Shown in pieces: positions 1-64,000 of a stretch of 64,000 nt of DNA. A program made the position numbers and the translations under genes. Every line of letters begins with the position of its first letter. The first letter of the stretch is position 1. The notes below the pieces were generated by a model that saw nothing but the letters and a program-made list of their open reading frames with translations, did not search any database and was not told the DNA's origin. The stretch comes from Nesterenkonia sp. Act20 (GTDB lineage: Bacteria; Actinomycetota; Actinomycetes; Actinomycetales; Micrococcaceae), in contig NZ_JADPQH010000001.1 of assembly GCF_019173455.1 (NCBI RefSeq), forward strand, positions 1 to 64,000, given 5' to 3'.

Positions 1-228
1 TCTGCCAACAACCCCGCAACACTCGTGCGCCCCTTTTTTGGGGGTGTGGGTGGTGTGGGTCAGGTAAGAACACGCCCCTACTTGTGCACTTGTATTGGTG
101 TGATGGTGTGGGGTGTGTATAAGTGAAGAGTGTTGTTGTGAGTTTAGGTTTACGACACCGTAGTACCCCGCCATGGGTCACCTGTTGTTTTGGTGTGTGT
201 GGTGGTGTGGGAAGGGTGTTGTTCTAGA
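1..228. other. spacer before 5S rRNA (presumed 23S-5S spacer)
   Basis: No gene is visible here. The plus strand is strikingly G/T-rich with many TGTGG/GGTGTG runs, and a GCGCCCC-T6-GGGGGTGT hairpin-like stretch lies near 28-48. Because a 5S gene follows directly, this is most likely the transcribed spacer between 23S and 5S rRNA, with the 23S 3' end just outside the window. I could not recognise the 23S 3' terminus itself. Confidence 0.6.
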
Positions 229-346
229 GTTACGGCGGTCATAGCGTGGGGGAAACGCCCGGTCCCATCCCGAACCCGGAAGCTAAGGCCCACTGCGCCG
301 ATGGTACTGCACACTGGAGTGTGTGGGAGAGTAGGTCGCCGCCGGA
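229..346 (+). rRNA. rrf: 5S ribosomal RNA
   Basis: About 118 nt. The sequence begins GTTACGGCGGTCATAGCG, contains the conserved block CCCGGTCCCATCCCGAACC and the GGGAGAGTAGGTCGCCGCC end, and its two ends can pair (ACGGCGG with CCGCCG). This is the usual actinobacterial 5S layout. It is the last gene of an rRNA operon whose 16S and 23S lie upstream of the window. A strong hairpin follows within 20 bases. Confidence 0.97.
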
Positions 347-360
347 CACAATTTAAGGGT

Positions 361-396
361 TGAAGCCCGGTCCCCGTTCGTGGGACCGGGCTTCAC
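361..396 (+). terminator. rRNA operon terminator hairpin
   Basis: A perfect 13-bp stem (GAAGCCCGGTCCC at 362-374 with GGGACCGGGCTTC at 382-394) around a 7-base loop, directly after 5S. There is no T run, as is common for GC-rich actinobacterial terminators. Confidence 0.85.
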
Positions 397-569
397 CTAT
401 ACCCAGACAAAAATATCGGTAGTTCTGCTGGCGTCCACACCATCCGCAGAGGTGTCATGTGGTGCCGCTTCGGCCCCTTGCAGTCCTCACCGCGGTACCG
501 GGCAGCTTCATTCCTGAAGCGGTATCCTGAGAGGGCCCAGCGCACGTGATTCAAGGAGAACCTGCACCC

Positions 570-1406
570 ATGTACGACGAGTCCTACGGTGATCGCCCCA
601 GGGCGCCGCGCAATCCGCGCGACCTGCGACGGTCCAACAGTGAGGACCGCACTCGTTCTCCTGAGATCGACGAAGATGTGACCGGCAAGGAGCTGGACCG
701 GGCTGCGCTGCTGCAGCTGCGTACGCTCAACGACACCAATCGTCCTTGGGTGGCCCGCCACCTCGTGATGGCCGGACGCCTCGTGGACATCGACCCAGAG
801 CTTGCATTCGAACATGCTCTCGCCGCGTCACGTCGAGGTGGCCGCCTCGGCGTCGTCCGTGAAGCCGTGGGCCTGACTGCCTATGCCGCCGGGGATTATG
901 CGGAGGCGTTGCGTGAGCTGCGCACCTACCGTCGGATCAGCGGAGACCAGACGCACCTTCCAGTCCAGGCCGACTGCGAACGTGGTCTTGAACGCCCCCA
1001 GAAGGCGATCGAGCTCGCGGAGTCCCCGGAGGCGGCAGACCTCAAAGGCCCGGTGCGGGCTGAGATGGCGATGGTCGTCTCCGGAGCGTTCACCGACCTC
1101 GGCGACTATGGTTCGGCTGTCACTGCCCTCGAGATCCCCGAACTCGACATCAATCGTGCCTTCAGCTTCTCGCCGCGGCTCTTCACCGCCTACGCCGTAG
1201 CCCTGGAAGCCGCTGGGCGCGAAGATGAAGCTCAGCGCTGGTACGAACAGGCCTTTGCCGCCGAACGTGCCCTTGGATCTGGGGCCTTCGAAGACCCAGA
1301 GATCCTCGATTTCGACGATGAGCCCGCAGATCTGCCCAAGGTCAAGGATGTTCTGGGCCGCTCGGGTGATCGCGGTCAGGACCGCCGCCACGGAGGACGT
1401 GCGTGA
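570..1406 (+). CDS. tetratricopeptide-repeat protein, conserved in Micrococcales
   Basis: 278 aa, cytoplasmic, no signal peptide. The ATG at 570 is chosen over an in-frame GTG at 546 because AAGGAG (553-558) sits 11 bases before it. A charged, arginine/aspartate-rich head of about 45 residues is followed by helical TPR-like pairs with hallmarks such as ALAASRRGGRLGVVREAVGL, YAAGDYAEALRELRTYRR and ALEAAGREDEAQRWYEQAF. The tail is charged and probably disordered. The family is conserved next to the HAD and tlyA genes in related actinobacteria, but its exact role is unknown; TPRs imply protein-protein contacts. The stop overlaps the next start (GTGA), so the two are translationally coupled. Confidence 0.85.
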   Translation: MYDESYGDRPRAPRNPRDLRRSNSEDRTRSPEIDEDVTGKELDRAALLQLRTLNDTNRPWVARHLVMAGRLVDIDPELAFEHALAASRRGGRLGVVREAVGLTAYAAGDYAEALRELRTYRRISGDQTHLPVQADCERGLERPQKAIELAESPEAADLKGPVRAEMAMVVSGAFTDLGDYGSAVTALEIPELDINRAFSFSPRLFTAYAVALEAAGREDEAQRWYEQAFAAERALGSGAFEDPEILDFDDEPADLPKVKDVLGRSGDRGQDRRHGGRA

Positions 1407-2242
1407 GCTCGGGACTTGTCCACTCCTATGATGGTGTGCTCTTCGACCTCGATGGCGTCCTCTACGCGGGTCCTACTGCCATCGCCGGTGCCGCTGATGC
1501 GGTCCGAGAGCTCGTCGAACTCGATGTGCCCCGGGCCTATGTGACCAATAATGCCTCCCGCTCCGCTGAACAGGTGGCGGAGCATCTGCAGTCACTCGAC
1601 ATTCCCGCACTCGCAGAGGAAGTCTTCGGCTCCGCTCCTGCAGGAATCACACTCCTGAAAGAGTCGGTGGAGGCCGGCTCGAAGGTTCTGGTCACCGGCA
1701 GCGACTACCTGCGAACCCTGGTCAAGGACGCCGGGTACAGGCTGGTCAGCACCGCGGAGGAGGACCCCGCGGCCGTGATCCAGGGGTTCGATCCTTCCCT
1801 GGGGTGGTCGGACCTCGCCGAGGCCTCATATGCCATCAACGCCGGTGCCCAGTGGTTCGCCACCAACCTCGACCTCAGCATCCCCCGGGAACGCGGAATC
1901 GCACCGGGCAACGGTGCGTTGATCGAAGCCGTGGGCCGCGCCACCGGGACGCAGCCACGGGCCGCCGGCAAGCCTGAACCGGTAATGTTCACCCAGGCCG
2001 CCCATTCCCTGCAGATGGACACACCCCTGGTCATCGGGGACCGACTCGACACCGACGTTCTCGGGGGCAACCGAGCAGGTTTCGACACCGCACTGGTGCT
2101 CACGGGCATCGACTCCGAGGCCGGCGCGCAGACCGCGGACCCCGACTCCCGGCCCAGGTGGATCCTGGAACACCTTGGTCAGCTCTTCGATGGCGCCCAT
2201 CGCCCCCTGCAGCAGAGGGCTCCGCGGGAAACTGTCGCGTGA
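1403..2242 (+). CDS. HAD-superfamily (subclass IIA, NagD-like) hydrolase
   Basis: 279 aa with a GTG start overlapping the upstream stop. All HAD signatures are visible: motif I DLDGV (residues 15-19, nucleophile Asp15, acid Asp17), motif II VTNN (47-50), the lysine motif AGKPEP, and motif IV GDRLDTD. The large cap between motif II and the lysine fits subclass IIA, which includes NagD, 4-nitrophenyl-phosphatase-like and phosphoglycolate phosphatase-like enzymes. Substrate cannot be told from sequence; removal of phosphate from a small metabolite is expected. It sits in the conserved TPR-HAD-tlyA-nadK-recN operon and its stop overlaps the next GTG. Confidence 0.9.
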   Translation: MSSGLVHSYDGVLFDLDGVLYAGPTAIAGAADAVRELVELDVPRAYVTNNASRSAEQVAEHLQSLDIPALAEEVFGSAPAGITLLKESVEAGSKVLVTGSDYLRTLVKDAGYRLVSTAEEDPAAVIQGFDPSLGWSDLAEASYAINAGAQWFATNLDLSIPRERGIAPGNGALIEAVGRATGTQPRAAGKPEPVMFTQAAHSLQMDTPLVIGDRLDTDVLGGNRAGFDTALVLTGIDSEAGAQTADPDSRPRWILEHLGQLFDGAHRPLQQRAPRETVA

Positions 2243-2445
2243 GCACCGAAGAATCGGCGGAGGCCACTCCCGAACAGCCGGAAGCCACCGACGCCGAACC
2301 ATCCGCAGAGTCCACCCCCGAGCAGCACCCAGAGTCCGCCGGTGAGCTGAGCCTCGACGAGCTCGAGACCGAAGTTCATCGGGCCGATGCGCTTGTCCAG
2401 AAGCTGAGCCAGCGGCTGAATCAGACCAGCGACGACCGTTCATGA
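2239..2445 (+). CDS. small acidic conserved protein between HAD and tlyA
   Basis: 68 aa from the GTG at 2239, which overlaps the HAD stop (GTGA); its own stop overlaps the tlyA ATG. The first 40 residues are low-complexity Glu/Pro/Ala/Ser (EESAEATPEQPEATDAEPS). The last 28 form a probable amphipathic helix (SLDELETEVHRADALVQKLSQ). Double coupling to neighbours in all three junctions argues that it is a real gene. The family is not recognised; short proteins of this kind occur at this place in Arthrobacter-like genomes. An upstream start at 2158 exists in the frame but would lie inside the HAD gene without benefit. Confidence 0.7.
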   Translation: MSTEESAEATPEQPEATDAEPSAESTPEQHPESAGELSLDELETEVHRADALVQKLSQRLNQTSDDRS

Positions 2446-3257
2446 GCTCCAGTGGCAAGATGCGTCTGGACAAGATGTTGGTCGCCCGTGGGCTTGCCCC
2501 CAGCCGCACCCGAGCAGGACAATTGATCGAGCAGCGGCAGGTCAGCGTCGACGGTGTTCCCGCCCAGAAGGCGTCCGCCATGGTGGGTCACACTCAGCGA
2601 CTCCAGGTCCACACCCAGGACACCTGGGTCAGCCGCGCCGCCCACAAGCTCAGCGGAGCGCTGGCCGCCTCCCCACAGATCACCGTCACCGAGCGTCGGT
2701 GCCTGGACGCGGGGGCCTCCACCGGAGGCTTCACTCAGGTGCTGCTCGCCGCCGGAGCCCGCCATGTGGTCGCCGTGGACGTCGGTCACGGGCAGATGCA
2801 CCCTCAGATCTCCGCAGACCCACGGGTGGAGAACCACGAGGGGCTCAACCTGCGCCACGTGAAGCCCGGAGACCTGGGTGAGCCGTTTGACCTCATCGTG
2901 GCCGATCTGTCCTTCATCTCGCTGCGACTGGTGCTGCCCGCCCTGGCAACACAGGTGCTCCCCGGTGGAGACCTGCTGCTCATGGTCAAACCTCAGTTCG
3001 AGATCGGCCGCGACCGCCTCGGGCGCACCGGTGTGGTCAGCAGCCCCGGTCTGCGCCGAGAAGCCGTGGAGGGCGTCATCGAAGCCGCCGCGGACCAGAG
3101 GCTGAGTCTGCTCGACGTCCACCGCTCTGCGCTGGAGGGCCAGGACGGCAATGTTGAATTCTTCCTGCACCTGCGCCGCGAGGAGACCGCACCACGCACA
3201 CCTGCTGAGGCAGCCGAGCGGATCAACGATAGGCTGGGCCAGGTCGAGTTCGGCTGA
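2442..3257 (+). CDS. tlyA: TlyA family rRNA 2'-O-methyltransferase
   Basis: 271 aa. An N-terminal S4 RNA-binding domain (about residues 7-65, starting MRLDKMLVARGLAPSRTRA) is joined to an FtsJ/RrmJ-type SAM methyltransferase fold: SAM loop DAGASTGGFT (89-98), VDVGHGQM, a DLSFIS motif and VKPQFE. In mycobacteria TlyA 2'-O-methylates cytidines in 16S and 23S rRNA, and its loss gives capreomycin resistance; the same activity is inferred here. Length matches the family. Start ATG overlaps the preceding stop, and nadK follows 11 bases downstream. Confidence 0.95.
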   Translation: MSSSGKMRLDKMLVARGLAPSRTRAGQLIEQRQVSVDGVPAQKASAMVGHTQRLQVHTQDTWVSRAAHKLSGALAASPQITVTERRCLDAGASTGGFTQVLLAAGARHVVAVDVGHGQMHPQISADPRVENHEGLNLRHVKPGDLGEPFDLIVADLSFISLRLVLPALATQVLPGGDLLLMVKPQFEIGRDRLGRTGVVSSPGLRREAVEGVIEAAADQRLSLLDVHRSALEGQDGNVEFFLHLRREETAPRTPAEAAERINDRLGQVEFG

Positions 3258-3268
3258 AGGAGGCCTCC

Positions 3269-4233
3269 ATGACCAGAGAGATCCTGGTGCTTGCCCATAC
3301 CGGCAGGCGTGACGCCGTGGAAGCCGCTGTCTCCGTTGCCGAGCGTCTCCACCGGGCCGGTCTGCGCCCCGTGATGCTGGAACGCGACCTGACCGCGCTG
3401 AACCATGTGATGGGGGAGCGCCTGAGCGGGCTGCCCATCGCGGTGGCGGAACGCGATGTCGCCCTCGCCGACTGCGAGGTCGGCATGGTGCTCGGCGGTG
3501 ACGGATCCATCCTGCGCGCCGCCGACCTGGTCCGCCAGGCGAGTCTGCCGCTGATGGGCGTCAACCTCGGCCATGTCGGGTTCCTCGCGGAATCCGAACG
3601 CACCGAACTCGACGCCTCCGTGCAGTGGGTCGTGGACCAGAACTACACCGTGGAGCGCCGCATGGCCCTTGACGTGCAGGTCTGGCATGCGGGACGGCAC
3701 GTCGGCAGCAGCTGGGCGCTGAACGAGGCCAGCATCGAGAAGCAGTCCCGGGAACGCATGATCGACCTCGTCATCGAGATCGACGGCAGGCCCGTCTCGG
3801 CGTTTGGCTGCGACGGCGTCGTCATGGCCACCCCCACCGGCTCCACCGCCTACGCTTTCTCCGCCGGGGGACCCGTGGTCTGGCCCGAGGTGCAGGCTCT
3901 GGTCATGGTGCCCATCTCTGCCCACGCGCTCTTCTCCCGCCCCCTGGTGGCCGACCCCGACTCGATCATGGCGGTCGAGGTGCTCCAGCGTGAAGACGAG
4001 CAGGGCGTCCTGTGGTGCGACGGACGCCGCTTCATGGAGCTCCCGCCAGGCTCCCGCGTGGAGGTCACCCGCTCCGCGGAACCCGTCCTGCTCGCGCGAG
4101 TCCACCAGACCCCGTTCTCCGAGCGCCTGGTGGACAAGTTCAACCTGCCCACCACCGGGTGGCGCGGACCCATCGACCCGGACAACCAGGTCGAGACCCT
4201 TGACTCATTCCACCGCGAGGAGGCTGCCGAACG

Positions 4234-4237
<4 letters not shown>
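3269..4237 (+). CDS. nadK: NAD kinase
   Basis: 322 aa. Phosphorylates NAD+ to NADP+ with ATP or polyphosphate. The GGDGS motif at residues 76-80 binds the phosphate donor, and the LNEASIE and TPTGSTAYAFSAGGP blocks are the NAD-binding signatures of the family. The ATG at 3269 is preceded by GAAGGAGG about 5 bases upstream, an excellent ribosome-binding site. The stop overlaps the recN GTG (GTGA), so nadK and recN are coupled, as in most actinobacteria. Confidence 0.97.
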
Positions 4238-7724
<3,487 letters not shown>

Positions 7725-7728
7725 GCAC

Positions 7729-8778
7729 ATGACACCACAGGGCGGGTCCGCCGGTCCTGAGCATGCACGGGAACGGCACCTCCAGCGACGTCTGGAGGTG
7801 CCGTCCTCGCCTGTGGGGGCGGAGATCGAGGACTACCTCACCCACCTGCGCATCGAACGCGGCTCCGCGACGAACACGCTGAGCTCCTACCGCAACGATC
7901 TTCTGCGCTACGGCGCCTTCCTGCTCGAGCGAGACATCAGCGATCTGCGCGGTGTCGACGAATCCTTGGTCGCCGACTTCCTGCAGCAGCTGCCCACCGG
8001 CGACGACGGCGGCTCGACCCTGTCCCAACGGTCCATGGCTCGCGTGTTGGCCTCCGTGCGGGGCGCGCACCGGTACTGGGCCGGCGAGGGCCGCACGACC
8101 CATGATCCCGCCAAGCACGTCGCCGCGCCCAAACCCCGCCAGTCTCTGCCGAAGGCGCTCAGCGTCGACGAGGTGCAGCGGCTTCTGGACGCCCCCAGCC
8201 GAGACACCGAGCTGGGCCTGCGTGACCGGGCGCTGCTGGAGTTCCTCTACGCCACCGGCGCCCGGATCAGCGAGGCGGTGAGCTTGGATGTGGATGATAT
8301 CCACGAGATCCGCGCCGAGGCTGGAGCGGGAGCGGAGGATGCCGCGGGGTCCGACGGTCTCGTCATCGTCCGGGTGACCGGCAAGGGCAACAAGCAGCGC
8401 ATGGTCCCCGTGGGCCGCTACGCCCAGCGGGCCATCAACGATTATCTGACCGCCGGCAGGCCAGCCTTGGCCGCGCGGATCGGGCGCCGCGCGCCGTCGC
8501 CGGCTCTGTTCTTGAACCGGCTCGGCGGACGGCTCTCCCGGCAATCAGCGTGGACGGTGCTGCAGACCCATGCTGCGACCGCGGAGATCGCCCAGGAGGT
8601 CTCCCCGCACACGCTGCGCCACTCCTGCGCCACCCACCTGCTCGAAGGCGGCGCAGGCATCCGGCTGGTGCAGGAGATGCTCGGCCACGCCTCCGTGACC
8701 ACCACGCAGATCTACACCAAGGTCACCGCGGAGGCGCTGCAGGAGAGCTACGCCACCGCGCACCCCCGCGCCCACTGA
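7729..8778 (+). CDS. xerD: site-specific tyrosine recombinase XerD
   Basis: 349 aa. N-terminal SAM-like DNA-binding domain (about 37-125, starting [26 protein letters not shown]) and C-terminal catalytic domain with the Arg of TGARISE, the [15 protein letters not shown] box (His-x-x-Arg), [12 protein letters not shown] with the catalytic Tyr, and a Lys in the beta-hairpin GKGNKQR. XerC/XerD resolve chromosome dimers at dif. About 35 extra N-terminal residues and an Ala/Glu-rich loop ([14 protein letters not shown]) make it longer than the usual 300 aa. Its place after pyrG and before parA-scpA-scpB is the conserved actinobacterial setting, so this is the host enzyme and not a phage integrase. 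Confidence 0.93.
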
Positions 8779-8825
8779 GCCTGCGAAACTCCTGCGGCGG
8801 CCCGTCCCGCCTCACCAACTGCTAT

Positions 8826-8895
8826 CTGTTGGGCAGAAACTGTCGGAATATCGCCGCGTTCATGCGTCATACCGACAGTTTCTGCCCAATGGATG
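8826..8895 (+). repeat. dispersed palindromic repeat, copy 1
   Basis: Two perfect 18-bp arms, TTGGGCAGAAACTGTCGG (8829-8846) and its reverse complement (8872-8889), around a 25-base spacer. The element lies in the 147-bp gap between the convergent xerD and prpC genes. A related copy in the opposite orientation occurs at 55939-56009. Both copies share the non-palindromic ends CTG before TTGGGC and TGGATG after GCCCAA, plus the internal GTCGGAATA, so they descend from one element. It may double as a bidirectional terminator, but no T run follows. Confidence 0.8.
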
Positions 8896-8925
8896 GGTGA
8901 GTGGCACCCGGGTGAGGGGATCGCC

Positions 8926-10074
8926 TCAGAGATGGCGCTCGTCTGGACCGTTATAGGCGCTCAGCGGACGGATCAGCGAGTTGTCGGCGCGCTGCTCCTG
9001 GATGTGCGCGGTCCAACCGGTGATCCGCGCGGCGATGAACAGCGGAGTGAACATCTCCGTATCGAATCCCATCAGGTGATACGTCGGTCCGGCCGGGTAG
9101 TCGAGGTTCGGCAGGATGTTCTTCGCCTCGGCCATGGCGGCCTCCAGCCCGTCGTAGAGGCCCATGAGCTCGTCGCGGCCGTAGTACTTGACCATGGCGT
9201 CCAGCGCCTGCTTCATGGTCGGGACGCGGGAGTCTCCGGATTTGTAGACCCGGTGCCCGAAGCCCATCACCTTGCGCTTCTCGGCCAGGGCCTCTTCCAT
9301 CCACGCCTTTGCGCGGGCGGCGGCCTCCTCGCGGGTCTCGTCCTTGTCGATCCCGATCTCCTCGAAGGTGTGCATCACGGCCTCGTTGGCGCCGCCGTGC
9401 AGCGGTCCCTTCAGTGCGCCGATCGCCGCGGTCACACCCGAGTGCAGGTCCGCCAGGGTGGAGGTCACCACGCGCGCCGTGAAGGTGGAGGCGTTGAAGG
9501 AATGCTCCGCGTAGAGCACCATCGAGACGCGGAAGGCATCGACGACCTCTTCCGGGGCCTCCTCGCCGAAGGTCATCCAGAGGAAGTTCTGCGAGTAGTC
9601 CAGGTCCTCGCGCGGCTCCACGAGCTCCTGCTTCCGACGCCGGCGCTGGTCATAAGCGACGACGGCGGGGAACGCGGCGAAGAGCTCCTGCGCCTTGCGC
9701 AGCTCGACCTCGGGCGAGGAGTCCCCGGACTGCGGGTGGTTCGCGCCGAGCACGGAGACGGCGGTGCGCGCCACATCCATCGGGTGGGCGTCCAGCGGCA
9801 GCAGATCGATCGCCGACTTCACTCGGGAGTCCAGGGCGCGGTGGGCGCGCTCGAGCGCGATGAACTCCTCCTTTTCGGCCTGCGAGGGAAGCTCACCGGT
9901 CCACAGCAGCAGCGCCACCTCTTCGAAGGAGAGCTGGGCGGCCAGCTGCTGGACCGGGTACCCGCGATAGAGCAGCGAGTTGGACTCCGGGTTCACCTTG
10001 GAGATGGCGGTGTAGTCAGCGACCACACCGTCGAGCCCCTTGTAGATCGTGTCGGGGCTGGTCTGCTCGGTCAT
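8926..10074 (-). CDS. prpC: 2-methylcitrate synthase (also citrate synthase-like)
   Basis: 382 aa. Condenses propionyl-CoA with oxaloacetate, the first step of the methylcitrate cycle. Citrate-synthase fold with the active-site stretches GPLHGGANEAV (His), MGFGHRVYKSGDSR (His and Arg) and a C-terminal RPLSAYNG (Arg). The short bacterial length and neighbours prpB and prpD identify it as the PrpC type. Start ATG (complement of 10072-10074) is preceded by an AAGGAGG-like site (complement of CCTCCTTGG at 10080-10088). It is the last gene of the minus-strand prpD-prpB-prpC operon. Confidence 0.95.
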   Translation of the reverse strand: MTEQTSPDTIYKGLDGVVADYTAISKVNPESNSLLYRGYPVQQLAAQLSFEEVALLLWTGELPSQAEKEEFIALERAHRALDSRVKSAIDLLPLDAHPMDVARTAVSVLGANHPQSGDSSPEVELRKAQELFAAFPAVVAYDQRRRRKQELVEPREDLDYSQNFLWMTFGEEAPEEVVDAFRVSMVLYAEHSFNASTFTARVVTSTLADLHSGVTAAIGALKGPLHGGANEAVMHTFEEIGIDKDETREEAAARAKAWMEEALAEKRKVMGFGHRVYKSGDSRVPTMKQALDAMVKYYGRDELMGLYDGLEAAMAEAKNILPNLDYPAGPTYHLMGFDTEMFTPLFIAARITGWTAHIQEQRADNSLIRPLSAYNGPDERHL

Positions 10075-10118
10075 AAGTGACCTCCTTGGGTCGTTGAGCG
10101 TCTGGGGCTGGCTCGGGT

Positions 10119-11036
10119 TCAGGACGAGCTGTCGTGCACGTCTGGGACGTCGAAATTGAAGATGCCGGTGTCGAAGGCGTTGTACCCCTCATAATCCACG
10201 AGTTCGTAGAGCCGTGCCCGGGTCATCATCTGATCCACGGCGCTCTGCTGGGAACCTTCGGCGGCCAGCGTGTCCAGGGTGCGTTCGATCGCGCCCATCG
10301 CAGAGCGCAGCGAGGTGACCGGGTAGATGACCATGGCCACTCCGGCGTCGGCCAGCTGGTCCCGCGTGAACAGCGGGGACTTCCCGAACTCGGTCATATT
10401 CGCCAGAACGGGCACGTCCACTGCGTCACAGACGGCGGCGAACTCGCTGAGGTCCTTCATCGCCTCCGGGAAGATCGCGTCGGCACCGGCGTCGACCAGC
10501 GCCTTGGCGCGCTCGATCGCGGCGTCGAGACCTTCGACGGCGCGCAGGTCGGTCCGGGCCATGATCAGGAAGTTCTCATCCCGGCGCCCGCGGGCCGCCG
10601 CGGCGACCCGCTGGGTGGCTGTCTGCAGATCGACCAGGTTCTTTCCGTCCAGATGGCCGCAGCGCTTCGGGTTGAACTGGTCCTCGATATGGCAGCCGGC
10701 AAGCCCGGCGTCCTCGAGCTCCTGGACCGAGCGAGCCACATTCATCGGTTCGCCGAAGCCGGTGTCGGCATCGACCAGCGCCGGGAGGTTCGTGGCCCGG
10801 GCGATCTGCCCGGCGCGCTGGGCGACCTCGGTCAGCGTGGTCAGTCCGACATCGGGCAGGCCGAGCTCGTTGGCGAGCACGGCCCCGGAGATGTAGATCC
10901 CGTCGAAGCCCTTCTGCTCGATCAGCGGGGCGGAGAGGGGCGTGAAGGTCCCGGGGAACTGGCGCGCTGCCCCGGGCGTGAGCATGGCGCGCAGGTCCAC
11001 GCGCTTCTGGGCCGGCGTGGTGGAGGAGTAGAGCAT
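10119..11036 (-). CDS. prpB: methylisocitrate lyase
   Basis: 305 aa. Cleaves 2-methylisocitrate to pyruvate and succinate, the last step of the methylcitrate cycle. Belongs to the isocitrate lyase/PEP mutase superfamily: ALVDADTGFGEPMNVARSV carries metal-binding Asp residues, HIEDQFNPKRCGHLDGK includes the catalytic Cys of the KRCGH motif, and MARTDLRAVEGLDAAIERA follows. Its start is 3 bases after the prpD stop, so the two are one transcript. Confidence 0.96.
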   Translation of the reverse strand: MLYSSTTPAQKRVDLRAMLTPGAARQFPGTFTPLSAPLIEQKGFDGIYISGAVLANELGLPDVGLTTLTEVAQRAGQIARATNLPALVDADTGFGEPMNVARSVQELEDAGLAGCHIEDQFNPKRCGHLDGKNLVDLQTATQRVAAAARGRRDENFLIMARTDLRAVEGLDAAIERAKALVDAGADAIFPEAMKDLSEFAAVCDAVDVPVLANMTEFGKSPLFTRDQLADAGVAMVIYPVTSLRSAMGAIERTLDTLAAEGSQQSAVDQMMTRARLYELVDYEGYNAFDTGIFNFDVPDVHDSSS

Positions 11037-11039
11037 GAT

Positions 11040-12557
11040 CTAGAACAGTCCCTTCGGTGCGGCGGCCGGGTCGATGACTCCGGCTGCTGCGCGGATGTTG
11101 AGCTGGTCGAGTTCCCCGGCGGGCAGTGATTCCAGTCGCTGCACGGTGGTCAGGAAACGCTCGGCCTCCTCCTCGGAGATCACCCCTTCGGCCAGCGTGC
11201 GGAATTTGGCGATGTACTGCTCGCGGGCGAACGGGCGAGCTCCCAGCGGATGGGCATCGGCGACGGCGATCTCATCGCTGATCAGCTGACCGTCATGCAT
11301 GGTGATCTCCACCGACCCGCCGAAGGCCTTTTCGGCGATATCGGTGGAGTGGTAGCGACGCGTCCACTCCGGGTCCTCCCTGGTGGTGACCTTCTGCCAC
11401 AGATCCACGGTGTCCGGACGCTGAGCACGTTCCGGGGCGTAGGAATCCACATGATGCCAGGCGCCGTCCTGCAGCGCCACGGTGAAGATGTACGGGATGG
11501 AGTGATCCAGCGTCTCGCGGGAGGCGGTGGGCGCGTACTTCTGCGGATCGTTCGCGCCGGAACCGATCACATAGTGGGTGTGATGGCTGGTGTAGATCAC
11601 CACAGACTTCACCCGGTTCGGATCAGCGAGCTCGGGATGGGCATGGTGGAGCCTGCGCGCCAGGTCGATCCACGCCTGGGCCTGGTACTCCGCGGAATGC
11701 TCCTTGGTATAGGTGTCCAAGATCGCGCGCTTGGCCTCGCCCGGAGCCGGCAGGGGAACCTCGTAGGAGGCCTCAGGCCCGTCGAGCAGCCACGCGATGA
11801 CCCCGTCCTCACCCTCATAGATCGGCACCGGGGAGGTCTGCCCGCGCATCGCACGGTCCACGGCCTCGACGGCCATCTTTGCGGCGAATGCCGGGGCATG
11901 GGCCTTCCAGGTGGAGATCTCACCCTTGCGGGACTGCCGGGTCGCCGTCGTGGTGTGCAGCGCCTGTCCGACCGCCTGGAAGATGGTCTCCGCGTCCAGG
12001 TTCAGCATCGTGCCGATGCCTGCCGCCGCGGAAGGGCCCAGGTGGGCCACGTGGTCGATCTTGTGCTTGTGCAGCGAGATGGCCTTGACCAGGTCCACCT
12101 GGATCTCGTAGCCGGTGGCGATGCCGCGGATGAGCTCGACGCCGGAGCGCCCCGTGTGCTGGGCGACGGCGAGGATGGCCGGAATGTTGTCCCCGGGGTG
12201 GGAGTACTCTGCGGCGAGGAAGGTGTCGTGATAGTCCAGTTCTCGGACCGCGACGCCGTTGGCCCAGGCCGCCCACTCGGGGCTGGACTTGGTGGAGATC
12301 CCGAAGATCGAGGCTCCGGAACCGTGTGCCGAGATCGAATGATCCAGAGCCTGCGACCGTGCGGCGATGATCGGCGCCCGGTTCAAGGAGGCCACTGCGA
12401 CGGCTGCGTTGTCGATGATCCGGTTGATGACCATCTCCGTGACCTCGGGGTCCACTGCGACGGAATCGGTGGCCACGCGGGCGATCTTATAGGCCAGCTG
12501 GTCCTCGCGCGGAAGGTTCTCTTCGCTGCGGTAGACCCGGACGTGATGGTTGAGCAT
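11040..12557 (-). CDS. prpD: 2-methylcitrate dehydratase (PrpD/MmgE family)
   Basis: 505 aa, the usual PrpD length. Dehydrates 2-methylcitrate to 2-methyl-cis-aconitate without an Fe-S cluster. Family signatures include [31 protein letters not shown] and [25 protein letters not shown] in the N-terminal half. It is first of the minus-strand operon after the regulator gene; 95 bases separate its ATG from the stop of the GntR gene, so it may have its own promoter or be read through. Confidence 0.95.
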
Positions 12558-12652
12558 TCGCGGGGTTCCTCTCGGAGGGGATGGGGTGGAGCAGGTAGCG
12601 GATGTGTGGGTGAGCCGCTGATCCGGAAGATGACGGGTCAGCTGGTGGTCGG

Positions 12653-13327
12653 TCAGCCGGGCGGGGGAGACGTGTTCGGCGCGTGCTGGGCGCTGATGTA
12701 GGCGTGACTGCGCCGCAGGTGGATGAGCATCGCGGCGCCGGCGGTCTCCGCGTCCCCGGAGGCGACGGCCAGGCAGACCTCACGGTGTTCCCTGGCGGAG
12801 GCGGTCAGTCGGGCCGGCTCATGCTGGGCGAGTCGGCGGGCGCGCACCAGATGCGCGCGCATGCTGCGCAGCGCGTGACTCAGGTAGGGGTTCGCCGCCG
12901 CGGCGGAGAGCGCCTCATCGAGCTCGGCGGCCAGATCGTAATAGGCGGAGTCGTCTGCGACCCCGGCCGTGCGCACCTGGGCACCCAGCGTCGACTCGGC
13001 GGCAGTGAAGCGTTCAGCCAGCGCGGTGAACACCAGCGGGTCTCCACGTTCAGCTGCCAGCCGTGCGGACTGGACCTCCAGTGGCAGGCGCAGCTCGAAG
13101 AGCAGGTCCACATCTTCGGTTTCGATGGAGCTGACCACGGTGCCGCGTCCAGTGGCCTGCACCGCGAGGCCGTCGGCGATCAGCCGGGACAGGGCTTCGC
13201 GGAGAGGTGTGCGCGAGATGGCGAGCCGTTCCGCCTGGTCGACTTCACCGAGCAGGCTGCCCGGTTCGAGGTCGCCGTCGAGGATCTCCTGTCGGAGCCT
13301 CGCATAGGCACGGTCACTGGCTCGCAT
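12653..13327 (-). CDS. GntR-family (FCD domain) regulator of the methylcitrate locus
   Basis: 224 aa from the ATG at 13327. An upstream in-frame start at 13375 would cross the operator and is unlikely. N-terminal winged helix (residues 1-65: [22 protein letters not shown] through [19 protein letters not shown]) matches GntR, and the all-helical C-terminal half is FadR/FCD type, with His residues for metal or ligand binding ([15 protein letters not shown]). Lying between prpDBC and the divergent prpE with two TGTATACA palindromes in the gap, it is very likely the local repressor, with propionyl-CoA or 2-methylcitrate as possible effector (inference). Confidence 0.88.
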
Positions 13328-13336
13328 AGCTTCCAG

Positions 13337-13344
13337 TGTATACA
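13337..13344. promoter_or_regulatory. probable GntR operator, site 1
   Basis: The perfect palindrome TGTATACA lies 9 bases upstream of the regulator's ATG, on the minus-strand side. An identical site occurs 74 bases away (13411). GT-N(2)-AC palindromes are typical of FadR-subfamily GntR operators, so autoregulation is likely. Confidence 0.65.
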
Positions 13345-13410
13345 AGTCGACGTGAATTCGGGGTGAAATAAGCAAGTAAGGACGAAAAGACCCGCCCTCT
13401 AGGCAATTCG

Positions 13411-13418
13411 TGTATACA
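13411..13418. promoter_or_regulatory. probable GntR operator, site 2 (prpE side)
   Basis: TGTATACA again, in the context CGTGTATACACA, about 80 bases upstream of the prpE ATG. Together with site 1 it frames the divergent promoter region between the regulator and prpE. Confidence 0.65.
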
Positions 13419-13499
13419 CATCTCTTTACTTGGTGTGACTCAGCTCATACTCTTGAAGGCGATGCCCCGTGATGACCCTCGATGAGCAGGAGCCCGCCC

Positions 13500-15425
13500 A
13501 TGACTGGCCAGACCTACCGGCAGCTGCACGCCCGTTCGCTGCGGAACCCCGAGGAGTTCTGGCTCGAGGCCGCCGGCGCAGTGGACTGGGTCACGGCACC
13601 GCGCCAAGCCCTCGACGACGCTGCGGCCCCGGTCTACCGCTGGTTTCCAGAGGCCGAGCTCAATCTGAGCTACAACTGCCTGGACCGACACCTCGAGGCC
13701 GGACGTGGCGAGGAGATCGCGCTGATCTATGACTCGGCTCTCACGGCAGACTCGCGCAGCTACACCTATGCCCAGCTCACCGAAGAGGTGGCGCGCTGTG
13801 CTGGCATGCTGCGCGACCTCGGCGTCGGCGCTGGAGATCGGGTGATCATCTACCTGCCGATGATTCCGCAGGCACCGATCGCCATGCTGGCCTGCGCGCG
13901 ACTCGGAGCCGTGCACTCGGTGGTCTTCGGCGGCTTCGCAGCACGAGAACTCGCCTCTCGCATCGAGGACGCGGCCCCCGACGTCGTGCTCACCGCCTCC
14001 GGAGGCATCGAGCCCAGCCGGCGCGTGGAGTACCTGCCCACAGTGGCCGAGGCGCTGCGTCTGTCCAACCATGAGGTTCGCCACGTGGTGGTGCAGCACC
14101 GTGAGGGCTTCGCGCACTCGGTGCAGGACACCCGCGGTGCGGAGGAGAATGCAGCGGACACGCACGCGCAGTGGCACGACTGGGAGCAGCTCAGCGCCCA
14201 GGCAGAGCCCGCGGCCCCGGTGACCGTCGCCGCCACCGATCCGCTCTACATCCTCTACACCTCCGGCACCACCGGCCGACCCAAGGGAGTGGTCCGTGAC
14301 CAGGGCGGAACCGCCGTGGCGCTGAGCTGGTCGATGCAGGCGATCTTCGCTGTGGGACCCGGACAGCGGATCCTCACCGCTTCCGACGTGGGATGGGTGG
14401 TCGGTCACTCCTATATCGTCTACGCGCCGCTGCTGGTGGGCGCCACGACGGTGCTCTATGAGGGCAAGCCCGTCGGCACCCCGGATGCGGGATCCTTCTG
14501 GCGGATGATCCAGGAGCATCGGATCAGCGCGCTGTTCACCGCGCCCACCGCCCTGCGCGCCATCCGCAAGACCGACCCGGAGGCGGCGCTGGTGGCCGAC
14601 TACGACATCTCCTCGCTGGAACACCTCTTCGTGGCGGGCGAGCGGCTGGACCCCGCCACCCAGCGCTGGATCGGAGAAGCGTTGGATGTCCCGGTGATCG
14701 ACAATTGGTGGCAGACCGAGACCGGATGGCCTATCGCCGCGAACCCCGTCGGATTCGATGCGCTGCCGGTCAAGGAGGGTTCCGCCACACTGCCCATGGC
14801 CGGCTATGACGTGTCCATCCTCGATGCCGCCGGCGAAGAGCTGCCCGCAGGTGAGGAGGGCAACATCGCGCTGCGTCTGCCGATGCCGCCCGGCACGCTG
14901 CCCACACTCTGGGGTGATGACCAGCGCTATGTCGATTCCTACCTGAGCGCGTTCCCCGGCTTCTACGCCACCGGAGACTCTGGTTATCTCGATGAGGACG
15001 GCTATCTCTTCGTCATGGGCCGCACCGATGACGTCATCAACGTCTCCGGGCACAGGCTCTCCGCCGGTGGGATCGAAGCGGTCCTTGCCTCCCACCCGGC
15101 CGTGGCTGAATGCGCCGTCATCGGTCTGGCCGACGAGCTCAAGGGTCAGCGGGCCACCGGATTCGTAGTGCTCAAGACCGGCCGTGAGGACGATCCGGAG
15201 ACGCTGACCGCCGAGCTCACCGACCTGGTGCGCCGGATGATCGGACCGGTCGCGGACTTCAGGAGCGTCTCCGTGGTCTCGGCGCTGCCCAAGACCCGCT
15301 CGGGGAAGATCCTGCGCAAGACGATGCGGCAGATCGCCGACGGCGAGACGCCCCGCGTGCCTTCCACGATCGAGGATGCCTCGGTCCTCGAGGACCTGAC
15401 CCCGGTGCTGCGCCCCCACCGGTAG
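13500..15425 (+). CDS. prpE: propionyl-CoA synthetase (AMP-forming)
   Basis: 641 aa. Activates propionate with ATP and CoA, feeding the methylcitrate cycle encoded divergently. ANL superfamily: acetyl-CoA synthetase N-terminal domain (about 5-60, NPEEFWLEAA), P-loop YILYTSGTTGRPKGVV, adenylation motif DNWWQTETGWPI, hinge YLFVMGRTDDVINVSGHRLS and the C-terminal acetylatable lysine motif PKTRSGKILRK. The ATG at 13500 has AGGAG 7 bases upstream; an in-frame ATG at 13482 has none. PrpE rather than acetate-specific Acs is inferred from the operon context. Confidence 0.92.
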   Translation: MTGQTYRQLHARSLRNPEEFWLEAAGAVDWVTAPRQALDDAAAPVYRWFPEAELNLSYNCLDRHLEAGRGEEIALIYDSALTADSRSYTYAQLTEEVARCAGMLRDLGVGAGDRVIIYLPMIPQAPIAMLACARLGAVHSVVFGGFAARELASRIEDAAPDVVLTASGGIEPSRRVEYLPTVAEALRLSNHEVRHVVVQHREGFAHSVQDTRGAEENAADTHAQWHDWEQLSAQAEPAAPVTVAATDPLYILYTSGTTGRPKGVVRDQGGTAVALSWSMQAIFAVGPGQRILTASDVGWVVGHSYIVYAPLLVGATTVLYEGKPVGTPDAGSFWRMIQEHRISALFTAPTALRAIRKTDPEAALVADYDISSLEHLFVAGERLDPATQRWIGEALDVPVIDNWWQTETGWPIAANPVGFDALPVKEGSATLPMAGYDVSILDAAGEELPAGEEGNIALRLPMPPGTLPTLWGDDQRYVDSYLSAFPGFYATGDSGYLDEDGYLFVMGRTDDVINVSGHRLSAGGIEAVLASHPAVAECAVIGLADELKGQRATGFVVLKTGREDDPETLTAELTDLVRRMIGPVADFRSVSVVSALPKTRSGKILRKTMRQIADGETPRVPSTIEDASVLEDLTPVLRPHR

Positions 15426-15519
15426 GCTGTCCGGGACGCAGGAGCGCCTGCGCGAGCCTGCCCCGGCGCGGATCTGCGGCCGGGTCAACGAACCTGCGCC
15501 GGTTGAACGAGGGGAGAGC

Positions 15520-16233
15520 ATGGACATCCTGCTGCTGGCGGTCGAGCTGATCGGCACGTTTGCCTTTGCCGTCTCCGGGGCGCTGCTGGCAGCACGCAAG
15601 GGCTTCGACGTGGTCGGCTCGGTGCTGCTCGCCTCCATGGCAGGGCTCGGCGGGGGAGTGGTCCGCGATGTGCTCATCGGCTACGGCCCGCCGCTCGCGC
15701 TGGAGAACCCGGTCTACCTCGCACCTGTGCTGGTGGCTGTGGTGCTGGTGATGACCGGGCTGCTGCATGAGACCCGCCTGCGCCGCACGCTGCTGGTCTT
15801 CGACGCCGTGGGGCTCTCACTCTTCTGTCTCACCGGCACCGTGATCGCCTGGGAGGCCGGTCTCACCGAGCTGGCCTGCGTGCTGCTCGGAATCACCACC
15901 GCAGTGGGCGGCGGTGCGATGCGCGACGTCGTCGCCAATGAGACCCCGCAGATCTTCAACCCACGCGGGGTCTATGCCGTGCCGGCCATGCTCGGAGCCG
16001 CGCTCACCGTGACCGCGCTGAGCCTGGAACTCTCGCTTATCTGGGCCGGTCCGGTCATCGCTCTGGTCGTGTTCTCGCTGCGGATCATCTCACTGCGGCT
16101 TGGCTGGCGGGTGCCGCTGGCCGGCCGCCGCTTCCGCGACGTGAACCCGGGCCCGAACGCTGGTCCGAACGCCGGTCCGAACCCGGGTCCGAGACCCGAC
16201 AGCAGCGACGATTCTCCGGGCGCATCCGACTGA
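15520..16233 (+). CDS. TRIC-type cation channel family protein (YicG/UPF0126)
   Basis: 237 aa, integral membrane. Two homologous halves each of about three helices: the first with GTFAFAVSGALLAARKGFDVVG and GLGGGVVRDVLIG, the second with DAVGLSLFCLTGTVIA and TAVGGGAMRDVVANETP. The repeated GGG-x(2)-RDV motif is the family signature; prokaryotic members form trimeric potassium-permeable channels. The tail after residue 205 is a Gly-Pro-Asn repeat (GPNAGPNAGPNPGPRP), encoded by tandem 12-base units near 16147-16190. ATG preceded by GAGGGGAG. Confidence 0.88.
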   Translation: MDILLLAVELIGTFAFAVSGALLAARKGFDVVGSVLLASMAGLGGGVVRDVLIGYGPPLALENPVYLAPVLVAVVLVMTGLLHETRLRRTLLVFDAVGLSLFCLTGTVIAWEAGLTELACVLLGITTAVGGGAMRDVVANETPQIFNPRGVYAVPAMLGAALTVTALSLELSLIWAGPVIALVVFSLRIISLRLGWRVPLAGRRFRDVNPGPNAGPNAGPNPGPRPDSSDDSPGASD

Positions 16234-16334
16234 GCCTCAACCTTCCAGCGCTACTTGTTCCACCACCTTGCCTCGGACACGAGTCGGGGTAACCTGGATA
16301 AGTTGTTGTCCGCATCAGGAAGTCGAGGGATCAC

Positions 16335-17276
16335 GTGAGCGAGCCGGGTGCCCGGATGGGCGAAACGCCTGACCGGGAAGCGAGCGAGTCGAGCAGCGCG
16401 CAGCCGACCGAGCTCTTCACCATCCACGGCGATGCGATCATGGGCCCTACAGGTCGGCCCAAGCACGAATTCGCTGATCCTGCTCCGCTGAACAGCCATG
16501 GCCCCGCGCGCATCATCGCCATGGTCAACCAGAAGGGCGGGGTGGGCAAGACCACCTCCTCGATCAACATGGGCGCTGCGCTCGCCGAATATGGCCGCCG
16601 CGTGCTCATGGTGGACTTCGACCCTCAGGGTGCTCTCTCCGCCGGATTCGGCACCAGCCCGCATGAGCTGGAGACCACGGTCTACAACGTGCTCATGGAG
16701 CGCGGGGTGAAGACCCGCGACGCGATCGTCTCCACCCATGTAGAGAATGTGGACCTGCTTCCCGCCAACATCGACCTCTCCGCGGCCGAGGTCCAGCTCG
16801 TCAATGAGGTGGCCCGCGAACAGGTTCTGGACCGGGCGCTGCGCCAGGTCCGTGACGACTACGACGTCATCATCATCGACTGCCAGCCCTCCCTGGGCCT
16901 GCTCACCGTCAACGCGCTCACCGCCGCGCACGGTGTGCTGATCCCGCTCGAGGCGGAGTACTTCGCGCTGCGCGCGGTGGCGCTGCTGGTGGACACCATC
17001 GAGAAGGTCCAGGACCGGTTGAACCCGGACCTGGAGATCGACGGCGTGCTGGTCACCATGGTGGATCTGCGCACCCTCCACGCCCGGGAGGTCATCGCTA
17101 GGATCGTCGAGGCCTTCGGCGAGAAGGTCTTCGAGACGGTGATCAAGCGCTCGGTGAAGTTCCCCGACGCCACCGTGGCGGCCGAGCCGATCACTGCCTA
17201 TGCTCATAAGCACGAGGGGGCCAAGGCGTATCGCCAGCTGGCCCGCGAGCTGATCCTCCGAGGTGGTTCGCCTTAG
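16335..17276 (+). CDS. parA: ParA-family chromosome partitioning ATPase
   Basis: 313 aa, GTG start. Deviant Walker A KGGVGKTT at residues 67-74, Walker A' VDFDPQGAL, Walker B IIDCQPSLGLLTVNAL. About 55 N-terminal residues precede the fold (Ser/Glu-rich, then TIHGDAIMGPTGRP). This is the second, scpA-linked ParA of actinobacteria rather than the oriC-linked parAB copy, and no parB follows. The stop and the next start share one base (TAGTG), so parA-scpA are coupled. Role in chromosome organisation with condensin is inferred from context. Confidence 0.92.
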   Translation: MSEPGARMGETPDREASESSSAQPTELFTIHGDAIMGPTGRPKHEFADPAPLNSHGPARIIAMVNQKGGVGKTTSSINMGAALAEYGRRVLMVDFDPQGALSAGFGTSPHELETTVYNVLMERGVKTRDAIVSTHVENVDLLPANIDLSAAEVQLVNEVAREQVLDRALRQVRDDYDVIIIDCQPSLGLLTVNALTAAHGVLIPLEAEYFALRAVALLVDTIEKVQDRLNPDLEIDGVLVTMVDLRTLHAREVIARIVEAFGEKVFETVIKRSVKFPDATVAAEPITAYAHKHEGAKAYRQLARELILRGGSP

Positions 17277-18208
17277 TGGCGGACACGGACTCGGTCGAGG
17301 CCCCCGCGCTGGAGGCAGGCGCCACGCAGGGGGCCTTCACCGTGTCGCTGGCCAATTTCGACGGGCCCTTCGATCTGCTGCTGGGACTCATCGCCAAGCG
17401 CGAGATGGATGTCACGGCGGTGGCGCTCTCCGCAGTCACCGACGAGTTCCTCGACTACGTCCGCGGACTCTCTCATGATCGGGCGCTGGACGAGTCATCG
17501 AACTTCATCCTGATCGCCGCGACCCTGCTCGACCTCAAGGCGGCCCAGCTGCTCCCCGGCGGGGAGATCGAGTCCGAGGAGGACTTCGCCGCGCTGGAGG
17601 CCCGTGATCTGCTCTTCGCCCGACTGCTCCAGTACCGCGCGTTCAAGCACATCGCCGGTCACATCGCCGAACAGATCCAGCAGCACTCGGATCGCTTTCC
17701 CCGCCAGCCCGGCGCTCACCCCGAGCTGGCCCAGCTGCTGCCGGAGCTGGTCTTCAAGACCACCCCCGAAGATCTCAAGGCCATCGCCGAGCGTGCCTTC
17801 GCTCGACCGGCGATGGAGCCCGACCATGTGCGTTTCGACCACCTCCACGCGCAGACCGTGGACATCGCCGAGGAGATCGCGGTGATGACCCAGTTGTTGC
17901 GCGAGACCGGAACGGCGAGCTTCACGGAGCTGATCACGGGGGCGCAGAGCCGGCTGGTCGTCGTCGTCCGCTTTCTCGGGCTCTTGGAGCTCTACCGGGA
18001 TCGCGATGTGGCCTTCGAGCAGGACAGCCCGCTGGGGGAGCTGCGCGTCACCTGGTCCGGACCCGCGGCCGGGGAGATCCCGGCCATGCAGCGGGCCGCG
18101 GCTGAATGGGACGAGTCGCAGCGGGATGAGAGGCAGTCCTCGCAGTCCAGAATTCCGGAGTCCACAATCCCGGAGTCCGAGGAGAAGGAGCACCGCAGCG
18201 ATGTCTGA
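17276..18208 (+). CDS. scpA: segregation and condensation protein A (kleisin)
   Basis: 310 aa, GTG start sharing a base with the parA stop. The N-terminal block FTVSLANFDGPFDLLLGLIAKREMDVTAVALSAVTDEFLDYV (written here in part) is the ScpA hallmark that binds the SMC neck; the C-terminal winged helix (TASFTELITGAQSRLVVVVRFLGLLELYR) binds the SMC head. The Ser/Glu/Pro tail (about 275-310) is variable. ScpA bridges SMC and ScpB in bacterial condensin. Its last 8 bases overlap the scpB start. Confidence 0.96.
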   Translation: MADTDSVEAPALEAGATQGAFTVSLANFDGPFDLLLGLIAKREMDVTAVALSAVTDEFLDYVRGLSHDRALDESSNFILIAATLLDLKAAQLLPGGEIESEEDFAALEARDLLFARLLQYRAFKHIAGHIAEQIQQHSDRFPRQPGAHPELAQLLPELVFKTTPEDLKAIAERAFARPAMEPDHVRFDHLHAQTVDIAEEIAVMTQLLRETGTASFTELITGAQSRLVVVVRFLGLLELYRDRDVAFEQDSPLGELRVTWSGPAAGEIPAMQRAAAEWDESQRDERQSSQSRIPESTIPESEEKEHRSDV

Positions 18209-18818
18209 GCAGACGTCTGAACCGAGCCGAATGGCAGACTCACCGGACGGAACCATCAGCGAGGACCTGCTCGCCGCCGCGGAGGCGGTGCTGATGATCA
18301 CCGAGGATCCCATCCCCGCCGCCGAACTCGCGGTCGCCCTGGAGATTCCCGAGCACCAGGTCATCGCCGTGCTGGATGCGCTGCGCCTGGACATCGACGG
18401 CATCACCGAGGGCTCGCGCCGTCGCGGCTATGAGCTGCGCGAGATCGCCGGGGGATACCGCTACTACTCGCGTGCCGACTACGCCGAACAGGTCTCCGCC
18501 TTCATCCTCGGCGGAGCGACGACGCGGCTCTCGCAGGCCGCGCTGGAGACCCTGGCCGTGATCGCCTACCGGCAGCCCGTGGCGCGATCCCAGGTCGCGG
18601 CGATCCGCGGGGTCAACGTGGACGGGGTCGTGCGCACGCTGGTTCACCGCGGACTCGTGGACACCGCCGGGACCGACCCGCTCACCGGGGCCACCCTCTA
18701 CACCACCACCGCTGACCTGCTGGAGCGTCTGGGCATCAACTCCGTGCAGGAGCTGCCGCAGCTCTCCCCGCACCTGCCGGGGATCGAGGCGGCGGGGGAG
18801 CTGAACGGGGAAGGCTGA
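18201..18818 (+). CDS. scpB: segregation and condensation protein B
   Basis: 205 aa from the ATG at 18201, which overlaps the scpA stop by 8 bases and follows GGAGAAGGAG. A longer frame opening at 18006 lies inside scpA and is not used. Two winged-helix domains: SEDLLAAAEAVLMITEDPIPAAELA with a DALRLDIDGITEGSRRRGYEL stretch, then LSQAALETLAVIAYRQPVARSQVAAIRGV, the ScpB signature. Dimeric ScpB binds the linker of ScpA in the SMC complex. Confidence 0.96.
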   Translation: MSEQTSEPSRMADSPDGTISEDLLAAAEAVLMITEDPIPAAELAVALEIPEHQVIAVLDALRLDIDGITEGSRRRGYELREIAGGYRYYSRADYAEQVSAFILGGATTRLSQAALETLAVIAYRQPVARSQVAAIRGVNVDGVVRTLVHRGLVDTAGTDPLTGATLYTTTADLLERLGINSVQELPQLSPHLPGIEAAGELNGEG

Positions 18819-18905
18819 GCCCTCCCGACAGTTCCCGGAGCGCTGGGCTCATCGGTGGTCACACCGGGGCGCTGAGCAGTGGACTCAGAGATTGGACACT
18901 CCCCA

Positions 18906-18911
18906 TAGAAT
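18906..18911 (+). promoter_or_regulatory. -10 box of a probable leaderless promoter
   Basis: TAGAAT ends 7 bases before the ATG at 18919, with no ribosome-binding site between. It gives the pseudouridine synthase-tyrA-cmk-der run its own promoter, separate from scpB. Confidence 0.6.
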
Positions 18912-18918
18912 GGAGTCC

Positions 18919-19923
18919 ATGAGTTCTTCGGGCCCCGACCGCCGCGCGGACAGTTCGCAGGCGCGAGAGCCCCGAGCTGCCCGAGCCGCGCGCACCCCCA
19001 AGGCCGGTCAATCGGGAGGTCCCTTCTCCTCCGAGGACCCCCAGCGCATGATCTCCACCGGGGCCTCGCGCACCAAACCCCGCCGCGACGAGGCCGAGGA
19101 GAACTTCACCGCCGTGCATGATCCCGAAGGAATCCGGCTACAGAAGGTGCTGGCCCAGGCCGGCGTCGCGTCCCGGAGAGTCTGCGAGGCATTGATCTCT
19201 GAGGGCCGGGTCACCGTGGACGGCAAGGCCGTGATCGAGCCCGGCATCCGGGTGAAGCCCGATGAGGTGACCATCCACGTGGACGGCGTGCGGGTCAGTC
19301 TCAACGTGGAGCACCAGTACGTCATGTTCAACAAGCCCGCCGGCGTGGTGACCACCATGTCAGACCCGCAGGGCCGGCCCTCCATCAACGACTTCCTCAC
19401 CGAGGACATGATCGCCGCCCGGCTCTTCCACGTGGGACGCCTGGACGCCGAGACCGAGGGCCTGCTGCTGCTCACCAACGACGGCGAGCTGGCCAACCGG
19501 CTCACCCACCCCTCCTACGAGGTCCCCAAGACCTACGTCGTCGAAGTCGCCGGACCGGTGACCAAGGCCGTGGGCAAGACGCTGCGCGCCGGGATCGAGC
19601 TCGAGGACGGCCCGATCACCGTGGATGACTTCCGGCACCTCGGCAGCGACGGCAGCCGCACCATGCTCCAGGTCACCCTGCACTCAGGACGCAACCGGAT
19701 CGTTCGGCGGATCTTCGACCACGTGGGACATCCCGTGCTGCGCCTGGTGCGCACCGGCATCGGGGAGCTCACCATCGGCGGCCAGCCGCAGGGCGCCGTA
19801 CGTGAACTCGGCCGCTTCGAGCTCGGCCACCTGCTGGATCTGACCAGCAGCGCGCCCGACAACGCGAAAGCGAGTGGCAGCGAGTCCGCCGCTGACCCGA
19901 ACAGCGGGGGTCAGCCCGGATGA
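18919..19923 (+). CDS. rluB: RluB/RsuA-family pseudouridine synthase
   Basis: 334 aa. About 80 basic, low-complexity N-terminal residues, then an S4 domain (IRLQKVLAQAGVASRRVCEALISEGRV) and the catalytic domain with the family motif HVGRLDAETEGLLLLTNDGEL, whose Asp is the nucleophile, and HSGRNRIVRRIFDHVGHPVLRLVR. By family, it isomerises a uridine in the peptidyl-transferase region of 23S rRNA; RsuA-type 16S specificity cannot be excluded. The ATG at 18919 is the likely leaderless start. Its stop overlaps tyrA (ATGA). Confidence 0.93.
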   Translation: MSSSGPDRRADSSQAREPRAARAARTPKAGQSGGPFSSEDPQRMISTGASRTKPRRDEAEENFTAVHDPEGIRLQKVLAQAGVASRRVCEALISEGRVTVDGKAVIEPGIRVKPDEVTIHVDGVRVSLNVEHQYVMFNKPAGVVTTMSDPQGRPSINDFLTEDMIAARLFHVGRLDAETEGLLLLTNDGELANRLTHPSYEVPKTYVVEVAGPVTKAVGKTLRAGIELEDGPITVDDFRHLGSDGSRTMLQVTLHSGRNRIVRRIFDHVGHPVLRLVRTGIGELTIGGQPQGAVRELGRFELGHLLDLTSSAPDNAKASGSESAADPNSGGQPG

Positions 19924-21089
19924 ACCTGTTGACCGCACCTCCCGCCAGCGCGCGGAGCACCCCGACAGTGCTCATCCGCGGCACCGGACTGCTGGGCACA
20001 AGCATCGGTCTCGGCCTGCGCGCCGACGGCCACGAGGTGCTGCTCTCCGATCCCTCCGCCACAGCGCAGGCCATCGCCGCCGACATCGGTGCCGGTCGGC
20101 TGCTGGAGTCCTCCGAACACGGCGAGGACTCGCCCGAGATCGTCATCGTCGCCGCTCCGCCGGAGGCCACGGCCGCGGAGGTGGCAGCCGCGCTGCGCAG
20201 CTTCCCGGACGCCGTCGTGCTGGACATCGCCTCCACCAAGGCAGAGATCCTGCACCTGCTGCTGGCCCAGACCCAGGACGACGACGCCGCCCTCACCCGC
20301 CACGATCTGCGCCGCTATGTCGGCACCCATCCCATGGCGGGCCGGGAGAAATCGGGACCAGTCGCCGCCCGCGGCGAGCTCTTCACCTCGATGCCCTGGG
20401 TGGTCTGCCCCGCCGTGGACCCGGTCACCGGCGAGCAGCTCTCCGCCCCCGAGGCGGTGGACTGGGCCGGTGAGATCGGACGCCGACTCGGCGCCACCGT
20501 GCACCATATGGACCCCGCCCGCCATGACCAGTCGGTGGCGCTGATATCCCACCTGCCGCAGATCGCCGCCTCGCTGGTGGCCTCCCGGCTGCAGGACGCT
20601 CCCACCTCTGCGCTCGCGCTGGCCGGCAACGGGCTGCGCGATGTCACCCGCATCGCCGCCTCGGACCCGGGGCTGTGGGTGCAGATCCTCTCCTCGAATG
20701 CCGCTCCCGTGATGGAGATCCTCTACGGACTGCGCCACGATGTGGAACGGCTGATCAGCACATTGGAGGATCCTCGCGCCCCCGGCGGGCAGGCCGACAT
20801 CGCGCAGCTCATCGCCGAGGGCAACGCCGGGGTGGCCCGGGTGCCCGGCAAGCACGGCGCCCCGCCGCAGTCCTTCGCGGTGCTCACCGTGATCGTCGAT
20901 GACAAGCCGGGACAGATCGCCGCAGTGCTCAACGATGTGGCACGTGTGGGCGTCAACGTTGAAGACATGCGCATGGAGCATTCCGCCGGCCATCAGGTCG
21001 GCATGGTGGAGCTCTCCGTGCTGCCAGGACGGCGAGACGAGCTCGCCGCAGCAATGACTGAATTTGGATGGAAGGTAGTGCTCTCGTGA
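19920..21089 (+). CDS. tyrA: prephenate dehydrogenase with C-terminal ACT domain
   Basis: 389 aa. NAD(P)-dependent step of tyrosine synthesis. N-terminal Rossmann motif RGTGLLGTSIGLGLRADGH, catalytic-domain motifs STKAEI and GTHPMAGREKSGPVAA (catalytic His), helical dimer domain with LISHLPQIAASLVA, and a C-terminal ACT-like region (SFAVLTVIVDDKPGQIAAVLNDVARVGVNVEDM, given in part) that probably mediates tyrosine feedback. The ATG overlaps the upstream stop, and the stop overlaps the cmk GTG. Confidence 0.95.
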   Translation: MNLLTAPPASARSTPTVLIRGTGLLGTSIGLGLRADGHEVLLSDPSATAQAIAADIGAGRLLESSEHGEDSPEIVIVAAPPEATAAEVAAALRSFPDAVVLDIASTKAEILHLLLAQTQDDDAALTRHDLRRYVGTHPMAGREKSGPVAARGELFTSMPWVVCPAVDPVTGEQLSAPEAVDWAGEIGRRLGATVHHMDPARHDQSVALISHLPQIAASLVASRLQDAPTSALALAGNGLRDVTRIAASDPGLWVQILSSNAAPVMEILYGLRHDVERLISTLEDPRAPGGQADIAQLIAEGNAGVARVPGKHGAPPQSFAVLTVIVDDKPGQIAAVLNDVARVGVNVEDMRMEHSAGHQVGMVELSVLPGRRDELAAAMTEFGWKVVLS

Positions 21090-21805
21090 GTGATGGACAG
21101 CGGCTGATCATCGCAGTGGACGGGCCCTCGGGCTCTGGGAAATCCAGCGTCTGCCGCGCCGTGGCGGGCCAGCTCGGTGCTGCCTACCTGGACACCGGGG
21201 CGATGTACCGCGCCGCCACCTGGTACTGCCTGGCCCAAGGCGTGGACCTCGACGACGAGCAGGCCGTGGCCGTGGCGGTGGAAGAGCTACCGCTGAAGAT
21301 CTCCACCGATCCCGAGCACCAGCTCATCATGGTCGGAAGCACCGACGTCACCGGCGCCATCCGTGAGACCCGGATCTCCGAGCGGGTCTCTGAGATCGCG
21401 ACCAACCGCGCGGCACGGGCGCTGCTGATCGCCGCGCAGCGCCGGCTCATCGACGAGTCCGGCTTCATCGTGGCCGAGGGACGCGACATCACCACCGTGG
21501 TGGCACCCGACGCGCAGGTGCGCGTGCTGCTCACCGCCTCCGCCGAGGCCCGGCTGCGCCGCCGCGGCCTGCAGCTGGGTGGCACCGAGACGGCGGAGGC
21601 GCTCAAGCGCCAGGTGATCGACCGGGACACCCGCGACTCCACCGCATCCAACTTCACCGAGGCGGCCGACGGCGTAGCCGTGCTGGACTCCTCGGATCTG
21701 ACCTTTCAGGAGACGGTGGACACGCTGATCCAGCGCGTGCACCAGGCCTCCGCCGAACCACTCTCGACACCATCTGCAGGAGCATCCCGTGGCGAATCAC
21801 GCTGA
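21086..21805 (+). CDS. cmk: cytidylate kinase
   Basis: 239 aa. Phosphorylates CMP and dCMP with ATP. P-loop [13 protein letters not shown] near the N-terminus, [15 protein letters not shown] for NMP binding, [15 protein letters not shown] and the lid [16 protein letters not shown]. The GTG at 21086 is preferred: it overlaps the tyrA stop as GTGA and has GGAAGG about 11 bases upstream; the in-frame ATG at 21068 would lie within tyrA. The 3' end overlaps der by 17 bases. Confidence 0.96.
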
Positions 21806-23330
21806 GAACAATTCCCCCGAGTCCGCGGAGTACATCCCGCCCGTGGAGGACGATCGGCTCGCCGAACGCGTCGCCGCGATCACCGAGGAGGAGGCGCAGG
21901 CTCGGGCTGCGGCCCTGCGCGCCGGACTCTCCGACTATGAGCTGGCCGAAGAGGACGCCGCCGTCCTGGAGTTCGACGAGGACGACGAGGACTTCGAGCC
22001 CTATGTCGCCGCACCGCCAGCCCTGGCAGTGATCGGTCGCCCGAACGTGGGCAAGTCCACCCTGGTCAACCGCATCACCCGCTCCAAAGAGGCCGTGGTC
22101 GAGGACGTGCCAGGCGTGACCCGCGACCGCGTGTCCTATGACGCGGAGTGGAACGGCAAAGACTTCACCCTGGTCGACACCGGCGGCTGGGAGCAGGACG
22201 CTCGCGGCATGCACAAGCGTGTGGCCGAACAGGCCGAGATGGCGGTGGACGAGGCAGACGCCGTCGTCTTCGTGGTCGACGGCCTGGTCGGAGCGACGGC
22301 CGTGGATGAAGCCGTGGTCCGGATGCTGCGGCGCAAGAAGAAGCCGGTCCTGCTGGTGGCCAACAAGATCGACGCCCCGTCCCAGATGAGTGAGGTCTAC
22401 AGCCTCTGGAACCTGGGGCTGGGTGAGCCCTACCCGGTCTCCGCGCTGCACGGCACCGGCACCGGTGACCTGCTCGACGCCGCTGTCAAGGCGCTTCCCG
22501 AGTTCGCCGAGCATGGTGGAATGATCCCCACCGGTGGCCCGCGCCGCGTGGCGCTGGTGGGACGGCCCAATGTGGGCAAGTCCTCGCTGCTGAACAAGCT
22601 CGCAGGATCCGAACGCGTGGTCGTGGACGCCGTGGCCGGTACCACCATGGACCCGGTGGATGAGTTCATCGAACTCGGCGGGGAGACCTGGCGCTTCGTC
22701 GACACCGCGGGAATCCGCCGTCGCCAGCACATGGCATCGGGCTCCGAGTACTACGCCATGCTGCGCACCCAGCGCGCCCTGGACAAGGCCGAGGTCGCCG
22801 TCGTGCTGCTCTCCGTCGAGGAGCCGGTGTCGGAACAGGATGTGCGCATCATCCAGATGGCTGTGGACTCCGGCCGCGCGCTGGTGGTGGCGTACAACAA
22901 ATGGGACCTGATGGATGAGGAGCGCCGCTACTACCTCGAGCGTGAGGTCACCCGGGACCTGGCGCACATCGCGTGGGCACCGCGGGTCAACGTCTCCGCG
23001 CTGACCGGTTGGCACAAGGACAAGCTGGCGCCCGCGCTGGAGACCTCGCTGGCCAGCTGGGGACGTCGCATCTCCACGGGACGGCTCAACGCCTTCCTCG
23101 GCGAGCTGGTCGCCGCCACCCCGCACCCGGTGCGCGGCGGCAAGCAGCCTAGGATCCTCTTCGCCACCCAGCCCTCCACGCGGCCACCGCGCTTCGTGCT
23201 CTTCACCACCGGATTCCTGGATCCCGGCTACCGCCGGTTCATCACCCGACGGCTGCGCGAGACCTTCGACTTCACCGGATCACCGATCGAGGTCTCCATG
23301 CGCGTGCGGGAGAAGCGCAAGCGCAAATAA
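21789..23330 (+). CDS. der: GTPase Der (EngA), ribosome biogenesis
   Basis: 513 aa, GTG start with CAGGAG 7 bases upstream, inside the end of cmk. Two tandem GTPase domains: first P-loop GRPNVGKST at residues 83-91 with DTGGW and NKID, second P-loop GRPNVGKSS with DTAG and NKWD, followed by the KH-like C-terminal domain ([26 protein letters not shown] in part). An acidic N-terminal extension of about 75 residues ([12 protein letters not shown]) is normal for actinobacteria. Essential for 50S subunit maturation. Confidence 0.97.
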
Positions 23331-23358
23331 CTGGATCTCCACCCGCCGGCGGGGCCGC

Positions 23359-24657
23359 TCAGTAGAGGGCGGCCTCGACCTTCCGGGTGATCGAGGCGAT
23401 GGCCTCCCAGTCCGAGCCCTCGGACATGATGGAGAGCACGTAGGTGCCCTGCGGGTGCCGCACGATCGCGGCATCGTTGAGGTAGCCCTCGATGAAGCCG
23501 ACCTTGTTCAGCACCGTGCCGGCGCTGCCGGAGGGGATGCCCTGGCGGAAGATGTTGCTCCCCAGCGCGCCCAGCAGCCGGGTGCGGCTGTCTTCGCTCA
23601 GGCCCAGCTGGCCGGTCTCGAGGCGGGTGAGGAACGCGGTGAGGTCATTGGCGGAGGTGCGCGCGTAGGCGGGGATGAAGTCCGTGGCCGGTCCGCCGGT
23701 CTCAGCGGCGATGTCGCGCAGGCCGCGCCAGCCGAGCTCGTCGCGGAAGACATCCGCGCAGGGATTGTCACTCACGGAGATCATCTCGGTCAGGCAGGTG
23801 GCGCGGTCGCGGCCGCCGTCGACCGTGTCATCCCAGTCCATCTCACCGGACTCGACCCGGTCCAGGATGCCGTAGGCCACGAAGAGCTTATAGGTGCTGG
23901 CGCTGACCCGTGATTCGCCACCACCGGTCGAGGCGCTGCGGCCCTGTCCGCCGATCTCGGTGAGGCTGATCGAGATGTCCCCGGAATGCGAGCTGGCAAG
24001 GTCGGCCAGGTAGGCATCGAGATCCCCGGTGAAGGTGGAGTCTGCAGGTGCATCCGGGGTTGGCTGCTGCGGGGTGGGCTCGGGGGAGGAGTCCTGTTCG
24101 GCTTCAGCTTCTTCCTCGGCGGCTTCGTCGGCCGCCTCCTGCTCCTGGCGCTGCCGTTCGAGCTCCGCCTCGGCTTCGGCCTCCTCCTGGGCGAGCCGCT
24201 CCTGCTCTGCCGCGAGCTCCTGCAGGTGCGCCTCACGAGCCTCCGCGAGGGCCGCAGCACCCTCGGCGACTGCCTCGCGCTGGGCGTCCCGGGCAGCTTT
24301 CACTTCGGCAGCGAGTGCAGGGAGGGGCGCCTGTGCTGCGGCGGGGTCTTCGTCTTCGTCATCGTCCTGGTCTTCGGCGGCAGTGTCGGGTTCCGCCTCA
24401 GGAGCAGGAGAGCGCGCGGCGTCGTCGTCCTTGGGCTCTGTCACGCTTCCGGGCGGCTCACCGCCCTCTGCGGAGCGGGCGAGCGCGGGTGCGGCCTCCA
24501 TCCCGTGGGCCTGCACCGGGGCGGGCTGGAAAACGGCAGGGCTGCATGAGGTGAGCAGCAGTGCGGCAGTGGCAAGACCGAGTGCTCGGGACGCGGGACG
24601 GCGCCGTGCAGGCCTGGCCTCCTGACCGCGAAGGGGAAGGTTTTCGCGGGGAAGCAT
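23359..24657 (-). CDS. class A beta-lactamase-like serine hydrolase, lipoprotein with coiled-coil stalk
   Basis: 432 aa. Basic N-terminus, hydrophobic segment ALGLATAALLLTSC with lipobox cysteine Cys38, so it should be lipid-anchored on the outer face of the membrane. Residues 50-205 are Ala/Glu/Gln/Asp-rich, with a predicted coiled coil at about 115-185, then a Pro-rich linker. The C-terminal domain has beta-lactamase motifs: Ser254-Thr-Tyr-Lys257, Ser296-Asp-Asn298, and Lys385-Val-Gly in place of KTG. Real beta-lactam hydrolysis is uncertain; a cell-wall or DD-peptidase-like role is equally possible. Isolated minus-strand gene, convergent with der. Confidence 0.85.
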   Translation of the reverse strand: MLPRENLPLRGQEARPARRRPASRALGLATAALLLTSCSPAVFQPAPVQAHGMEAAPALARSAEGGEPPGSVTEPKDDDAARSPAPEAEPDTAAEDQDDDEDEDPAAAQAPLPALAAEVKAARDAQREAVAEGAAALAEAREAHLQELAAEQERLAQEEAEAEAELERQRQEQEAADEAAEEEAEAEQDSSPEPTPQQPTPDAPADSTFTGDLDAYLADLASSHSGDISISLTEIGGQGRSASTGGGESRVSASTYKLFVAYGILDRVESGEMDWDDTVDGGRDRATCLTEMISVSDNPCADVFRDELGWRGLRDIAAETGGPATDFIPAYARTSANDLTAFLTRLETGQLGLSEDSRTRLLGALGSNIFRQGIPSGSAGTVLNKVGFIEGYLNDAAIVRHPQGTYVLSIMSEGSDWEAIASITRKVEAALY

Positions 24658-24752
24658 CTCTCTGATCGTATCGAGGCATCGGTGTTCGGTTCGGGATTTG
24701 CATGCCAGGACGGGGAAAACGGCTGATCAGGGCGATGTCCGCGCGCGTGTCC

Positions 24753-25283
24753 TCAGCGTCGGAAGGGCGAGTCCGCCAGGAACGCCGTGGCGCGGTCGCG
24801 CTGGAGAGAGGTCAGCCGCAGCAGTCTCCCGGTGGGCGCGTCGAGAAAGGCCAGCTGGGTTTCTGCAAGGACGCAGCGGGTGCCGTCGACCCCGTCGCGG
24901 ACCTCATAGGCCAGCGTCAGACCGGCGCCCTTGAGTGTGGTGACCCAGACGTCGATCTCCGCCGGCACGTCCCGGTACTCCAGACTGGACAGATACCGCA
25001 CCCGATGTTCGACGACGAGCGCCTGCGCGCCCTCGGGCAGTTCGTTGAACAGCGGGGAGAGCGGCTCGCCGACTGGGTATCCGGTGTTCGCCGGTGCACC
25101 GAAGGCCCGCACGCGAGCTTCCTCGAGCAGCCGGACGACCTCCACGTTGTTGATGTGCCCGTAGGCGTCCATGTCACCCCAGCGCAGAGGGACTCGAGTG
25201 CGCAATCGCGGGGCGGGCGTCTCGGTGGATGCCGCTGCGTTGGGGGAAGCGTGCGAGGTGGTCCCGGATGTGGCGTCGGTCAT
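24753..25283 (-). CDS. acyl-CoA thioesterase, hotdog fold (4HBT family)
   Basis: 176 aa from the ATG at 25283; the in-frame start at 25313 is less likely. Ser/Ala/Thr-rich first 30 residues, then RVPLRWGDMDAYGHINNVEV, the 4-hydroxybenzoyl-CoA thioesterase signature with the catalytic Asp and the HxN pair, followed by VEHRVRYLSSLEYRDVPAEID. Hydrolyses an acyl-CoA; the substrate is unknown. TAGGCT ends 7 bases before the ATG on the minus strand with no Shine-Dalgarno sequence, so it is probably leaderless. Monocistronic. Confidence 0.9.
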   Translation of the reverse strand: MTDATSGTTSHASPNAAASTETPAPRLRTRVPLRWGDMDAYGHINNVEVVRLLEEARVRAFGAPANTGYPVGEPLSPLFNELPEGAQALVVEHRVRYLSSLEYRDVPAEIDVWVTTLKGAGLTLAYEVRDGVDGTRCVLAETQLAFLDAPTGRLLRLTSLQRDRATAFLADSPFRR

Positions 25284-25318
25284 GCCCGCCAGCCTACCCA
25301 CCCACCCCCACACCTCCG

Positions 25319-25391
25319 CGTTTTACCCCGTCCTATGTGGCCTACCCGGCCTACCGTCGGGTGGGTAGAGCATGGACGGGGAGGTAAAACG
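25319..25391. repeat. imperfect long inverted repeat (nested hairpin)
   Basis: CGTTTTACC-CCGTCC (25319-25333) pairs with GGACGGGGAGGTAAAACG (25374-25391) with a 3-base bulge, and inner CTACCC (25342-25347) pairs with GGGTAG (25363-25368). It fills the gap between the ABC permease stop and the thioesterase start, both minus strand, so it could end transcription of the thioesterase's upstream neighbour or be a mobile palindromic relic. It does not match the 8826/55939 repeat. Confidence 0.6.
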
Positions 25392-25413
25392 CTGGGGGAG
25401 CGGGGGAGGACGC

Positions 25414-26229
25414 TCAGCCGCGGGAGACCCTTCCACGCAGAGCTCCGAACGCGAGCGTGAAGCTCAGCGCGCCCACGATCAGGATCGCCAGAAGCCCCGG
25501 CCAGAGGTCCTCCCAGATCCACCCCTCCGAGAGCAGCGATCGCAGCGCCGCCAGCAGGTAGGTGATCGGGTTGTAGTCGGCGATCGCGGCGAGCCACCCG
25601 GTCAGCGCTTCCAGGGGAAGGAAGGAGGTGGTCAGGAAGGCGAAAGGGAAGAACAGCAGGAACGAGGAGTTCACCGCAGCGGGGCTGCCCGTGCGCAGCG
25701 CGATGGCGTAGGGAAAGCCTGTGAAGGCCAGCCCCCAGAGCCCGCCGAGGAGGACGAAGGCGAGGGCGCCGAGCACACCGGTCGCGAATTCGACTCCCAC
25801 CAGGAATCCCAGGATCAGCACCGGGACGCAGAGCGCCATGACCAGTGCGAGGTCTGCCACCATCAGCCCCAGGAGCAGGGCGGTCCGGCTCATCGGGGTC
25901 AGCAGCAGCCGGTCGAAATAGCCGCTGCTGATATCGGTGACCAGGTCGCTCGCCCGGGAGACGCCTGTGACGGCGAAGACGATAGCCACGGGAAGCTGGA
26001 AGGCACGGAAGTCCTCGACTCCGATGCCCTCGGCCACCGATTCCAGGGCGCCGATGTTCACCACGAAGAAGAACAATGGGATGATCAGCGCGGGGATCAC
26101 CGCCGCCGGATCTCGGGGGATCGCGCGCAGCGCCCGGTACGCCACGGAGGTGAGGTCGCGGAGGAATCCGGCACTCTTCGGTTCGATCCGAGAGACCGGG
26201 GGAGCTGGGGCAGTGGTTGATGAGGTCAC
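25414..26229 (-). CDS. ABC-2 type transporter permease (DrrB-like)
   Basis: 271 aa with six predicted membrane helices (for example VIPALIIPLFFFVVNIGAL, LLLGLMVADLALVMALCVPVLILGFLVG, FLLFFPFAFLTTSFLPLEAL). The C-terminal ALTGWLAAIADYNPITYLLAALRSLL is typical of daunorubicin-resistance-type permeases. Its ATG overlaps the stop of the upstream ATPase gene (4 bases), so the two form one exporter. Substrate is unknown; a hydrophobic drug or lipid is usual for the family. Confidence 0.9.
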   Translation of the reverse strand: MTSSTTAPAPPVSRIEPKSAGFLRDLTSVAYRALRAIPRDPAAVIPALIIPLFFFVVNIGALESVAEGIGVEDFRAFQLPVAIVFAVTGVSRASDLVTDISSGYFDRLLLTPMSRTALLLGLMVADLALVMALCVPVLILGFLVGVEFATGVLGALAFVLLGGLWGLAFTGFPYAIALRTGSPAAVNSSFLLFFPFAFLTTSFLPLEALTGWLAAIADYNPITYLLAALRSLLSEGWIWEDLWPGLLAILIVGALSFTLAFGALRGRVSRG

Positions 26230-27230
26230 TTCTGCTCCTGGGGGTTCTGCGAGGCGGAGGCGCTGGCCATGAACGCGCTGGAATCGGTGATGCGCTCCCC
26301 GGTGACGGAGAAGAAGACATCGTCGAGGGAGGGGCGGCGCAGGGAGAGCTCGATGACGTCGATCTCGGGCACCTGAGCGAGAGCCACGGCGATCGGGCTG
26401 ATGGCCGAGGGGCCGTCGGACACGCTCAATGTCAGCGAGGGCCCGTTCGCCTCGACGCGCTCCACCATCGGCAGCGGCTCCAGTGCGTCTCGAGTCCGGG
26501 CGGGGTCGCCCTCCACGGTCACAATCACGACATCCGTGCCGATCAGCCGCTTGAGCTCGGTCGGAGTTCCTTCGGCGACCAGCTGTCCCTGGTTGATGAT
26601 GCCCACTCGATCGGCGAGCTCATCGGCCTCCTCGAGGTACTGAGTGGTGAGGAAGACCGTCATCCCAAGGTCATCGTTCAACCGGCGCACCTCCTGCCAG
26701 ACATTCGCCCGGCTCACCGGATCCAGCCCGGTGGTCGGCTCGTCGAGGAAGAGGACCTGGGGATCATGGACCAGCGCCAGTGCGAGGTCCAGGCGACGCT
26801 TCATGCCGCCCGAGTATGTGCCGATCCGGCGGTCCAAGGCGTCTCCGATGTCCACCAGTTCGACGAGCTGATTCACCCGTGCCTTCGTGGCCTTCGCAGA
26901 GAGTCCGTAGAAGCGGCCCTGCAGTGAGAGCATCTCTGCCCCGGTCTGCTTATCGTCAAGAGCGGCCTCCTGGAGGGCGACGCCGGCGCGCAGTCGCACC
27001 TCACCGGGCTGGGTCTCGACGTCGTATCCCGCCACGCTCGCGTGACCGGCGGAGGGTTTCAGCAGGGTGCAGAGCACACGGGTCAGCGTGGACTTGCCGG
27101 CGCCGTTGGGACCGAGGAAGCCATAGATCTCGCCGGTCTTCACCTCCAGGCTGACACCGTCGACGGCGGCCAGGTCCCCGAAGCGTCGCTCCACACCTTC
27201 CGCGCTGATTGCTGTCTCGCTCGACGCCAT
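26226..27230 (-). CDS. ABC transporter ATP-binding protein (DrrA family)
   Basis: 334 aa from the ATG at 27230, which has GGAAGGAC upstream; the frame extends to 27524 but without conserved sequence. Walker A GPNGAGKST, ABC signature TYSGGMKRRLDLA, Walker B VLFLDEPTTGLDPVSR and a switch His replaced by Gln (LTTQYLEEADELADRVG), all as in DrrA. The C-terminal regulatory domain follows. Powers the coupled permease. The 240 bp upstream hold only promoter-like sequence for this gene and the divergent small gene. Confidence 0.93.
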   Translation of the reverse strand: MASSETAISAEGVERRFGDLAAVDGVSLEVKTGEIYGFLGPNGAGKSTLTRVLCTLLKPSAGHASVAGYDVETQPGEVRLRAGVALQEAALDDKQTGAEMLSLQGRFYGLSAKATKARVNQLVELVDIGDALDRRIGTYSGGMKRRLDLALALVHDPQVLFLDEPTTGLDPVSRANVWQEVRRLNDDLGMTVFLTTQYLEEADELADRVGIINQGQLVAEGTPTELKRLIGTDVVIVTVEGDPARTRDALEPLPMVERVEANGPSLTLSVSDGPSAISPIAVALAQVPEIDVIELSLRRPSLDDVFFSVTGERITDSSAFMASASASQNPQEQK

Positions 27231-27471
27231 GATCGTGTCCTTCCAGAACGCAACGAGTCGTGTGCCAGGCAACGTTGATTCTGCGCGGCGCCCAAGTCTT
27301 CGGATGGCTAAGAATAGAAGCGCGGTGAATCGCCCGGCAATGCCGGTGGGCCGGTCAGGCGCATCGTATTCCGACGCCATGTGCCTTTGGCAGCCGAGTG
27401 CGCAGGAGATTCTCTGGTGGTGGCGCAACGGGACACTGGCGTCGGCACCTACGACGATCCATAATTTCCTC

Positions 27472-27723
27472 ATGAGCCAGAGTCGCGTCACCGCACCGCA
27501 GATCAGTGCGACGGAGAAGCCCAAAGGGCCAGCGTCCTATTTCCCCAGCATCGAGGAAAAGTACGGCAAACCCATGCAGCACTGGATCGACCTGACTGTG
27601 CAGCTGCTGGACAGCGGGCTGTCCCATATGGAGACGGTGAATCACCTCAAGGAAAAACATCAGCTCGGACACGGGCACGCGAACGCGATCGTCGCCTACG
27701 TGAAGGCGAAGCTTGCGGAGTAG
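27472..27723 (+). CDS. DUF4287-type small protein
   Basis: 83 aa. After a 20-residue head, YFPSIEEKYGKPMQHWIDLTVQLLDSGLSHMETVNHLKEKHQLGHGHANAIVAYV (quoted in part: KYGKPMQHWIDL, HMETVNHLKEKHQLGHGHAN) matches the DUF4287 family, helical domains also found fused to SRPBCC proteins. Function unknown. The ATG at 27472 is chosen because the frame upstream is not conserved and CATAAT ends 6 bases before it with no Shine-Dalgarno, indicating a leaderless mRNA. Confidence 0.85.
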   Translation: MSQSRVTAPQISATEKPKGPASYFPSIEEKYGKPMQHWIDLTVQLLDSGLSHMETVNHLKEKHQLGHGHANAIVAYVKAKLAE

Positions 27724-27758
27724 AAAGACAAAAGCACCCCGAACCGAGAGGTCCGAGG
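27724..27758 (-). terminator. hairpin terminator, minus strand
   Basis: CCCCGAACC (27737-27745) pairs with GGTCCGAGG (27750-27758), with G-U pairs, around GAGA. On the minus strand the stem is followed by TGCTTTTGTCTTT. It follows the tRNA-like fragment below and may be its original terminator. Confidence 0.6.
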
Positions 27759-27785
27759 TCTTATTCGTTGGAAACTGTCAGAGTT

Positions 27786-27815
27786 TGGTCGGGCCAGTGG
27801 GATTCGAGCTCTCCG
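27786..27815 (-). other. tRNA 3'-end-like fragment (possible attachment-site relic)
   Basis: On the minus strand the sequence reads GAGCTCGAATCCCACTGGCC then CGACCA, resembling a T-loop plus acceptor arm. It matches the end of the tRNA-Pro gene at 29640-29713 at roughly 17 of 22 positions and in the same orientation. No D-arm or anticodon arm is present, so it is not a working tRNA. Confidence 0.4.
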
Positions 27816-27976
27816 AAACGGAATACCCTTTGGATCCTCTACTTCCTCGCCGATAGAGGGAATTAGCGGCATAGAAAGGCAAGCGCTTTCGGGTTCGGAC
27901 ACGCTCCAGGTGCCCCGTGTATCTCGGCACGTCGCGAGGTGGCGTTGCCTTAGGCGACACGAGCTCGCAGCAGAAA

Positions 27977-28005
27977 GCCCCGTCCAGTGGATGACCGGAC
28001 GGGGC
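27977..28005 (-). terminator. hairpin terminator after the Ltp-domain gene
   Basis: Perfect 9-bp stem GCCCCGTCC (27977-27985) with GGACGGGGC (27997-28005), lying 18 bases past the stop of the minus-strand gene. A short CTTTC tract follows on the minus strand. Confidence 0.75.
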
Positions 28006-28023
28006 AACGAACGTTGCAGCTAA

Positions 28024-28797
28024 TCAGTACGCCTGGTTAGCTCCGTATTCGGCCTGTTCCTGCGTGTAACCCTCGAACACCAGCTGGTCGATCAAGCCCT
28101 GGAGCGAGAACGAGCTGTATTCCAGGTACGACTCTGCCGAGCGTACGGCCTGCTCATTCCAGTCCGCGTCCACATTTTCCACCGCGTACTCAGCTTCTTC
28201 GGTGGAGTAACCTTCAAACTCGAGTTGTTCAACGAGGCCCGAGCGAGAGAAGCCAGAGAAGCTGAGGTACGACTCGGCAGAAGCGAGAGCGTTGTCCTGG
28301 CCGCTGCTGGTCTCCGGAGTTTCTTCTTCGACCTCTTCTGCCAGATCTTCTTCGGTCCGATCGGCTTCTGCCTCGACAGCCTCGGGCTCTTCCTCTGCTG
28401 CACTTTCAGACGGTTCGGCAGCGGGAGACTCTTCAGATTCCGAGGAGCTCTCCGTCTGCTCGGCGTTTGAAGCTTCCTGGTTCTGCATCTCTTCGTCTAC
28501 AGCACTGAACAAAGCGCCTGCGATAGCGAATCCAATGATGGCGACGACGAATCCGATCGCGCCCGTGATGATGCCGGTGATGCCCTGTCCACGCCCGCGG
28601 TGCTTGGCGAAAGCGACGATGCCCAGGATTACGGCCAGCGGACCAAGGAGGAAGCTAGCCGCGGCAATAACGGGAACAAAGGCTAATACGATTGCGACAA
28701 TGCCGAGGACCATTGCGGCGATGCCGAGGCCCTTCTTCGGCGAGGTTTGGGGTGGTTGTGCCCCGTAGTTCGGGTATTCATGTGTAGGGGTGCTCAT
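28024..28797 (-). CDS. DUF4190 membrane protein with two C-terminal Ltp repeats
   Basis: 257 aa. Two to three membrane helices at about 23-100 (GLGIAAMVLGIVAIVLAFVPVIAAASF; GITGIITGAIGFVVAIIGFAIAG) form the DUF4190 part, followed by a very acidic Ser/Glu linker (105-165). Two repeats follow: ALASAESYLSFSGFSRSGLV and VRSAESYLEYSSFSLQGLI, each continuing with an FEGY-T/S-x-E-x-AEY motif. These are Ltp (host cell surface-exposed lipoprotein) domains, known from phage TP-J34 Ltp, a superinfection-exclusion protein blocking DNA entry. Start has AAAGGAAAAC before ATG. Lower-GC surroundings suggest transfer. Phage exclusion here is only inferred, since many actinobacterial chromosomes carry such domains. 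Confidence 0.82.
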   Translation of the reverse strand: MSTPTHEYPNYGAQPPQTSPKKGLGIAAMVLGIVAIVLAFVPVIAAASFLLGPLAVILGIVAFAKHRGRGQGITGIITGAIGFVVAIIGFAIAGALFSAVDEEMQNQEASNAEQTESSSESEESPAAEPSESAAEEEPEAVEAEADRTEEDLAEEVEEETPETSSGQDNALASAESYLSFSGFSRSGLVEQLEFEGYSTEEAEYAVENVDADWNEQAVRSAESYLEYSSFSLQGLIDQLVFEGYTQEQAEYGANQAY

Positions 28798-29585
28798 GTT
28801 TTCCTTTCGGATGCGAGTGAGGTTATAGCTTAGTTGCAGATCTCGAGCATGTCAGCATTGACAGTTATCTTCCTACTTACCTCAGCAGGTCCCCCAATGG
28901 TGGGGAGTATATGCAGGCTAGTAAATCGAGGCAGTTCGGCGTGAGTGGAATTGCAGATGGAATTAGTCTGTCCGCGTCATAGGGGTCAGAATTATTGGTT
29001 GAATGCGTCGGTCCTGTATGCATGATTCACGTATCAGACTTCGCCAGCGTTCTCGTATTCCTCGCCGTCTATTTTTCGACCGACGCTGCTGGAAAGGTGA
29101 ACATGGTTGACTGAAACCTAAGCCTGTTCGGGAGATACCCCAAAGTTGGCGTCACTGCGTCATTCACCGTTGGGTTGATCATGCAGAACGACCAGAATTT
29201 TGACGCGGACGGATTCGCGTTCGAGTTGTCGATGGTCGACTCGAGGTGCCGCCGTCCTCCCGTGGGAGGCTCTTTGTGTCCAGAAGGGATCGTAGGTGTC
29301 CTGTCAGCCCCGCCCGGGTTGGCTGATGAGCGTCCTTCGCCTGTCTTCTAGACGGAGTGTCTTTACCCTTGTTGGGCGGGCGCACCGAAGGTGCGCCAGC
29401 GTTGACTGGGTCCATCCGTGGAAGAATCACCGAGCCTCACAGGAGTATGGGAAGCTTCAGCCGGAAAAGCTCGATCGTGCTGGCCGCCACGCAGCGGATC
29501 TAGCGCGTCACGGCAAGCACACCGACGATAGACGTTCGGGAGGCGGAGTTCCGAACTGCGTCGACGGGGTCCAGCTCGTGACAAG
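28798..29585. other. gene-poor, lower-GC stretch
   Basis: No convincing gene. Base composition is close to half GC over 28800-29200 against roughly two thirds in the housekeeping parts. The only open frames (29179-29430 minus, 29296-29658 plus) are Arg/Ser-rich with no recognisable family, and the second runs into tRNA-Pro. The promoter of the Ltp-domain gene (TATAAC on the minus strand near 28820) lies at the left edge. Confidence 0.6.
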
Positions 29586-29627
29586 CAAAAAACCCCGGCT
29601 TCCCTTACTGCGAAAGGAAACCGAGGC
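29586..29627 (-). terminator. tRNA-Pro terminator
   Basis: CCCCGGCTTCC (29593-29603) pairs with GGAAACCGAGG (29616-29626) with two mismatches; on the minus strand the stem ends in a run of six T (29587-29592). It lies 13 bases past the tRNA 3' end. Confidence 0.8.
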
Positions 29628-29639
29628 TCTTCGTGTATG

Positions 29640-29713
29640 TCGGGCTAGCGGGATTTGAACCCACGACCTTCCGTCCCCCAGACGGACGCGCTACCAAGCT
29701 GCGCTATAGCCCG
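29640..29713 (-). tRNA. tRNA-Pro(GGG)
   Basis: 74 nt without encoded CCA. Acceptor CGGGCTA/TAGCCCG, D-arm AGCGCAGCTTGGTAGCGC, anticodon stem TCCGT/ACGGA around loop CTGGGGG (anticodon GGG), T-arm GTGGGTTCAAATCCCGC. All stems pair. Because integrative elements often use tRNA 3' ends, the lower-GC DNA directly 3' of it is notable. Confidence 0.95.
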
Positions 29714-29879
29714 AAATCCTTCCAGCGAAGCCGCCGGAAGCACCAGGAAAGTCTACCGCATGATCTGTCTCGAAGCCGCATCGACCTCGGGCACTGCAGG
29801 CAGGCAGCCCTGGAGCGGACCAGCGGGCGGGGCGCAGACTACGAAGCACCCCACCCACCGATCCGGCCTCAGCAAGACA

Positions 29880-30917
29880 TCAGCTCGAGGTGCTCTTGCG
29901 CGCCGATCCCCAGATGTCGATGCCGCCATCAACCGCGTGCTTATCGATCGCGTCGAGCTCATCCTGCGAGAAGCTGCGCTGTTCCAGCGCTGCAAGGTTG
30001 CTCTTGAGCTGCTCGGCGCGGCTGGCGCCGATCACCAGGGAGGTCACCCGTTCATCACGCAGTGCCCAGGCCAACGCCATCTGAGCGAGGCTCTGACCAC
30101 GAGCAGAGGCGATGTCATTGAGCGCGCGGATGTGCTGGAGGTTCTCCTCGCTGAGGAAGTCATCGCGGAAGGACCCCTTGGTGGCGGCCCGAGAATCCGA
30201 CGGGATTCCGTTGAGGTACTTATCGGTCAGCATTCCCTGCGCCAGCGCGCTGAAGCCGATGACTCCTGCGCCCACTTCCTCAACCGCGTCGAGAAGGCCC
30301 TCGGTCTCGATCCAGCGGTTGAGCATCGAGTAGGAGGGCTGATGGATCAGCAGCGGGGTACCCAGGTCCTTCAGGATCGCCGCTGCCTTGCGGGTGTCCT
30401 CCGCGGAGTAGGAGGAGATGCCTGCGTAGAGCGCTTTGCCGGAACGGACGGCCGCGTCCAGCGCGGACATGGTCTCCTCCAGCGGGGTGTCTGCATCGGG
30501 ACGGTGGGAGTAGAAGATGTCCACGTGGTCCAGGCCCATGCGGCTCAGCGACTGATCCAGGCTGGAGAGCAGGTGCTTCCGGCTGCCGGTAGGGCCACCG
30601 TAGGGCCCGGGCCACATCGTCCAGCCAGCCTTCGTCGAGATGATCAGCTCATCGCGCAGCCCCGCGAAGTCCTCGCGCAGGATCCGGCCGAAGTTGATCT
30701 CCGCCGAGCCTGGAGGCGGCCCGTAGTTGTTCGCCAGATCAAAGTGGGTGATCCCGTGGTCGAACGCCGTGTGGATGATCTCGCGCTGATTCTCCAGGGC
30801 AAAGTCATCACCAAAGTTGTGCCACAGCCCCAGGGATAGCGGGGGGAGCACCAGGCCGGAGCGGCCCACGCGGCGGTACTCCGCGTTGTCGTAACGGTCT
30901 TCAGCGGGAACGTACAT
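29880..30917 (-). CDS. aldo/keto reductase (YghZ/MgrA type)
   Basis: 345 aa NADPH-dependent reductase of small aldehydes; relatives act on L-glyceraldehyde 3-phosphate and methylglyoxal. TIM barrel with DLANNYGPPPGSAE (catalytic Tyr and Asp), STKAGWTMWPGPYG (catalytic Lys), DIFYSHRPD (His) and the NADP-binding C-terminal LVIGASRAEQLKSNL. The N-terminal YRRVGRSGLVLPPLSLGLWHNFG is typical of this subgroup. Monocistronic on the minus strand; 29714-29879 between it and tRNA-Pro holds nothing recognisable. Confidence 0.93.
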   Translation of the reverse strand: MYVPAEDRYDNAEYRRVGRSGLVLPPLSLGLWHNFGDDFALENQREIIHTAFDHGITHFDLANNYGPPPGSAEINFGRILREDFAGLRDELIISTKAGWTMWPGPYGGPTGSRKHLLSSLDQSLSRMGLDHVDIFYSHRPDADTPLEETMSALDAAVRSGKALYAGISSYSAEDTRKAAAILKDLGTPLLIHQPSYSMLNRWIETEGLLDAVEEVGAGVIGFSALAQGMLTDKYLNGIPSDSRAATKGSFRDDFLSEENLQHIRALNDIASARGQSLAQMALAWALRDERVTSLVIGASRAEQLKSNLAALEQRSFSQDELDAIDKHAVDGGIDIWGSARKSTSS

Positions 30918-30999
30918 GGTGGCTCCTGGTGTTCGAGGTATCGGTGTTCAAGAATCTCTAAGCCCGCCGGTCAACACAGGAGGCAGGCCCTCGATCACC

Positions 31000-32118
31000 T
31001 TACGCCTCTACCGCGGCTCCCTGACCAGCCAGAGCTGATGCCGTGACTTGCAGTTCGTCAGCACTGACCGCCTCGCCGAAGCTGAACCGCACCGCGGTCT
31101 GAGCCTCAGCATCGTCGTAGCCCATGGCGCGCAGCGCCGGTCTCGGCTCGCTGGACCCTGCCGCGCAGGCCGAACCTGAGGAGCAGAAGATGCCCTGCCG
31201 CTCCAGATCCAGCAGCGTGGACTCCCCGCTGCGTCCCGGCAGCACGAACGATGCATGCCCCGCCAGCCGCTGGGACCGGTGACCGGTCAGACGAGCACCG
31301 GGGACGCCCGATTCCACCGCCGCGATGAATCCATCACGCTTCCGCACCAGCGCCGTCACATCCGCGGCAGCAGCCAGGCGCAGGGCCGTGGCCATTCCCA
31401 CGGCTCCTGCCACGTTCTCGGTGCCGGAGCGCAGGTCCCGCTGCTGCCCACCACCATGGATCAGCGGCTCAAAAGGCGTCCGACGGCGCAGGTACAGCAC
31501 GCCGATGCCCTTGGGTGTACCGAGCTTGTGACCGGCAAGACTCATCGCATTGACCCCGAGTGTCTGCACATCCAGGGAGAGCGTGCCCGCGGCCTGCACC
31601 GCGTCGGTGTGCAACGGAATGCGCCGTTCCGAGCACAGTGCCGCCAGGGCCCCGACGTCCTGGACCGTGCCGACCTCGTTGTTGGCGTAGTGGATGGAGA
31701 CGAGGGTGGTGTCCTCGCGCAGCCGTTCCGCGAGCGCTGCGGGGGAGACGACCCCGTCCCGGGCCACCGGGACCGTCTCCACCTTGTAGCCCAGCCGGCC
31801 CAACCAGGCAGCTGACTCGCTCACCGCCGGGTGCTCCAGCGCGGAGATCAGCACGTGCCGCCCTCGGGGGTCTGCGAGCGCGATGCCTTTCACCGCGGCA
31901 TTGTCTGACTCTGTGCCACCGGAGGTGAAGATGATCTCGGCCGGGCGGGCGTTGAGGTGTTCGGCGACCTCGGCGCGGGCAGCTTCCAGTGCCCGGGAGG
32001 CGACCGCCCCGGGCTCGTGCACGCTGGAGGGATTGGCGCAGCCGGTGAGATGTGGCCACATAGCCTCGAGCACCTCGCGGCGCACCGGAGCCGAGGCGGA
32101 CTCATCCAGATAGATCAT
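31000..32118 (-). CDS. cysteine desulfurase, NAD-operon type
   Basis: 372 aa, PLP enzyme of the NifS/IscS family that removes sulfur from cysteine as enzyme-bound persulfide. PLP-binding Lys in SLAGHKLGTPKG, His in ALEHPAV, and the mobile catalytic Cys in CSSGSACAAGSSEP. The N-terminus YLDESASAP deviates from the usual YLDHAATTP (the His that stacks on PLP is altered to Glu). Its ATG overlaps the nadC stop by 4 bases, so it is last in the nrtR-nadA-nadC operon; it presumably supplies sulfur for the [4Fe-4S] cluster of NadA. Confidence 0.92.
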   Translation of the reverse strand: MIYLDESASAPVRREVLEAMWPHLTGCANPSSVHEPGAVASRALEAARAEVAEHLNARPAEIIFTSGGTESDNAAVKGIALADPRGRHVLISALEHPAVSESAAWLGRLGYKVETVPVARDGVVSPAALAERLREDTTLVSIHYANNEVGTVQDVGALAALCSERRIPLHTDAVQAAGTLSLDVQTLGVNAMSLAGHKLGTPKGIGVLYLRRRTPFEPLIHGGGQQRDLRSGTENVAGAVGMATALRLAAAADVTALVRKRDGFIAAVESGVPGARLTGHRSQRLAGHASFVLPGRSGESTLLDLERQGIFCSSGSACAAGSSEPRPALRAMGYDDAEAQTAVRFSFGEAVSADELQVTASALAGQGAAVEA

Positions 32119-33014
32119 GAGCCGGATGACTCCTGACCTGTAGGACTAACGTGCATTTCCAGGCCCATGTCCAAACCCAAGTCCAGCGCTCGTGCGGCGT
32201 GGGTCAGCGCGCCTACGCTGATGATGTCCACCCCGGTGGCAGCGATCGCCCCGATGGTCTCCAGGCTCACCCCGCCGGAGGCCTCCACCAGGGCCCGCCC
32301 GTCGATGAGCTCCACTCCGCGACGCAGGTCCTCGAGCGTGAAGTTGTCCAACATGATCGTGTCCGCGCCGCCGGCCAGCACCGCGTCGATCTGCGCGACT
32401 CGGTCCACTTCCACCTCAATATGGGTGGTGTGCGGCAGGCGCTCGCGGGCAGCCTTGATCGACGCAGTCAGCGCCTCCGGGGAGCTGCCCACCAGCGCCA
32501 GGTGGTTGTCCTTGGCCATGACGGCGTCCGAGAGGGAGAACCGGTGGTTTTTCCCGCCCCCGCAGCGCACCGCGTAGCGCTCCAGCGCGCGCAGTCCCGG
32601 AGTCGTCTTGCGGGTGTCCGTGACCCGCACCCGGTTTCCCGCCACGGCGGCAACGTATTGACTGGTCAGCGTCGCCACCCCGGAGAGCCGCTGGATCAGG
32701 TTCAGCGCCACTCGTTCCGCACCGAGGACCGCCCGCGCGGGGCCCTGCACCGTGGCCAGGACATCCCCGGGGCCGAACCGTGCGCCGTCGTCGGTCGCAA
32801 GACTCACGACGACGTCGGGATCCACCGCGGCGAAGGTTCGGGCGAAGATCTCACCGCCGGCCAGGACACCGGGCTCCCGCGCCACCAGCTGGGCGTGGGC
32901 GGTGGCATCGGCGGGAACGAAGGCGGTGCTGGTGAGATCACCGAAGGGCATGTCTTCGGCCAGGGCGAGGGTGATGACCGCATCGATCTCACGGGCTGAG
33001 AGCTGAGTGTCCAC
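32115..33014 (-). CDS. nadC: quinolinate phosphoribosyltransferase (decarboxylating)
   Basis: 299 aa. Converts quinolinate and PRPP to nicotinate mononucleotide. N-terminal open-faced sandwich, then RVTDTRKTTPGLRALERYAV and CGGGKNHRFSLSDAVMAKDNH with the substrate-binding Arg, His and Lys; the C-terminal VEASGGVSLETIGAIAATGVD binds PRPP phosphate. Begins 9 bases after the nadA stop. Confidence 0.96.
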   Translation of the reverse strand: MDTQLSAREIDAVITLALAEDMPFGDLTSTAFVPADATAHAQLVAREPGVLAGGEIFARTFAAVDPDVVVSLATDDGARFGPGDVLATVQGPARAVLGAERVALNLIQRLSGVATLTSQYVAAVAGNRVRVTDTRKTTPGLRALERYAVRCGGGKNHRFSLSDAVMAKDNHLALVGSSPEALTASIKAARERLPHTTHIEVEVDRVAQIDAVLAGGADTIMLDNFTLEDLRRGVELIDGRALVEASGGVSLETIGAIAATGVDIISVGALTHAARALDLGLDMGLEMHVSPTGQESSGS

Positions 33015-33023
33015 GGTGTCCCT

Positions 33024-34301
33024 TCAGGCTTTCGGCTTCGCGGCGAGCATCCGGTCCAGCGCGATCTTCGCGTGGCTGGAGGCGATCGGATCCACGCTGA
33101 TCTGGTTGTTCACGCGTCCCTCGACAAGTTCTTCCAGCACCCAGGCGAGGTAGCTCGGGTGGATGCGGTACATGGTGGAACAGGGGCAGATCACCGGGTC
33201 CAGGCAGTAGATGCTGCGGTCCGGGTACTGGGCGGCGAGCCGGTTGACCATGTTGATCTCGGTGCCGATCCCGATGCTGTCACCAGGGGAGGAGGCGGCG
33301 ATGAACTTCTGGATCGCGTCGGTGGAACCGGATGCATCGGCGGCATCGACCACTTCCATCGGGCACTCCGGGTGCACGATGATCTTCACCTGCGGATTCG
33401 CCGCCCGCGCCTGGGTGATCTGGTCCACGCTGAAGCGCCGGTGCACCGAGCAGAAGCCGTGCCAGAGCAGGACCTTCGCCTCGCGCAGCTGCTCCGCGGT
33501 GTTCCCGCCGAGGGGCTTGCGCGGGTTCCACATCGGCATCTGCTCCAGCGGCACCCCCATAGCCTTGGCGGTGTTGCGTCCCAGGTGCTGGTCCGGGAAG
33601 AAGAGCACCCGGTGAGCGCGCTCGAAAGCCCATTCCAGCACAGTGGCGGCATTCGACGAGGTGCAGACGATCCCACCGTGGCGACCGCAGAAGGCCTTCA
33701 GCGCGGCGGAGGAATTCATATAGGTCACCGGAAGGATGGGCAGCTTGCCCTCGGCGTCGGGAGCGGTGTTCTCTGGGTCCACGCCGTAGGTCTCGCAGAT
33801 CTCCTCCCAGGCGGTCTCCACCGAGGACTCATCGGCCATATCGGCCATGGAACAGCCGGCGGCGAGGTTGGGCAGGATCACCGACTGGTCCGCGTCGGAG
33901 AGGATGTCGGCAGTCTCGGCCATGAAGTGCACCCCACAGAAGACGATGGTCTTCGCCTGCGGCCTGCTCAGCGCGGCATTGGCCAGCTGGAAGGAGTCGC
34001 CCACGAAGTCTGCGTACTTCACGACCTCATCGCGCTGGTAGAAGTGGCCGAGGATGACCAGCTCGTCCCCGAGCGTGGTCTTGGCGCTGATGATCCGCTC
34101 ATCCAGTTCGGTGTCGCTCATCAGCTGGTAGCGCTCGGGCAGCTGCCCCGGCCGGGAGACTGGATCCGGAAGCTGGTCCGCCTGCGAGGAGCCAGGTCCG
34201 TATCCGGGCACGGTGTCGAAGTCCCAGGGTCCGGCGGCCAGCTTGGTGTTGCAGCTGTCCTTCGGGGTCAGGGTGATCAGGTCGTTGACCGAGGCGGTCA
34301 T
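33024..34301 (-). CDS. nadA: quinolinate synthase (long form)
   Basis: 425 aa. [4Fe-4S] enzyme that condenses iminoaspartate with dihydroxyacetone phosphate to quinolinate. Three cluster cysteines can be placed in FCGVHFMAETA, the YMNSSAALKAFCGRHGG region and CLDPVICPCSTMYRIHPSYL, with further blocks GCSMADM and HPECPMEVVDAAD. The N-terminal 60 residues are an extension typical of actinobacteria. Start overlaps the nrtR stop by 4 bases. No nadB lies between nadA and nadC, where related genomes usually carry it. Confidence 0.96.
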   Translation of the reverse strand: MTASVNDLITLTPKDSCNTKLAAGPWDFDTVPGYGPGSSQADQLPDPVSRPGQLPERYQLMSDTELDERIISAKTTLGDELVILGHFYQRDEVVKYADFVGDSFQLANAALSRPQAKTIVFCGVHFMAETADILSDADQSVILPNLAAGCSMADMADESSVETAWEEICETYGVDPENTAPDAEGKLPILPVTYMNSSAALKAFCGRHGGIVCTSSNAATVLEWAFERAHRVLFFPDQHLGRNTAKAMGVPLEQMPMWNPRKPLGGNTAEQLREAKVLLWHGFCSVHRRFSVDQITQARAANPQVKIIVHPECPMEVVDAADASGSTDAIQKFIAASSPGDSIGIGTEINMVNRLAAQYPDRSIYCLDPVICPCSTMYRIHPSYLAWVLEELVEGRVNNQISVDPIASSHAKIALDRMLAAKPKA

Positions 34302-35005
34302 GGCGTCTCCTGGATGGTGAGGGTGTAGCGGGGGCTGTGCGGGGTGGAGCGGTAGAGCTTGGGCGGGCGGTGCGCGGTGCCGGTCATCCGCTCGCCGGTG
34401 TCCTCCACGGTTCCCTGCGCGAGGATCTGCCGGCGGAAGTTCGAAGGATCCAGCGCCCGGTTCAGGATCGCTTCATAGACCCGGCGCAGCTCGGCCAGCG
34501 GGAAGCGCTCCGGGAGGAAGGCATGAGCGATGGGGGAGTAGGTGACCTTTGCGCGCAGCCGGTCCAGTGCGTAGGCCAGGATCACGCCGTGATCGAAGGC
34601 CAGAACTCCGGCCTCCTCGGCGATGTCATCGGCCGGGAACCATTGAAGGTTCTCGCCCTCCACTGCGGCGGTGTCCTCATCCGCGCGGACCAGCGCCCAG
34701 TAGACGATGGAGACTACCCGCGTGGTGGCGGGGGAGCGGTCCACATTGCCGAAGGCGTAGAGCTGCTCCAGGTGCCGGGGGGCGAGGCCAGTGGTGTCCA
34801 GAAGAGTGGCGCGAGCCGAGCTGACCAGGTCCTGATCAGGCTCCAGAGGCCCGCCGGGAAGGGCCCACTGGCCGAGAAAGGGCTTGCGGATGCGCCGCAC
34901 CAGGGGCAGCCAGAGGGTCAGTTCGCCCGTTTCGGGATGGGGGCGCAAGGCGAAGACGACCGTGCTCACGGCGAGTTCGATCTGCAGGTTCGACGGCGCG
35001 GCCAT
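34298..35005 (-). CDS. nrtR: NrtR-type NUDIX transcriptional regulator of NAD synthesis
   Basis: 235 aa. N-terminal NUDIX-like domain (15-150) with GGPLEPDQDLVSSARATLLDTTGL in the place of the Nudix box but without its REUxEE core, so hydrolase activity is unlikely. C-terminal winged helix (about 155-225, SPIAHAFLPERFPLAELRRVYEAIL) followed by SNFRRQIL. This is the NrtR layout, in which ADP-ribose releases the repressor from DNA. First gene of the nad operon, with two similar candidate operators directly upstream. Confidence 0.88.
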   Translation of the reverse strand: MAAPSNLQIELAVSTVVFALRPHPETGELTLWLPLVRRIRKPFLGQWALPGGPLEPDQDLVSSARATLLDTTGLAPRHLEQLYAFGNVDRSPATTRVVSIVYWALVRADEDTAAVEGENLQWFPADDIAEEAGVLAFDHGVILAYALDRLRAKVTYSPIAHAFLPERFPLAELRRVYEAILNRALDPSNFRRQILAQGTVEDTGERMTGTAHRPPKLYRSTPHSPRYTLTIQETP

Positions 35006-35017
35006 GACTCACATCCT

Positions 35018-35066
35018 TAAGGTGACAGTGACACTATGGTCCCGTTCATAAGGTCACGTCAACCTG
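35018..35066. promoter_or_regulatory. candidate NrtR operators (two sites)
   Basis: Two related sites: TTAAGGTGACAGTGACACTA (35017-35036) and ATAAGGTCACGTCAACCTG (35048-35066). Both contain TAAGGT-N-AC and are partly symmetric (AGGT/ACCT in the second). They lie 12-60 bases upstream of the nrtR ATG, the expected place for autoregulation of the operon. Confidence 0.5.
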
Positions 35067-35132
35067 AAGGGGTCGGAGAGATCCGTCGCGGGGCTGATCC
35101 GCGCCCTCGATGGCACCTGAGAACATGGGTCC

Positions 35133-35336
35133 ATGCGCGAATCCCTGACAGTCGTCACCAGCGTGCTCGTGGCGCTCACCGTCAACATCCTGCTGGACGT
35201 GAACACCGAGATGCCGATGCTGCTGCGTTGGCTCGTTGCGGTGGCTCTCTCGCTGCTGGTCACCTGGGACATCTCGCGCTTGACGGCGGACCGGACCCGT
35301 CGTGGCCCCTCCGATTCGGTCCGCGCCGCCGAGTAG
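35133..35336 (+). CDS. small two-helix membrane protein
   Basis: 67 aa. Two hydrophobic segments (LTVVTSVLVALTVNILLDV and MLLRWLVAVALSLLVTWDI) joined by a short loop, then a charged tail (SRLTADRTRRGPSDS). No family recognised. GAACAT lies 6 bases before the ATG, consistent with a leaderless mRNA. Only 31 bases separate it from the phosphoesterase gene. Confidence 0.55.
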   Translation: MRESLTVVTSVLVALTVNILLDVNTEMPMLLRWLVAVALSLLVTWDISRLTADRTRRGPSDSVRAAE

Positions 35337-35367
35337 CCACGCCTCGTGCAGGAATAGGCCCTCCGCA

Positions 35368-36456
35368 ATGACGAAAAGACCCTCCCCGGCCCCACACCTG
35401 ACGCAACGTCCTCGATGGATCTCGGTCTGCGCAGTGGGAGCCGCTTCCGTCCTGACCGTGGCGCTCGCGGTGGAACCCCGACTCTTCGATGTCGAGCAGG
35501 TGTTGGGACCGGCGCAGATGGTCTCGTTCCGCGGAGTGCTCGCGCTGGTACTCGGCGTACTGGCCCTGATCATTGGAGGGCTCTGTTTCGCGGTCACGAA
35601 GCTCCGCGTCCCGCTGGTGGTCATGCTCTCGGTGTTGCTGGCTGGGAGCATCTGGAATCTCGGTGTGGTCCTGGACCGCGGAATCGCCGCCGCGTCCGCC
35701 TCGGACCAGCGGGACACTGAGGTGGAGGACAGCGGATCAGACCGCTCGCACGCGTCTCTCACGATTCTGGCCTGGAACACCCAGGGCGGTGGAGCCTCCG
35801 CTGCGCAGATCGCCGGCGTGATCGTCGATCACGGCGTGGACGCAGCCATGTTCCCGGAGACTACGCCGGAAGTGGCCAGTGAGGTCGCGATGCTGCTGGC
35901 GGATGCCGGGCTGGAGTACTCCTGGGATGTGACCGATGGAGGCATGGGGCGCGGGAGCACTCCCACGGCGCTGGTCGTCAGTGCTGAACTGGGGGAGTAT
36001 CACCACGACGCTGACGCGGGCAGCACACCTAGGCTGCCCAGCGGCGTCTGGCGCACGGACGATCCAGCGCTGCCTGCATTCGTCGCCGTGCACGCGGCGC
36101 CTCCGCTGCCGGAGATGATGCACGAGTGGCGCGGCGGCCTCAGTTGGGCGGCCCACCAGTGTGGCCCGGACGTGGTGATGGCCGGTGACTTCAACTCCAC
36201 CATCGATCACTGGGCCGACTACAGAGAAACTGAGTCTGGCGGTCAACTCGGAGCCTGTGTGGATTCTGCCGCGGCGGTCGGCTCAGCGGCCGACGGCACG
36301 TGGCCGACCGGTGTGCCAAGCGTCCTCGGTGCGCCGATCGATCATGTGTTGACCGGTGCCCACTGGGAGACGACCAGCTTCGTGGTCCTCGCAGACGAAC
36401 AGGCGGCTCGCAGTGACCACCGACCGGTCGTGGCCGAGATCATCCGTGCCCGTTGA
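35368..36456 (+). CDS. membrane-anchored endonuclease/exonuclease/phosphatase-family protein
   Basis: 362 aa from the ATG at 35368 (TAGGCC box 7 bases upstream; the frame opens at 35302 without conserved residues). Three N-terminal membrane helices (about 20-110) are followed by an extracellular EEP domain: LTILAWNTQGGGAS, FPETTPE (metal-binding Glu), VMAGDFNSTIDHW (Asp and Asn) and a final SDHRPVVAEI with the catalytic Asp-His. Acts on a phosphodiester outside the membrane; nuclease or lipid phosphodiesterase cannot be distinguished. Confidence 0.85.
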   Translation: MTKRPSPAPHLTQRPRWISVCAVGAASVLTVALAVEPRLFDVEQVLGPAQMVSFRGVLALVLGVLALIIGGLCFAVTKLRVPLVVMLSVLLAGSIWNLGVVLDRGIAAASASDQRDTEVEDSGSDRSHASLTILAWNTQGGGASAAQIAGVIVDHGVDAAMFPETTPEVASEVAMLLADAGLEYSWDVTDGGMGRGSTPTALVVSAELGEYHHDADAGSTPRLPSGVWRTDDPALPAFVAVHAAPPLPEMMHEWRGGLSWAAHQCGPDVVMAGDFNSTIDHWADYRETESGGQLGACVDSAAAVGSAADGTWPTGVPSVLGAPIDHVLTGAHWETTSFVVLADEQAARSDHRPVVAEIIRAR

Positions 36457-36518
36457 GTCATGAAGAACGCGCGTCTGAGTACTCCTTCACACCGTAGGGC
36501 TTTCGCGCAGCAGTGCTG

Positions 36519-36986
36519 TCAGTCGCCTCGGGCGAAGACGTTCGTGGAGACGGGTGTCGAATTGCGGGGCTGCTCCGCGTCATCGGGCACGGCGATGTAC
36601 ACCCGCCCGCCTCCGCTGATCTGCACCTGTCCTCCTCCGCACCCGGCAAGCCAGTCCTCGTTGCGCGGGACGGAGAGCAGGCATGGACCCGTGTCATCTT
36701 TCGCCATGCCGAGCCATAGCTGGGTGCCTTTGTATTCTCCGACCCAACGCGTGGCGTCGCGGTCAAAATGATCCAGTGCGCGATCTGGCACCGAGTCGGG
36801 TACGGCGCGTTCATTCTCGGGGTCCTGTTCCAAGTCGGTGAAGGTCTGGGATTCAGGGACGCTCTGTTCTTCCGCGGAGTTCTCATCCACACCGCTGGCG
36901 GGCCCGGACTCAGCCGAGCAGCCGGGGGAGGAAGCGAGGACCAAGCCAGCCACGGCGAGAATGGAAATGGAATATTTGGAAGCCAT
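36519..36986 (-). CDS. small secreted lipoprotein
   Basis: 155 aa. Signal peptide ASKYSISILAVAGLVLASSPGC ends in a lipobox cysteine near residue 23. A Glu/Pro/Asp-rich linker (25-65) precedes a compact domain, RWVGEYKGTQLWLGMAKDDTGPCLLSV and CGGGQVQISGGGRVYIAVPDD, with paired cysteines. No family recognised. The codon use is less GC-rich than the housekeeping genes. Divergent from nothing nearby; the next minus-strand gene upstream is another lipoprotein. Confidence 0.75.
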   Translation of the reverse strand: MASKYSISILAVAGLVLASSPGCSAESGPASGVDENSAEEQSVPESQTFTDLEQDPENERAVPDSVPDRALDHFDRDATRWVGEYKGTQLWLGMAKDDTGPCLLSVPRNEDWLAGCGGGQVQISGGGRVYIAVPDDAEQPRNSTPVSTNVFARGD

Positions 36987-37098
36987 CACTTGATCGTGGC
37001 ATAGTCGAAATGAATTTCGCTAGATCTTCCGGGAATTCCAGCGCCGATCACCCTGATGAGTGTCCTTCATGGGATGTTTCGCGATGGGGTGCTGCTGA

Positions 37099-37500
37099 TC
37101 AATACTTGAACCCCCGGGCGGTCCGCTCACCGCCGACCGTCTCCTGCATGTCATTGAGCAAGGCAGAGTTGGACGAGGAAACATCCCAATTCTCTCCACG
37201 GAGATGCTGCGTGGTGCCGACGTCGCCATCGCCGAGATCCTGCATTCCCGTGGGCAAGTCGCCATCCCACACGATGATCGAGTGTCCCTCGGCGCAGCTC
37301 ATGCTCTCGCCGTAGCCGTCGAACTCATGTTTGGTCTGGAGAATCTCACAGGAGAATCCTCCGGAATCTAGGGCCGAGCGGAAGTCTTCGACGCTGTCGT
37401 AGGTGTCATCGGGTTCCACGCTGCCGCAGGAGGTCGTAGAAAAGGTCGTCAGAACAACTGCAGAGAACAATGCGCCGGTACGTATGAGTGTTTGTCTCAT
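37099..37500 (-). CDS. small secreted lipoprotein
   Basis: 133 aa from the ATG at 37500; the open frame reaches 37779 but the upstream part has no signal-peptide logic. Signal peptide RQTLIRTGALFSAVVLTTFSTTSC with lipobox Cys25. The mature part has DFRSALDSGGFSC and YGESMSCAEGHSIIVWDGD, suggesting a disulfide. Family not recognised. It may pair functionally with the neighbouring lipoprotein gene 112 bp downstream. Confidence 0.7.
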   Translation of the reverse strand: MRQTLIRTGALFSAVVLTTFSTTSCGSVEPDDTYDSVEDFRSALDSGGFSCEILQTKHEFDGYGESMSCAEGHSIIVWDGDLPTGMQDLGDGDVGTTQHLRGENWDVSSSNSALLNDMQETVGGERTARGFKY

Positions 37501-37612
37501 GCCTTCATGCTTAAACACGTCGGAGGATACGAGAATCAATGCGAACCAGATGGCCAAGGTGCGACGTCGAATGAGGCATCCGACCGCTGGAACCCGTGCA
37601 TACACTGTGCCC

Positions 37613-37742
37613 ATGGAGGCATTCGAACTGACAGTCATCGGTGAGAGATTCTGGGTGAGCGAAAGGGCCCAGCCGGGAGCACATGACGAGGGAAGAGCTG
37701 GAGTCTGAGGCGTACCGCTTCGTCGAGTCCTTCCCGTCTCGA
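37613..37742 (+). pseudogene. broken small gene (internal deletion/frameshift)
   Basis: ATG at 37613 sits 6 bases after TACACT, a normal leaderless start, and reads MEAFELTVIGERFWVSERAQ then PGAHDEGRAGV before a stop at 37708. A different frame from 37683 reads TREELESEAYRFVESFPS. In related genomes short proteins of about 70-90 aa carry an LTVxGExxRVxxRxQPGAxxF-W head and an acidic EELExEAxxFL tail, so this looks like one such gene that lost its middle. The family has no known function. Confidence 0.5.
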
Positions 37743-37820
37743 GCATTGACTTGCCCACCGATTCTTGCAGAAACAGCAAGTCAGTCTGCTGATCGCGGTC
37801 GTTGCTCTTACGTTAGACGC

Positions 37821-38585
37821 ATGAACCACCACACTCACGTTCAGTCAGCGAATCACGAACTCCGCCGGTCCCTCGATCTGGACGCGGAGGTCTTCGGGGC
37901 GGGACTCGCCTCGGCACTTGACCTTTCCGGCGTGACAGATCCCGGCGTCGTCGTCGATCTCGGAGCGGGTACCGGCACTGGCAGCAGACTCCTGCACGAA
38001 CGATTCCCGGAAGCCTCAGTGATAGCGGTGGACCATGACCCCGAGATGCTCCACCTTCTGAAGTCGCAGGGGTTCACCGCAGTGGCCGCGGACCTGGACG
38101 AGGGCTTCCCGCAGATCCCTACAGAGCACATCGACCTGGTGTGGGCGGCATCCTCCTTGCACCACGTGGCCGATCCCACTCAGCTGCTCTCCGGGATCCG
38201 GCACGCGCTCGCGCCGGGAGGGAGCCTCGTCGTCGTCGAACTTGCGACCCTGCCGACCTTTCTCAGTGACCCCGAGCAGGCGGCGCTTGAACAGCGGTGC
38301 CACGAAGCCGCGGATGCCCAGGGGTGGAACCAGCACCCCGACTGGACCAACACTCTCGAGGACGCGGGCTTCACCGTCACCAAGACCGCACTGAGCACCC
38401 GCGCCCCCGCCACGGCCGCCGCGCGAGAGAACGCGCAACACTGGCTTGCACGCTTGCTTCGGCTCGAGAACCTATCGGCGGAGGACCGGGCCGCGCTCGC
38501 TCACCAGGTCGAGGTGCCCGCCGCGGAGCTGACGCTGGCGCCCCGCGCGCACCGCACCGTCTGGGTGTGCACTGCGCGAGAATGA
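37821..38585 (+). CDS. class I SAM-dependent methyltransferase
   Basis: 254 aa from the ATG at 37821. Motif I VVDLGAGTGTGSRLL, the acidic end of strand 2 AVDHDPEMLHLL, then VAADLDEGFPQ, LVWAASSLHHVADP (motif post-I/II) and LAPGGSLVVVELATLP. Substrate unknown; methyltransferase domain 11/25 type. The frame extends to 37683 upstream, but that part belongs to the broken gene above. An alpha/beta hydrolase gene follows 28 bases downstream and is probably cotranscribed. Confidence 0.88.
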   Translation: MNHHTHVQSANHELRRSLDLDAEVFGAGLASALDLSGVTDPGVVVDLGAGTGTGSRLLHERFPEASVIAVDHDPEMLHLLKSQGFTAVAADLDEGFPQIPTEHIDLVWAASSLHHVADPTQLLSGIRHALAPGGSLVVVELATLPTFLSDPEQAALEQRCHEAADAQGWNQHPDWTNTLEDAGFTVTKTALSTRAPATAAARENAQHWLARLLRLENLSAEDRAALAHQVEVPAAELTLAPRAHRTVWVCTARE

Positions 38586-38613
38586 GCACCACCACCGACT
38601 GAGAGAAACTGAG

Positions 38614-39510
38614 ATGACACTTCCCCTGTGGCTCGCCGACGGACTCGCGAGGCTCCTGCAGAAGGCGCCGGGGTCCTCGCGGTTGCCGGCCGAGGTCGCG
38701 TTCACGGAGATCCCCGCCATCACCGAAGAGATCGCCGTCCCGACTCGGCACGGGGAGCTGCGCGCCGTCGCCTACACGCCGCCAGGTGGTGCCGCAGGTA
38801 GGGGCGTCTATGTGAACTTCCACGGCGGTGGGTTCGTCATGCGTCACCCGGAGCAGGATGACCCGCTGTGCCGGTTCCTCGCCCACCAGGCACAGGTCAC
38901 GGTGCTCAACGTGGACTACATCCCCGCGCCTCAATCCCGTTTCCCGGGTCCGGTGGAGCAGGCTTACGACGTCGCTGCCTGGGCGGCATCTCCCGAGCGT
39001 CCGTGGTCGGGGGCCAGGATCGCTGTGGGTGGTCAATCCGCAGGCGGATCCCTCGCTGCCGGCGTGGCTCGGCTCGCGCTGGAGCACGGCTCACCGTCCA
39101 TCGCTCTGCAGGTGCTGATGTATCCCGCGCTGGACCTGACGATCCCCTCGTCGCAGAAGTGGTCGTCGGGGCAGGAGAAGTTCCTCGTCCGGATGGGTCC
39201 GGTGTTCAACGCCGCCTACTGCCCGGACATCAAGCTGCGAGAGGATCGGCTCGCCTCACCGGCCGGGGCCTCGGACACCGCTGCCCTGGGAGGAATCGCC
39301 CCAGCGCTGGTCGTCTCCGCGGAGAAGGACATCCTCCGCGAGGAGGCCGTTCGGTACACGCAGCGGTTGCGGGAGGCCAACGCGCTGGTCGACCACGTAG
39401 ACCTCAGGGGAGTCGGCCACGCGTTCAACATGCTCGGCGCGCAGCGCGAGGTGGTGCTCCCGGTCTATGAGCAAATCACAGCGTCGGTGCGGGAACACCT
39501 CCGCGACTGA
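38614..39510 (+). CDS. alpha/beta hydrolase, hormone-sensitive-lipase family esterase
   Basis: 298 aa. Oxyanion motif FHGGGFVM near residue 69, nucleophile elbow GGQSAGGSLAAG (Ser near 139), acid in VSAEKDILREEA and final His in GVGHAFNM. Hydrolyses short acyl esters by family (group IV esterases); the true substrate is unknown. AGAAACTGAG precedes the ATG. Ends before a strong bidirectional hairpin. Confidence 0.92.
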   Translation: MTLPLWLADGLARLLQKAPGSSRLPAEVAFTEIPAITEEIAVPTRHGELRAVAYTPPGGAAGRGVYVNFHGGGFVMRHPEQDDPLCRFLAHQAQVTVLNVDYIPAPQSRFPGPVEQAYDVAAWAASPERPWSGARIAVGGQSAGGSLAAGVARLALEHGSPSIALQVLMYPALDLTIPSSQKWSSGQEKFLVRMGPVFNAAYCPDIKLREDRLASPAGASDTAALGGIAPALVVSAEKDILREEAVRYTQRLREANALVDHVDLRGVGHAFNMLGAQREVVLPVYEQITASVREHLRD

Positions 39511-39550
39511 GGCCAAAGGGCGTTGTTCCTGAGGAGAACGCGGTCAGACG

Positions 39551-39588
39551 CAGGGCGGCGCCCCACGTGATGTGGAGCGCCGCCCTGA
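39551..39588. terminator. bidirectional terminator hairpin
   Basis: CAGGGCGGCGC (39551-39561) pairs perfectly with GCGCCGCCCTG (39578-39588). Lies between the convergent esterase and alcohol dehydrogenase genes. Confidence 0.85.
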
Positions 39589-39599
39589 GCTGGGGGCGA

Positions 39600-40700
39600 T
39601 CAGAAGGTGATGATCGGCTTCAGGGTCGTGCCTGCGGCGGAATCCGCGAACGCGGTGTTGATCTCATCGAACGGGTAGCTCTTGGTGAGCTTGTCGAAGG
39701 GGAACTTCCCCTGCTGGAACAGTGAGATCATCCGCGGGATGAACTCCTTGGGCACGGCATCGCCCTCGATCACCAGGCTCACGGTGATGCCAGAGACCAG
39801 CAGCGTGCCGATGTCGAAGGGCGCCTCGGTGCCGAGCTTGGCGGCGCCGACCAGGGCCCCGTGGCCCTGGACCGCGAGCGACTTGGTCATCTGTGAGAAC
39901 ACTGGGGGTACGCCCGTGGTATCCAGCGCGAACTGCGCGCCGCCGCCGGTGATCTCTTTGACAGCCTCCACCGGATCGGTCTCCTTAGAGTTCACCGTGT
40001 GGGTGGCCCCCAGCTCCTTCGCGAACTCGAGGCGCTCGGGCACGATGTCGACCATGACGATCGTCGTCGCACCGGCGGCCTTGGCCGCCAGCATGCCCGC
40101 CATGCCTACGGCACCGGTGCCGAAGATGACGATGGAGGAGCCTGGCTTCGGACGCAGGACGTTCAACACGGCTCCGGCTCCGGTCATGATGCCGCAGCCC
40201 AGCGGTCCGAGCAGCTCCAGGGGAGCATCCTCGGGCACCTTCACGGCGCCGTGGGCGGGCAGGTTGGTGTACTCGGCGAAGGAGGACTGGCCGAAGAAAT
40301 GGGAGCCGACGGACTCGCCGTCGTCGGTGCTGAACGCGGTGGAGTCATCCCCGCGCTTCGCCCCGAAGTTGCGGTCATAGAAGTCGACGCAGTACATCGG
40401 GTGACCCGAGAGACACTGCTCGCACTGGCCGCAGAAGGAGGGCCCGACGACGACCTTGTCGCCCACGTCGAAGCCGGACACGGCGGAGCCGACCTTCTGC
40501 ACGATTCCGGCGCCCTCATGGCCGAGGACCACCGGCTGCGGCACGGGATACCACTGATCGCGGACGATCGCGTCGGTATGGCACACACCCGAGGCGACCA
40601 TCTTCACCTGCAGCTCGTCCGGGCGGGGCTCGTCGAGGGTCAGTTCACGGATCTCAAGATCGGTCTCCGGTGCGACGGCGACAGCTGCTTTGGTCTTCAT
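39600..40700 (-). CDS. zinc-dependent alcohol dehydrogenase (aryl-alcohol type)
   Basis: 366 aa, MDR family. Catalytic zinc ligands in SGVCHTDA, GHEGAG and LGCGIMTGAG; four structural-zinc cysteines in FCGQCEQCLSGHPMYC; Rossmann motif FGTGAVGMAG with VDIVPERLEFAKELGA, whose Asp indicates NAD rather than NADP. Closest in layout to benzyl-alcohol/aryl-alcohol dehydrogenases. Start has GAAAGGAACC upstream. Monocistronic between two hairpins. Confidence 0.93.
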   Translation of the reverse strand: MKTKAAVAVAPETDLEIRELTLDEPRPDELQVKMVASGVCHTDAIVRDQWYPVPQPVVLGHEGAGIVQKVGSAVSGFDVGDKVVVGPSFCGQCEQCLSGHPMYCVDFYDRNFGAKRGDDSTAFSTDDGESVGSHFFGQSSFAEYTNLPAHGAVKVPEDAPLELLGPLGCGIMTGAGAVLNVLRPKPGSSIVIFGTGAVGMAGMLAAKAAGATTIVMVDIVPERLEFAKELGATHTVNSKETDPVEAVKEITGGGAQFALDTTGVPPVFSQMTKSLAVQGHGALVGAAKLGTEAPFDIGTLLVSGITVSLVIEGDAVPKEFIPRMISLFQQGKFPFDKLTKSYPFDEINTAFADSAAGTTLKPIITF

Positions 40701-40759
40701 GTGGTTCCTTTCGAGGGGTGTCAGAACGGTGACTCGTGATCGAAAAGTTCTGGCTCACG

Positions 40760-40789
40760 GCCCCTGCTGCGCCGGGTGGCGACAGGGGC
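40760..40789 (-). terminator. hairpin after the MFS gene
   Basis: GCCCCTG (40760-40766) pairs with CAGGGGC (40783-40789). Lies about 75 bases past the stop of the minus-strand MFS gene and before the alcohol dehydrogenase promoter region. Confidence 0.55.
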
Positions 40790-40865
40790 ATGTTCCACTT
40801 GCCACGTTACGCCCATCTCTCCCGCCCCGACCCCAGCGATCTCTCATGAGCAGCGCGTCCGGTCT

Positions 40866-42140
40866 TTAGGGAGCAGCGTGTCCGGACCTGTCAGCACCAT
40901 CGAATGCCTCGGGTTCCCGTGGATCCTTCACCAGGAGACCGGCCACCAGGACTGCCAGCGGGATGATGCTCATGACCATGATGGGCAGCACGAACCCGTC
41001 GGCCAGGTCTGCGGCGAAGGCCAACGCATAGGGCCCGAACGCTGACGCGGCGAGGCTGATCGACACGGAGAGTCCACGAATGGCGCCGATGTGCAGGACT
41101 CCGAAGTACTTCACCATAGACGCGGCCTCCATCCCGCGCTGGGATCCCTGCGCGCAGCCGAGGATCAGGCCGTAGAGGATCCCCATCAGTCCGGGCGCGG
41201 CCAATGGTATGAACAGCAGAGCCCCGGCGAGGGACGCCATGGAGACCACCAGCCAGATCCGTGGGTTGGTGCGATCGATGAGTCCGCCTACCAACAGCGT
41301 GCTCAGCAGCGCCGTGACGGTCTGCGGGAGGAAGTTCGCCGCCGCCTCCAGTGGAGACAGGCCCTGGCCGCCCAGGATCGCGATCTGGTGGAAGACCAAC
41401 GCCGTGCCCAACATCGAGGTCGACGAGGTCGCGGCGCAGATGACCCAGAACATGCCCGTCCGGCGGGCCTGGCCGCGCGTCCACCCGTGGGCCGCCACGG
41501 AGTTTGGATCATGGTCACCGCGCCGATCGGTGGGGCGCATCAGCAGCGCAGCGGGCACCACCACGAGAAGCACCGCCAACGCCTCCCAGCGCCAGGCCCA
41601 GTGCACACCTACGGCAGAGATGAGGCGCTCCAGGGCGATCGGCGCCAGCGAGATTCCAGCGGATCCCACGGCCGCGGATATTCCGAGCGCGAGTCCTCTT
41701 CGCTCCGTGACGGCACGCGAGATGGCAGTGGTGGCCGCCAGGCTCAGGGCGCCCTGGCCGGCCATCCGCACCCCGATGAATCCGACGGTGAGGCCGAAGA
41801 TCTCGGTGACGAAGCTCAGCAGCAGCAGGATGGCGGCGAAGCCCGCGCCGATGCAGATGATCACCGTGCGGGTATCCCATTTGTCCAGGGCCCGTCCGAT
41901 GAACGGCTGCACCGAGGCGCCCAGGAGCGTGCCCACCAGGTAGCTCAGCGAGATCGCCGTCCGGTCGATGCCCAGCTCGTCGATCAGCGGGTCGGTGAAG
42001 ACCGAGAGGCCCGCCGTCTGTCCCGGAAAGGTCATGGCCGAGATCAGACCTGCTGCGAGCACCACGACCCACCAGGTGAGGGATCGTTTCAGCGAGCTGG
42101 GACGGGAACTGATGTCAGACTCCTCAGTGCTCTGGCGCAT
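40866..42140 (-). CDS. MFS transporter (oxalate/monocarboxylate-like)
   Basis: 424 aa from the ATG at 42140; the in-frame start at 42173 has no support. Twelve membrane helices with a central charged loop (about 205-235). PFIGRALDKWDTRTVI is the loop 2-3 motif, GLALGISAAVGSAGISLAPI the helix-5 region, and LLVGGLIDRTNPRIWL its second-half counterpart. This architecture is that of OFA/monocarboxylate-type carriers. Substrate unknown. Divergent from prfC, with 81 bases between the starts. Confidence 0.88.
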   Translation of the reverse strand: MRQSTEESDISSRPSSLKRSLTWWVVVLAAGLISAMTFPGQTAGLSVFTDPLIDELGIDRTAISLSYLVGTLLGASVQPFIGRALDKWDTRTVIICIGAGFAAILLLLSFVTEIFGLTVGFIGVRMAGQGALSLAATTAISRAVTERRGLALGISAAVGSAGISLAPIALERLISAVGVHWAWRWEALAVLLVVVPAALLMRPTDRRGDHDPNSVAAHGWTRGQARRTGMFWVICAATSSTSMLGTALVFHQIAILGGQGLSPLEAAANFLPQTVTALLSTLLVGGLIDRTNPRIWLVVSMASLAGALLFIPLAAPGLMGILYGLILGCAQGSQRGMEAASMVKYFGVLHIGAIRGLSVSISLAASAFGPYALAFAADLADGFVLPIMVMSIIPLAVLVAGLLVKDPREPEAFDGADRSGHAAP

Positions 42141-42205
42141 GTGACAGGGATTCAGTCGTGGCGGCCGCAGCACACCACGGATTCAACTCTCCCCATGCGT
42201 GAGAG

Positions 42206-42211
42206 TAGAGT
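42206..42211 (+). promoter_or_regulatory. -10 box of the prfC promoter
   Basis: TAGAGT ends 7 bases before an in-frame GTG (42219) and 10 before the ATG (42222); no Shine-Dalgarno sequence is present. Confidence 0.55.
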
Positions 42212-42221
42212 CTGGGGTGTG

Positions 42222-43832
42222 ATGGAAGCAGACACCAAGCAGATCTTAGGGGAGGCCTTGGCTCGCCGCACCATCGCGGTGATCTCGCATCCCGATGCCG
42301 GCAAGTCCACGTTGAGTGAGGCCCTGCTGCTGCACTCGGACGCGATCACCGAGGCTGGCGCGGTCCACGGCAAGGCGGGACGCCGGGGCACGGTCTCGGA
42401 CTGGATGGACATGGAGAAGGCGCGCGGCATCTCCGTGAGCTCCGCGGTCCTGCAGTTCAAGGTGGGCGACGCCGTCGTGAACCTGGTGGACACCCCCGGT
42501 CACGCCGACTTCTCCGAGGACACCTTCCGCGTGCTGGCCGCCGTGGATGCTGTGATCATGCTCATCGATGCAGCGAAGGGCATGGAGTCCCAGACCATGA
42601 AGCTCTTCGAGGTCTGCCGAGCGCGCAAGCTGCCGGTCATCACTGTGATCAACAAATGGGACCGCCCCGGGCAGGACGCCCTGGAGCTCGTCGATGAGAT
42701 CCTCACCCGCACCGGCATGCGCTCGATGCCGCGCAACTGGCCCGTCGGGGACTCCGGGCACATGCTCGGTCTGCTGCACCCCGATGCGATGACCATGAAC
42801 CGCTACGTCCGCGCCCCCGGCGGCGCCAAGAAGGTCCTCGCGGAGCCGCTCTCTGCCGAGGTCGCCGAGACCGAATACCCCGACGCCTGGCAGACCGCAG
42901 TGGAGGAATCCTCTCTGCTGGAGGTCGATGACCGGTTCTACGATCGCGAGGCCTTCCTCTCCCAGGAAGCCACCCCGCTGTTCTTCGCCTCCGCCGTGCA
43001 GAACATCGGGGTCGAGGAGCTGCTGCACTTCCTGATGAAGGAGGGCCCGCACCCGCAGGCCCGTGAAGACGCCGAGGGCGCGCCGCACGAGATCACTTCG
43101 GACTTCAGCGGCTACGTCTTCAAGGTTCAGACCGGGATGGACAAGGCCCACCGCGACCGCATCGCGTTCATGCGCATCTGCTCCGGGGTCTTCGAGCGCG
43201 GTATGGTCGCCACCCACGCCCAGTCCGAGAAGCCGTTCCCGACGAAGTACTCGCAGCAGGTATTCGGCCGCGACCGCACCACCGTGGACACCGCCTGGCC
43301 GGGCGACGTCGTCGGCCTGGTCAACGCCTCCTCGCTGCGTCCGGGAGACACCCTCTACGCCGGTCAGCGGGTGATGTTCCCGCCGTTCAAGCCCTTCGCT
43401 CCGGAGCACTTCCGGGTCGGAAAGACCGGCGACGCCAGCAAGCACAAGCAGTTCCGCAAGGGCATCGAGCAGCTGGACCGCGAAGGTGTCATCCAGGTGT
43501 TCTTCTCCGAGCGCCGCGGCCAGCAGCGCCCGGTGCTCGGCGCCGTCGGCCCGATGCAGTTCGAGGTCGTCTCCGCTCGGATGGAGTCTGACTTCGGGGC
43601 CTCCGTCTCCTTCGAGCCGCTGGACTTTTCCGTGGCTCGTGACATCGACGACGACGCCGCAGACATCCTGCGACAGCGTCAGGACTGTGAAGTGCTCTAC
43701 CGCAGCGACGGCACCCCCGTGGCGCTGTTCAGAGACCCGTGGAGGCTGCGCACCGTTCAGCGCGACCACCCCGACCTGCTTCCGGAACCCTCCGGCGGCG
43801 CAACCAGCGGTTCGGTCACAGCACGGATGTGA
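42222..43832 (+). CDS. prfC: peptide chain release factor 3
   Basis: 536 aa. Translational GTPase that recycles RF1/RF2. G1 SHPDAGKSTLSEAL, DWMDMEKARGISVSS (switch I with G2), DTPGHADFSEDT (G3), INKWDRP (G4), then EF-Tu-like domain 2 and domain 3, ending in RARM-like SARMESDFGASVSFEPLDF. The open frame extends to 41091 antisense to the MFS gene, but similarity begins only at this ATG; the GTG one codon upstream (42219) is an equal candidate. Confidence 0.96.
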   Translation: MEADTKQILGEALARRTIAVISHPDAGKSTLSEALLLHSDAITEAGAVHGKAGRRGTVSDWMDMEKARGISVSSAVLQFKVGDAVVNLVDTPGHADFSEDTFRVLAAVDAVIMLIDAAKGMESQTMKLFEVCRARKLPVITVINKWDRPGQDALELVDEILTRTGMRSMPRNWPVGDSGHMLGLLHPDAMTMNRYVRAPGGAKKVLAEPLSAEVAETEYPDAWQTAVEESSLLEVDDRFYDREAFLSQEATPLFFASAVQNIGVEELLHFLMKEGPHPQAREDAEGAPHEITSDFSGYVFKVQTGMDKAHRDRIAFMRICSGVFERGMVATHAQSEKPFPTKYSQQVFGRDRTTVDTAWPGDVVGLVNASSLRPGDTLYAGQRVMFPPFKPFAPEHFRVGKTGDASKHKQFRKGIEQLDREGVIQVFFSERRGQQRPVLGAVGPMQFEVVSARMESDFGASVSFEPLDFSVARDIDDDAADILRQRQDCEVLYRSDGTPVALFRDPWRLRTVQRDHPDLLPEPSGGATSGSVTARM

Positions 43833-43886
43833 CCGATCGCCGAGGGCTGCGGGCACCCCATGCAGAACCCTCTTGGAAGGAACACC

Positions 43887-44120
43887 ATGCACGCTGTCAC
43901 CCGAGTAGAGCTCGTCGAAGCGGTCAGGACCGCATTCGATCACACGGCCACACCGACACTCCCCAAAGATCTGGTGGTGGCCGCCCAGTCAGCCGGTGCA
44001 CGTCCGGCCCTGGTCCAGGAGCTGGAACAGCTTCAGGATGATCTCCAGTTCCGCAAGGTGCGCGACCTATGGGAACATTTTCCCCATATGCCGATCGACG
44101 GGTCATCACCGACCCGCTGA
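43887..44120 (+). CDS. DUF2795-like small protein
   Basis: 77 aa from the ATG at 43887, with GGAAGG 5 bases upstream; an in-frame ATG at 43860 lacks one. HAVTRVELVEAVRTAF, then LPKDLVVAAQSAGARPALVQ and LEQLQDDLQFRKVRDLWEHF resemble DUF2795, short helical proteins with a winged-helix-like pattern and unknown function. It follows prfC by 54 bases. Confidence 0.65.
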   Translation: MHAVTRVELVEAVRTAFDHTATPTLPKDLVVAAQSAGARPALVQELEQLQDDLQFRKVRDLWEHFPHMPIDGSSPTR

Positions 44121-44215
44121 CCCCGCCCCCGAACCTGCGTCTGACCTTCTCACCGAACCAGCGGTTGACCCGCCGACCCTGTCCCGGGGATCGGATCGCG
44201 GCGTAGGCTCGAAGA

Positions 44216-44761
44216 ATGGTCAAGAAGCACAGCACGGCCGCCATCGAACGGACCACCCGGCGCGCCTGGGCGCAATGGGTCCAAGCCCTCGACGGCGCCG
44301 GGGCTGATGCTCTGCCGCACCGGGAGATCGTGGGGATCGTCTATGACCACATGCCCTCAGACATCGAGAATCCCGGCTGGTGGGCGCAGAGCGTGGCAGT
44401 GGCCTATGAGCAGCACCACGGGCTGCGCCGTCCGGGTGAATCGCGGGCGGGGGAGTTCCAGGCTTCGGTGTCGAAGACCTACGCCGGAGACATGGATGCG
44501 GCGTTGAACGCCTGGGTCCAGCTGGTGGAGGGTCATGAGTCCTTCGGCGGCGTGCCATTCCACGGTGAACCCGGAACATCCCGCTCGGAGCGCTGGAGGT
44601 ATTGGCGCGTCGCGCTTGCCGACGGCAGCAGGGTCGCGGTGACCATCTCGGACAAGCCCGGAGGAAAGTCCTCGGTGGGGGTCGGCCACACCAAGCTGAG
44701 CTCCCCGGAAGAGGTGGAGCGTTGGAAGCTGGTCTGGCGCGAGCTGCTGGGCAGCCTGTAG
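44216..44761 (+). CDS. hypothetical protein with a DUF4287/SRPBCC-associated helical domain
   Basis: 181 aa. Residues 7-105 (STAAIERTTRRAWAQWVQALD, WWAQSVAVAYEQHHGLRRPG, ASVSKTYAGDMDAALNAWV) match the helical module found in front of SRPBCC domains in actinobacteria, where WWAQ-x-V-x-V-x-YEQ-x-x-GLR is characteristic. The C-terminal part (WRYWRVALADGSRVAVTISDKPGGKSSVGVGHTKLSS, in part) looks like a degenerate SRPBCC domain. Function unknown. TAGGCT ends 6 bases before the ATG, so the mRNA is probably leaderless. Convergent with tgt. Confidence 0.75.
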   Translation: MVKKHSTAAIERTTRRAWAQWVQALDGAGADALPHREIVGIVYDHMPSDIENPGWWAQSVAVAYEQHHGLRRPGESRAGEFQASVSKTYAGDMDAALNAWVQLVEGHESFGGVPFHGEPGTSRSERWRYWRVALADGSRVAVTISDKPGGKSSVGVGHTKLSSPEEVERWKLVWRELLGSL

Positions 44762-44768
44762 ACCGGAA

Positions 44769-44791
44769 CCTTTGGTCCCGGAAACCAAAGG
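44769..44791. terminator. bidirectional hairpin
   Basis: CCTTTGGT (44769-44776) pairs with ACCAAAGG (44784-44791) between two convergent stop codons only 32 bases apart. Confidence 0.75.
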
Positions 44792-44793
44792 CC

Positions 44794-47213
<2,420 letters not shown>

Positions 47214-47256
47214 GCCGCTGGCGTGTAGGCGGTTCGGCAAGCCGGTCTCGACACCC

Positions 47257-47276
47257 ATTCGAAACTATGTTCGAAT
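47257..47276. promoter_or_regulatory. LexA-like SOS box
   Basis: ATTCGAAACTATGTTCGAAT: 7-bp perfect arms. The core TCGAAA-CTAT-GTTCGA (47259-47274) differs by one base from the actinobacterial LexA consensus TCGAAC-N4-GTTCGA. It ends 6 bases before the ATG of the radical SAM gene, where a bound repressor would block the promoter. Confidence 0.72.
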
Positions 47277-47282
47277 AGCTGC

Positions 47283-48872
47283 ATGAGGTGGCAGGGACAG
47301 GCAGTACAGGAGAGCGACGGCGCCGCGCTCATTCCGCTCAAGGGGCTGATGCGCTCGGTGCGAACCCCCGAGTTCGAGGGAGTGACCTTCCATGAGGTGG
47401 CCGCGAAGACCGCGCTGAACAAGGTCCCAGGGCAGTCGAACATGCCCTTCTCCTGGACGGTGAACCCCACCCGCGGGTGCCTGCACCAGTGTGTCTACTG
47501 CCTGAGTCCCGAGACGCTGATCCTGATGGCTAACGGGAGGCAGAAGATGCTTCGCGACGTCACGGTCGGCGACCGGGTGGTCGGAACCCAGTCGGATGGC
47601 AAATATCGGCGCTTCGTCGAGTCCGAGGTTCAGGCAAAATGGGGAACGGAGAAACCCGCTTTCCGGGTGACGCTGCGCGACGGTACCGAGCTCGTCGCAA
47701 GCGGGGACCATCGGTTCCTGACTGATCGGGGGTGGAAGTACGTCATGCCCCCGGAGTCTTCGTCTGAGGGAAGCAGTCAGCGTCCCCATCTGACGGTGAA
47801 CAACAGGATGATGGGCTTCGGTCTCGGCATGGCTCCCGAGGCCTATGAAGCACCCCCCGAAACGGATCAGCAGGTATCCGTTCTCGGGACGGAGGTCTCC
47901 GCCTCGCGTGAGCTCGACATTCTGAATATCGAACCGCTCGGTGACGCCGAAAAACTGATCGACATCACCACCAGTACGGGCGACTTCATCGCCAATGGAG
48001 TGGTCAGTCACAACTGCTTCGCGCGGAAGACGCATGAGTATCTGGACCTCGATTCCGGCCGGGACTTCGACACGCAGGTCATCGTGAAGACCAATGTGGC
48101 CGAAGTGCTGCGTGCCGAGCTGAATCGCCCCTCGTGGAAGCGTGAGCACGTGGCGCTGGGCACCAATACCGATCCCTATCAGCGCGCCGAGGGCAGATAT
48201 CAGCTGATGCCCGGGATCATCAGGGCGCTGGCCGATTCCGGGACTCCGTTCTCGATCCTCACCAAGGGGCCCCTGCTCAAGCGGGATCTGCCGCTGCTGC
48301 AGGAGGCCGCCCAGCAGGTGCCGGTGTCCGTCGCGGTCTCGCTGGCGGTGTTGGATCCGGAGCTGCAGCAGAAGGTGGAGCCGGGCACCCCGGATCCGCG
48401 GGCTCGGCTCAACCTCATCCGATCCATCACCGATGCTGGGCTGGACTGTTCCGTCTTGGCGATGCCGATCCTGCCCTGGCTCACCGACGGCGACGAGCGA
48501 ATCGATGCTCTCCATGCCGCGCTGGCTGAAGCAGGAGCCAGCTACGTGACCACCGGCGCGCTGCATCTTCGCCCGGGGGCTCGGGAGTGGTTCATGCAGT
48601 GGCTGGCGCGGGAGTACCCCGGCCTGGTGGGCAAATACCGTCGCATCTACGGGGGTGGCTCGTATGCCTCCAAGGAGTACCGGCACTGGCTTGCGGACTC
48701 GGCACGCGCGGCGCGGCGTCGCCACAGGTTCGACAAGCCCACGGATCTGATGTGGCGCGAGCGCAATGATCCCGACTCCCCGCTGTCTGAGTCGCAAATG
48801 TCTGACTCGCCCCTCAGCGGTCAGGGCCTCCTGGACTCCGCCTCCGTTCCTGCACAACCGGCGCTGTTCTAA
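47283..48872 (+). CDS. Rv2578c-family radical SAM protein, interrupted by an intein
   Basis: 529 aa precursor, 357 aa after splicing. The N-extein (1-72) ends NPTRGCLHQCVY and the C-extein starts CFARKTHEYLDLDSG; joined, they give C-x3-C-x2-C (Cys66, Cys70, Cys245), the [4Fe-4S] site of a radical SAM/SplB-like enzyme. The rest of the barrel follows (VALGTNTDPYQRAEGRYQL, FSILTKGPLLKRDL, VSLAVLDPELQQ). Function of the host family is unknown, though the DNA photolyase-like SplB resemblance and the SOS box suggest DNA-damage response. Members with and without intein are known in actinobacteria. Confidence 0.93.
   Translation: MRWQGQAVQESDGAALIPLKGLMRSVRTPEFEGVTFHEVAAKTALNKVPGQSNMPFSWTVNPTRGCLHQCVYCLSPETLILMANGRQKMLRDVTVGDRVVGTQSDGKYRRFVESEVQAKWGTEKPAFRVTLRDGTELVASGDHRFLTDRGWKYVMPPESSSEGSSQRPHLTVNNRMMGFGLGMAPEAYEAPPETDQQVSVLGTEVSASRELDILNIEPLGDAEKLIDITTSTGDFIANGVVSHNCFARKTHEYLDLDSGRDFDTQVIVKTNVAEVLRAELNRPSWKREHVALGTNTDPYQRAEGRYQLMPGIIRALADSGTPFSILTKGPLLKRDLPLLQEAAQQVPVSVAVSLAVLDPELQQKVEPGTPDPRARLNLIRSITDAGLDCSVLAMPILPWLTDGDERIDALHAALAEAGASYVTTGALHLRPGAREWFMQWLAREYPGLVGKYRRIYGGGSYASKEYRHWLADSARAARRRHRFDKPTDLMWRERNDPDSPLSESQMSDSPLSGQGLLDSASVPAQPALF
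47499..48014 (+). other. mini-intein within the radical SAM gene
   Basis: 172 aa, residues 73-244 of the precursor, in frame. Block A starts with Cys73 (CLSPETLIL); block B is GTELVASGDHRFLTDRGW with His143; block F is EKLIDITTSTGDFIANGVV; block G is VSHN with His243-Asn244, followed by Cys245 as the +1 nucleophile. All splicing residues are therefore present. The stretch between blocks B and F is too short for a LAGLIDADG homing endonuclease, and none is seen. Codon use is visibly less GC-rich than in the exteins. Confidence 0.92.
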
Positions 48873-48957
48873 GCACGTCTGCTCTAGGGTGGTTCTGATG
48901 AGCAACTAATGTGGCTCATGGGGCAACTCCCCGGCCACGCCCCCGTCCAGGAGTGCC

Positions 48958-50748
48958 ATGACCTTCACCCACGCCGACACCTTCACCACCCGACCCACCC
49001 TTGAGGGTCACTTCGGGATGAGTGCCTCCACACACTGGCTCGCCTCGGCGTCGGCTCAAGCAGTCTTGGAGCGTGGAGGTAATGCCTTCGACGCCGCCGT
49101 GGCCGCAGGCTTCGTCCTGCACGTGGTGGAGCCTCACCTCAACGGCCCGGGCGGAGACATGGTGGGCATCTTCACCACAGCCGAGGATCCCGCTGCGCCC
49201 CAGGTGCTGATGGGCCAGGGCCCGGCACCCGAAGGGGCCACCATTCGGCACTTCCAAGATCTCGGACTGGACAGTGTCCCCGGAGCTGGGGCCCTCGCCG
49301 CGGCGATACCGGCCGCCGTCGACGCCTGGTTGGTGCTCCTGCGCGATCACGGCACCTGGGAGCTGGGCGACGTGCTGGAGTTCGCGATCGGATACGCCGA
49401 GGACGGTCATGCGATCCTCCCCGGGGCAGTCAGGGCGATCCGCGCCGTCGCTGACCTCTTGGAGGAGCACTGGCCCTCCTCTGCGGAGCTCTGGATGCCG
49501 GGCGGGCGAGTGCCCGAACCGGGTCAGATCATGAGGAACCCGGAATACGCCGGCGTCCTGCGCGAGCTCCTCACCGCGGGTGACAACGCTCAGGATCGGG
49601 TGCAGCGGATCGAGGCGGCCCGGACAGAGTGGAAGAAGGGGCGAGTGGCGCAGGCCGCAGAGGCCTTCGTGCAGAATCCGCACCGACATTCCGACGGCGG
49701 CGACTATGCGGGAGTGATCACTGCTCAGGATTTCGCGTCCCACGAGGCAGGGTACGAAGATCCGGTCTCCATCGAATTCCGTGGCCACACGATTGCCAAG
49801 TCTGGCCCGTGGGGTCAGGGTCCCGCGTTGCTGCAGACGCTCAAGATTCTTGAGGGGTACCCGGACGAACAACTCGACCCCGGGACCGAGACCGGCGCCC
49901 ACCTGATTCTGGAGGCGCAGAAGCTGGCCCTGGCAGATCGGGACACCTATTACGGGGACACGGAGGTGAACCTGGAGCACCTGCTCTCTACGGAGTATGC
50001 GTCTCAGCGGCGGGCGCAGATCGGTGAACGTGCCTCTGCAGAGTTCCGTCCAGGCGACGTCCCCGGTGCGGACAAGGTCTTCCCGCCTTTGGTCGACGTG
50101 GGCTCGGCGGCTACCGGGCTCGGCGCGGGAGAGCCCACAGTGTCGAAGGCGGGGGAGACCAAGGGCGACACCTGTCATCTCGATGTGGTGGACCGTTGGG
50201 GGAACATCGTCTCTGCGACGCCTTCTGGAGGGTGGCTGCAGTCGTCTCCCACGATTCCCGGACTGGGCTTCTGTCTGGGCACCCGGCTGCAGATGACATG
50301 GCTCGATGAGCACTCGACCTCGCGGCTCGAACCCGGCCGGCGTCCGCGCACCACGCTGACACCCACGCTCGTGTTCAAGGCCGGGGAGCCCATCATGGCT
50401 CTGGGCACCCCTGGCGGGGATCAGCAGGATCAGTGGCAGCTCCCGATGCTGCTGCGCATGCTCATCGGCGGACATGCCGCGCAGCAGGCCATCGATGCCC
50501 CCACTCTGCATACGACGTCGATGCCCGGGTCCTTCTGGCCGCGCGCCTGGGAGCCGGGCGGGGCGGTCGTGGAAGACCGTCTCGGTGACGCGGTCATCGC
50601 CGGACTGCGCGCCCGCGGTCACCGCGTGACTCAGGCGGGGGACTGGGCGCTGGGGCGGCTGTCCTGCGTGACCCGGGATCCGCAGACTGGACGACTCGGC
50701 GCGGCTGCGAATGCTCGCGGTGCGCAGGGCTACGCCGCAGGCCGATGA
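48958..50748 (+). CDS. ggt: gamma-glutamyltransferase family protein
   Basis: 596 aa. Ntn-hydrolase that self-cleaves before a Thr; here KGDTCHLDVVDRWGN supplies the expected Thr (near residue 402) and GNAFDAAVAAGFVLHVVEPHLNGPGGD is the N-terminal family block. C-terminal GLGFCLGTRLQMTW and PTLVFKAGEPIMALGTPGGDQQDQWQ bind glutamate in the family. No signal peptide is visible, so it is probably cytoplasmic, unlike the periplasmic E. coli enzyme. AGGAG lies 4 bases before the ATG, a short spacing. Confidence 0.9.
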   Translation: MTFTHADTFTTRPTLEGHFGMSASTHWLASASAQAVLERGGNAFDAAVAAGFVLHVVEPHLNGPGGDMVGIFTTAEDPAAPQVLMGQGPAPEGATIRHFQDLGLDSVPGAGALAAAIPAAVDAWLVLLRDHGTWELGDVLEFAIGYAEDGHAILPGAVRAIRAVADLLEEHWPSSAELWMPGGRVPEPGQIMRNPEYAGVLRELLTAGDNAQDRVQRIEAARTEWKKGRVAQAAEAFVQNPHRHSDGGDYAGVITAQDFASHEAGYEDPVSIEFRGHTIAKSGPWGQGPALLQTLKILEGYPDEQLDPGTETGAHLILEAQKLALADRDTYYGDTEVNLEHLLSTEYASQRRAQIGERASAEFRPGDVPGADKVFPPLVDVGSAATGLGAGEPTVSKAGETKGDTCHLDVVDRWGNIVSATPSGGWLQSSPTIPGLGFCLGTRLQMTWLDEHSTSRLEPGRRPRTTLTPTLVFKAGEPIMALGTPGGDQQDQWQLPMLLRMLIGGHAAQQAIDAPTLHTTSMPGSFWPRAWEPGGAVVEDRLGDAVIAGLRARGHRVTQAGDWALGRLSCVTRDPQTGRLGAAANARGAQGYAAGR

Positions 50749-50809
50749 ACACGGCGGAAGTCCAGCAGGTGCGGTCCCGGTCCGGGACGCGGTTTGAGAG
50801 GATGAGCAC

Positions 50810-51136
50810 ATGACAGTCATCAAGATCAACGCGATCACCGTCCCTGAGAACTCCGGCGACGAGCTGGGCAAGCGGTTCGCCGCGCGCCGCGACTCCATGG
50901 TGGGCACTTCCGGATTCGATGGCTTTGAACTGCTCCAGCCCACCGACGAGCGGACCACCTGGCTGGTCATCACGCGGTGGGCCAGTGAGGAGGACTTCGA
51001 GAACTGGCGGACCTCGCAGGACTTCCAGAAGTCCCACGGGTCCGCGGAGCGGGAGGCGCCCTCCGGTGAGCAGCCGAAGAAACCCGTGGGGATGTCCGCC
51101 GAGCTCTGGAGCTACACCGTCTCTGTGACCGGCTAG
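50810..51136 (+). CDS. MhuD/IsdG-like haem-degrading monooxygenase
   Basis: 108 aa ABM-fold protein. The start TVIKINAITVP, then ELGKRFAARRDSM, GFDGFELLQP and ITRWASEEDFENW, parallels M. tuberculosis MhuD closely. The functional residues are in place: Asn7, Trp66 and a His at 76 (MhuD Asn7, Trp66, His75). MhuD opens haem to mycobilin and frees iron. No haem-uptake genes lie next to it. GAGAGGAT sits 6 bases before ATG, usable either as a -10 (leaderless) or as a weak Shine-Dalgarno. Confidence 0.88.
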   Translation: MTVIKINAITVPENSGDELGKRFAARRDSMVGTSGFDGFELLQPTDERTTWLVITRWASEEDFENWRTSQDFQKSHGSAEREAPSGEQPKKPVGMSAELWSYTVSVTG

Positions 51137-51215
51137 GTGGAACCGTCACCGTGCTGGTAATCTAAATCGGTCAGTTGCTCGAGGAACCAGCTTCCTCGAA
51201 TTGCACAGCTGGCGG

Positions 51216-51288
51216 GCCTCCGTAGCTCAGGGGATAGAGCGTTGGTTTCCGGTACCAAAGGTCGTGGGTTCGATTCCCGCCGGGGGCA
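51216..51288 (+). tRNA. tRNA-Arg(CCG)
   Basis: 73 nt, no encoded CCA. Acceptor GCCTCCG/CGGGGGC, D-arm AGCTCAGGGGATAGAGC, anticodon stem TTGGT/ACCAA around TTCCGGT (anticodon CCG), T-arm GTGGGTTCGATTCCCGC. All arms pair. Confidence 0.95.
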
Positions 51289-51294
51289 CAGTAC

Positions 51295-51339
51295 AAAAAG
51301 GTCCGCATCCTTGTAGGTCAAGGGATGCGGACCTTTTTC
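51295..51339 (+). terminator. tRNA-Arg terminator
   Basis: Perfect 11-bp stem GGTCCGCATCC (51300-51310) with GGATGCGGACC (51323-51333) followed by TTTTT; preceded by AAAAA, so it can also work on the other strand. Confidence 0.92.
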
Positions 51340-51369
51340 GTGTGTCTTGAGGGACCAGGGACGAGATAA

Positions 51370-51398
51370 GCCCGCCTGGGGCAGTTCACCAGACGGGC
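51370..51398 (-). terminator. hairpin after the NAD(P)-dependent oxidoreductase gene
   Basis: GCCCGCCTGG (51370-51379) pairs with CCAGACGGGC (51389-51398), one mismatch. The rest of 51340-51518 shows nothing recognisable. Confidence 0.5.
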
Positions 51399-51518
51399 CG
51401 CGCTAGTCCACAGGGGGAGGACTAGGTGACCTACATTACACTCGCCGAGTGTCTGGGCGCATCCGTTGGGGGCAGAGTGACCCAGTCTTTTGGTATCACC
51501 GTCGACTGTTGATCGACC

Positions 51519-52163
51519 TCAGTAGGCCACTGCGAAGCGCTCGTTCCGGTGCTTGGGCTTCTCCACCTCGTCGATGAACGCGATGCCCAGGTCTGCTCCG
51601 GAGAGCTCGGAATTCCCGGCGTCGTCGTTGATCAGCACATCTCCACCGGTGCGGTAGGTTCCTTTGCGCTCGCCCGGGTTATACCCGCCGAAGCCAGCGG
51701 CTGGGCTGATGTAGAACCACTCCAGCGACTCATCGGCCGCGCGCAGATCCTCAAGGACCTCGATCATCTCGATGGACTCGGGCTTGAACTCGGAAGGGAA
51801 GGCGCTGGTATCGATCAGCCGTGGTCCGTCCTCGGAGACCTTCAGTGAGCCGGCGCCGCCGAGCACACCCACCCGCACGCCCTGCCGGGCTGCGAGGGGG
51901 ATCAGGACAGCGGCGACCTGAACCACCTTGCCGAGCATGTCGCCGCGCGGCGCCAGCGACAGAAGCACCACATCCGTCTTGGCGACCAGGTCTGTGAGCA
52001 GCTCGCGGCTCGTCGCATCGCCGGTCACGTAGTTCACGCCCTCAAGCGGGTTCTCCGGTGCGTGACGGGAGACAGCGACGACCTCGTGGCCGCGGGAGGC
52101 GGCTTCGGCCGCGATATGGGAACCTGCGTAGCCTGTACCGCCCAGAACCGTGATGTGTGACAT
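51519..52163 (-). CDS. NAD(P)-binding atypical SDR (NmrA-like) protein
   Basis: 214 aa from the ATG at 52163, which has GAAGGAGC upstream; the frame opens at 52244 without support. Rossmann motif ITVLGGTGYAGSHIAAEAASRGH and VNYVTGDATSRELL, followed by VLLSLAPRG and GVLGGAGSLKV, as in NAD(P)H-binding regulators and reductases of the YwnB/YesF type. The active-site Tyr-Lys pair of classical SDRs is lacking. Specific role unknown. Confidence 0.88.
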   Translation of the reverse strand: MSHITVLGGTGYAGSHIAAEAASRGHEVVAVSRHAPENPLEGVNYVTGDATSRELLTDLVAKTDVVLLSLAPRGDMLGKVVQVAAVLIPLAARQGVRVGVLGGAGSLKVSEDGPRLIDTSAFPSEFKPESIEMIEVLEDLRAADESLEWFYISPAAGFGGYNPGERKGTYRTGGDVLINDDAGNSELSGADLGIAFIDEVEKPKHRNERFAVAY

Positions 52164-52281
52164 GGGGTTGCTCCTTCGATCGGTCGTCAGTGGCGCAGGC
52201 ATGCTGCCCGCGCACCTGGTCACTGACAACACGAATCGGCGCACATCACTTCCCGGCTCTCATGGATTGCATTCAAGGACT

Positions 52282-52320
52282 GCACCCACGGGGTGCCTGC
52301 GGGAGGCGCCCCGTGAGTGC
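52282..52320. terminator. strong hairpin between two minus-strand genes
   Basis: GCACCCACGGGG (52282-52293) pairs with CCCCGTGAGTGC (52309-52320) with one mismatch. It follows the stop of the VOC gene on the minus strand by about 10 bases. Confidence 0.7.
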
Positions 52321-52329
52321 ACGTGTCCG

Positions 52330-52725
52330 TCACCCCAGGTAGAGCTGCCAGGCGTGGCCGTCAGGGTCCGCCACCAGCGCCTCGAATCCCCAAGGCTGAT
52401 GGGCTGGTGGGGTCAACAGCGTTCCGCCGGCCTGGACCATTCGCTCGGCCACCCCAGTGACAAGATCCGCATCGGCGAGAGCAATCCCGAGCAGGCACTC
52501 GCTGGTGCCCGAAGGCGCCGTCTCCCGGGCGCCGAGGACCCAGCCGAACCCTCCGGTAGGGATCAGACAGAGGTAGGTGTCCCCGGAGAGCCGGAACTGC
52601 AGCGGTTCGGGAACGCCGTCCTCCGCCAGCTCGCCGACGGGGTCCAATTCAAGGCCCTCGCGGTAGAACGCGAAGGAACGCCTCCGATCGGCGATGGGCA
52701 GTGTGATTGTGAAGGGTCGAGGCAT
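52330..52725 (-). CDS. VOC (glyoxalase/bleomycin-resistance) family protein
   Basis: 131 aa. Paired beta-alpha-beta-beta-beta modules: ITLPIADRRRSFAFYREGLELDPVG and GIALADADLVTGVAERMVQAGGTLL, with a C-terminal DPDGHAWQLYLG carrying a family Glu/Gln position. Metal ligands and substrate cannot be assigned. Probably cotranscribed downstream of the SRPBCC gene (45 bases). Confidence 0.88.
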   Translation of the reverse strand: MPRPFTITLPIADRRRSFAFYREGLELDPVGELAEDGVPEPLQFRLSGDTYLCLIPTGGFGWVLGARETAPSGTSECLLGIALADADLVTGVAERMVQAGGTLLTPPAHQPWGFEALVADPDGHAWQLYLG

Positions 52726-52770
52726 GGGTGACGCGTCCTTCCTCTCGAGGGTCAGCCAGGGCTGGATCGC

Positions 52771-53757
52771 TCAGGTTCGTGTCGAAGCGGTCAGCACCTC
52801 CTCCAGTCGCGCATAGCTGGTCTCCATACCGTCGGTCATCCCGGTGTTCAGGATCATGTCCCGGACTTCCGCGTTGGGATAGGTGATGACAAGGGTGAGC
52901 AAGGTGCCGCCGTCGATCGGTCGCAGCGTCTGTTCGTTGAGGTTCGGCTCCCCGGGGACACCCTCCATAGACTCCGTGGTGACTTCGCGGTGGGGCTCGT
53001 CCAGCTCCTTGAGTTCGCCATAGAGCGCGAAGCCATCCGAGCCGTCCTCTTCCTTCTCCCAGGCGAACCGGTAGGGGTCCCCGACCTGGAGCGCGACCTG
53101 GCAGTCAGACATCCGCCAACCGTCCGGGCCGAGCAACCACCTTCGCAGCAAGTCTGGATCGCGGTGGGCCTGCCGCACCTGTTCCGGCGTGCCTCGAATG
53201 ATGCGCGTGAACCGCACCTGAGTGTCGCTGAGCACTTGTGTCTCAACCCCCTTGCCGCTCGCGAAGAAGGACAGGTCCTCCAAGACGCCGTCGATCTGCC
53301 CCATGGCGGCGGCCATACCCTCTTCCATGCCCATCTCGATCAGCTGCTGATAGTCGGCTCCGGAGTTGAACCAGGTGGTGGTGGTGACCCGCGCGCCGTC
53401 GGACGTCTCCTCGAAGGTCAGCCGCATTCGCATATTGGGCATCTCCTGGCTCGGCGCCCACTGCTCGTCCGCGAAACCGTCCGTGACTTCGAAGGATCGT
53501 CCAGGATCCACCGCCAGGAACTCCCAATAGCCAGCTGAGCGCGATCCGTCCGGGCCGGTCATCCAATAGTGGGAGCGTCCGCCGGGGAACAGATCGTGGC
53601 GCGAGAACGTGGCGGGCCACTCGGGCGGCCCCCAGAACTTCTCGAGCTGCCTGGGGTCCGCATAGGCGTCCCAGAGCCGCTGGACCGTGACCGGAAAATC
53701 GGCGACCACGGTCATGGTCAGTGCATCGGTGTCCTTGGTGACTGAGGTGATGGGCAT
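52771..53757 (-). CDS. double SRPBCC (AHSA1-type) domain protein
   Basis: 328 aa, two tandem AHSA1-like domains. First: VTVQRLWDAYADPRQLEKFWGPPEWPATF with GGRSHYWMTGPDG and EMGMEEGMAAAMGQ. Second (from about 165): GTPEQVRQAHRDPDLLRRWLLGPDGWRM and NTGMTDGMETSYARLEEVL. Single-domain versions often pair with ArsR regulators, as here: the ArsR gene is 34 bases upstream. A hydrophobic ligand pocket is expected; the ligand is unknown. Confidence 0.9.
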   Translation of the reverse strand: MPITSVTKDTDALTMTVVADFPVTVQRLWDAYADPRQLEKFWGPPEWPATFSRHDLFPGGRSHYWMTGPDGSRSAGYWEFLAVDPGRSFEVTDGFADEQWAPSQEMPNMRMRLTFEETSDGARVTTTTWFNSGADYQQLIEMGMEEGMAAAMGQIDGVLEDLSFFASGKGVETQVLSDTQVRFTRIIRGTPEQVRQAHRDPDLLRRWLLGPDGWRMSDCQVALQVGDPYRFAWEKEEDGSDGFALYGELKELDEPHREVTTESMEGVPGEPNLNEQTLRPIDGGTLLTLVITYPNAEVRDMILNTGMTDGMETSYARLEEVLTASTRT

Positions 53758-53791
53758 GTCAGGCCTTCTTCGTCTCGGTGCTGCTCAATGC

Positions 53792-54157
53792 TTACCGGCG
53801 GGAATCGTCTGGGTCTTCCTCCAGGAGGGTGTCCAGGCGGGAGATGCGGCCCCGCCAGATGAGCTCGAAGTCATCCAACAGAGTCTGGGCCGCGCGCAGG
53901 GTGTCGGGGTTTCCGCGAACCAGCCGTTCACGCCCCTGTTGGCGCTTGATGACCAGGTCTGCGGCTTCAAGGACGCTGACGTGCTTCTGCACGGCGGCGA
54001 AGGACATCTCGTAGAGCGCGGCCAGGGCGGAGATCGTGGCCTCTTCGCCCAGTGTGCGTCTCACGATGTCCCTGCGGGTGGCGTCAGCCAGCGCCCGGAA
54101 GATCCGGTCCACCTCGGCGTCACCGAAGGTCTGAGACTCTCCACGATGCATAACCAT
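53792..54157 (-). CDS. ArsR-family winged-helix regulator of the SRPBCC gene
   Basis: 121 aa from the ATG at 54157. RIFRALADATRRDIVRRTL, then ISALAALYEMSFAAVQKHVSVLEAADLVIK, is the ArsR winged helix with recognition helix SFAAVQKHVSVL; no metal-binding cysteines, as in the ligand-responsive SRPBCC-linked subgroup. The start is set by the promoter TTGACC-N17-TAATGT, whose start point falls 1-2 bases before this ATG; an ATG at 54169 lies inside the -10 box and so cannot be used from this promoter. Confidence 0.9.
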   Translation of the reverse strand: MVMHRGESQTFGDAEVDRIFRALADATRRDIVRRTLGEEATISALAALYEMSFAAVQKHVSVLEAADLVIKRQQGRERLVRGNPDTLRAAQTLLDDFELIWRGRISRLDTLLEEDPDDSRR

Positions 54158-54194
54158 TTGGTTGTACATTAAACCTGCGCCTATACCGGGTCAA
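54152..54194 (-). promoter_or_regulatory. arsR promoter with operator over the start point
   Basis: On the minus strand: -35 TTGACC (54189-54194), 17-base spacer, -10 TAATGT (54166-54171). The palindrome AACCA-AA-TGGTT (54152-54163) covers the start point and first codons. This fits autorepression. The -35 overlaps the last codon of the upstream lysR gene. Confidence 0.75.
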
Positions 54195-55111
54195 GAGTTT
54201 TGGAGTGACTGATTCTGCGAATCTTGAGATTCTCGGCGCAGGATCTCCAGGGCGGTGGCGACCAGTGGATCAGCCGCGCGATCCTGCCTCACATGCGCCA
54301 CGATTCGGCGCGTCACCGTCGGGTTGCGCAGCGGGCGCAGCACGGTGCCCGAGGGAAGGTCGCGCAGCGCCAGATGGGGCAGGACCGTGATCCCCAGTCC
54401 GGCTGCCACCAGCGCGAGCGCGGCAGTGTGGTCATCGAGCCGAGCGGCGAACTGGGGCACGAAGCCAGCCGCCTGGCACGCGGTTCGGATCATGCGCCCG
54501 TTGGGGCTGTCTTTGATGTCGTGATCGACCCACATCTGGTCCGCGAGCTGGTGCACCTCCACTATCTCGGTCGCGCAGAGGGGATGACCGGCAGGCAGGA
54601 CGACGGCGAAGTCCTCGTCCCGGAGGCGGTGGCGCAGGTAGCCCTTGAAATGCTCTTCCGGTTCCAGCGGGGATTCATTGCGGAGGTCGATGTCCACTGC
54701 GTTGCTGGTCTTCTCGGTGTAGGGCTCGTTCAAGCTGATCTGCACCGTCAGCTCCGGCTCGCTGGATCGAAGCGTGGCCACCACGCGCGGAAGCCACTCC
54801 TTGGCCGCCGAGGTGAAGCTGGCGATCACAAGGTGCCGGGAGTGTCCATGACGCAGGTTCTGCACGAGGCGATCCAGCTCATCGAGCCCCTGGAGAACGC
54901 CGGTGCTGCCCTCCGCCAGGGACAGTCCCGCCTGGGTCGGGCGCAGTCCCCGCCCGGTGCGTTCAAACAGGGTCAGTCCCGTCTCCTGGCTCAGCGTATT
55001 CATGTGCTGGCTCACCGTGGCGGGGGAGTAGTGCAGGCTGCGCGCAGCGCCCTGGATGGAGCCGGTGGCGATGACTGATTGAAGCACGCGGAGTCGGTGC
55101 GGATTCAACAT
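54191..55111 (-). CDS. LysR-family regulator, divergent from lysE
   Basis: 306 aa. N-terminal helix-turn-helix LRVLQSVIATGSIQGAARSLHYSPATVSQHMNTLSQE (in part) and FERTGRGLRPTQAG, then a two-lobed effector domain. Divergent from a LysE-type exporter with 90 bp between the starts, the classic LysG/ArgP-LysE arrangement, so it probably activates lysE in response to an amino acid. Effector unknown. Confidence 0.9.
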   Translation of the reverse strand: MLNPHRLRVLQSVIATGSIQGAARSLHYSPATVSQHMNTLSQETGLTLFERTGRGLRPTQAGLSLAEGSTGVLQGLDELDRLVQNLRHGHSRHLVIASFTSAAKEWLPRVVATLRSSEPELTVQISLNEPYTEKTSNAVDIDLRNESPLEPEEHFKGYLRHRLRDEDFAVVLPAGHPLCATEIVEVHQLADQMWVDHDIKDSPNGRMIRTACQAAGFVPQFAARLDDHTAALALVAAGLGITVLPHLALRDLPSGTVLRPLRNPTVTRRIVAHVRQDRAADPLVATALEILRRESQDSQNQSLQNS

Positions 55112-55201
55112 GTGCTCAGTATGCCGCGGATTCGGCAGTGACGAACAGTCATTAGCCTTTATCTGCTTGTCCTGACTAGTGGTGTCGACCAGGATGGGTG
55201 C

Positions 55202-55933
55202 ATGACGCTCTCCAGCTACCTCGCTCTGCTTGCCGTGTCTGCGGTCCTGGCGGTCACCCCGGGGCAGGACACGATGCTCGCTCTGCGCAACGCGCTGGTC
55301 TCTCGCCGAGCAGGGCTGGGCGCGGCGACGGGATCCTCCGTGGCCGCCCTGGTGTGGGCGGCGCTCGCGGCCACGGGGCTGGCGGCGCTGTTCCAGGCGT
55401 CACCGGTCGCCTATGAACTCCTCAGCCTCATCGGCGGGCTCTACGTGATCTTTCTGGGAGTGCGAGCCATGCGCAGCGCCCGGGTTCTGCTGAAATCCCG
55501 CGTGCGCACCGCGGCCGGTGTTCCCGCGCTGGTGGGCGGACCCTATGATCCGCAGGCGCCGGAGGCCGCCCCGCGCGACGCCGTCGCCGCACAGCCGCGA
55601 TCCCGTCGCAGCGTGACGACGTTCCGCGGCACATTCCTCATCGGACTGGCCAGCTGTATGACCAACCCCAAGGTGGGTCTGTTCTTCCTGGCCCTGTTCC
55701 CACAGTTCACCCCGGTCGGGGCTTCCCCGGCCTTCGCCATCGGCGTGCTGGGCGGGACTGTGGCGATGAGCATGCTGATCTTCCTGGTCGGCGTCGTGCT
55801 GCTGGTCGATGCAGCGAACACCTGGCTCTCCAATCCGGTGGTCACCGGGCGCATCGAGATGGGCAGCGGCGTGATCCTGGCGGGACTGGGCGTCTACCTC
55901 AGTGTCACCGGGGTGCTCGGACTCCTCGCCTGA
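55202..55933 (+). CDS. LysE/RhtB-family amino-acid exporter
   Basis: 243 aa. Starts YLALLAVSAVLAVTPGQDTM, the family hallmark with the TPGP/Q-D-x-M motif, then VAALVWAALAATGLAAL and GGLYVIFLGVRAMRSA. The loop at about 95-140 is longer than usual and Pro/Ala/Arg-rich. Second half FLIGLASCMTNPKVGLFFLALFPQF carries the NPK motif. Six helices expected. TTGTCC-N16-CAGGAT precedes the ATG by 6 bases, so probably leaderless. Controlled by the divergent lysR. Confidence 0.9.
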   Translation: MTLSSYLALLAVSAVLAVTPGQDTMLALRNALVSRRAGLGAATGSSVAALVWAALAATGLAALFQASPVAYELLSLIGGLYVIFLGVRAMRSARVLLKSRVRTAAGVPALVGGPYDPQAPEAAPRDAVAAQPRSRRSVTTFRGTFLIGLASCMTNPKVGLFFLALFPQFTPVGASPAFAIGVLGGTVAMSMLIFLVGVVLLVDAANTWLSNPVVTGRIEMGSGVILAGLGVYLSVTGVLGLLA

Positions 55934-55938
55934 GATCA

Positions 55939-56009
55939 CATCCATTGGGCACAAATCGTCGTTCTGGGGGCGCCGTCGCGCGGTTATTCCGACGATTTTC
56001 GCCCAACAG
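55939..56009 (-). repeat. dispersed palindromic repeat, copy 2
   Basis: On the plus strand TTGGGCACAAATCGTCG (55945-55961) and CGACGATTTTCGCCCAA (55990-56006) pair at 15 of 17 positions around 28 bases. Read on the minus strand it opens CTGTTGGGC, has GTCGGAATA after the first arm, and ends GCCCAATGGATG, exactly the landmarks of the copy at 8826-8895. Lies between lysE and argS. Confidence 0.8.
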
Positions 56010-56050
56010 ATGATTCGGGGCGGGCGAATGAGGCTGATTCGCATACCCCG

Positions 56051-56056
56051 TAGACT
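56051..56056 (+). promoter_or_regulatory. -10 box of the argS operon (leaderless)
   Basis: TAGACT ends 6 bases before the argS GTG, with no Shine-Dalgarno between. Confidence 0.6.
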
Positions 56057-56062
56057 GTCCCG

Positions 56063-57718
56063 GTGACTCCTGAAGAACTCTCCGCCGTTGTCAAGAGCGT
56101 GCTCGCCGAAGCTGTCGAAGCCGGTGAGCTGAGCGTCGACCTCCCTGAGACCGTCGTCGTCGAGCGCCCCAAGAATCGTGAGCACGGAGACTGGTCGACC
56201 GCGATCTCCCTGCAGCTGGCGAAGAAGGCCGGCATGGCCCCGCGCCAGTTCGCCGAGATCCTCGCCGCACGCCTCGAGCAGGTCTCCGGCGTGGAGCGCA
56301 TCGAGATCGCCGGTCCCGGGTTCATCAACATCACCGTGGAGGCCGCTGCGGCTGGACTGCTCGCGCGCACCATCGTGGAGTCCGGGGACACCTTCGGGCA
56401 CAACGATGCCCTGGCCGGGCGCACGGTCAACATCGAGTTCGTCTCGGCGAACCCGACCGGGCCGCTGCACATCGGGCACACCCGATGGGCCGCCCTGGGC
56501 GATGCCATCGGCCGGCTGCTGCGCGCCTCGGGGGCCGAGGTCGCCAACGAGTACTACATCAACGACGCCGGCAACCAGATGAACGTCTTCGGCCACTCCG
56601 TGCTCTCGCGCATCCACGGCGAGGACGTGCCGGAGGGCGGCTACCCGGGCGCCTATGTGATCGAGCTGGCCGAGGAGATCCTCGCCGCCCGTCCGGACGT
56701 CAAGGACATGCCGCGCGAGGAAGCCCTGCCGATCGTGCGGGAACTGGGCTACCAGGCGCAGATGGGCCAGATCAAAGACACCCTGGAAGCCTTCGGGGTC
56801 CACTTCGATGTCTTCTTCTCTGAACAGTCTCTGCACGCCGACGGCAAGGTCGCCGCCGCCATCGAGACGCTGCGCGAGCAGGGTCATATCGAGGACCGCG
56901 ACGGTGCCGTTTGGCTGCGCACCTCGGACTTCGGCGATGACAAGGACCGCGTGCTCTTCAAGGCCGACGGCGAGCCCACCTACTTCGCCGCCGATGCCGC
57001 CTACTACCTCTCCAAGCGTGAGCGTGGATTCACCGAGAAGATCTACCTCCTCGGGGCGGATCACCACGGCTACGTCTCTCGGCTCAAAGCCATCGCGGCC
57101 TGCGCCGGAGACGACCCCGAGCGCAACATCGAGGTGCTGATCGGACAGCTCATGTCCATCCGTGGAGCCAAGCTCTCCAAGCGCGCCGGCAACATCATCG
57201 AGCTCAGCGACCTGATCAACTGGCTGGGCACCGACGCGCTGCGCTACACGCTCGCCCGCTTCCCGGCCGATTCGCCGATCGACGTGGACCCCGAGCTGCT
57301 GCAGTCGCGCACCAACGACAACCCGGTGTTCTACGTCCAGTACGCCCACGCCCGCTCGCGCAACGCTGCCCGCAACGCCGAGGCTGCCGGAGTGGACCGT
57401 GAATCCTTCGATGCCGGACTGCTGACCCACGAGACCGAGGAGGAGCTGCTCTCCCAGCTGGGCCGCTTCACCTCCGTGGTGGCCTCCGCCGCGGAGCTGC
57501 GCGAACCGCACCGGGTCGCCCGTTATCTCGAGTCGCTGGCAAGCGCCTATCACGGCTGGTACGCCGTCTGCCGGGTGGCGCCCAGCGTCAGCCCCGACGG
57601 CGTTCAGGATCCTGTCACCGACCTCAACCGCACCAGACTCTGGCTCAATGACGCCACGGCCCAGGTGCTGCGCAATGGACTGGCGCTGCTCGGCGTCACC
57701 GCGCCCGAAAGGATGTGA
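56063..57718 (+). CDS. argS: arginyl-tRNA synthetase
   Basis: 551 aa, class I. N-terminal additional domain (1-110), HIGH signature PTGPLHIGHTRW, the KMSKS-equivalent GAKLSKRAGN, and the C-terminal anticodon-binding helical bundle ending LALLGVTAPERM. GTG start placed by the leaderless -10 box. First gene of argS-lysA-hom-thrC-thrB, a conserved actinobacterial order. Confidence 0.97.
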   Translation: MTPEELSAVVKSVLAEAVEAGELSVDLPETVVVERPKNREHGDWSTAISLQLAKKAGMAPRQFAEILAARLEQVSGVERIEIAGPGFINITVEAAAAGLLARTIVESGDTFGHNDALAGRTVNIEFVSANPTGPLHIGHTRWAALGDAIGRLLRASGAEVANEYYINDAGNQMNVFGHSVLSRIHGEDVPEGGYPGAYVIELAEEILAARPDVKDMPREEALPIVRELGYQAQMGQIKDTLEAFGVHFDVFFSEQSLHADGKVAAAIETLREQGHIEDRDGAVWLRTSDFGDDKDRVLFKADGEPTYFAADAAYYLSKRERGFTEKIYLLGADHHGYVSRLKAIAACAGDDPERNIEVLIGQLMSIRGAKLSKRAGNIIELSDLINWLGTDALRYTLARFPADSPIDVDPELLQSRTNDNPVFYVQYAHARSRNAARNAEAAGVDRESFDAGLLTHETEEELLSQLGRFTSVVASAAELREPHRVARYLESLASAYHGWYAVCRVAPSVSPDGVQDPVTDLNRTRLWLNDATAQVLRNGLALLGVTAPERM

Positions 57719-57724
57719 GCCGCC

Positions 57725-59278
57725 ATCACCTCTGAGCTGCCCTCCACCGACACCACCTCCTCGACACCCCTGCACAGGCATCCGCTGGCCCCCGCCTGGC
57801 TTGAGCCACGCCGAGACACCGATGATCTCGAAGCCGCGCTGTTCCCGGCGGACACGCGCCGCGACGCCGAAGGCCGCCTGGTCATCGGAGGGGCCGACGT
57901 CGAGACCCTGGCTCAGCAGCACGGCACCCCGCTCTACGTGCTCTCCGAGGCAGACTTCCGCGCCCGGGCACGCAGCTTCCGCGAGGCGTTCGCGGCAGCC
58001 TTCGCTCCCGAGACAGAGGTCGATGTCTTCTACGCCGGCAAGGCGTTCCTGAGCACCCACGTGGCGCGCTGGGCGAGCGAAGAGGGACTCTGCGTCGACA
58101 CCGCCTCGGGCGGCGAACTGGCGCTGGCCTTGGCCGGGGGAGTGCCGCCGCAGCACATCGGCCTGCATGGGAACAACAAGTCCGATGCGGAGATCCAGCG
58201 CGCGCTGGACGCCGGCATCGGGCGGATCATCGCCGACTCCCTCGACGAGCTTGAGCGCGTCTCCGCCCTCGCCGTCGCAGCCGGAACGCGTGCCCCGGTG
58301 ATGCTGCGACTCACGCCCGGAGTCCACGCCTCCACCCACGAGTACATCGCCACGGCGCACGAGGATCAGAAGTTCGGCCTCTCCCTGACGCCGGCCCTTG
58401 ACCTGGAGGACGCCGAGGCCCGCACCGCATCCGGAGTCGCAGGGACGCCCGAGACCTCCGAGCAGGCACAGGCCAGCCCCTATCTCGGCTCCCCGGCCTG
58501 GACCGCTGCGACCCGCGCACTGGAGCTTCCCGGCGTCGAACTGCGCGGACTGCACGCCCACATCGGCTCACAGATCTTCGAGCCCGCCGGCTTCGAGCTG
58601 GCAGCGAGCAAGCTGATCAGCTTCCTGGCGAGCCTGCGGACCGCCTACGGAGTCGAGCTTCCGGAGCTGGACCTCGGCGGCGGGCATGGCATCGCCTATA
58701 CCGAAGCCGATGCGCCCCGGCACCCCGAGGCGATCGCGAAGGCGCTGGCCGCCACGGTGAAGCAGGCCTGCGCCGCGGAGGACCTCCGCGTGCCTCGGAT
58801 CTCCATCGAACCCGGTCGCGCCATCGTCGGACCGGCCGGAGTCACCCTCTACCGCGTGGGCGTGCAGAAGAACGTGCAGGTCGAAGCGCCTGACGGATCG
58901 ACCACTTCCCGCCGCTACGTCGCCGTGGACGGCGGCATGAGCGACAACGCCCGCGGGGTCCTCTACGACGCCGAGTATTCCGCGGTGCTGGCGGGCCGTC
59001 GCGTGACGGGAGAACACTCGCTGTCTCGCATCGTGGGCAAACACTGCGAGTCCGGCGACATCGTGGTGCGAAACGTATACTTGCCGACGGCGACGACCCG
59101 GGATGATCTCCTGGCCGTTCCCGCCACTGGAGCGTATTGCCACTCGCTGTCGAGCAACTACAACTACCTGACTCGACCAGCCGTGGTCGCCGTGCACAAC
59201 GGCGACTCCCAGGTGCTCATCCGCCGGGAGACCGAGCAGGACATGCTCGGACGCGACACCGGCTTTGCCGCCGCCTGA
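57725..59278 (+). CDS. lysA: diaminopimelate decarboxylase (start codon not canonical)
   Basis: 517 aa if read from ATC at 57725. Makes L-lysine from meso-diaminopimelate. PLP-binding Lys in VFYAGKAFLS, HIGSQI, GGGHGIAYTEAD, EPGRAIVGPAG and the dimer-interface blocks DGGMSDNARGVLYDAEY and HCESGDIV. Residues 1-71 (with HPLAPAWLEPRRDTDDLEAA and GADVETLAQQHGTPLYVL) are conserved family sequence but contain no ATG, GTG or TTG in frame; the first canonical start is GTG 57938, which would delete a conserved strand. AAAGGA (57708-57713) is correctly spaced for 57725. A loop at about 230-255 is longer than usual. Confidence 0.85.
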   Translation: MTSELPSTDTTSSTPLHRHPLAPAWLEPRRDTDDLEAALFPADTRRDAEGRLVIGGADVETLAQQHGTPLYVLSEADFRARARSFREAFAAAFAPETEVDVFYAGKAFLSTHVARWASEEGLCVDTASGGELALALAGGVPPQHIGLHGNNKSDAEIQRALDAGIGRIIADSLDELERVSALAVAAGTRAPVMLRLTPGVHASTHEYIATAHEDQKFGLSLTPALDLEDAEARTASGVAGTPETSEQAQASPYLGSPAWTAATRALELPGVELRGLHAHIGSQIFEPAGFELAASKLISFLASLRTAYGVELPELDLGGGHGIAYTEADAPRHPEAIAKALAATVKQACAAEDLRVPRISIEPGRAIVGPAGVTLYRVGVQKNVQVEAPDGSTTSRRYVAVDGGMSDNARGVLYDAEYSAVLAGRRVTGEHSLSRIVGKHCESGDIVVRNVYLPTATTRDDLLAVPATGAYCHSLSSNYNYLTRPAVVAVHNGDSQVLIRRETEQDMLGRDTGFAAA

Positions 59279-59334
59279 GACACAGCACGCGCAGACCACC
59301 GGGAACCGTGCAGGCACAAGAGATTGAGGTCAAG

Positions 59335-60684
59335 ATGTCCAACTCGAGCACCAGCGGGCAGCCGCTGAAGATCGGACTGCTCGGAGCAGGGAACGTGGGC
59401 GCCCAGGTGGCACGCACCCTCGTCGAGGAGCGCGAGCTCATCTCCTCCCGCGTGGGCGCGCCGATCAAGCTGATCGGTGTCGCGGTCCGCGATGTGCAGG
59501 CCCCGCGTGACTGGAAGATCCCCGGCGAGCTGCTGACCACCGACGCCGAGGCACTGGTGGACGAGGCGGACCTCATCATCGAACTCATGGGCGGACTCGA
59601 ACCGGCCGGCGCACTGGTGGAGGGCGCACTGCGGGCAGGCACCGCCGTGGTCACCGGCAACAAGGCGCTGCTCGCGGTTCGCGGGGGCCAGCTCAGCGAG
59701 GCCGCCGCCGAATCCGGCGCGCTGCTGCGCTTCGAGGCCTCCGTGGGCGGCGCGATCCCGATCCTGCGCCCGATCCAGGAGTCGCTCTCCGGTGACCGCA
59801 TCACCAAGGTGATGGGCATCGTCAACGGCACCACCAACTACATCCTTGACCAGATGGACTCCACGGGAGCCGCCTTCGACGACGCACTGGCCGAGGCTCA
59901 GCGCCTCGGTTACGCGGAGTCTGATCCCACGGCCGACGTCGAGGGTCACGACGCCGCCGCCAAGGCGGCGATCCTCGGCGCTCTGGCCTTCCATGCCCCG
60001 TTCAGCATCGACGACGTCTACTGCGAGGGCATCACCTCGGTCTCCGCGGCCGATATCGAGGCCGCCGCCGCCTCCGGCTATGTGATCAAGCTGCTGGCCA
60101 TCGTGGAGAAGAACGACGACGGCGCCATCCTCCGCGTCCACCCCACCCTGCTGCCGCGCACCCACCCGCTGGCGAGCGTGCGCGGCGCGTTCAACGCTGT
60201 CTTCGTGGTGGCCGAGAACGCCGGAGAGCTGATGTTCTACGGTCAGGGTGCCGGCGGACTGCCCACCTCCTCGGCGATCATGGGAGACGTCGTCTCCGTG
60301 GCACGCCGACTGCACAGCGGTTCGGCGCATCCCGCCTCCACCGACAGCAACGGCGACTGGCAGAGCGTCCGCGCGCTGCCGGTGGACGATGCGCGCACCC
60401 AGTACTACATCGACATGGAGGTGGCCGATCGCGAGGGTGTGATCGCCGAGGTGGCCCGCGTCCTGGCGGATCACCACGTCTCCATCGAATCCATGCGGCA
60501 GCCCGGCAGCGTCTCGACCGACGGCGAGGTCGACACCGAAGCTGCGCGAGTTCGCGGCGCCGTCGTGCAGATCGTGACCCACCTGGCGCGGGAGAAGGAC
60601 CTCCACGACACTGTGGTCACGCTCAAGGGGCTCGACGTGGTCCGAGCGGTGAACTCGGTGCTTCGCGTCGAGGTGGAACAGTAG
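59335..60684 (+). CDS. hom: homoserine dehydrogenase
   Basis: 449 aa from the ATG at 59335; the frame is open from 59137 inside lysA without meaning. NAD(P) motif [14 protein letters not shown], then [24 protein letters not shown] and [14 protein letters not shown] (family signature), [20 protein letters not shown], and a C-terminal ACT domain (about 355-449, [20 protein letters not shown]) for feedback by threonine. Reduces aspartate semialdehyde to homoserine. 103 bases separate it from thrC. Confidence 0.96.
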
Positions 60685-60787
60685 TCCCAGGCCCCGCCAG
60701 CCGGGCCCCGCAGAACCCCGAGCAGGCAGAATCCCCAGACCGCCCAGCCAAGACACCCGCAGCACGAAGACGAAGGAGCACCCCTAC

Positions 60788-61894
60788 GTGGCGCACCAAT
60801 GGCGCGGAGTGATCCGTGAATATGCAGAGCGACTTCCTGTCGATGACTCGACCCAGGTCATCACCCTCGGGGAGGGCGGAACCCCGCTGGTCCACGCGCC
60901 GGCGCTGTCAGAACTGGTCTCCGGAACGGTCTATCTCAAGGTCGAGGGGATGAATCCCACCGGCTCCTTCAAAGACCGCGGCATGACCATGGCGATGACC
61001 GCCGCCGTGGCCGAGGGTGCCAAGGCCGTGGTCTGCGCCTCCACCGGAAACACCTCAGCCTCCGCAGCCGCCTATGCGACCCAGGCCGGACTGACCTGCG
61101 CGGTGCTGGTGCCCGCCGGGAAGATCGCCATGGGCAAGCTCTCCCAGGCAGTGGCCCATGGCGCGGAGCTCATCCAGGTGGACGGCAACTTCGACGGCTG
61201 CCTCGACATCGCTCGGAAGCTCTCCGAGAACTACCCGGTCTTCCTGGTCAACTCCGTGAACCCGGCCCGCATCGAGGGACAGAAGACCGGAGCCTTCGAG
61301 GTCGTCGATGCGCTCGGCGACGCCCCGGACTACCACCTGCTCCCAGTCGGCAACGCCGGCAACATCACCGCCTACTGGAAGGGCTACCAGGAGTACTCCC
61401 AGCCCTGGACCAATCCCCACGTCGAGGGCGGTGAGGAGCTCGCCGCGGTGGCCAGTCACACCCCGATCATGTGGGGCTTCCAGGCCGAAGGTGCCGCCCC
61501 GATCGTCCACGGACACCCCATCACCGAGCCGGAGACGGTCGCCACCGCCATCCGGATCGGCAACCCCGCGTCATGGGAGAAGGCCGAGGCCGCGCGCGAT
61601 GACTCCGCAGGTGTGATCGAAGCGGTGACCGACGAGGAGATCCTCGCGGCCCACCGCTGGCTCTCCTCCAAGGAGGGTGTCTTCGTGGAGCCGGCCTCCG
61701 CCGCCGGAGTGGCCGGGCTGATCAAGAAGCATTCCGCCGGGGAGGTGCCAGCCGAGAAGACCATCGTGATCACGGTGACCGGGCATGGGCTCAAGGACCC
61801 CGACTGGGCGCTGAAGAACGCCGACGGCTCCGATGTCACGCCGACCATGGTTCCGCAGGACGTGGAGACTGTGGCTCGTCAGCTGGGGCTCTGA
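60788..61894 (+). CDS. thrC: threonine synthase
   Basis: 368 aa, GTG start with AAGGAG about 10 bases upstream. PLP enzyme converting O-phosphohomoserine to threonine. PLP lysine in [49 protein letters not shown] (phosphate loop) and C-terminal [11 protein letters not shown]. Followed by thrB after 4 bases. Confidence 0.97.
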
Positions 61895-61898
61895 TCGT

Positions 61899-62987
61899 AT
61901 GAGTGGGCAGAACAGCATGGACAAGCTGGGTCAGGGACTGGCGCCTGAGCAGGCGATCGCCGATGGGCCCGAAGCGGCTCCCGGCGCGCCGATCACGCAG
62001 CTCCGTCTCAGCGAGCCGCTGTCGGCCCCGCTTACGTTTCAGCTGAGCGTGCCGGCCACCTCGGCAAACCTCGGTCCCGGCTACGACACCATGGGCCTCG
62101 CGCTGGGACTCTACGACGAGATCACCGTCCAGGCCTCCCCGCGTGCGGGGGCCGAGGCCAGCATCGAGATCTCCGTGGAGGGCGAAGGATCCGCCACACT
62201 TCCCCGCGACGCCTCGCACCTGGTGGTGACCCTGGTCGAGAAGATCCTGGCGGCCAAGGGCTACAGCCTGCCCGATCTGCAGGTCCGTGCGCAGAACAAC
62301 ATCCCGCACAGCCGAGGACTCGGATCCTCGGCCTCCGCGGTGGCATCGGCCGTCATGACCGCCGATGCGCTGCTTCCAGAAGGACTCACCGAAGATGAGA
62401 AGCTGCAGATCGGCTCGCGCATCGAGGGTCACCCGGACAACTACGTGCCCGCCCTGCGCGGAGGCGTAGCGATCTCCTGGCAGCAGCAGCCCGACGCAGC
62501 GACCCCTGAAAGGCCGGGAGCCTTCAAGACCGCGCGGCTGGCTCCCCACGCTCAGCTGCGCACCGTCGTCGCCGTGCCCAACTTCGAGCAGTCCACCCAG
62601 GTGGCCCGGGACCTCCTGCCCTCCCAATTGCCGCATGCCGCCGCGGCACGCAACTCGGCACGGGCAGCGCTGCTCGTGCACGCGCTGACCACCGCCCCGG
62701 ACCTGCTCCTGGAGGCGACGGAGGACTCACTCCATCAGGAGCAGCGCCGCCCGGCCTTCCCCGGCTCTATGGCTCTGGTGGATTCGCTGCGCGCAGCCGG
62801 GTTCGCGGCGGTCATCTCCGGGGCCGGCCCCTCGGTCCTGGTCCTCGCGGCGGGCGATGAACAGGCGGAGCGCGCAGCAGAACACATCGTCGCACGTGGC
62901 GGGCCCGACTCGCGGGGCCACGTGTTCACGCCCTGGATCCTGCCCATCGCGGGGACAGGTGCTACAGTGGAATCACATTCGCAATGA
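61899..62987 (+). CDS. thrB: homoserine kinase
   Basis: 362 aa from the ATG at 61899, 4 bases after the thrC stop; the frame opens at 61833 inside thrC. GHMP kinase: SVPATSANLGPGYDTMGLALGL, ATP loop NIPHSRGLGSSASAVASAV and the C-terminal VISGAGPSVLVLAAG. About 45 N-terminal residues form a variable extension. Phosphorylates homoserine for thrC. Confidence 0.96.
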   Translation: MSGQNSMDKLGQGLAPEQAIADGPEAAPGAPITQLRLSEPLSAPLTFQLSVPATSANLGPGYDTMGLALGLYDEITVQASPRAGAEASIEISVEGEGSATLPRDASHLVVTLVEKILAAKGYSLPDLQVRAQNNIPHSRGLGSSASAVASAVMTADALLPEGLTEDEKLQIGSRIEGHPDNYVPALRGGVAISWQQQPDAATPERPGAFKTARLAPHAQLRTVVAVPNFEQSTQVARDLLPSQLPHAAAARNSARAALLVHALTTAPDLLLEATEDSLHQEQRRPAFPGSMALVDSLRAAGFAAVISGAGPSVLVLAAGDEQAERAAEHIVARGGPDSRGHVFTPWILPIAGTGATVESHSQ

Positions 62988-63295
62988 CAGTATGCTCCGC
63001 ATGCTGAGCCTCCAGGACCACCATGATGGACCCAAGGCGATCATCGGAATGTTCTCCCGCGCGAGTTGCACTTTTTCCTGAGCGCGCTGGCTGCTGCCCT
63101 CTCCGCCGAGGGGGATCCAACAGAGCCCCGCGATGATCCCACTCCCCGCCGGGGACGCGGACCATGCAAGAAATCTCCCCAACGTTGTATGCGCGGAAGA
63201 AACAGAAATAAGCCAACGGACCTCTGACGCTCCGTTGAAGACACCGCAGGACGGCGCATCCGCCGGGCCTGCCTGACGAGGGGGAAGGAACCTTC
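62988..63295 (+). promoter_or_regulatory. rho upstream leader region
   Basis: 308 bases between thrB and rho. TACAGT (62963-62968, inside thrB) and TATGCT (62991-62996) are candidate -10 boxes. A short frame from ATG 62992 to a stop at 63081 would encode 29 aa (MLRMLSLQDHHDGPK...). The remainder is rich in C and poor in structure in parts, as expected of a Rho-dependent leader that lets Rho limit its own synthesis. No riboswitch recognised. Confidence 0.45.
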
Positions 63296-64000
63296 GTGAC
63301 AGAAACCACCGCTGAGACCACTGCGACTCAGACCGCCGAGACGGCCGAGTCCGCTGCACCCGAGGCCAAAAGCTCCGGGCTTGCCGGTCTGAAGCTCGCC
63401 CAGCTGCAGGCGCTTGCCTCCCAGCTCGGCATCACCGGAAGCTCCCGCATGCGTAAGTCCGCGCTGGTCGAGGCCATCTCCTCGCATCAGCGCGGCGGTG
63501 CAGTCGCCGAACGTGACAAGAAGCAGGACCAGACGGCCACCGAGGGTCGTGACGGACAGTCCGCCGCAGGCGGAGAGACCCAGGGGAAGGCCGCAGCCGA
63601 CGAGCCGGCCGCCCCGAAGCGCAACCGTCGCCGGGCCAAGGCCGACGCCGCGCCGCAGGAGGCCGAGCAGGCCGACACGACACAGAACGACGCCGGCGCT
63701 GAGAATGCCAAGAACGCCCGCACTGAGAAGAACGGTCGCTCGGAGCAGGCGGCAGCCGAGGACCGCAGCGCGGACCAGCAGGGTGCCCAGAACAACGGCT
63801 CCGAGGACTCCGGCGACGGTCAGCCCCGCGGACGCAATCGAAACCGCCGCAATCGCAATCGTGACGACAACGGTGGCCAGCAGCAGAACGGCCAGGAGTC
63901 CAGCTCCACGCAGTCCAACGGCGCGGATCAGGACAACGAGGGCGACGGTCGGGGTCGCCGCAATCGCGACAACAACCGCAATGACGGCAATCGCGAGAAC
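63296..64000 (+). CDS. rho: transcription termination factor Rho, 5' part (cut by window end)
   Basis: First 235 codons, GTG start with GGGGAAGGAA upstream. A Thr/Ala/Glu-rich head, the Rho N-terminal helical domain (LAGLKLAQLQALASQLGITG, then SSRMRKSALVEAISSHQRGG, about 28-68), and then a long disordered region: first Glu/Ala/Gln-rich, then Asn/Arg/Asp/Gly-rich (RGRNRNRRNRNRDDNGGQQQ). Such an inserted basic region before the RNA-binding OSB fold is typical of actinobacterial Rho and adds RNA affinity. The ATPase core lies beyond the window. Confidence 0.9.
   Translation, partial: MTETTAETTATQTAETAESAAPEAKSSGLAGLKLAQLQALASQLGITGSSRMRKSALVEAISSHQRGGAVAERDKKQDQTATEGRDGQSAAGGETQGKAAADEPAAPKRNRRRAKADAAPQEAEQADTTQNDAGAENAKNARTEKNGRSEQAAAEDRSADQQGAQNNGSEDSGDGQPRGRNRNRRNRNRDDNGGQQQNGQESSSTQSNGADQDNEGDGRGRRNRDNNRNDGNREN

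Follow-up and report, generated by a model that had tools for sequence, protein, structure and literature searches.

An endonuclease-free mini-intein at the cluster motif of an Rv2578c-family radical-SAM gene in Nesterenkonia: probably constitutive splicing with a possible redox liability

Introduction

Whether inteins are parasites only, or may also act as regulators for their hosts, is an old question, and the locus described here makes it directly testable. Two things coincide in it: the first cysteine of an intein (Cys1) occupies the exact place of a ligand of the iron-sulfur cluster, and the host gene is preceded by an SOS-type box. Moreover, natural alleles of the same site, empty, full-length and endonuclease-free, can be compared within one genus, and a second genus has a mini-intein in every genome examined. 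The locus lies in a stretch of 64,000 nucleotides from Nesterenkonia sp. Act20, called the window below. A sequence-only reading of the window had suggested that splicing of this intein could work as an oxidation or damage switch, and we ask here whether the distribution, the history and the surroundings of the intein speak for such a use or for an ordinary element that splices itself out.

Results

The precursor gene and its intein

The features of the locus needed for the argument are the following, all on the plus strand.

47259..47274, plus strand: LexA/SOS-type box TCGAAACTATGTTCGA, 8 bases upstream of the ATG, with 11 of 12 consensus bases
47283..48872, plus strand: radical-SAM precursor gene, 529 aa, stop included
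47283..47498, plus strand: N-extein, residues 1-72, with Cys66 (47478-47480) and Cys70 (47490-47492, position -3)
47499..48014, plus strand: mini-intein, 172 aa, Cys73 (Cys1) to Asn244, delimited by family models and by the empty sites of 13 relatives
47700..47711, plus strand: block B, S-G-D-H, last residue His143 (alignment A1)
47868..47873, plus strand: approximate place (intein residues 124/125, protein alignment) of the endonuclease domain of full-length relatives, missing here
47961..47963, plus strand: block F Asp227 (intein Asp155), invariant in A1 and present in 47/47 loci
48009..48014, plus strand: His243-Asn244, the end of the intein
48015..48872, plus strand: C-extein, stop included, beginning with Cys245 (+1), predicted to be the third cluster cysteine once the enzyme is spliced

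The two exteins together make 357 residues. The frame belongs to the NCBIfam family NF038136, named 'intein-containing Rv2578c family radical SAM protein', with 754 bits against a cut-off of 700, and it also reaches 513 bits against NF038135 (cut-off 430). Since NCBIfam names the frame in this way, the intein allele of the Rv2578c-family gene is already catalogued, in line with the statement of the sequence-only reading that intein-bearing Rv2578c-type proteins are known; the intein is ordinary in kind and the window adds one more case. In the openly licensed literature we found no title or abstract opening describing the present intein. A chance or mis-set frame is ruled out by the intact frame, the splice residues and the family scores. 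The neighbouring genes, according to Pfam, encode a queuine tRNA-ribosyltransferase, a PF03601 protein, a gamma-glutamyltranspeptidase and an ABM-domain protein, none of which points to a special system. Genes of the Rv2578c family are used by a second kind of mobile element as well, the Streptomyces phage Samy, whose integration site is such a radical-SAM gene according to excerpts of PMC12924846.

Taken alone, the intein scores 29.6 bits against TIGR01445 (intein_Nterm, cut-off 24.5) and is the sole match to this model found in its genome, while the Pfam intein models match below their cut-offs only (PF14890, 26.6 versus 35.8) and solved mini-inteins are weakly similar in sequence (best 4o1r, E 0.00017). 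The residues of a class 1 intein, Cys73, His143, His243-Asn244 and Cys245 at +1, are all in place, as had been noted from the letters, with the block B Thr of T-x-x-H replaced by Ser; intein Ser68 and His71 do not vary among the 16 inteins aligned in A1. In a set of 47 distinct intein loci, Cys1, the penultimate His and the block F Asp occur in 47/47 and the block B pattern in 45/47 (L140 and L142 are without it). Of these counts, those for Cys1 and the block F Asp alone are free of the search pattern, which had fixed Cys at -7, -3 and +1 and limited the last two intein residues to [HFYQNS][NQ], leaving the penultimate His nearly free. A phylum search gave 28 new matches, 18 of them with loci; 15 were readable by the pattern, and all 15 again have Cys1.

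The absence of a homing endonuclease was likewise confirmed: NCBIfam and Pfam profile searches reported no endonuclease family in the intein, and both LAGLIDADG motifs of the full-length relatives are missing from it in the protein alignment, from which the boundary of the loss can be placed approximately (the DNA alignment, with large end gaps, was set aside). By its sequence the window intein, lacking the domain that makes a LAGLIDADG homing intein, is a derivative of such an element and not a homing intein itself.

The cluster motif and the cysteine pair

In one point the sequence-only reading was mistaken: it had held that the cysteine motif of the cluster exists only after splicing. Two residues separate Cys70 from intein Cys73, and for this reason the complete radical-SAM motif C66-x3-C70-x2-C73, whose third cysteine is Cys1 of the intein, is already present in the precursor before splicing; splicing is predicted to exchange Cys73 for Cys245 in this position. 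It is presumably the working enzyme around the motif, unlike the motif, that arises through splicing.

The same spacing places Cys70 at position -3, and thus the locus has the pair of Cys at -3 and Cys1 known from the MoaA intein of Pyrococcus abyssi, an intein whose host we also take to be a radical-SAM enzyme. In that intein a disulfide between the two cysteines controls splicing, as excerpts of PMC10663303 and PMC3922620 describe it, and a mycobacterial intein is blocked by zinc bound to the nucleophile cysteine (PMC7360933, in part) and by peroxide via a disulfide (PMC6195587, in part). By analogy, a redox or metal effect on the window intein would be plausible chemistry. The oxidation idea of the sequence-only reading thereby gains a precedent, but the pair which would carry it, Cys70 and Cys73, was not the one that it had named.

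Empty, full-length and mini alleles

Across 30 Nesterenkonia genomes the site is empty in 13 and holds a LAGLIDADG intein of 348-352 aa in six and a mini-intein of 158-188 aa in nine, the window included; in one further genome the gene is broken and its site empty, and one gave no match. In the 13 empty-site relatives the junction is uninterrupted and reads CxYC[FY][AS]R, which supports the placement of the intein, in coordinates, frame and residues, right at the third cluster cysteine, as first proposed. The comparison across Micrococcaceae, which the sequence-only reading had suggested, covered 395 genomes, the genus included, and its strong matches to the site were the 15 genus inteins, one full-length intein from outside the genus, that of G036, and the genome G347. 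The locus of the latter (L094) keeps a 64-residue remnant of the intein, with pieces of the radical-SAM gene in different frames and an SOS-type box of 10/12.

Beyond the family, 33/394 genomes of the class matched at E 1e-10 or better (32 of these matches were read, G669 being left out), and 30/296 genomes of a phylum sample; the census loci are best matches to the queries and not a random draw. In the actinobacterial genus g82, which belongs to another family, a 152-residue mini-intein is present in 12/12 genomes (L135-L141, L143-L145, L148 and L157), and in the family of g82 a mini-intein occurs in 17 of the 21 gene-bearing genomes (22 searched). For g82 this is long retention without an endonuclease.

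A full-length relative, with 54% identity to the window over the best stretch, lies on a contig titled Deltaproteobacteria (L062:3001-4032). It sits at the same cysteine motif in a radical-SAM gene of the PA0069 family (373 bits, cut-off 360), and on the intein tree it joins an actinobacterial row (87/83); either a cross-phylum transfer or a mis-binned contig would account for it.

History and selection

The kinship of the mini-intein to full-length inteins is clear from the intein tree, where the window pairs with the mini-intein L011 (100/97) and next with the full-length L013 (99/94), while the full-length L006 has a group of four other mini-inteins (100/96) as its sister (99/93). The window intein most likely lost the endonuclease of its full-length relatives. 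L003 keeps a remnant of the C-terminal part of the endonuclease, and L023 and L028 have gaps of their own; judged from these sequences, at least three and probably five losses took place in the genus, if the domain was never regained. The extein tree is a quick one that leaves 23/66 inner branches open; L062 stands on a very long branch, and its place in this tree is not interpreted.

The dN distances of intein and extein agree (Spearman 0.76 over 105 pairs, with 0/2000 permutations as high), and the intein/extein dS ratio has a median of 1.54 and a minimum of 0.98 (82/105 pairs usable). Because the dN distances agree and the dS of the intein roughly matches or exceeds that of the extein, we suggest vertical descent with losses and no recent homing. 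The comparison shows no trace of recent homing within the genus, with the reservation that homing accompanied by conversion of the flanks would escape it. Nor was a close carrier found which would suggest that a phage or plasmid brought the intein in recently: phage records gave 12 matches, all below 60% identity, in genes that are unannotated or have a terminase or helicase annotation, viral contigs gave 4 matches at 27-40% identity only, and no plasmid record spans 80% of the protein among the matches listed (20 of 37).

Both intein and extein are under purifying selection. Between the window and L011 simple pairwise counts of dN and dS give a dN/dS of 0.15 in the intein and 0.02 in the extein, and the highest pairwise intein value among the 15 genus inteins is 0.42. 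Pairwise dN/dS is blind to the difference between a need for splicing and a need for regulation.

The SOS-type box

The box in front of the gene was scored against the consensus of the SOS box. This consensus agrees with the boxes printed in PMC9380542. A scan of the window found six matches with up to 2 mismatches where 2.45 were expected, and six were reached in 3/100 shuffles; the box in the window alone is therefore weak evidence and the case rests on its conserved position in relatives. At the same place 24/26 genus loci scored reach 11-12 of 12, while control stretches do so at 11 or more in 0/415 and at 10 or more in 4/415. Over all loci scored, a score of 10 or more is found in 29/29 mini-intein, 13/17 full-length and 39/46 intein-free loci, a count that omits L124, L021 and L025 and takes the broken gene of G015 as empty; L021 and L025 have an 11/12 box somewhere in the locus.

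The same genome has boxes at the 5' ends of recA (11/12) and uvrA (12/12), two of the five that reach 11 or 12 among ten places picked by eye from 79 palindromes. The other three stand beside a DUF3253 gene, a riboflavin-synthesis gene and one further gene. The DUF3253 gene (L110, G000:C1:478990-479408), with its 11/12 box just upstream, is a candidate SOS gene in its own right. The riboflavin-synthesis gene (L112, G000:C1 near 714893; DHBP synthase and lumazine-binding domains) has a 12/12 box beside it, so that even a good box is by itself no proof of an SOS gene.

Rv2578c itself is, as we assume, a member of the mycobacterial LexA regulon. In Streptomyces venezuelae the LexA-bound gene vnz_31145 is induced about 20-fold by mitomycin C (PMC9380542, in part); it is likened here to the window gene as a radical-SAM gene and not as a proven Rv2578c-family member. 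A reconstructed core SOS regulon of Gram-positive bacteria names a radical-SAM protein too, according to excerpts of PMC7739468. With an 11/12 box at its promoter the window gene has the mark of a LexA/SOS regulon member, and from the sequences a link to DNA damage at the level of transcription, through putative LexA control, is supported; the enzyme may act in DNA repair. On splicing the box is uninformative, because intein-free copies carry it too.

Discussion

From our analysis we consider it probable that the window holds an autocatalytic class 1-type mini-intein, vertically inherited, which has lost its endonuclease and most likely splices constitutively. Its ancestor would be a LAGLIDADG homing intein that occupied the cluster motif in radical-SAM genes of the Rv2578c family in Actinomycetota; within the genus the endonuclease would have been lost and inheritance would now be vertical. 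After translation the intein would excise itself, joining Tyr72 to Cys245, which would replace Cys73 as cluster cysteine, and in the reducing cytoplasm this would most likely proceed constitutively. A liability may be built in, since a disulfide between Cys70 (-3) and Cys73 (Cys1) is conceivable as in the archaeal MoaA, and oxidation would then probably slow splicing, with or without selection for such use. The intein would be kept because the strongly constrained host enzyme is presumably useless unless spliced and exact loss of the insert is rare. Against this it can be said that retention in 12/12 genomes of g82 is longer than a dying parasite needs, which may leave room for a useful role.

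Such a role could be that of a selected redox switch, where oxidation would join Cys70 and Cys73 and block the first acyl shift, so that the oxygen-labile enzyme stays safe as a precursor until the cell is reduced again. This reading, drawn by analogy, is possible but in our opinion rather unlikely. The cysteine pair at -3/1 shared with the Pyrococcus intein (excerpts of PMC10663303 and PMC3922620), the presence of Cys1 in the 47 census loci and the 15 further loci of the phylum, and fixation in g82 speak for it; but the intein is absent from 13/28 genus genomes whose gene is intact and readable, and loci with and without the intein have equally good SOS-type boxes. Besides, the pair arises without selection, because the cysteine at -3 is imposed by the host motif and inteins usually have Cys1 as their nucleophile. 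Somewhat akin is gating by a metal or a cluster, in which Cys66, Cys70 and Cys73 would bind iron-sulfur, iron or zinc and so tie up Cys1. The complete C-x3-C-x2-C of the precursor, with Cys1 as its third cysteine, would suit this, as would the zinc block of the mycobacterial nucleophile cysteine (PMC7360933, in part); the same look is, however, expected of any Cys1 intein at this site, and we regard such gating as improbable. Any redox or metal effect would follow from the insertion site alone, so that selection is not needed for it. Both ideas can be brought together in a precursor acting as its own sensor of iron-sulfur, metal or redox state, where a cluster or metal on C66/C70/C73, or a C70-C73 disulfide, occupies the nucleophile, and redox or cluster state times the maturation of an SOS-type enzyme. 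It would explain the endonuclease-free retention in 12/12 g82 genomes, and we give it a small chance.

That DNA damage itself triggers splicing, in the manner of the RadA intein of Pyrococcus horikoshii (excerpts of PMC10663303), we find hardly credible: the SOS-type box upstream of the gene invites the thought, yet it acts on transcription and is also found in 39/46 intein-free loci, and the intein is without a visible DNA-binding or damage-sensing part. Thus, of the damage switch first proposed, the transcriptional side stands, with a conserved box and a LexA-regulon radical-SAM precedent, and the splicing side gains no support. Just as remote is a non-splicing intein in a dead gene. Decay does occur among relatives, with the 64-residue remnant and broken frames of G347 and the broken intein-free gene of G015; here the frame is intact, the catalytic residues are complete, and dN/dS is about 0.02 in the extein and 0.15 in the intein.

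The constitutively splicing mini-intein that we favour can be compared with several known systems. NF038136 is closest, with host family and intein identical to those of the window protein and no essential difference, except that the model is longer (574 positions versus 529 aa). In the halobacterial inteins, according to excerpts of PMC4071816, large, mini and empty states of one site also occur among related species; those are archaea, whereas the present case concerns one actinobacterial genus and a radical-SAM site. DnaBi1 of Mycobacterium smegmatis shares a catalytic cysteine open to disulfide formation and to zinc (PMC6195587 and PMC7360933, both in part), but it is a class 3 intein of a helicase host, with Cys118 as nucleophile and its disulfide partner Cys48 within the intein. 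The MoaA intein of Pyrococcus abyssi, as far as the excerpts describe it, has an oxygen-labile host enzyme, a Cys at -3 and Cys1 in common with the window intein; host family and domain of life differ, and disulfide control has been tested in MoaA while the window intein is known from its sequence.
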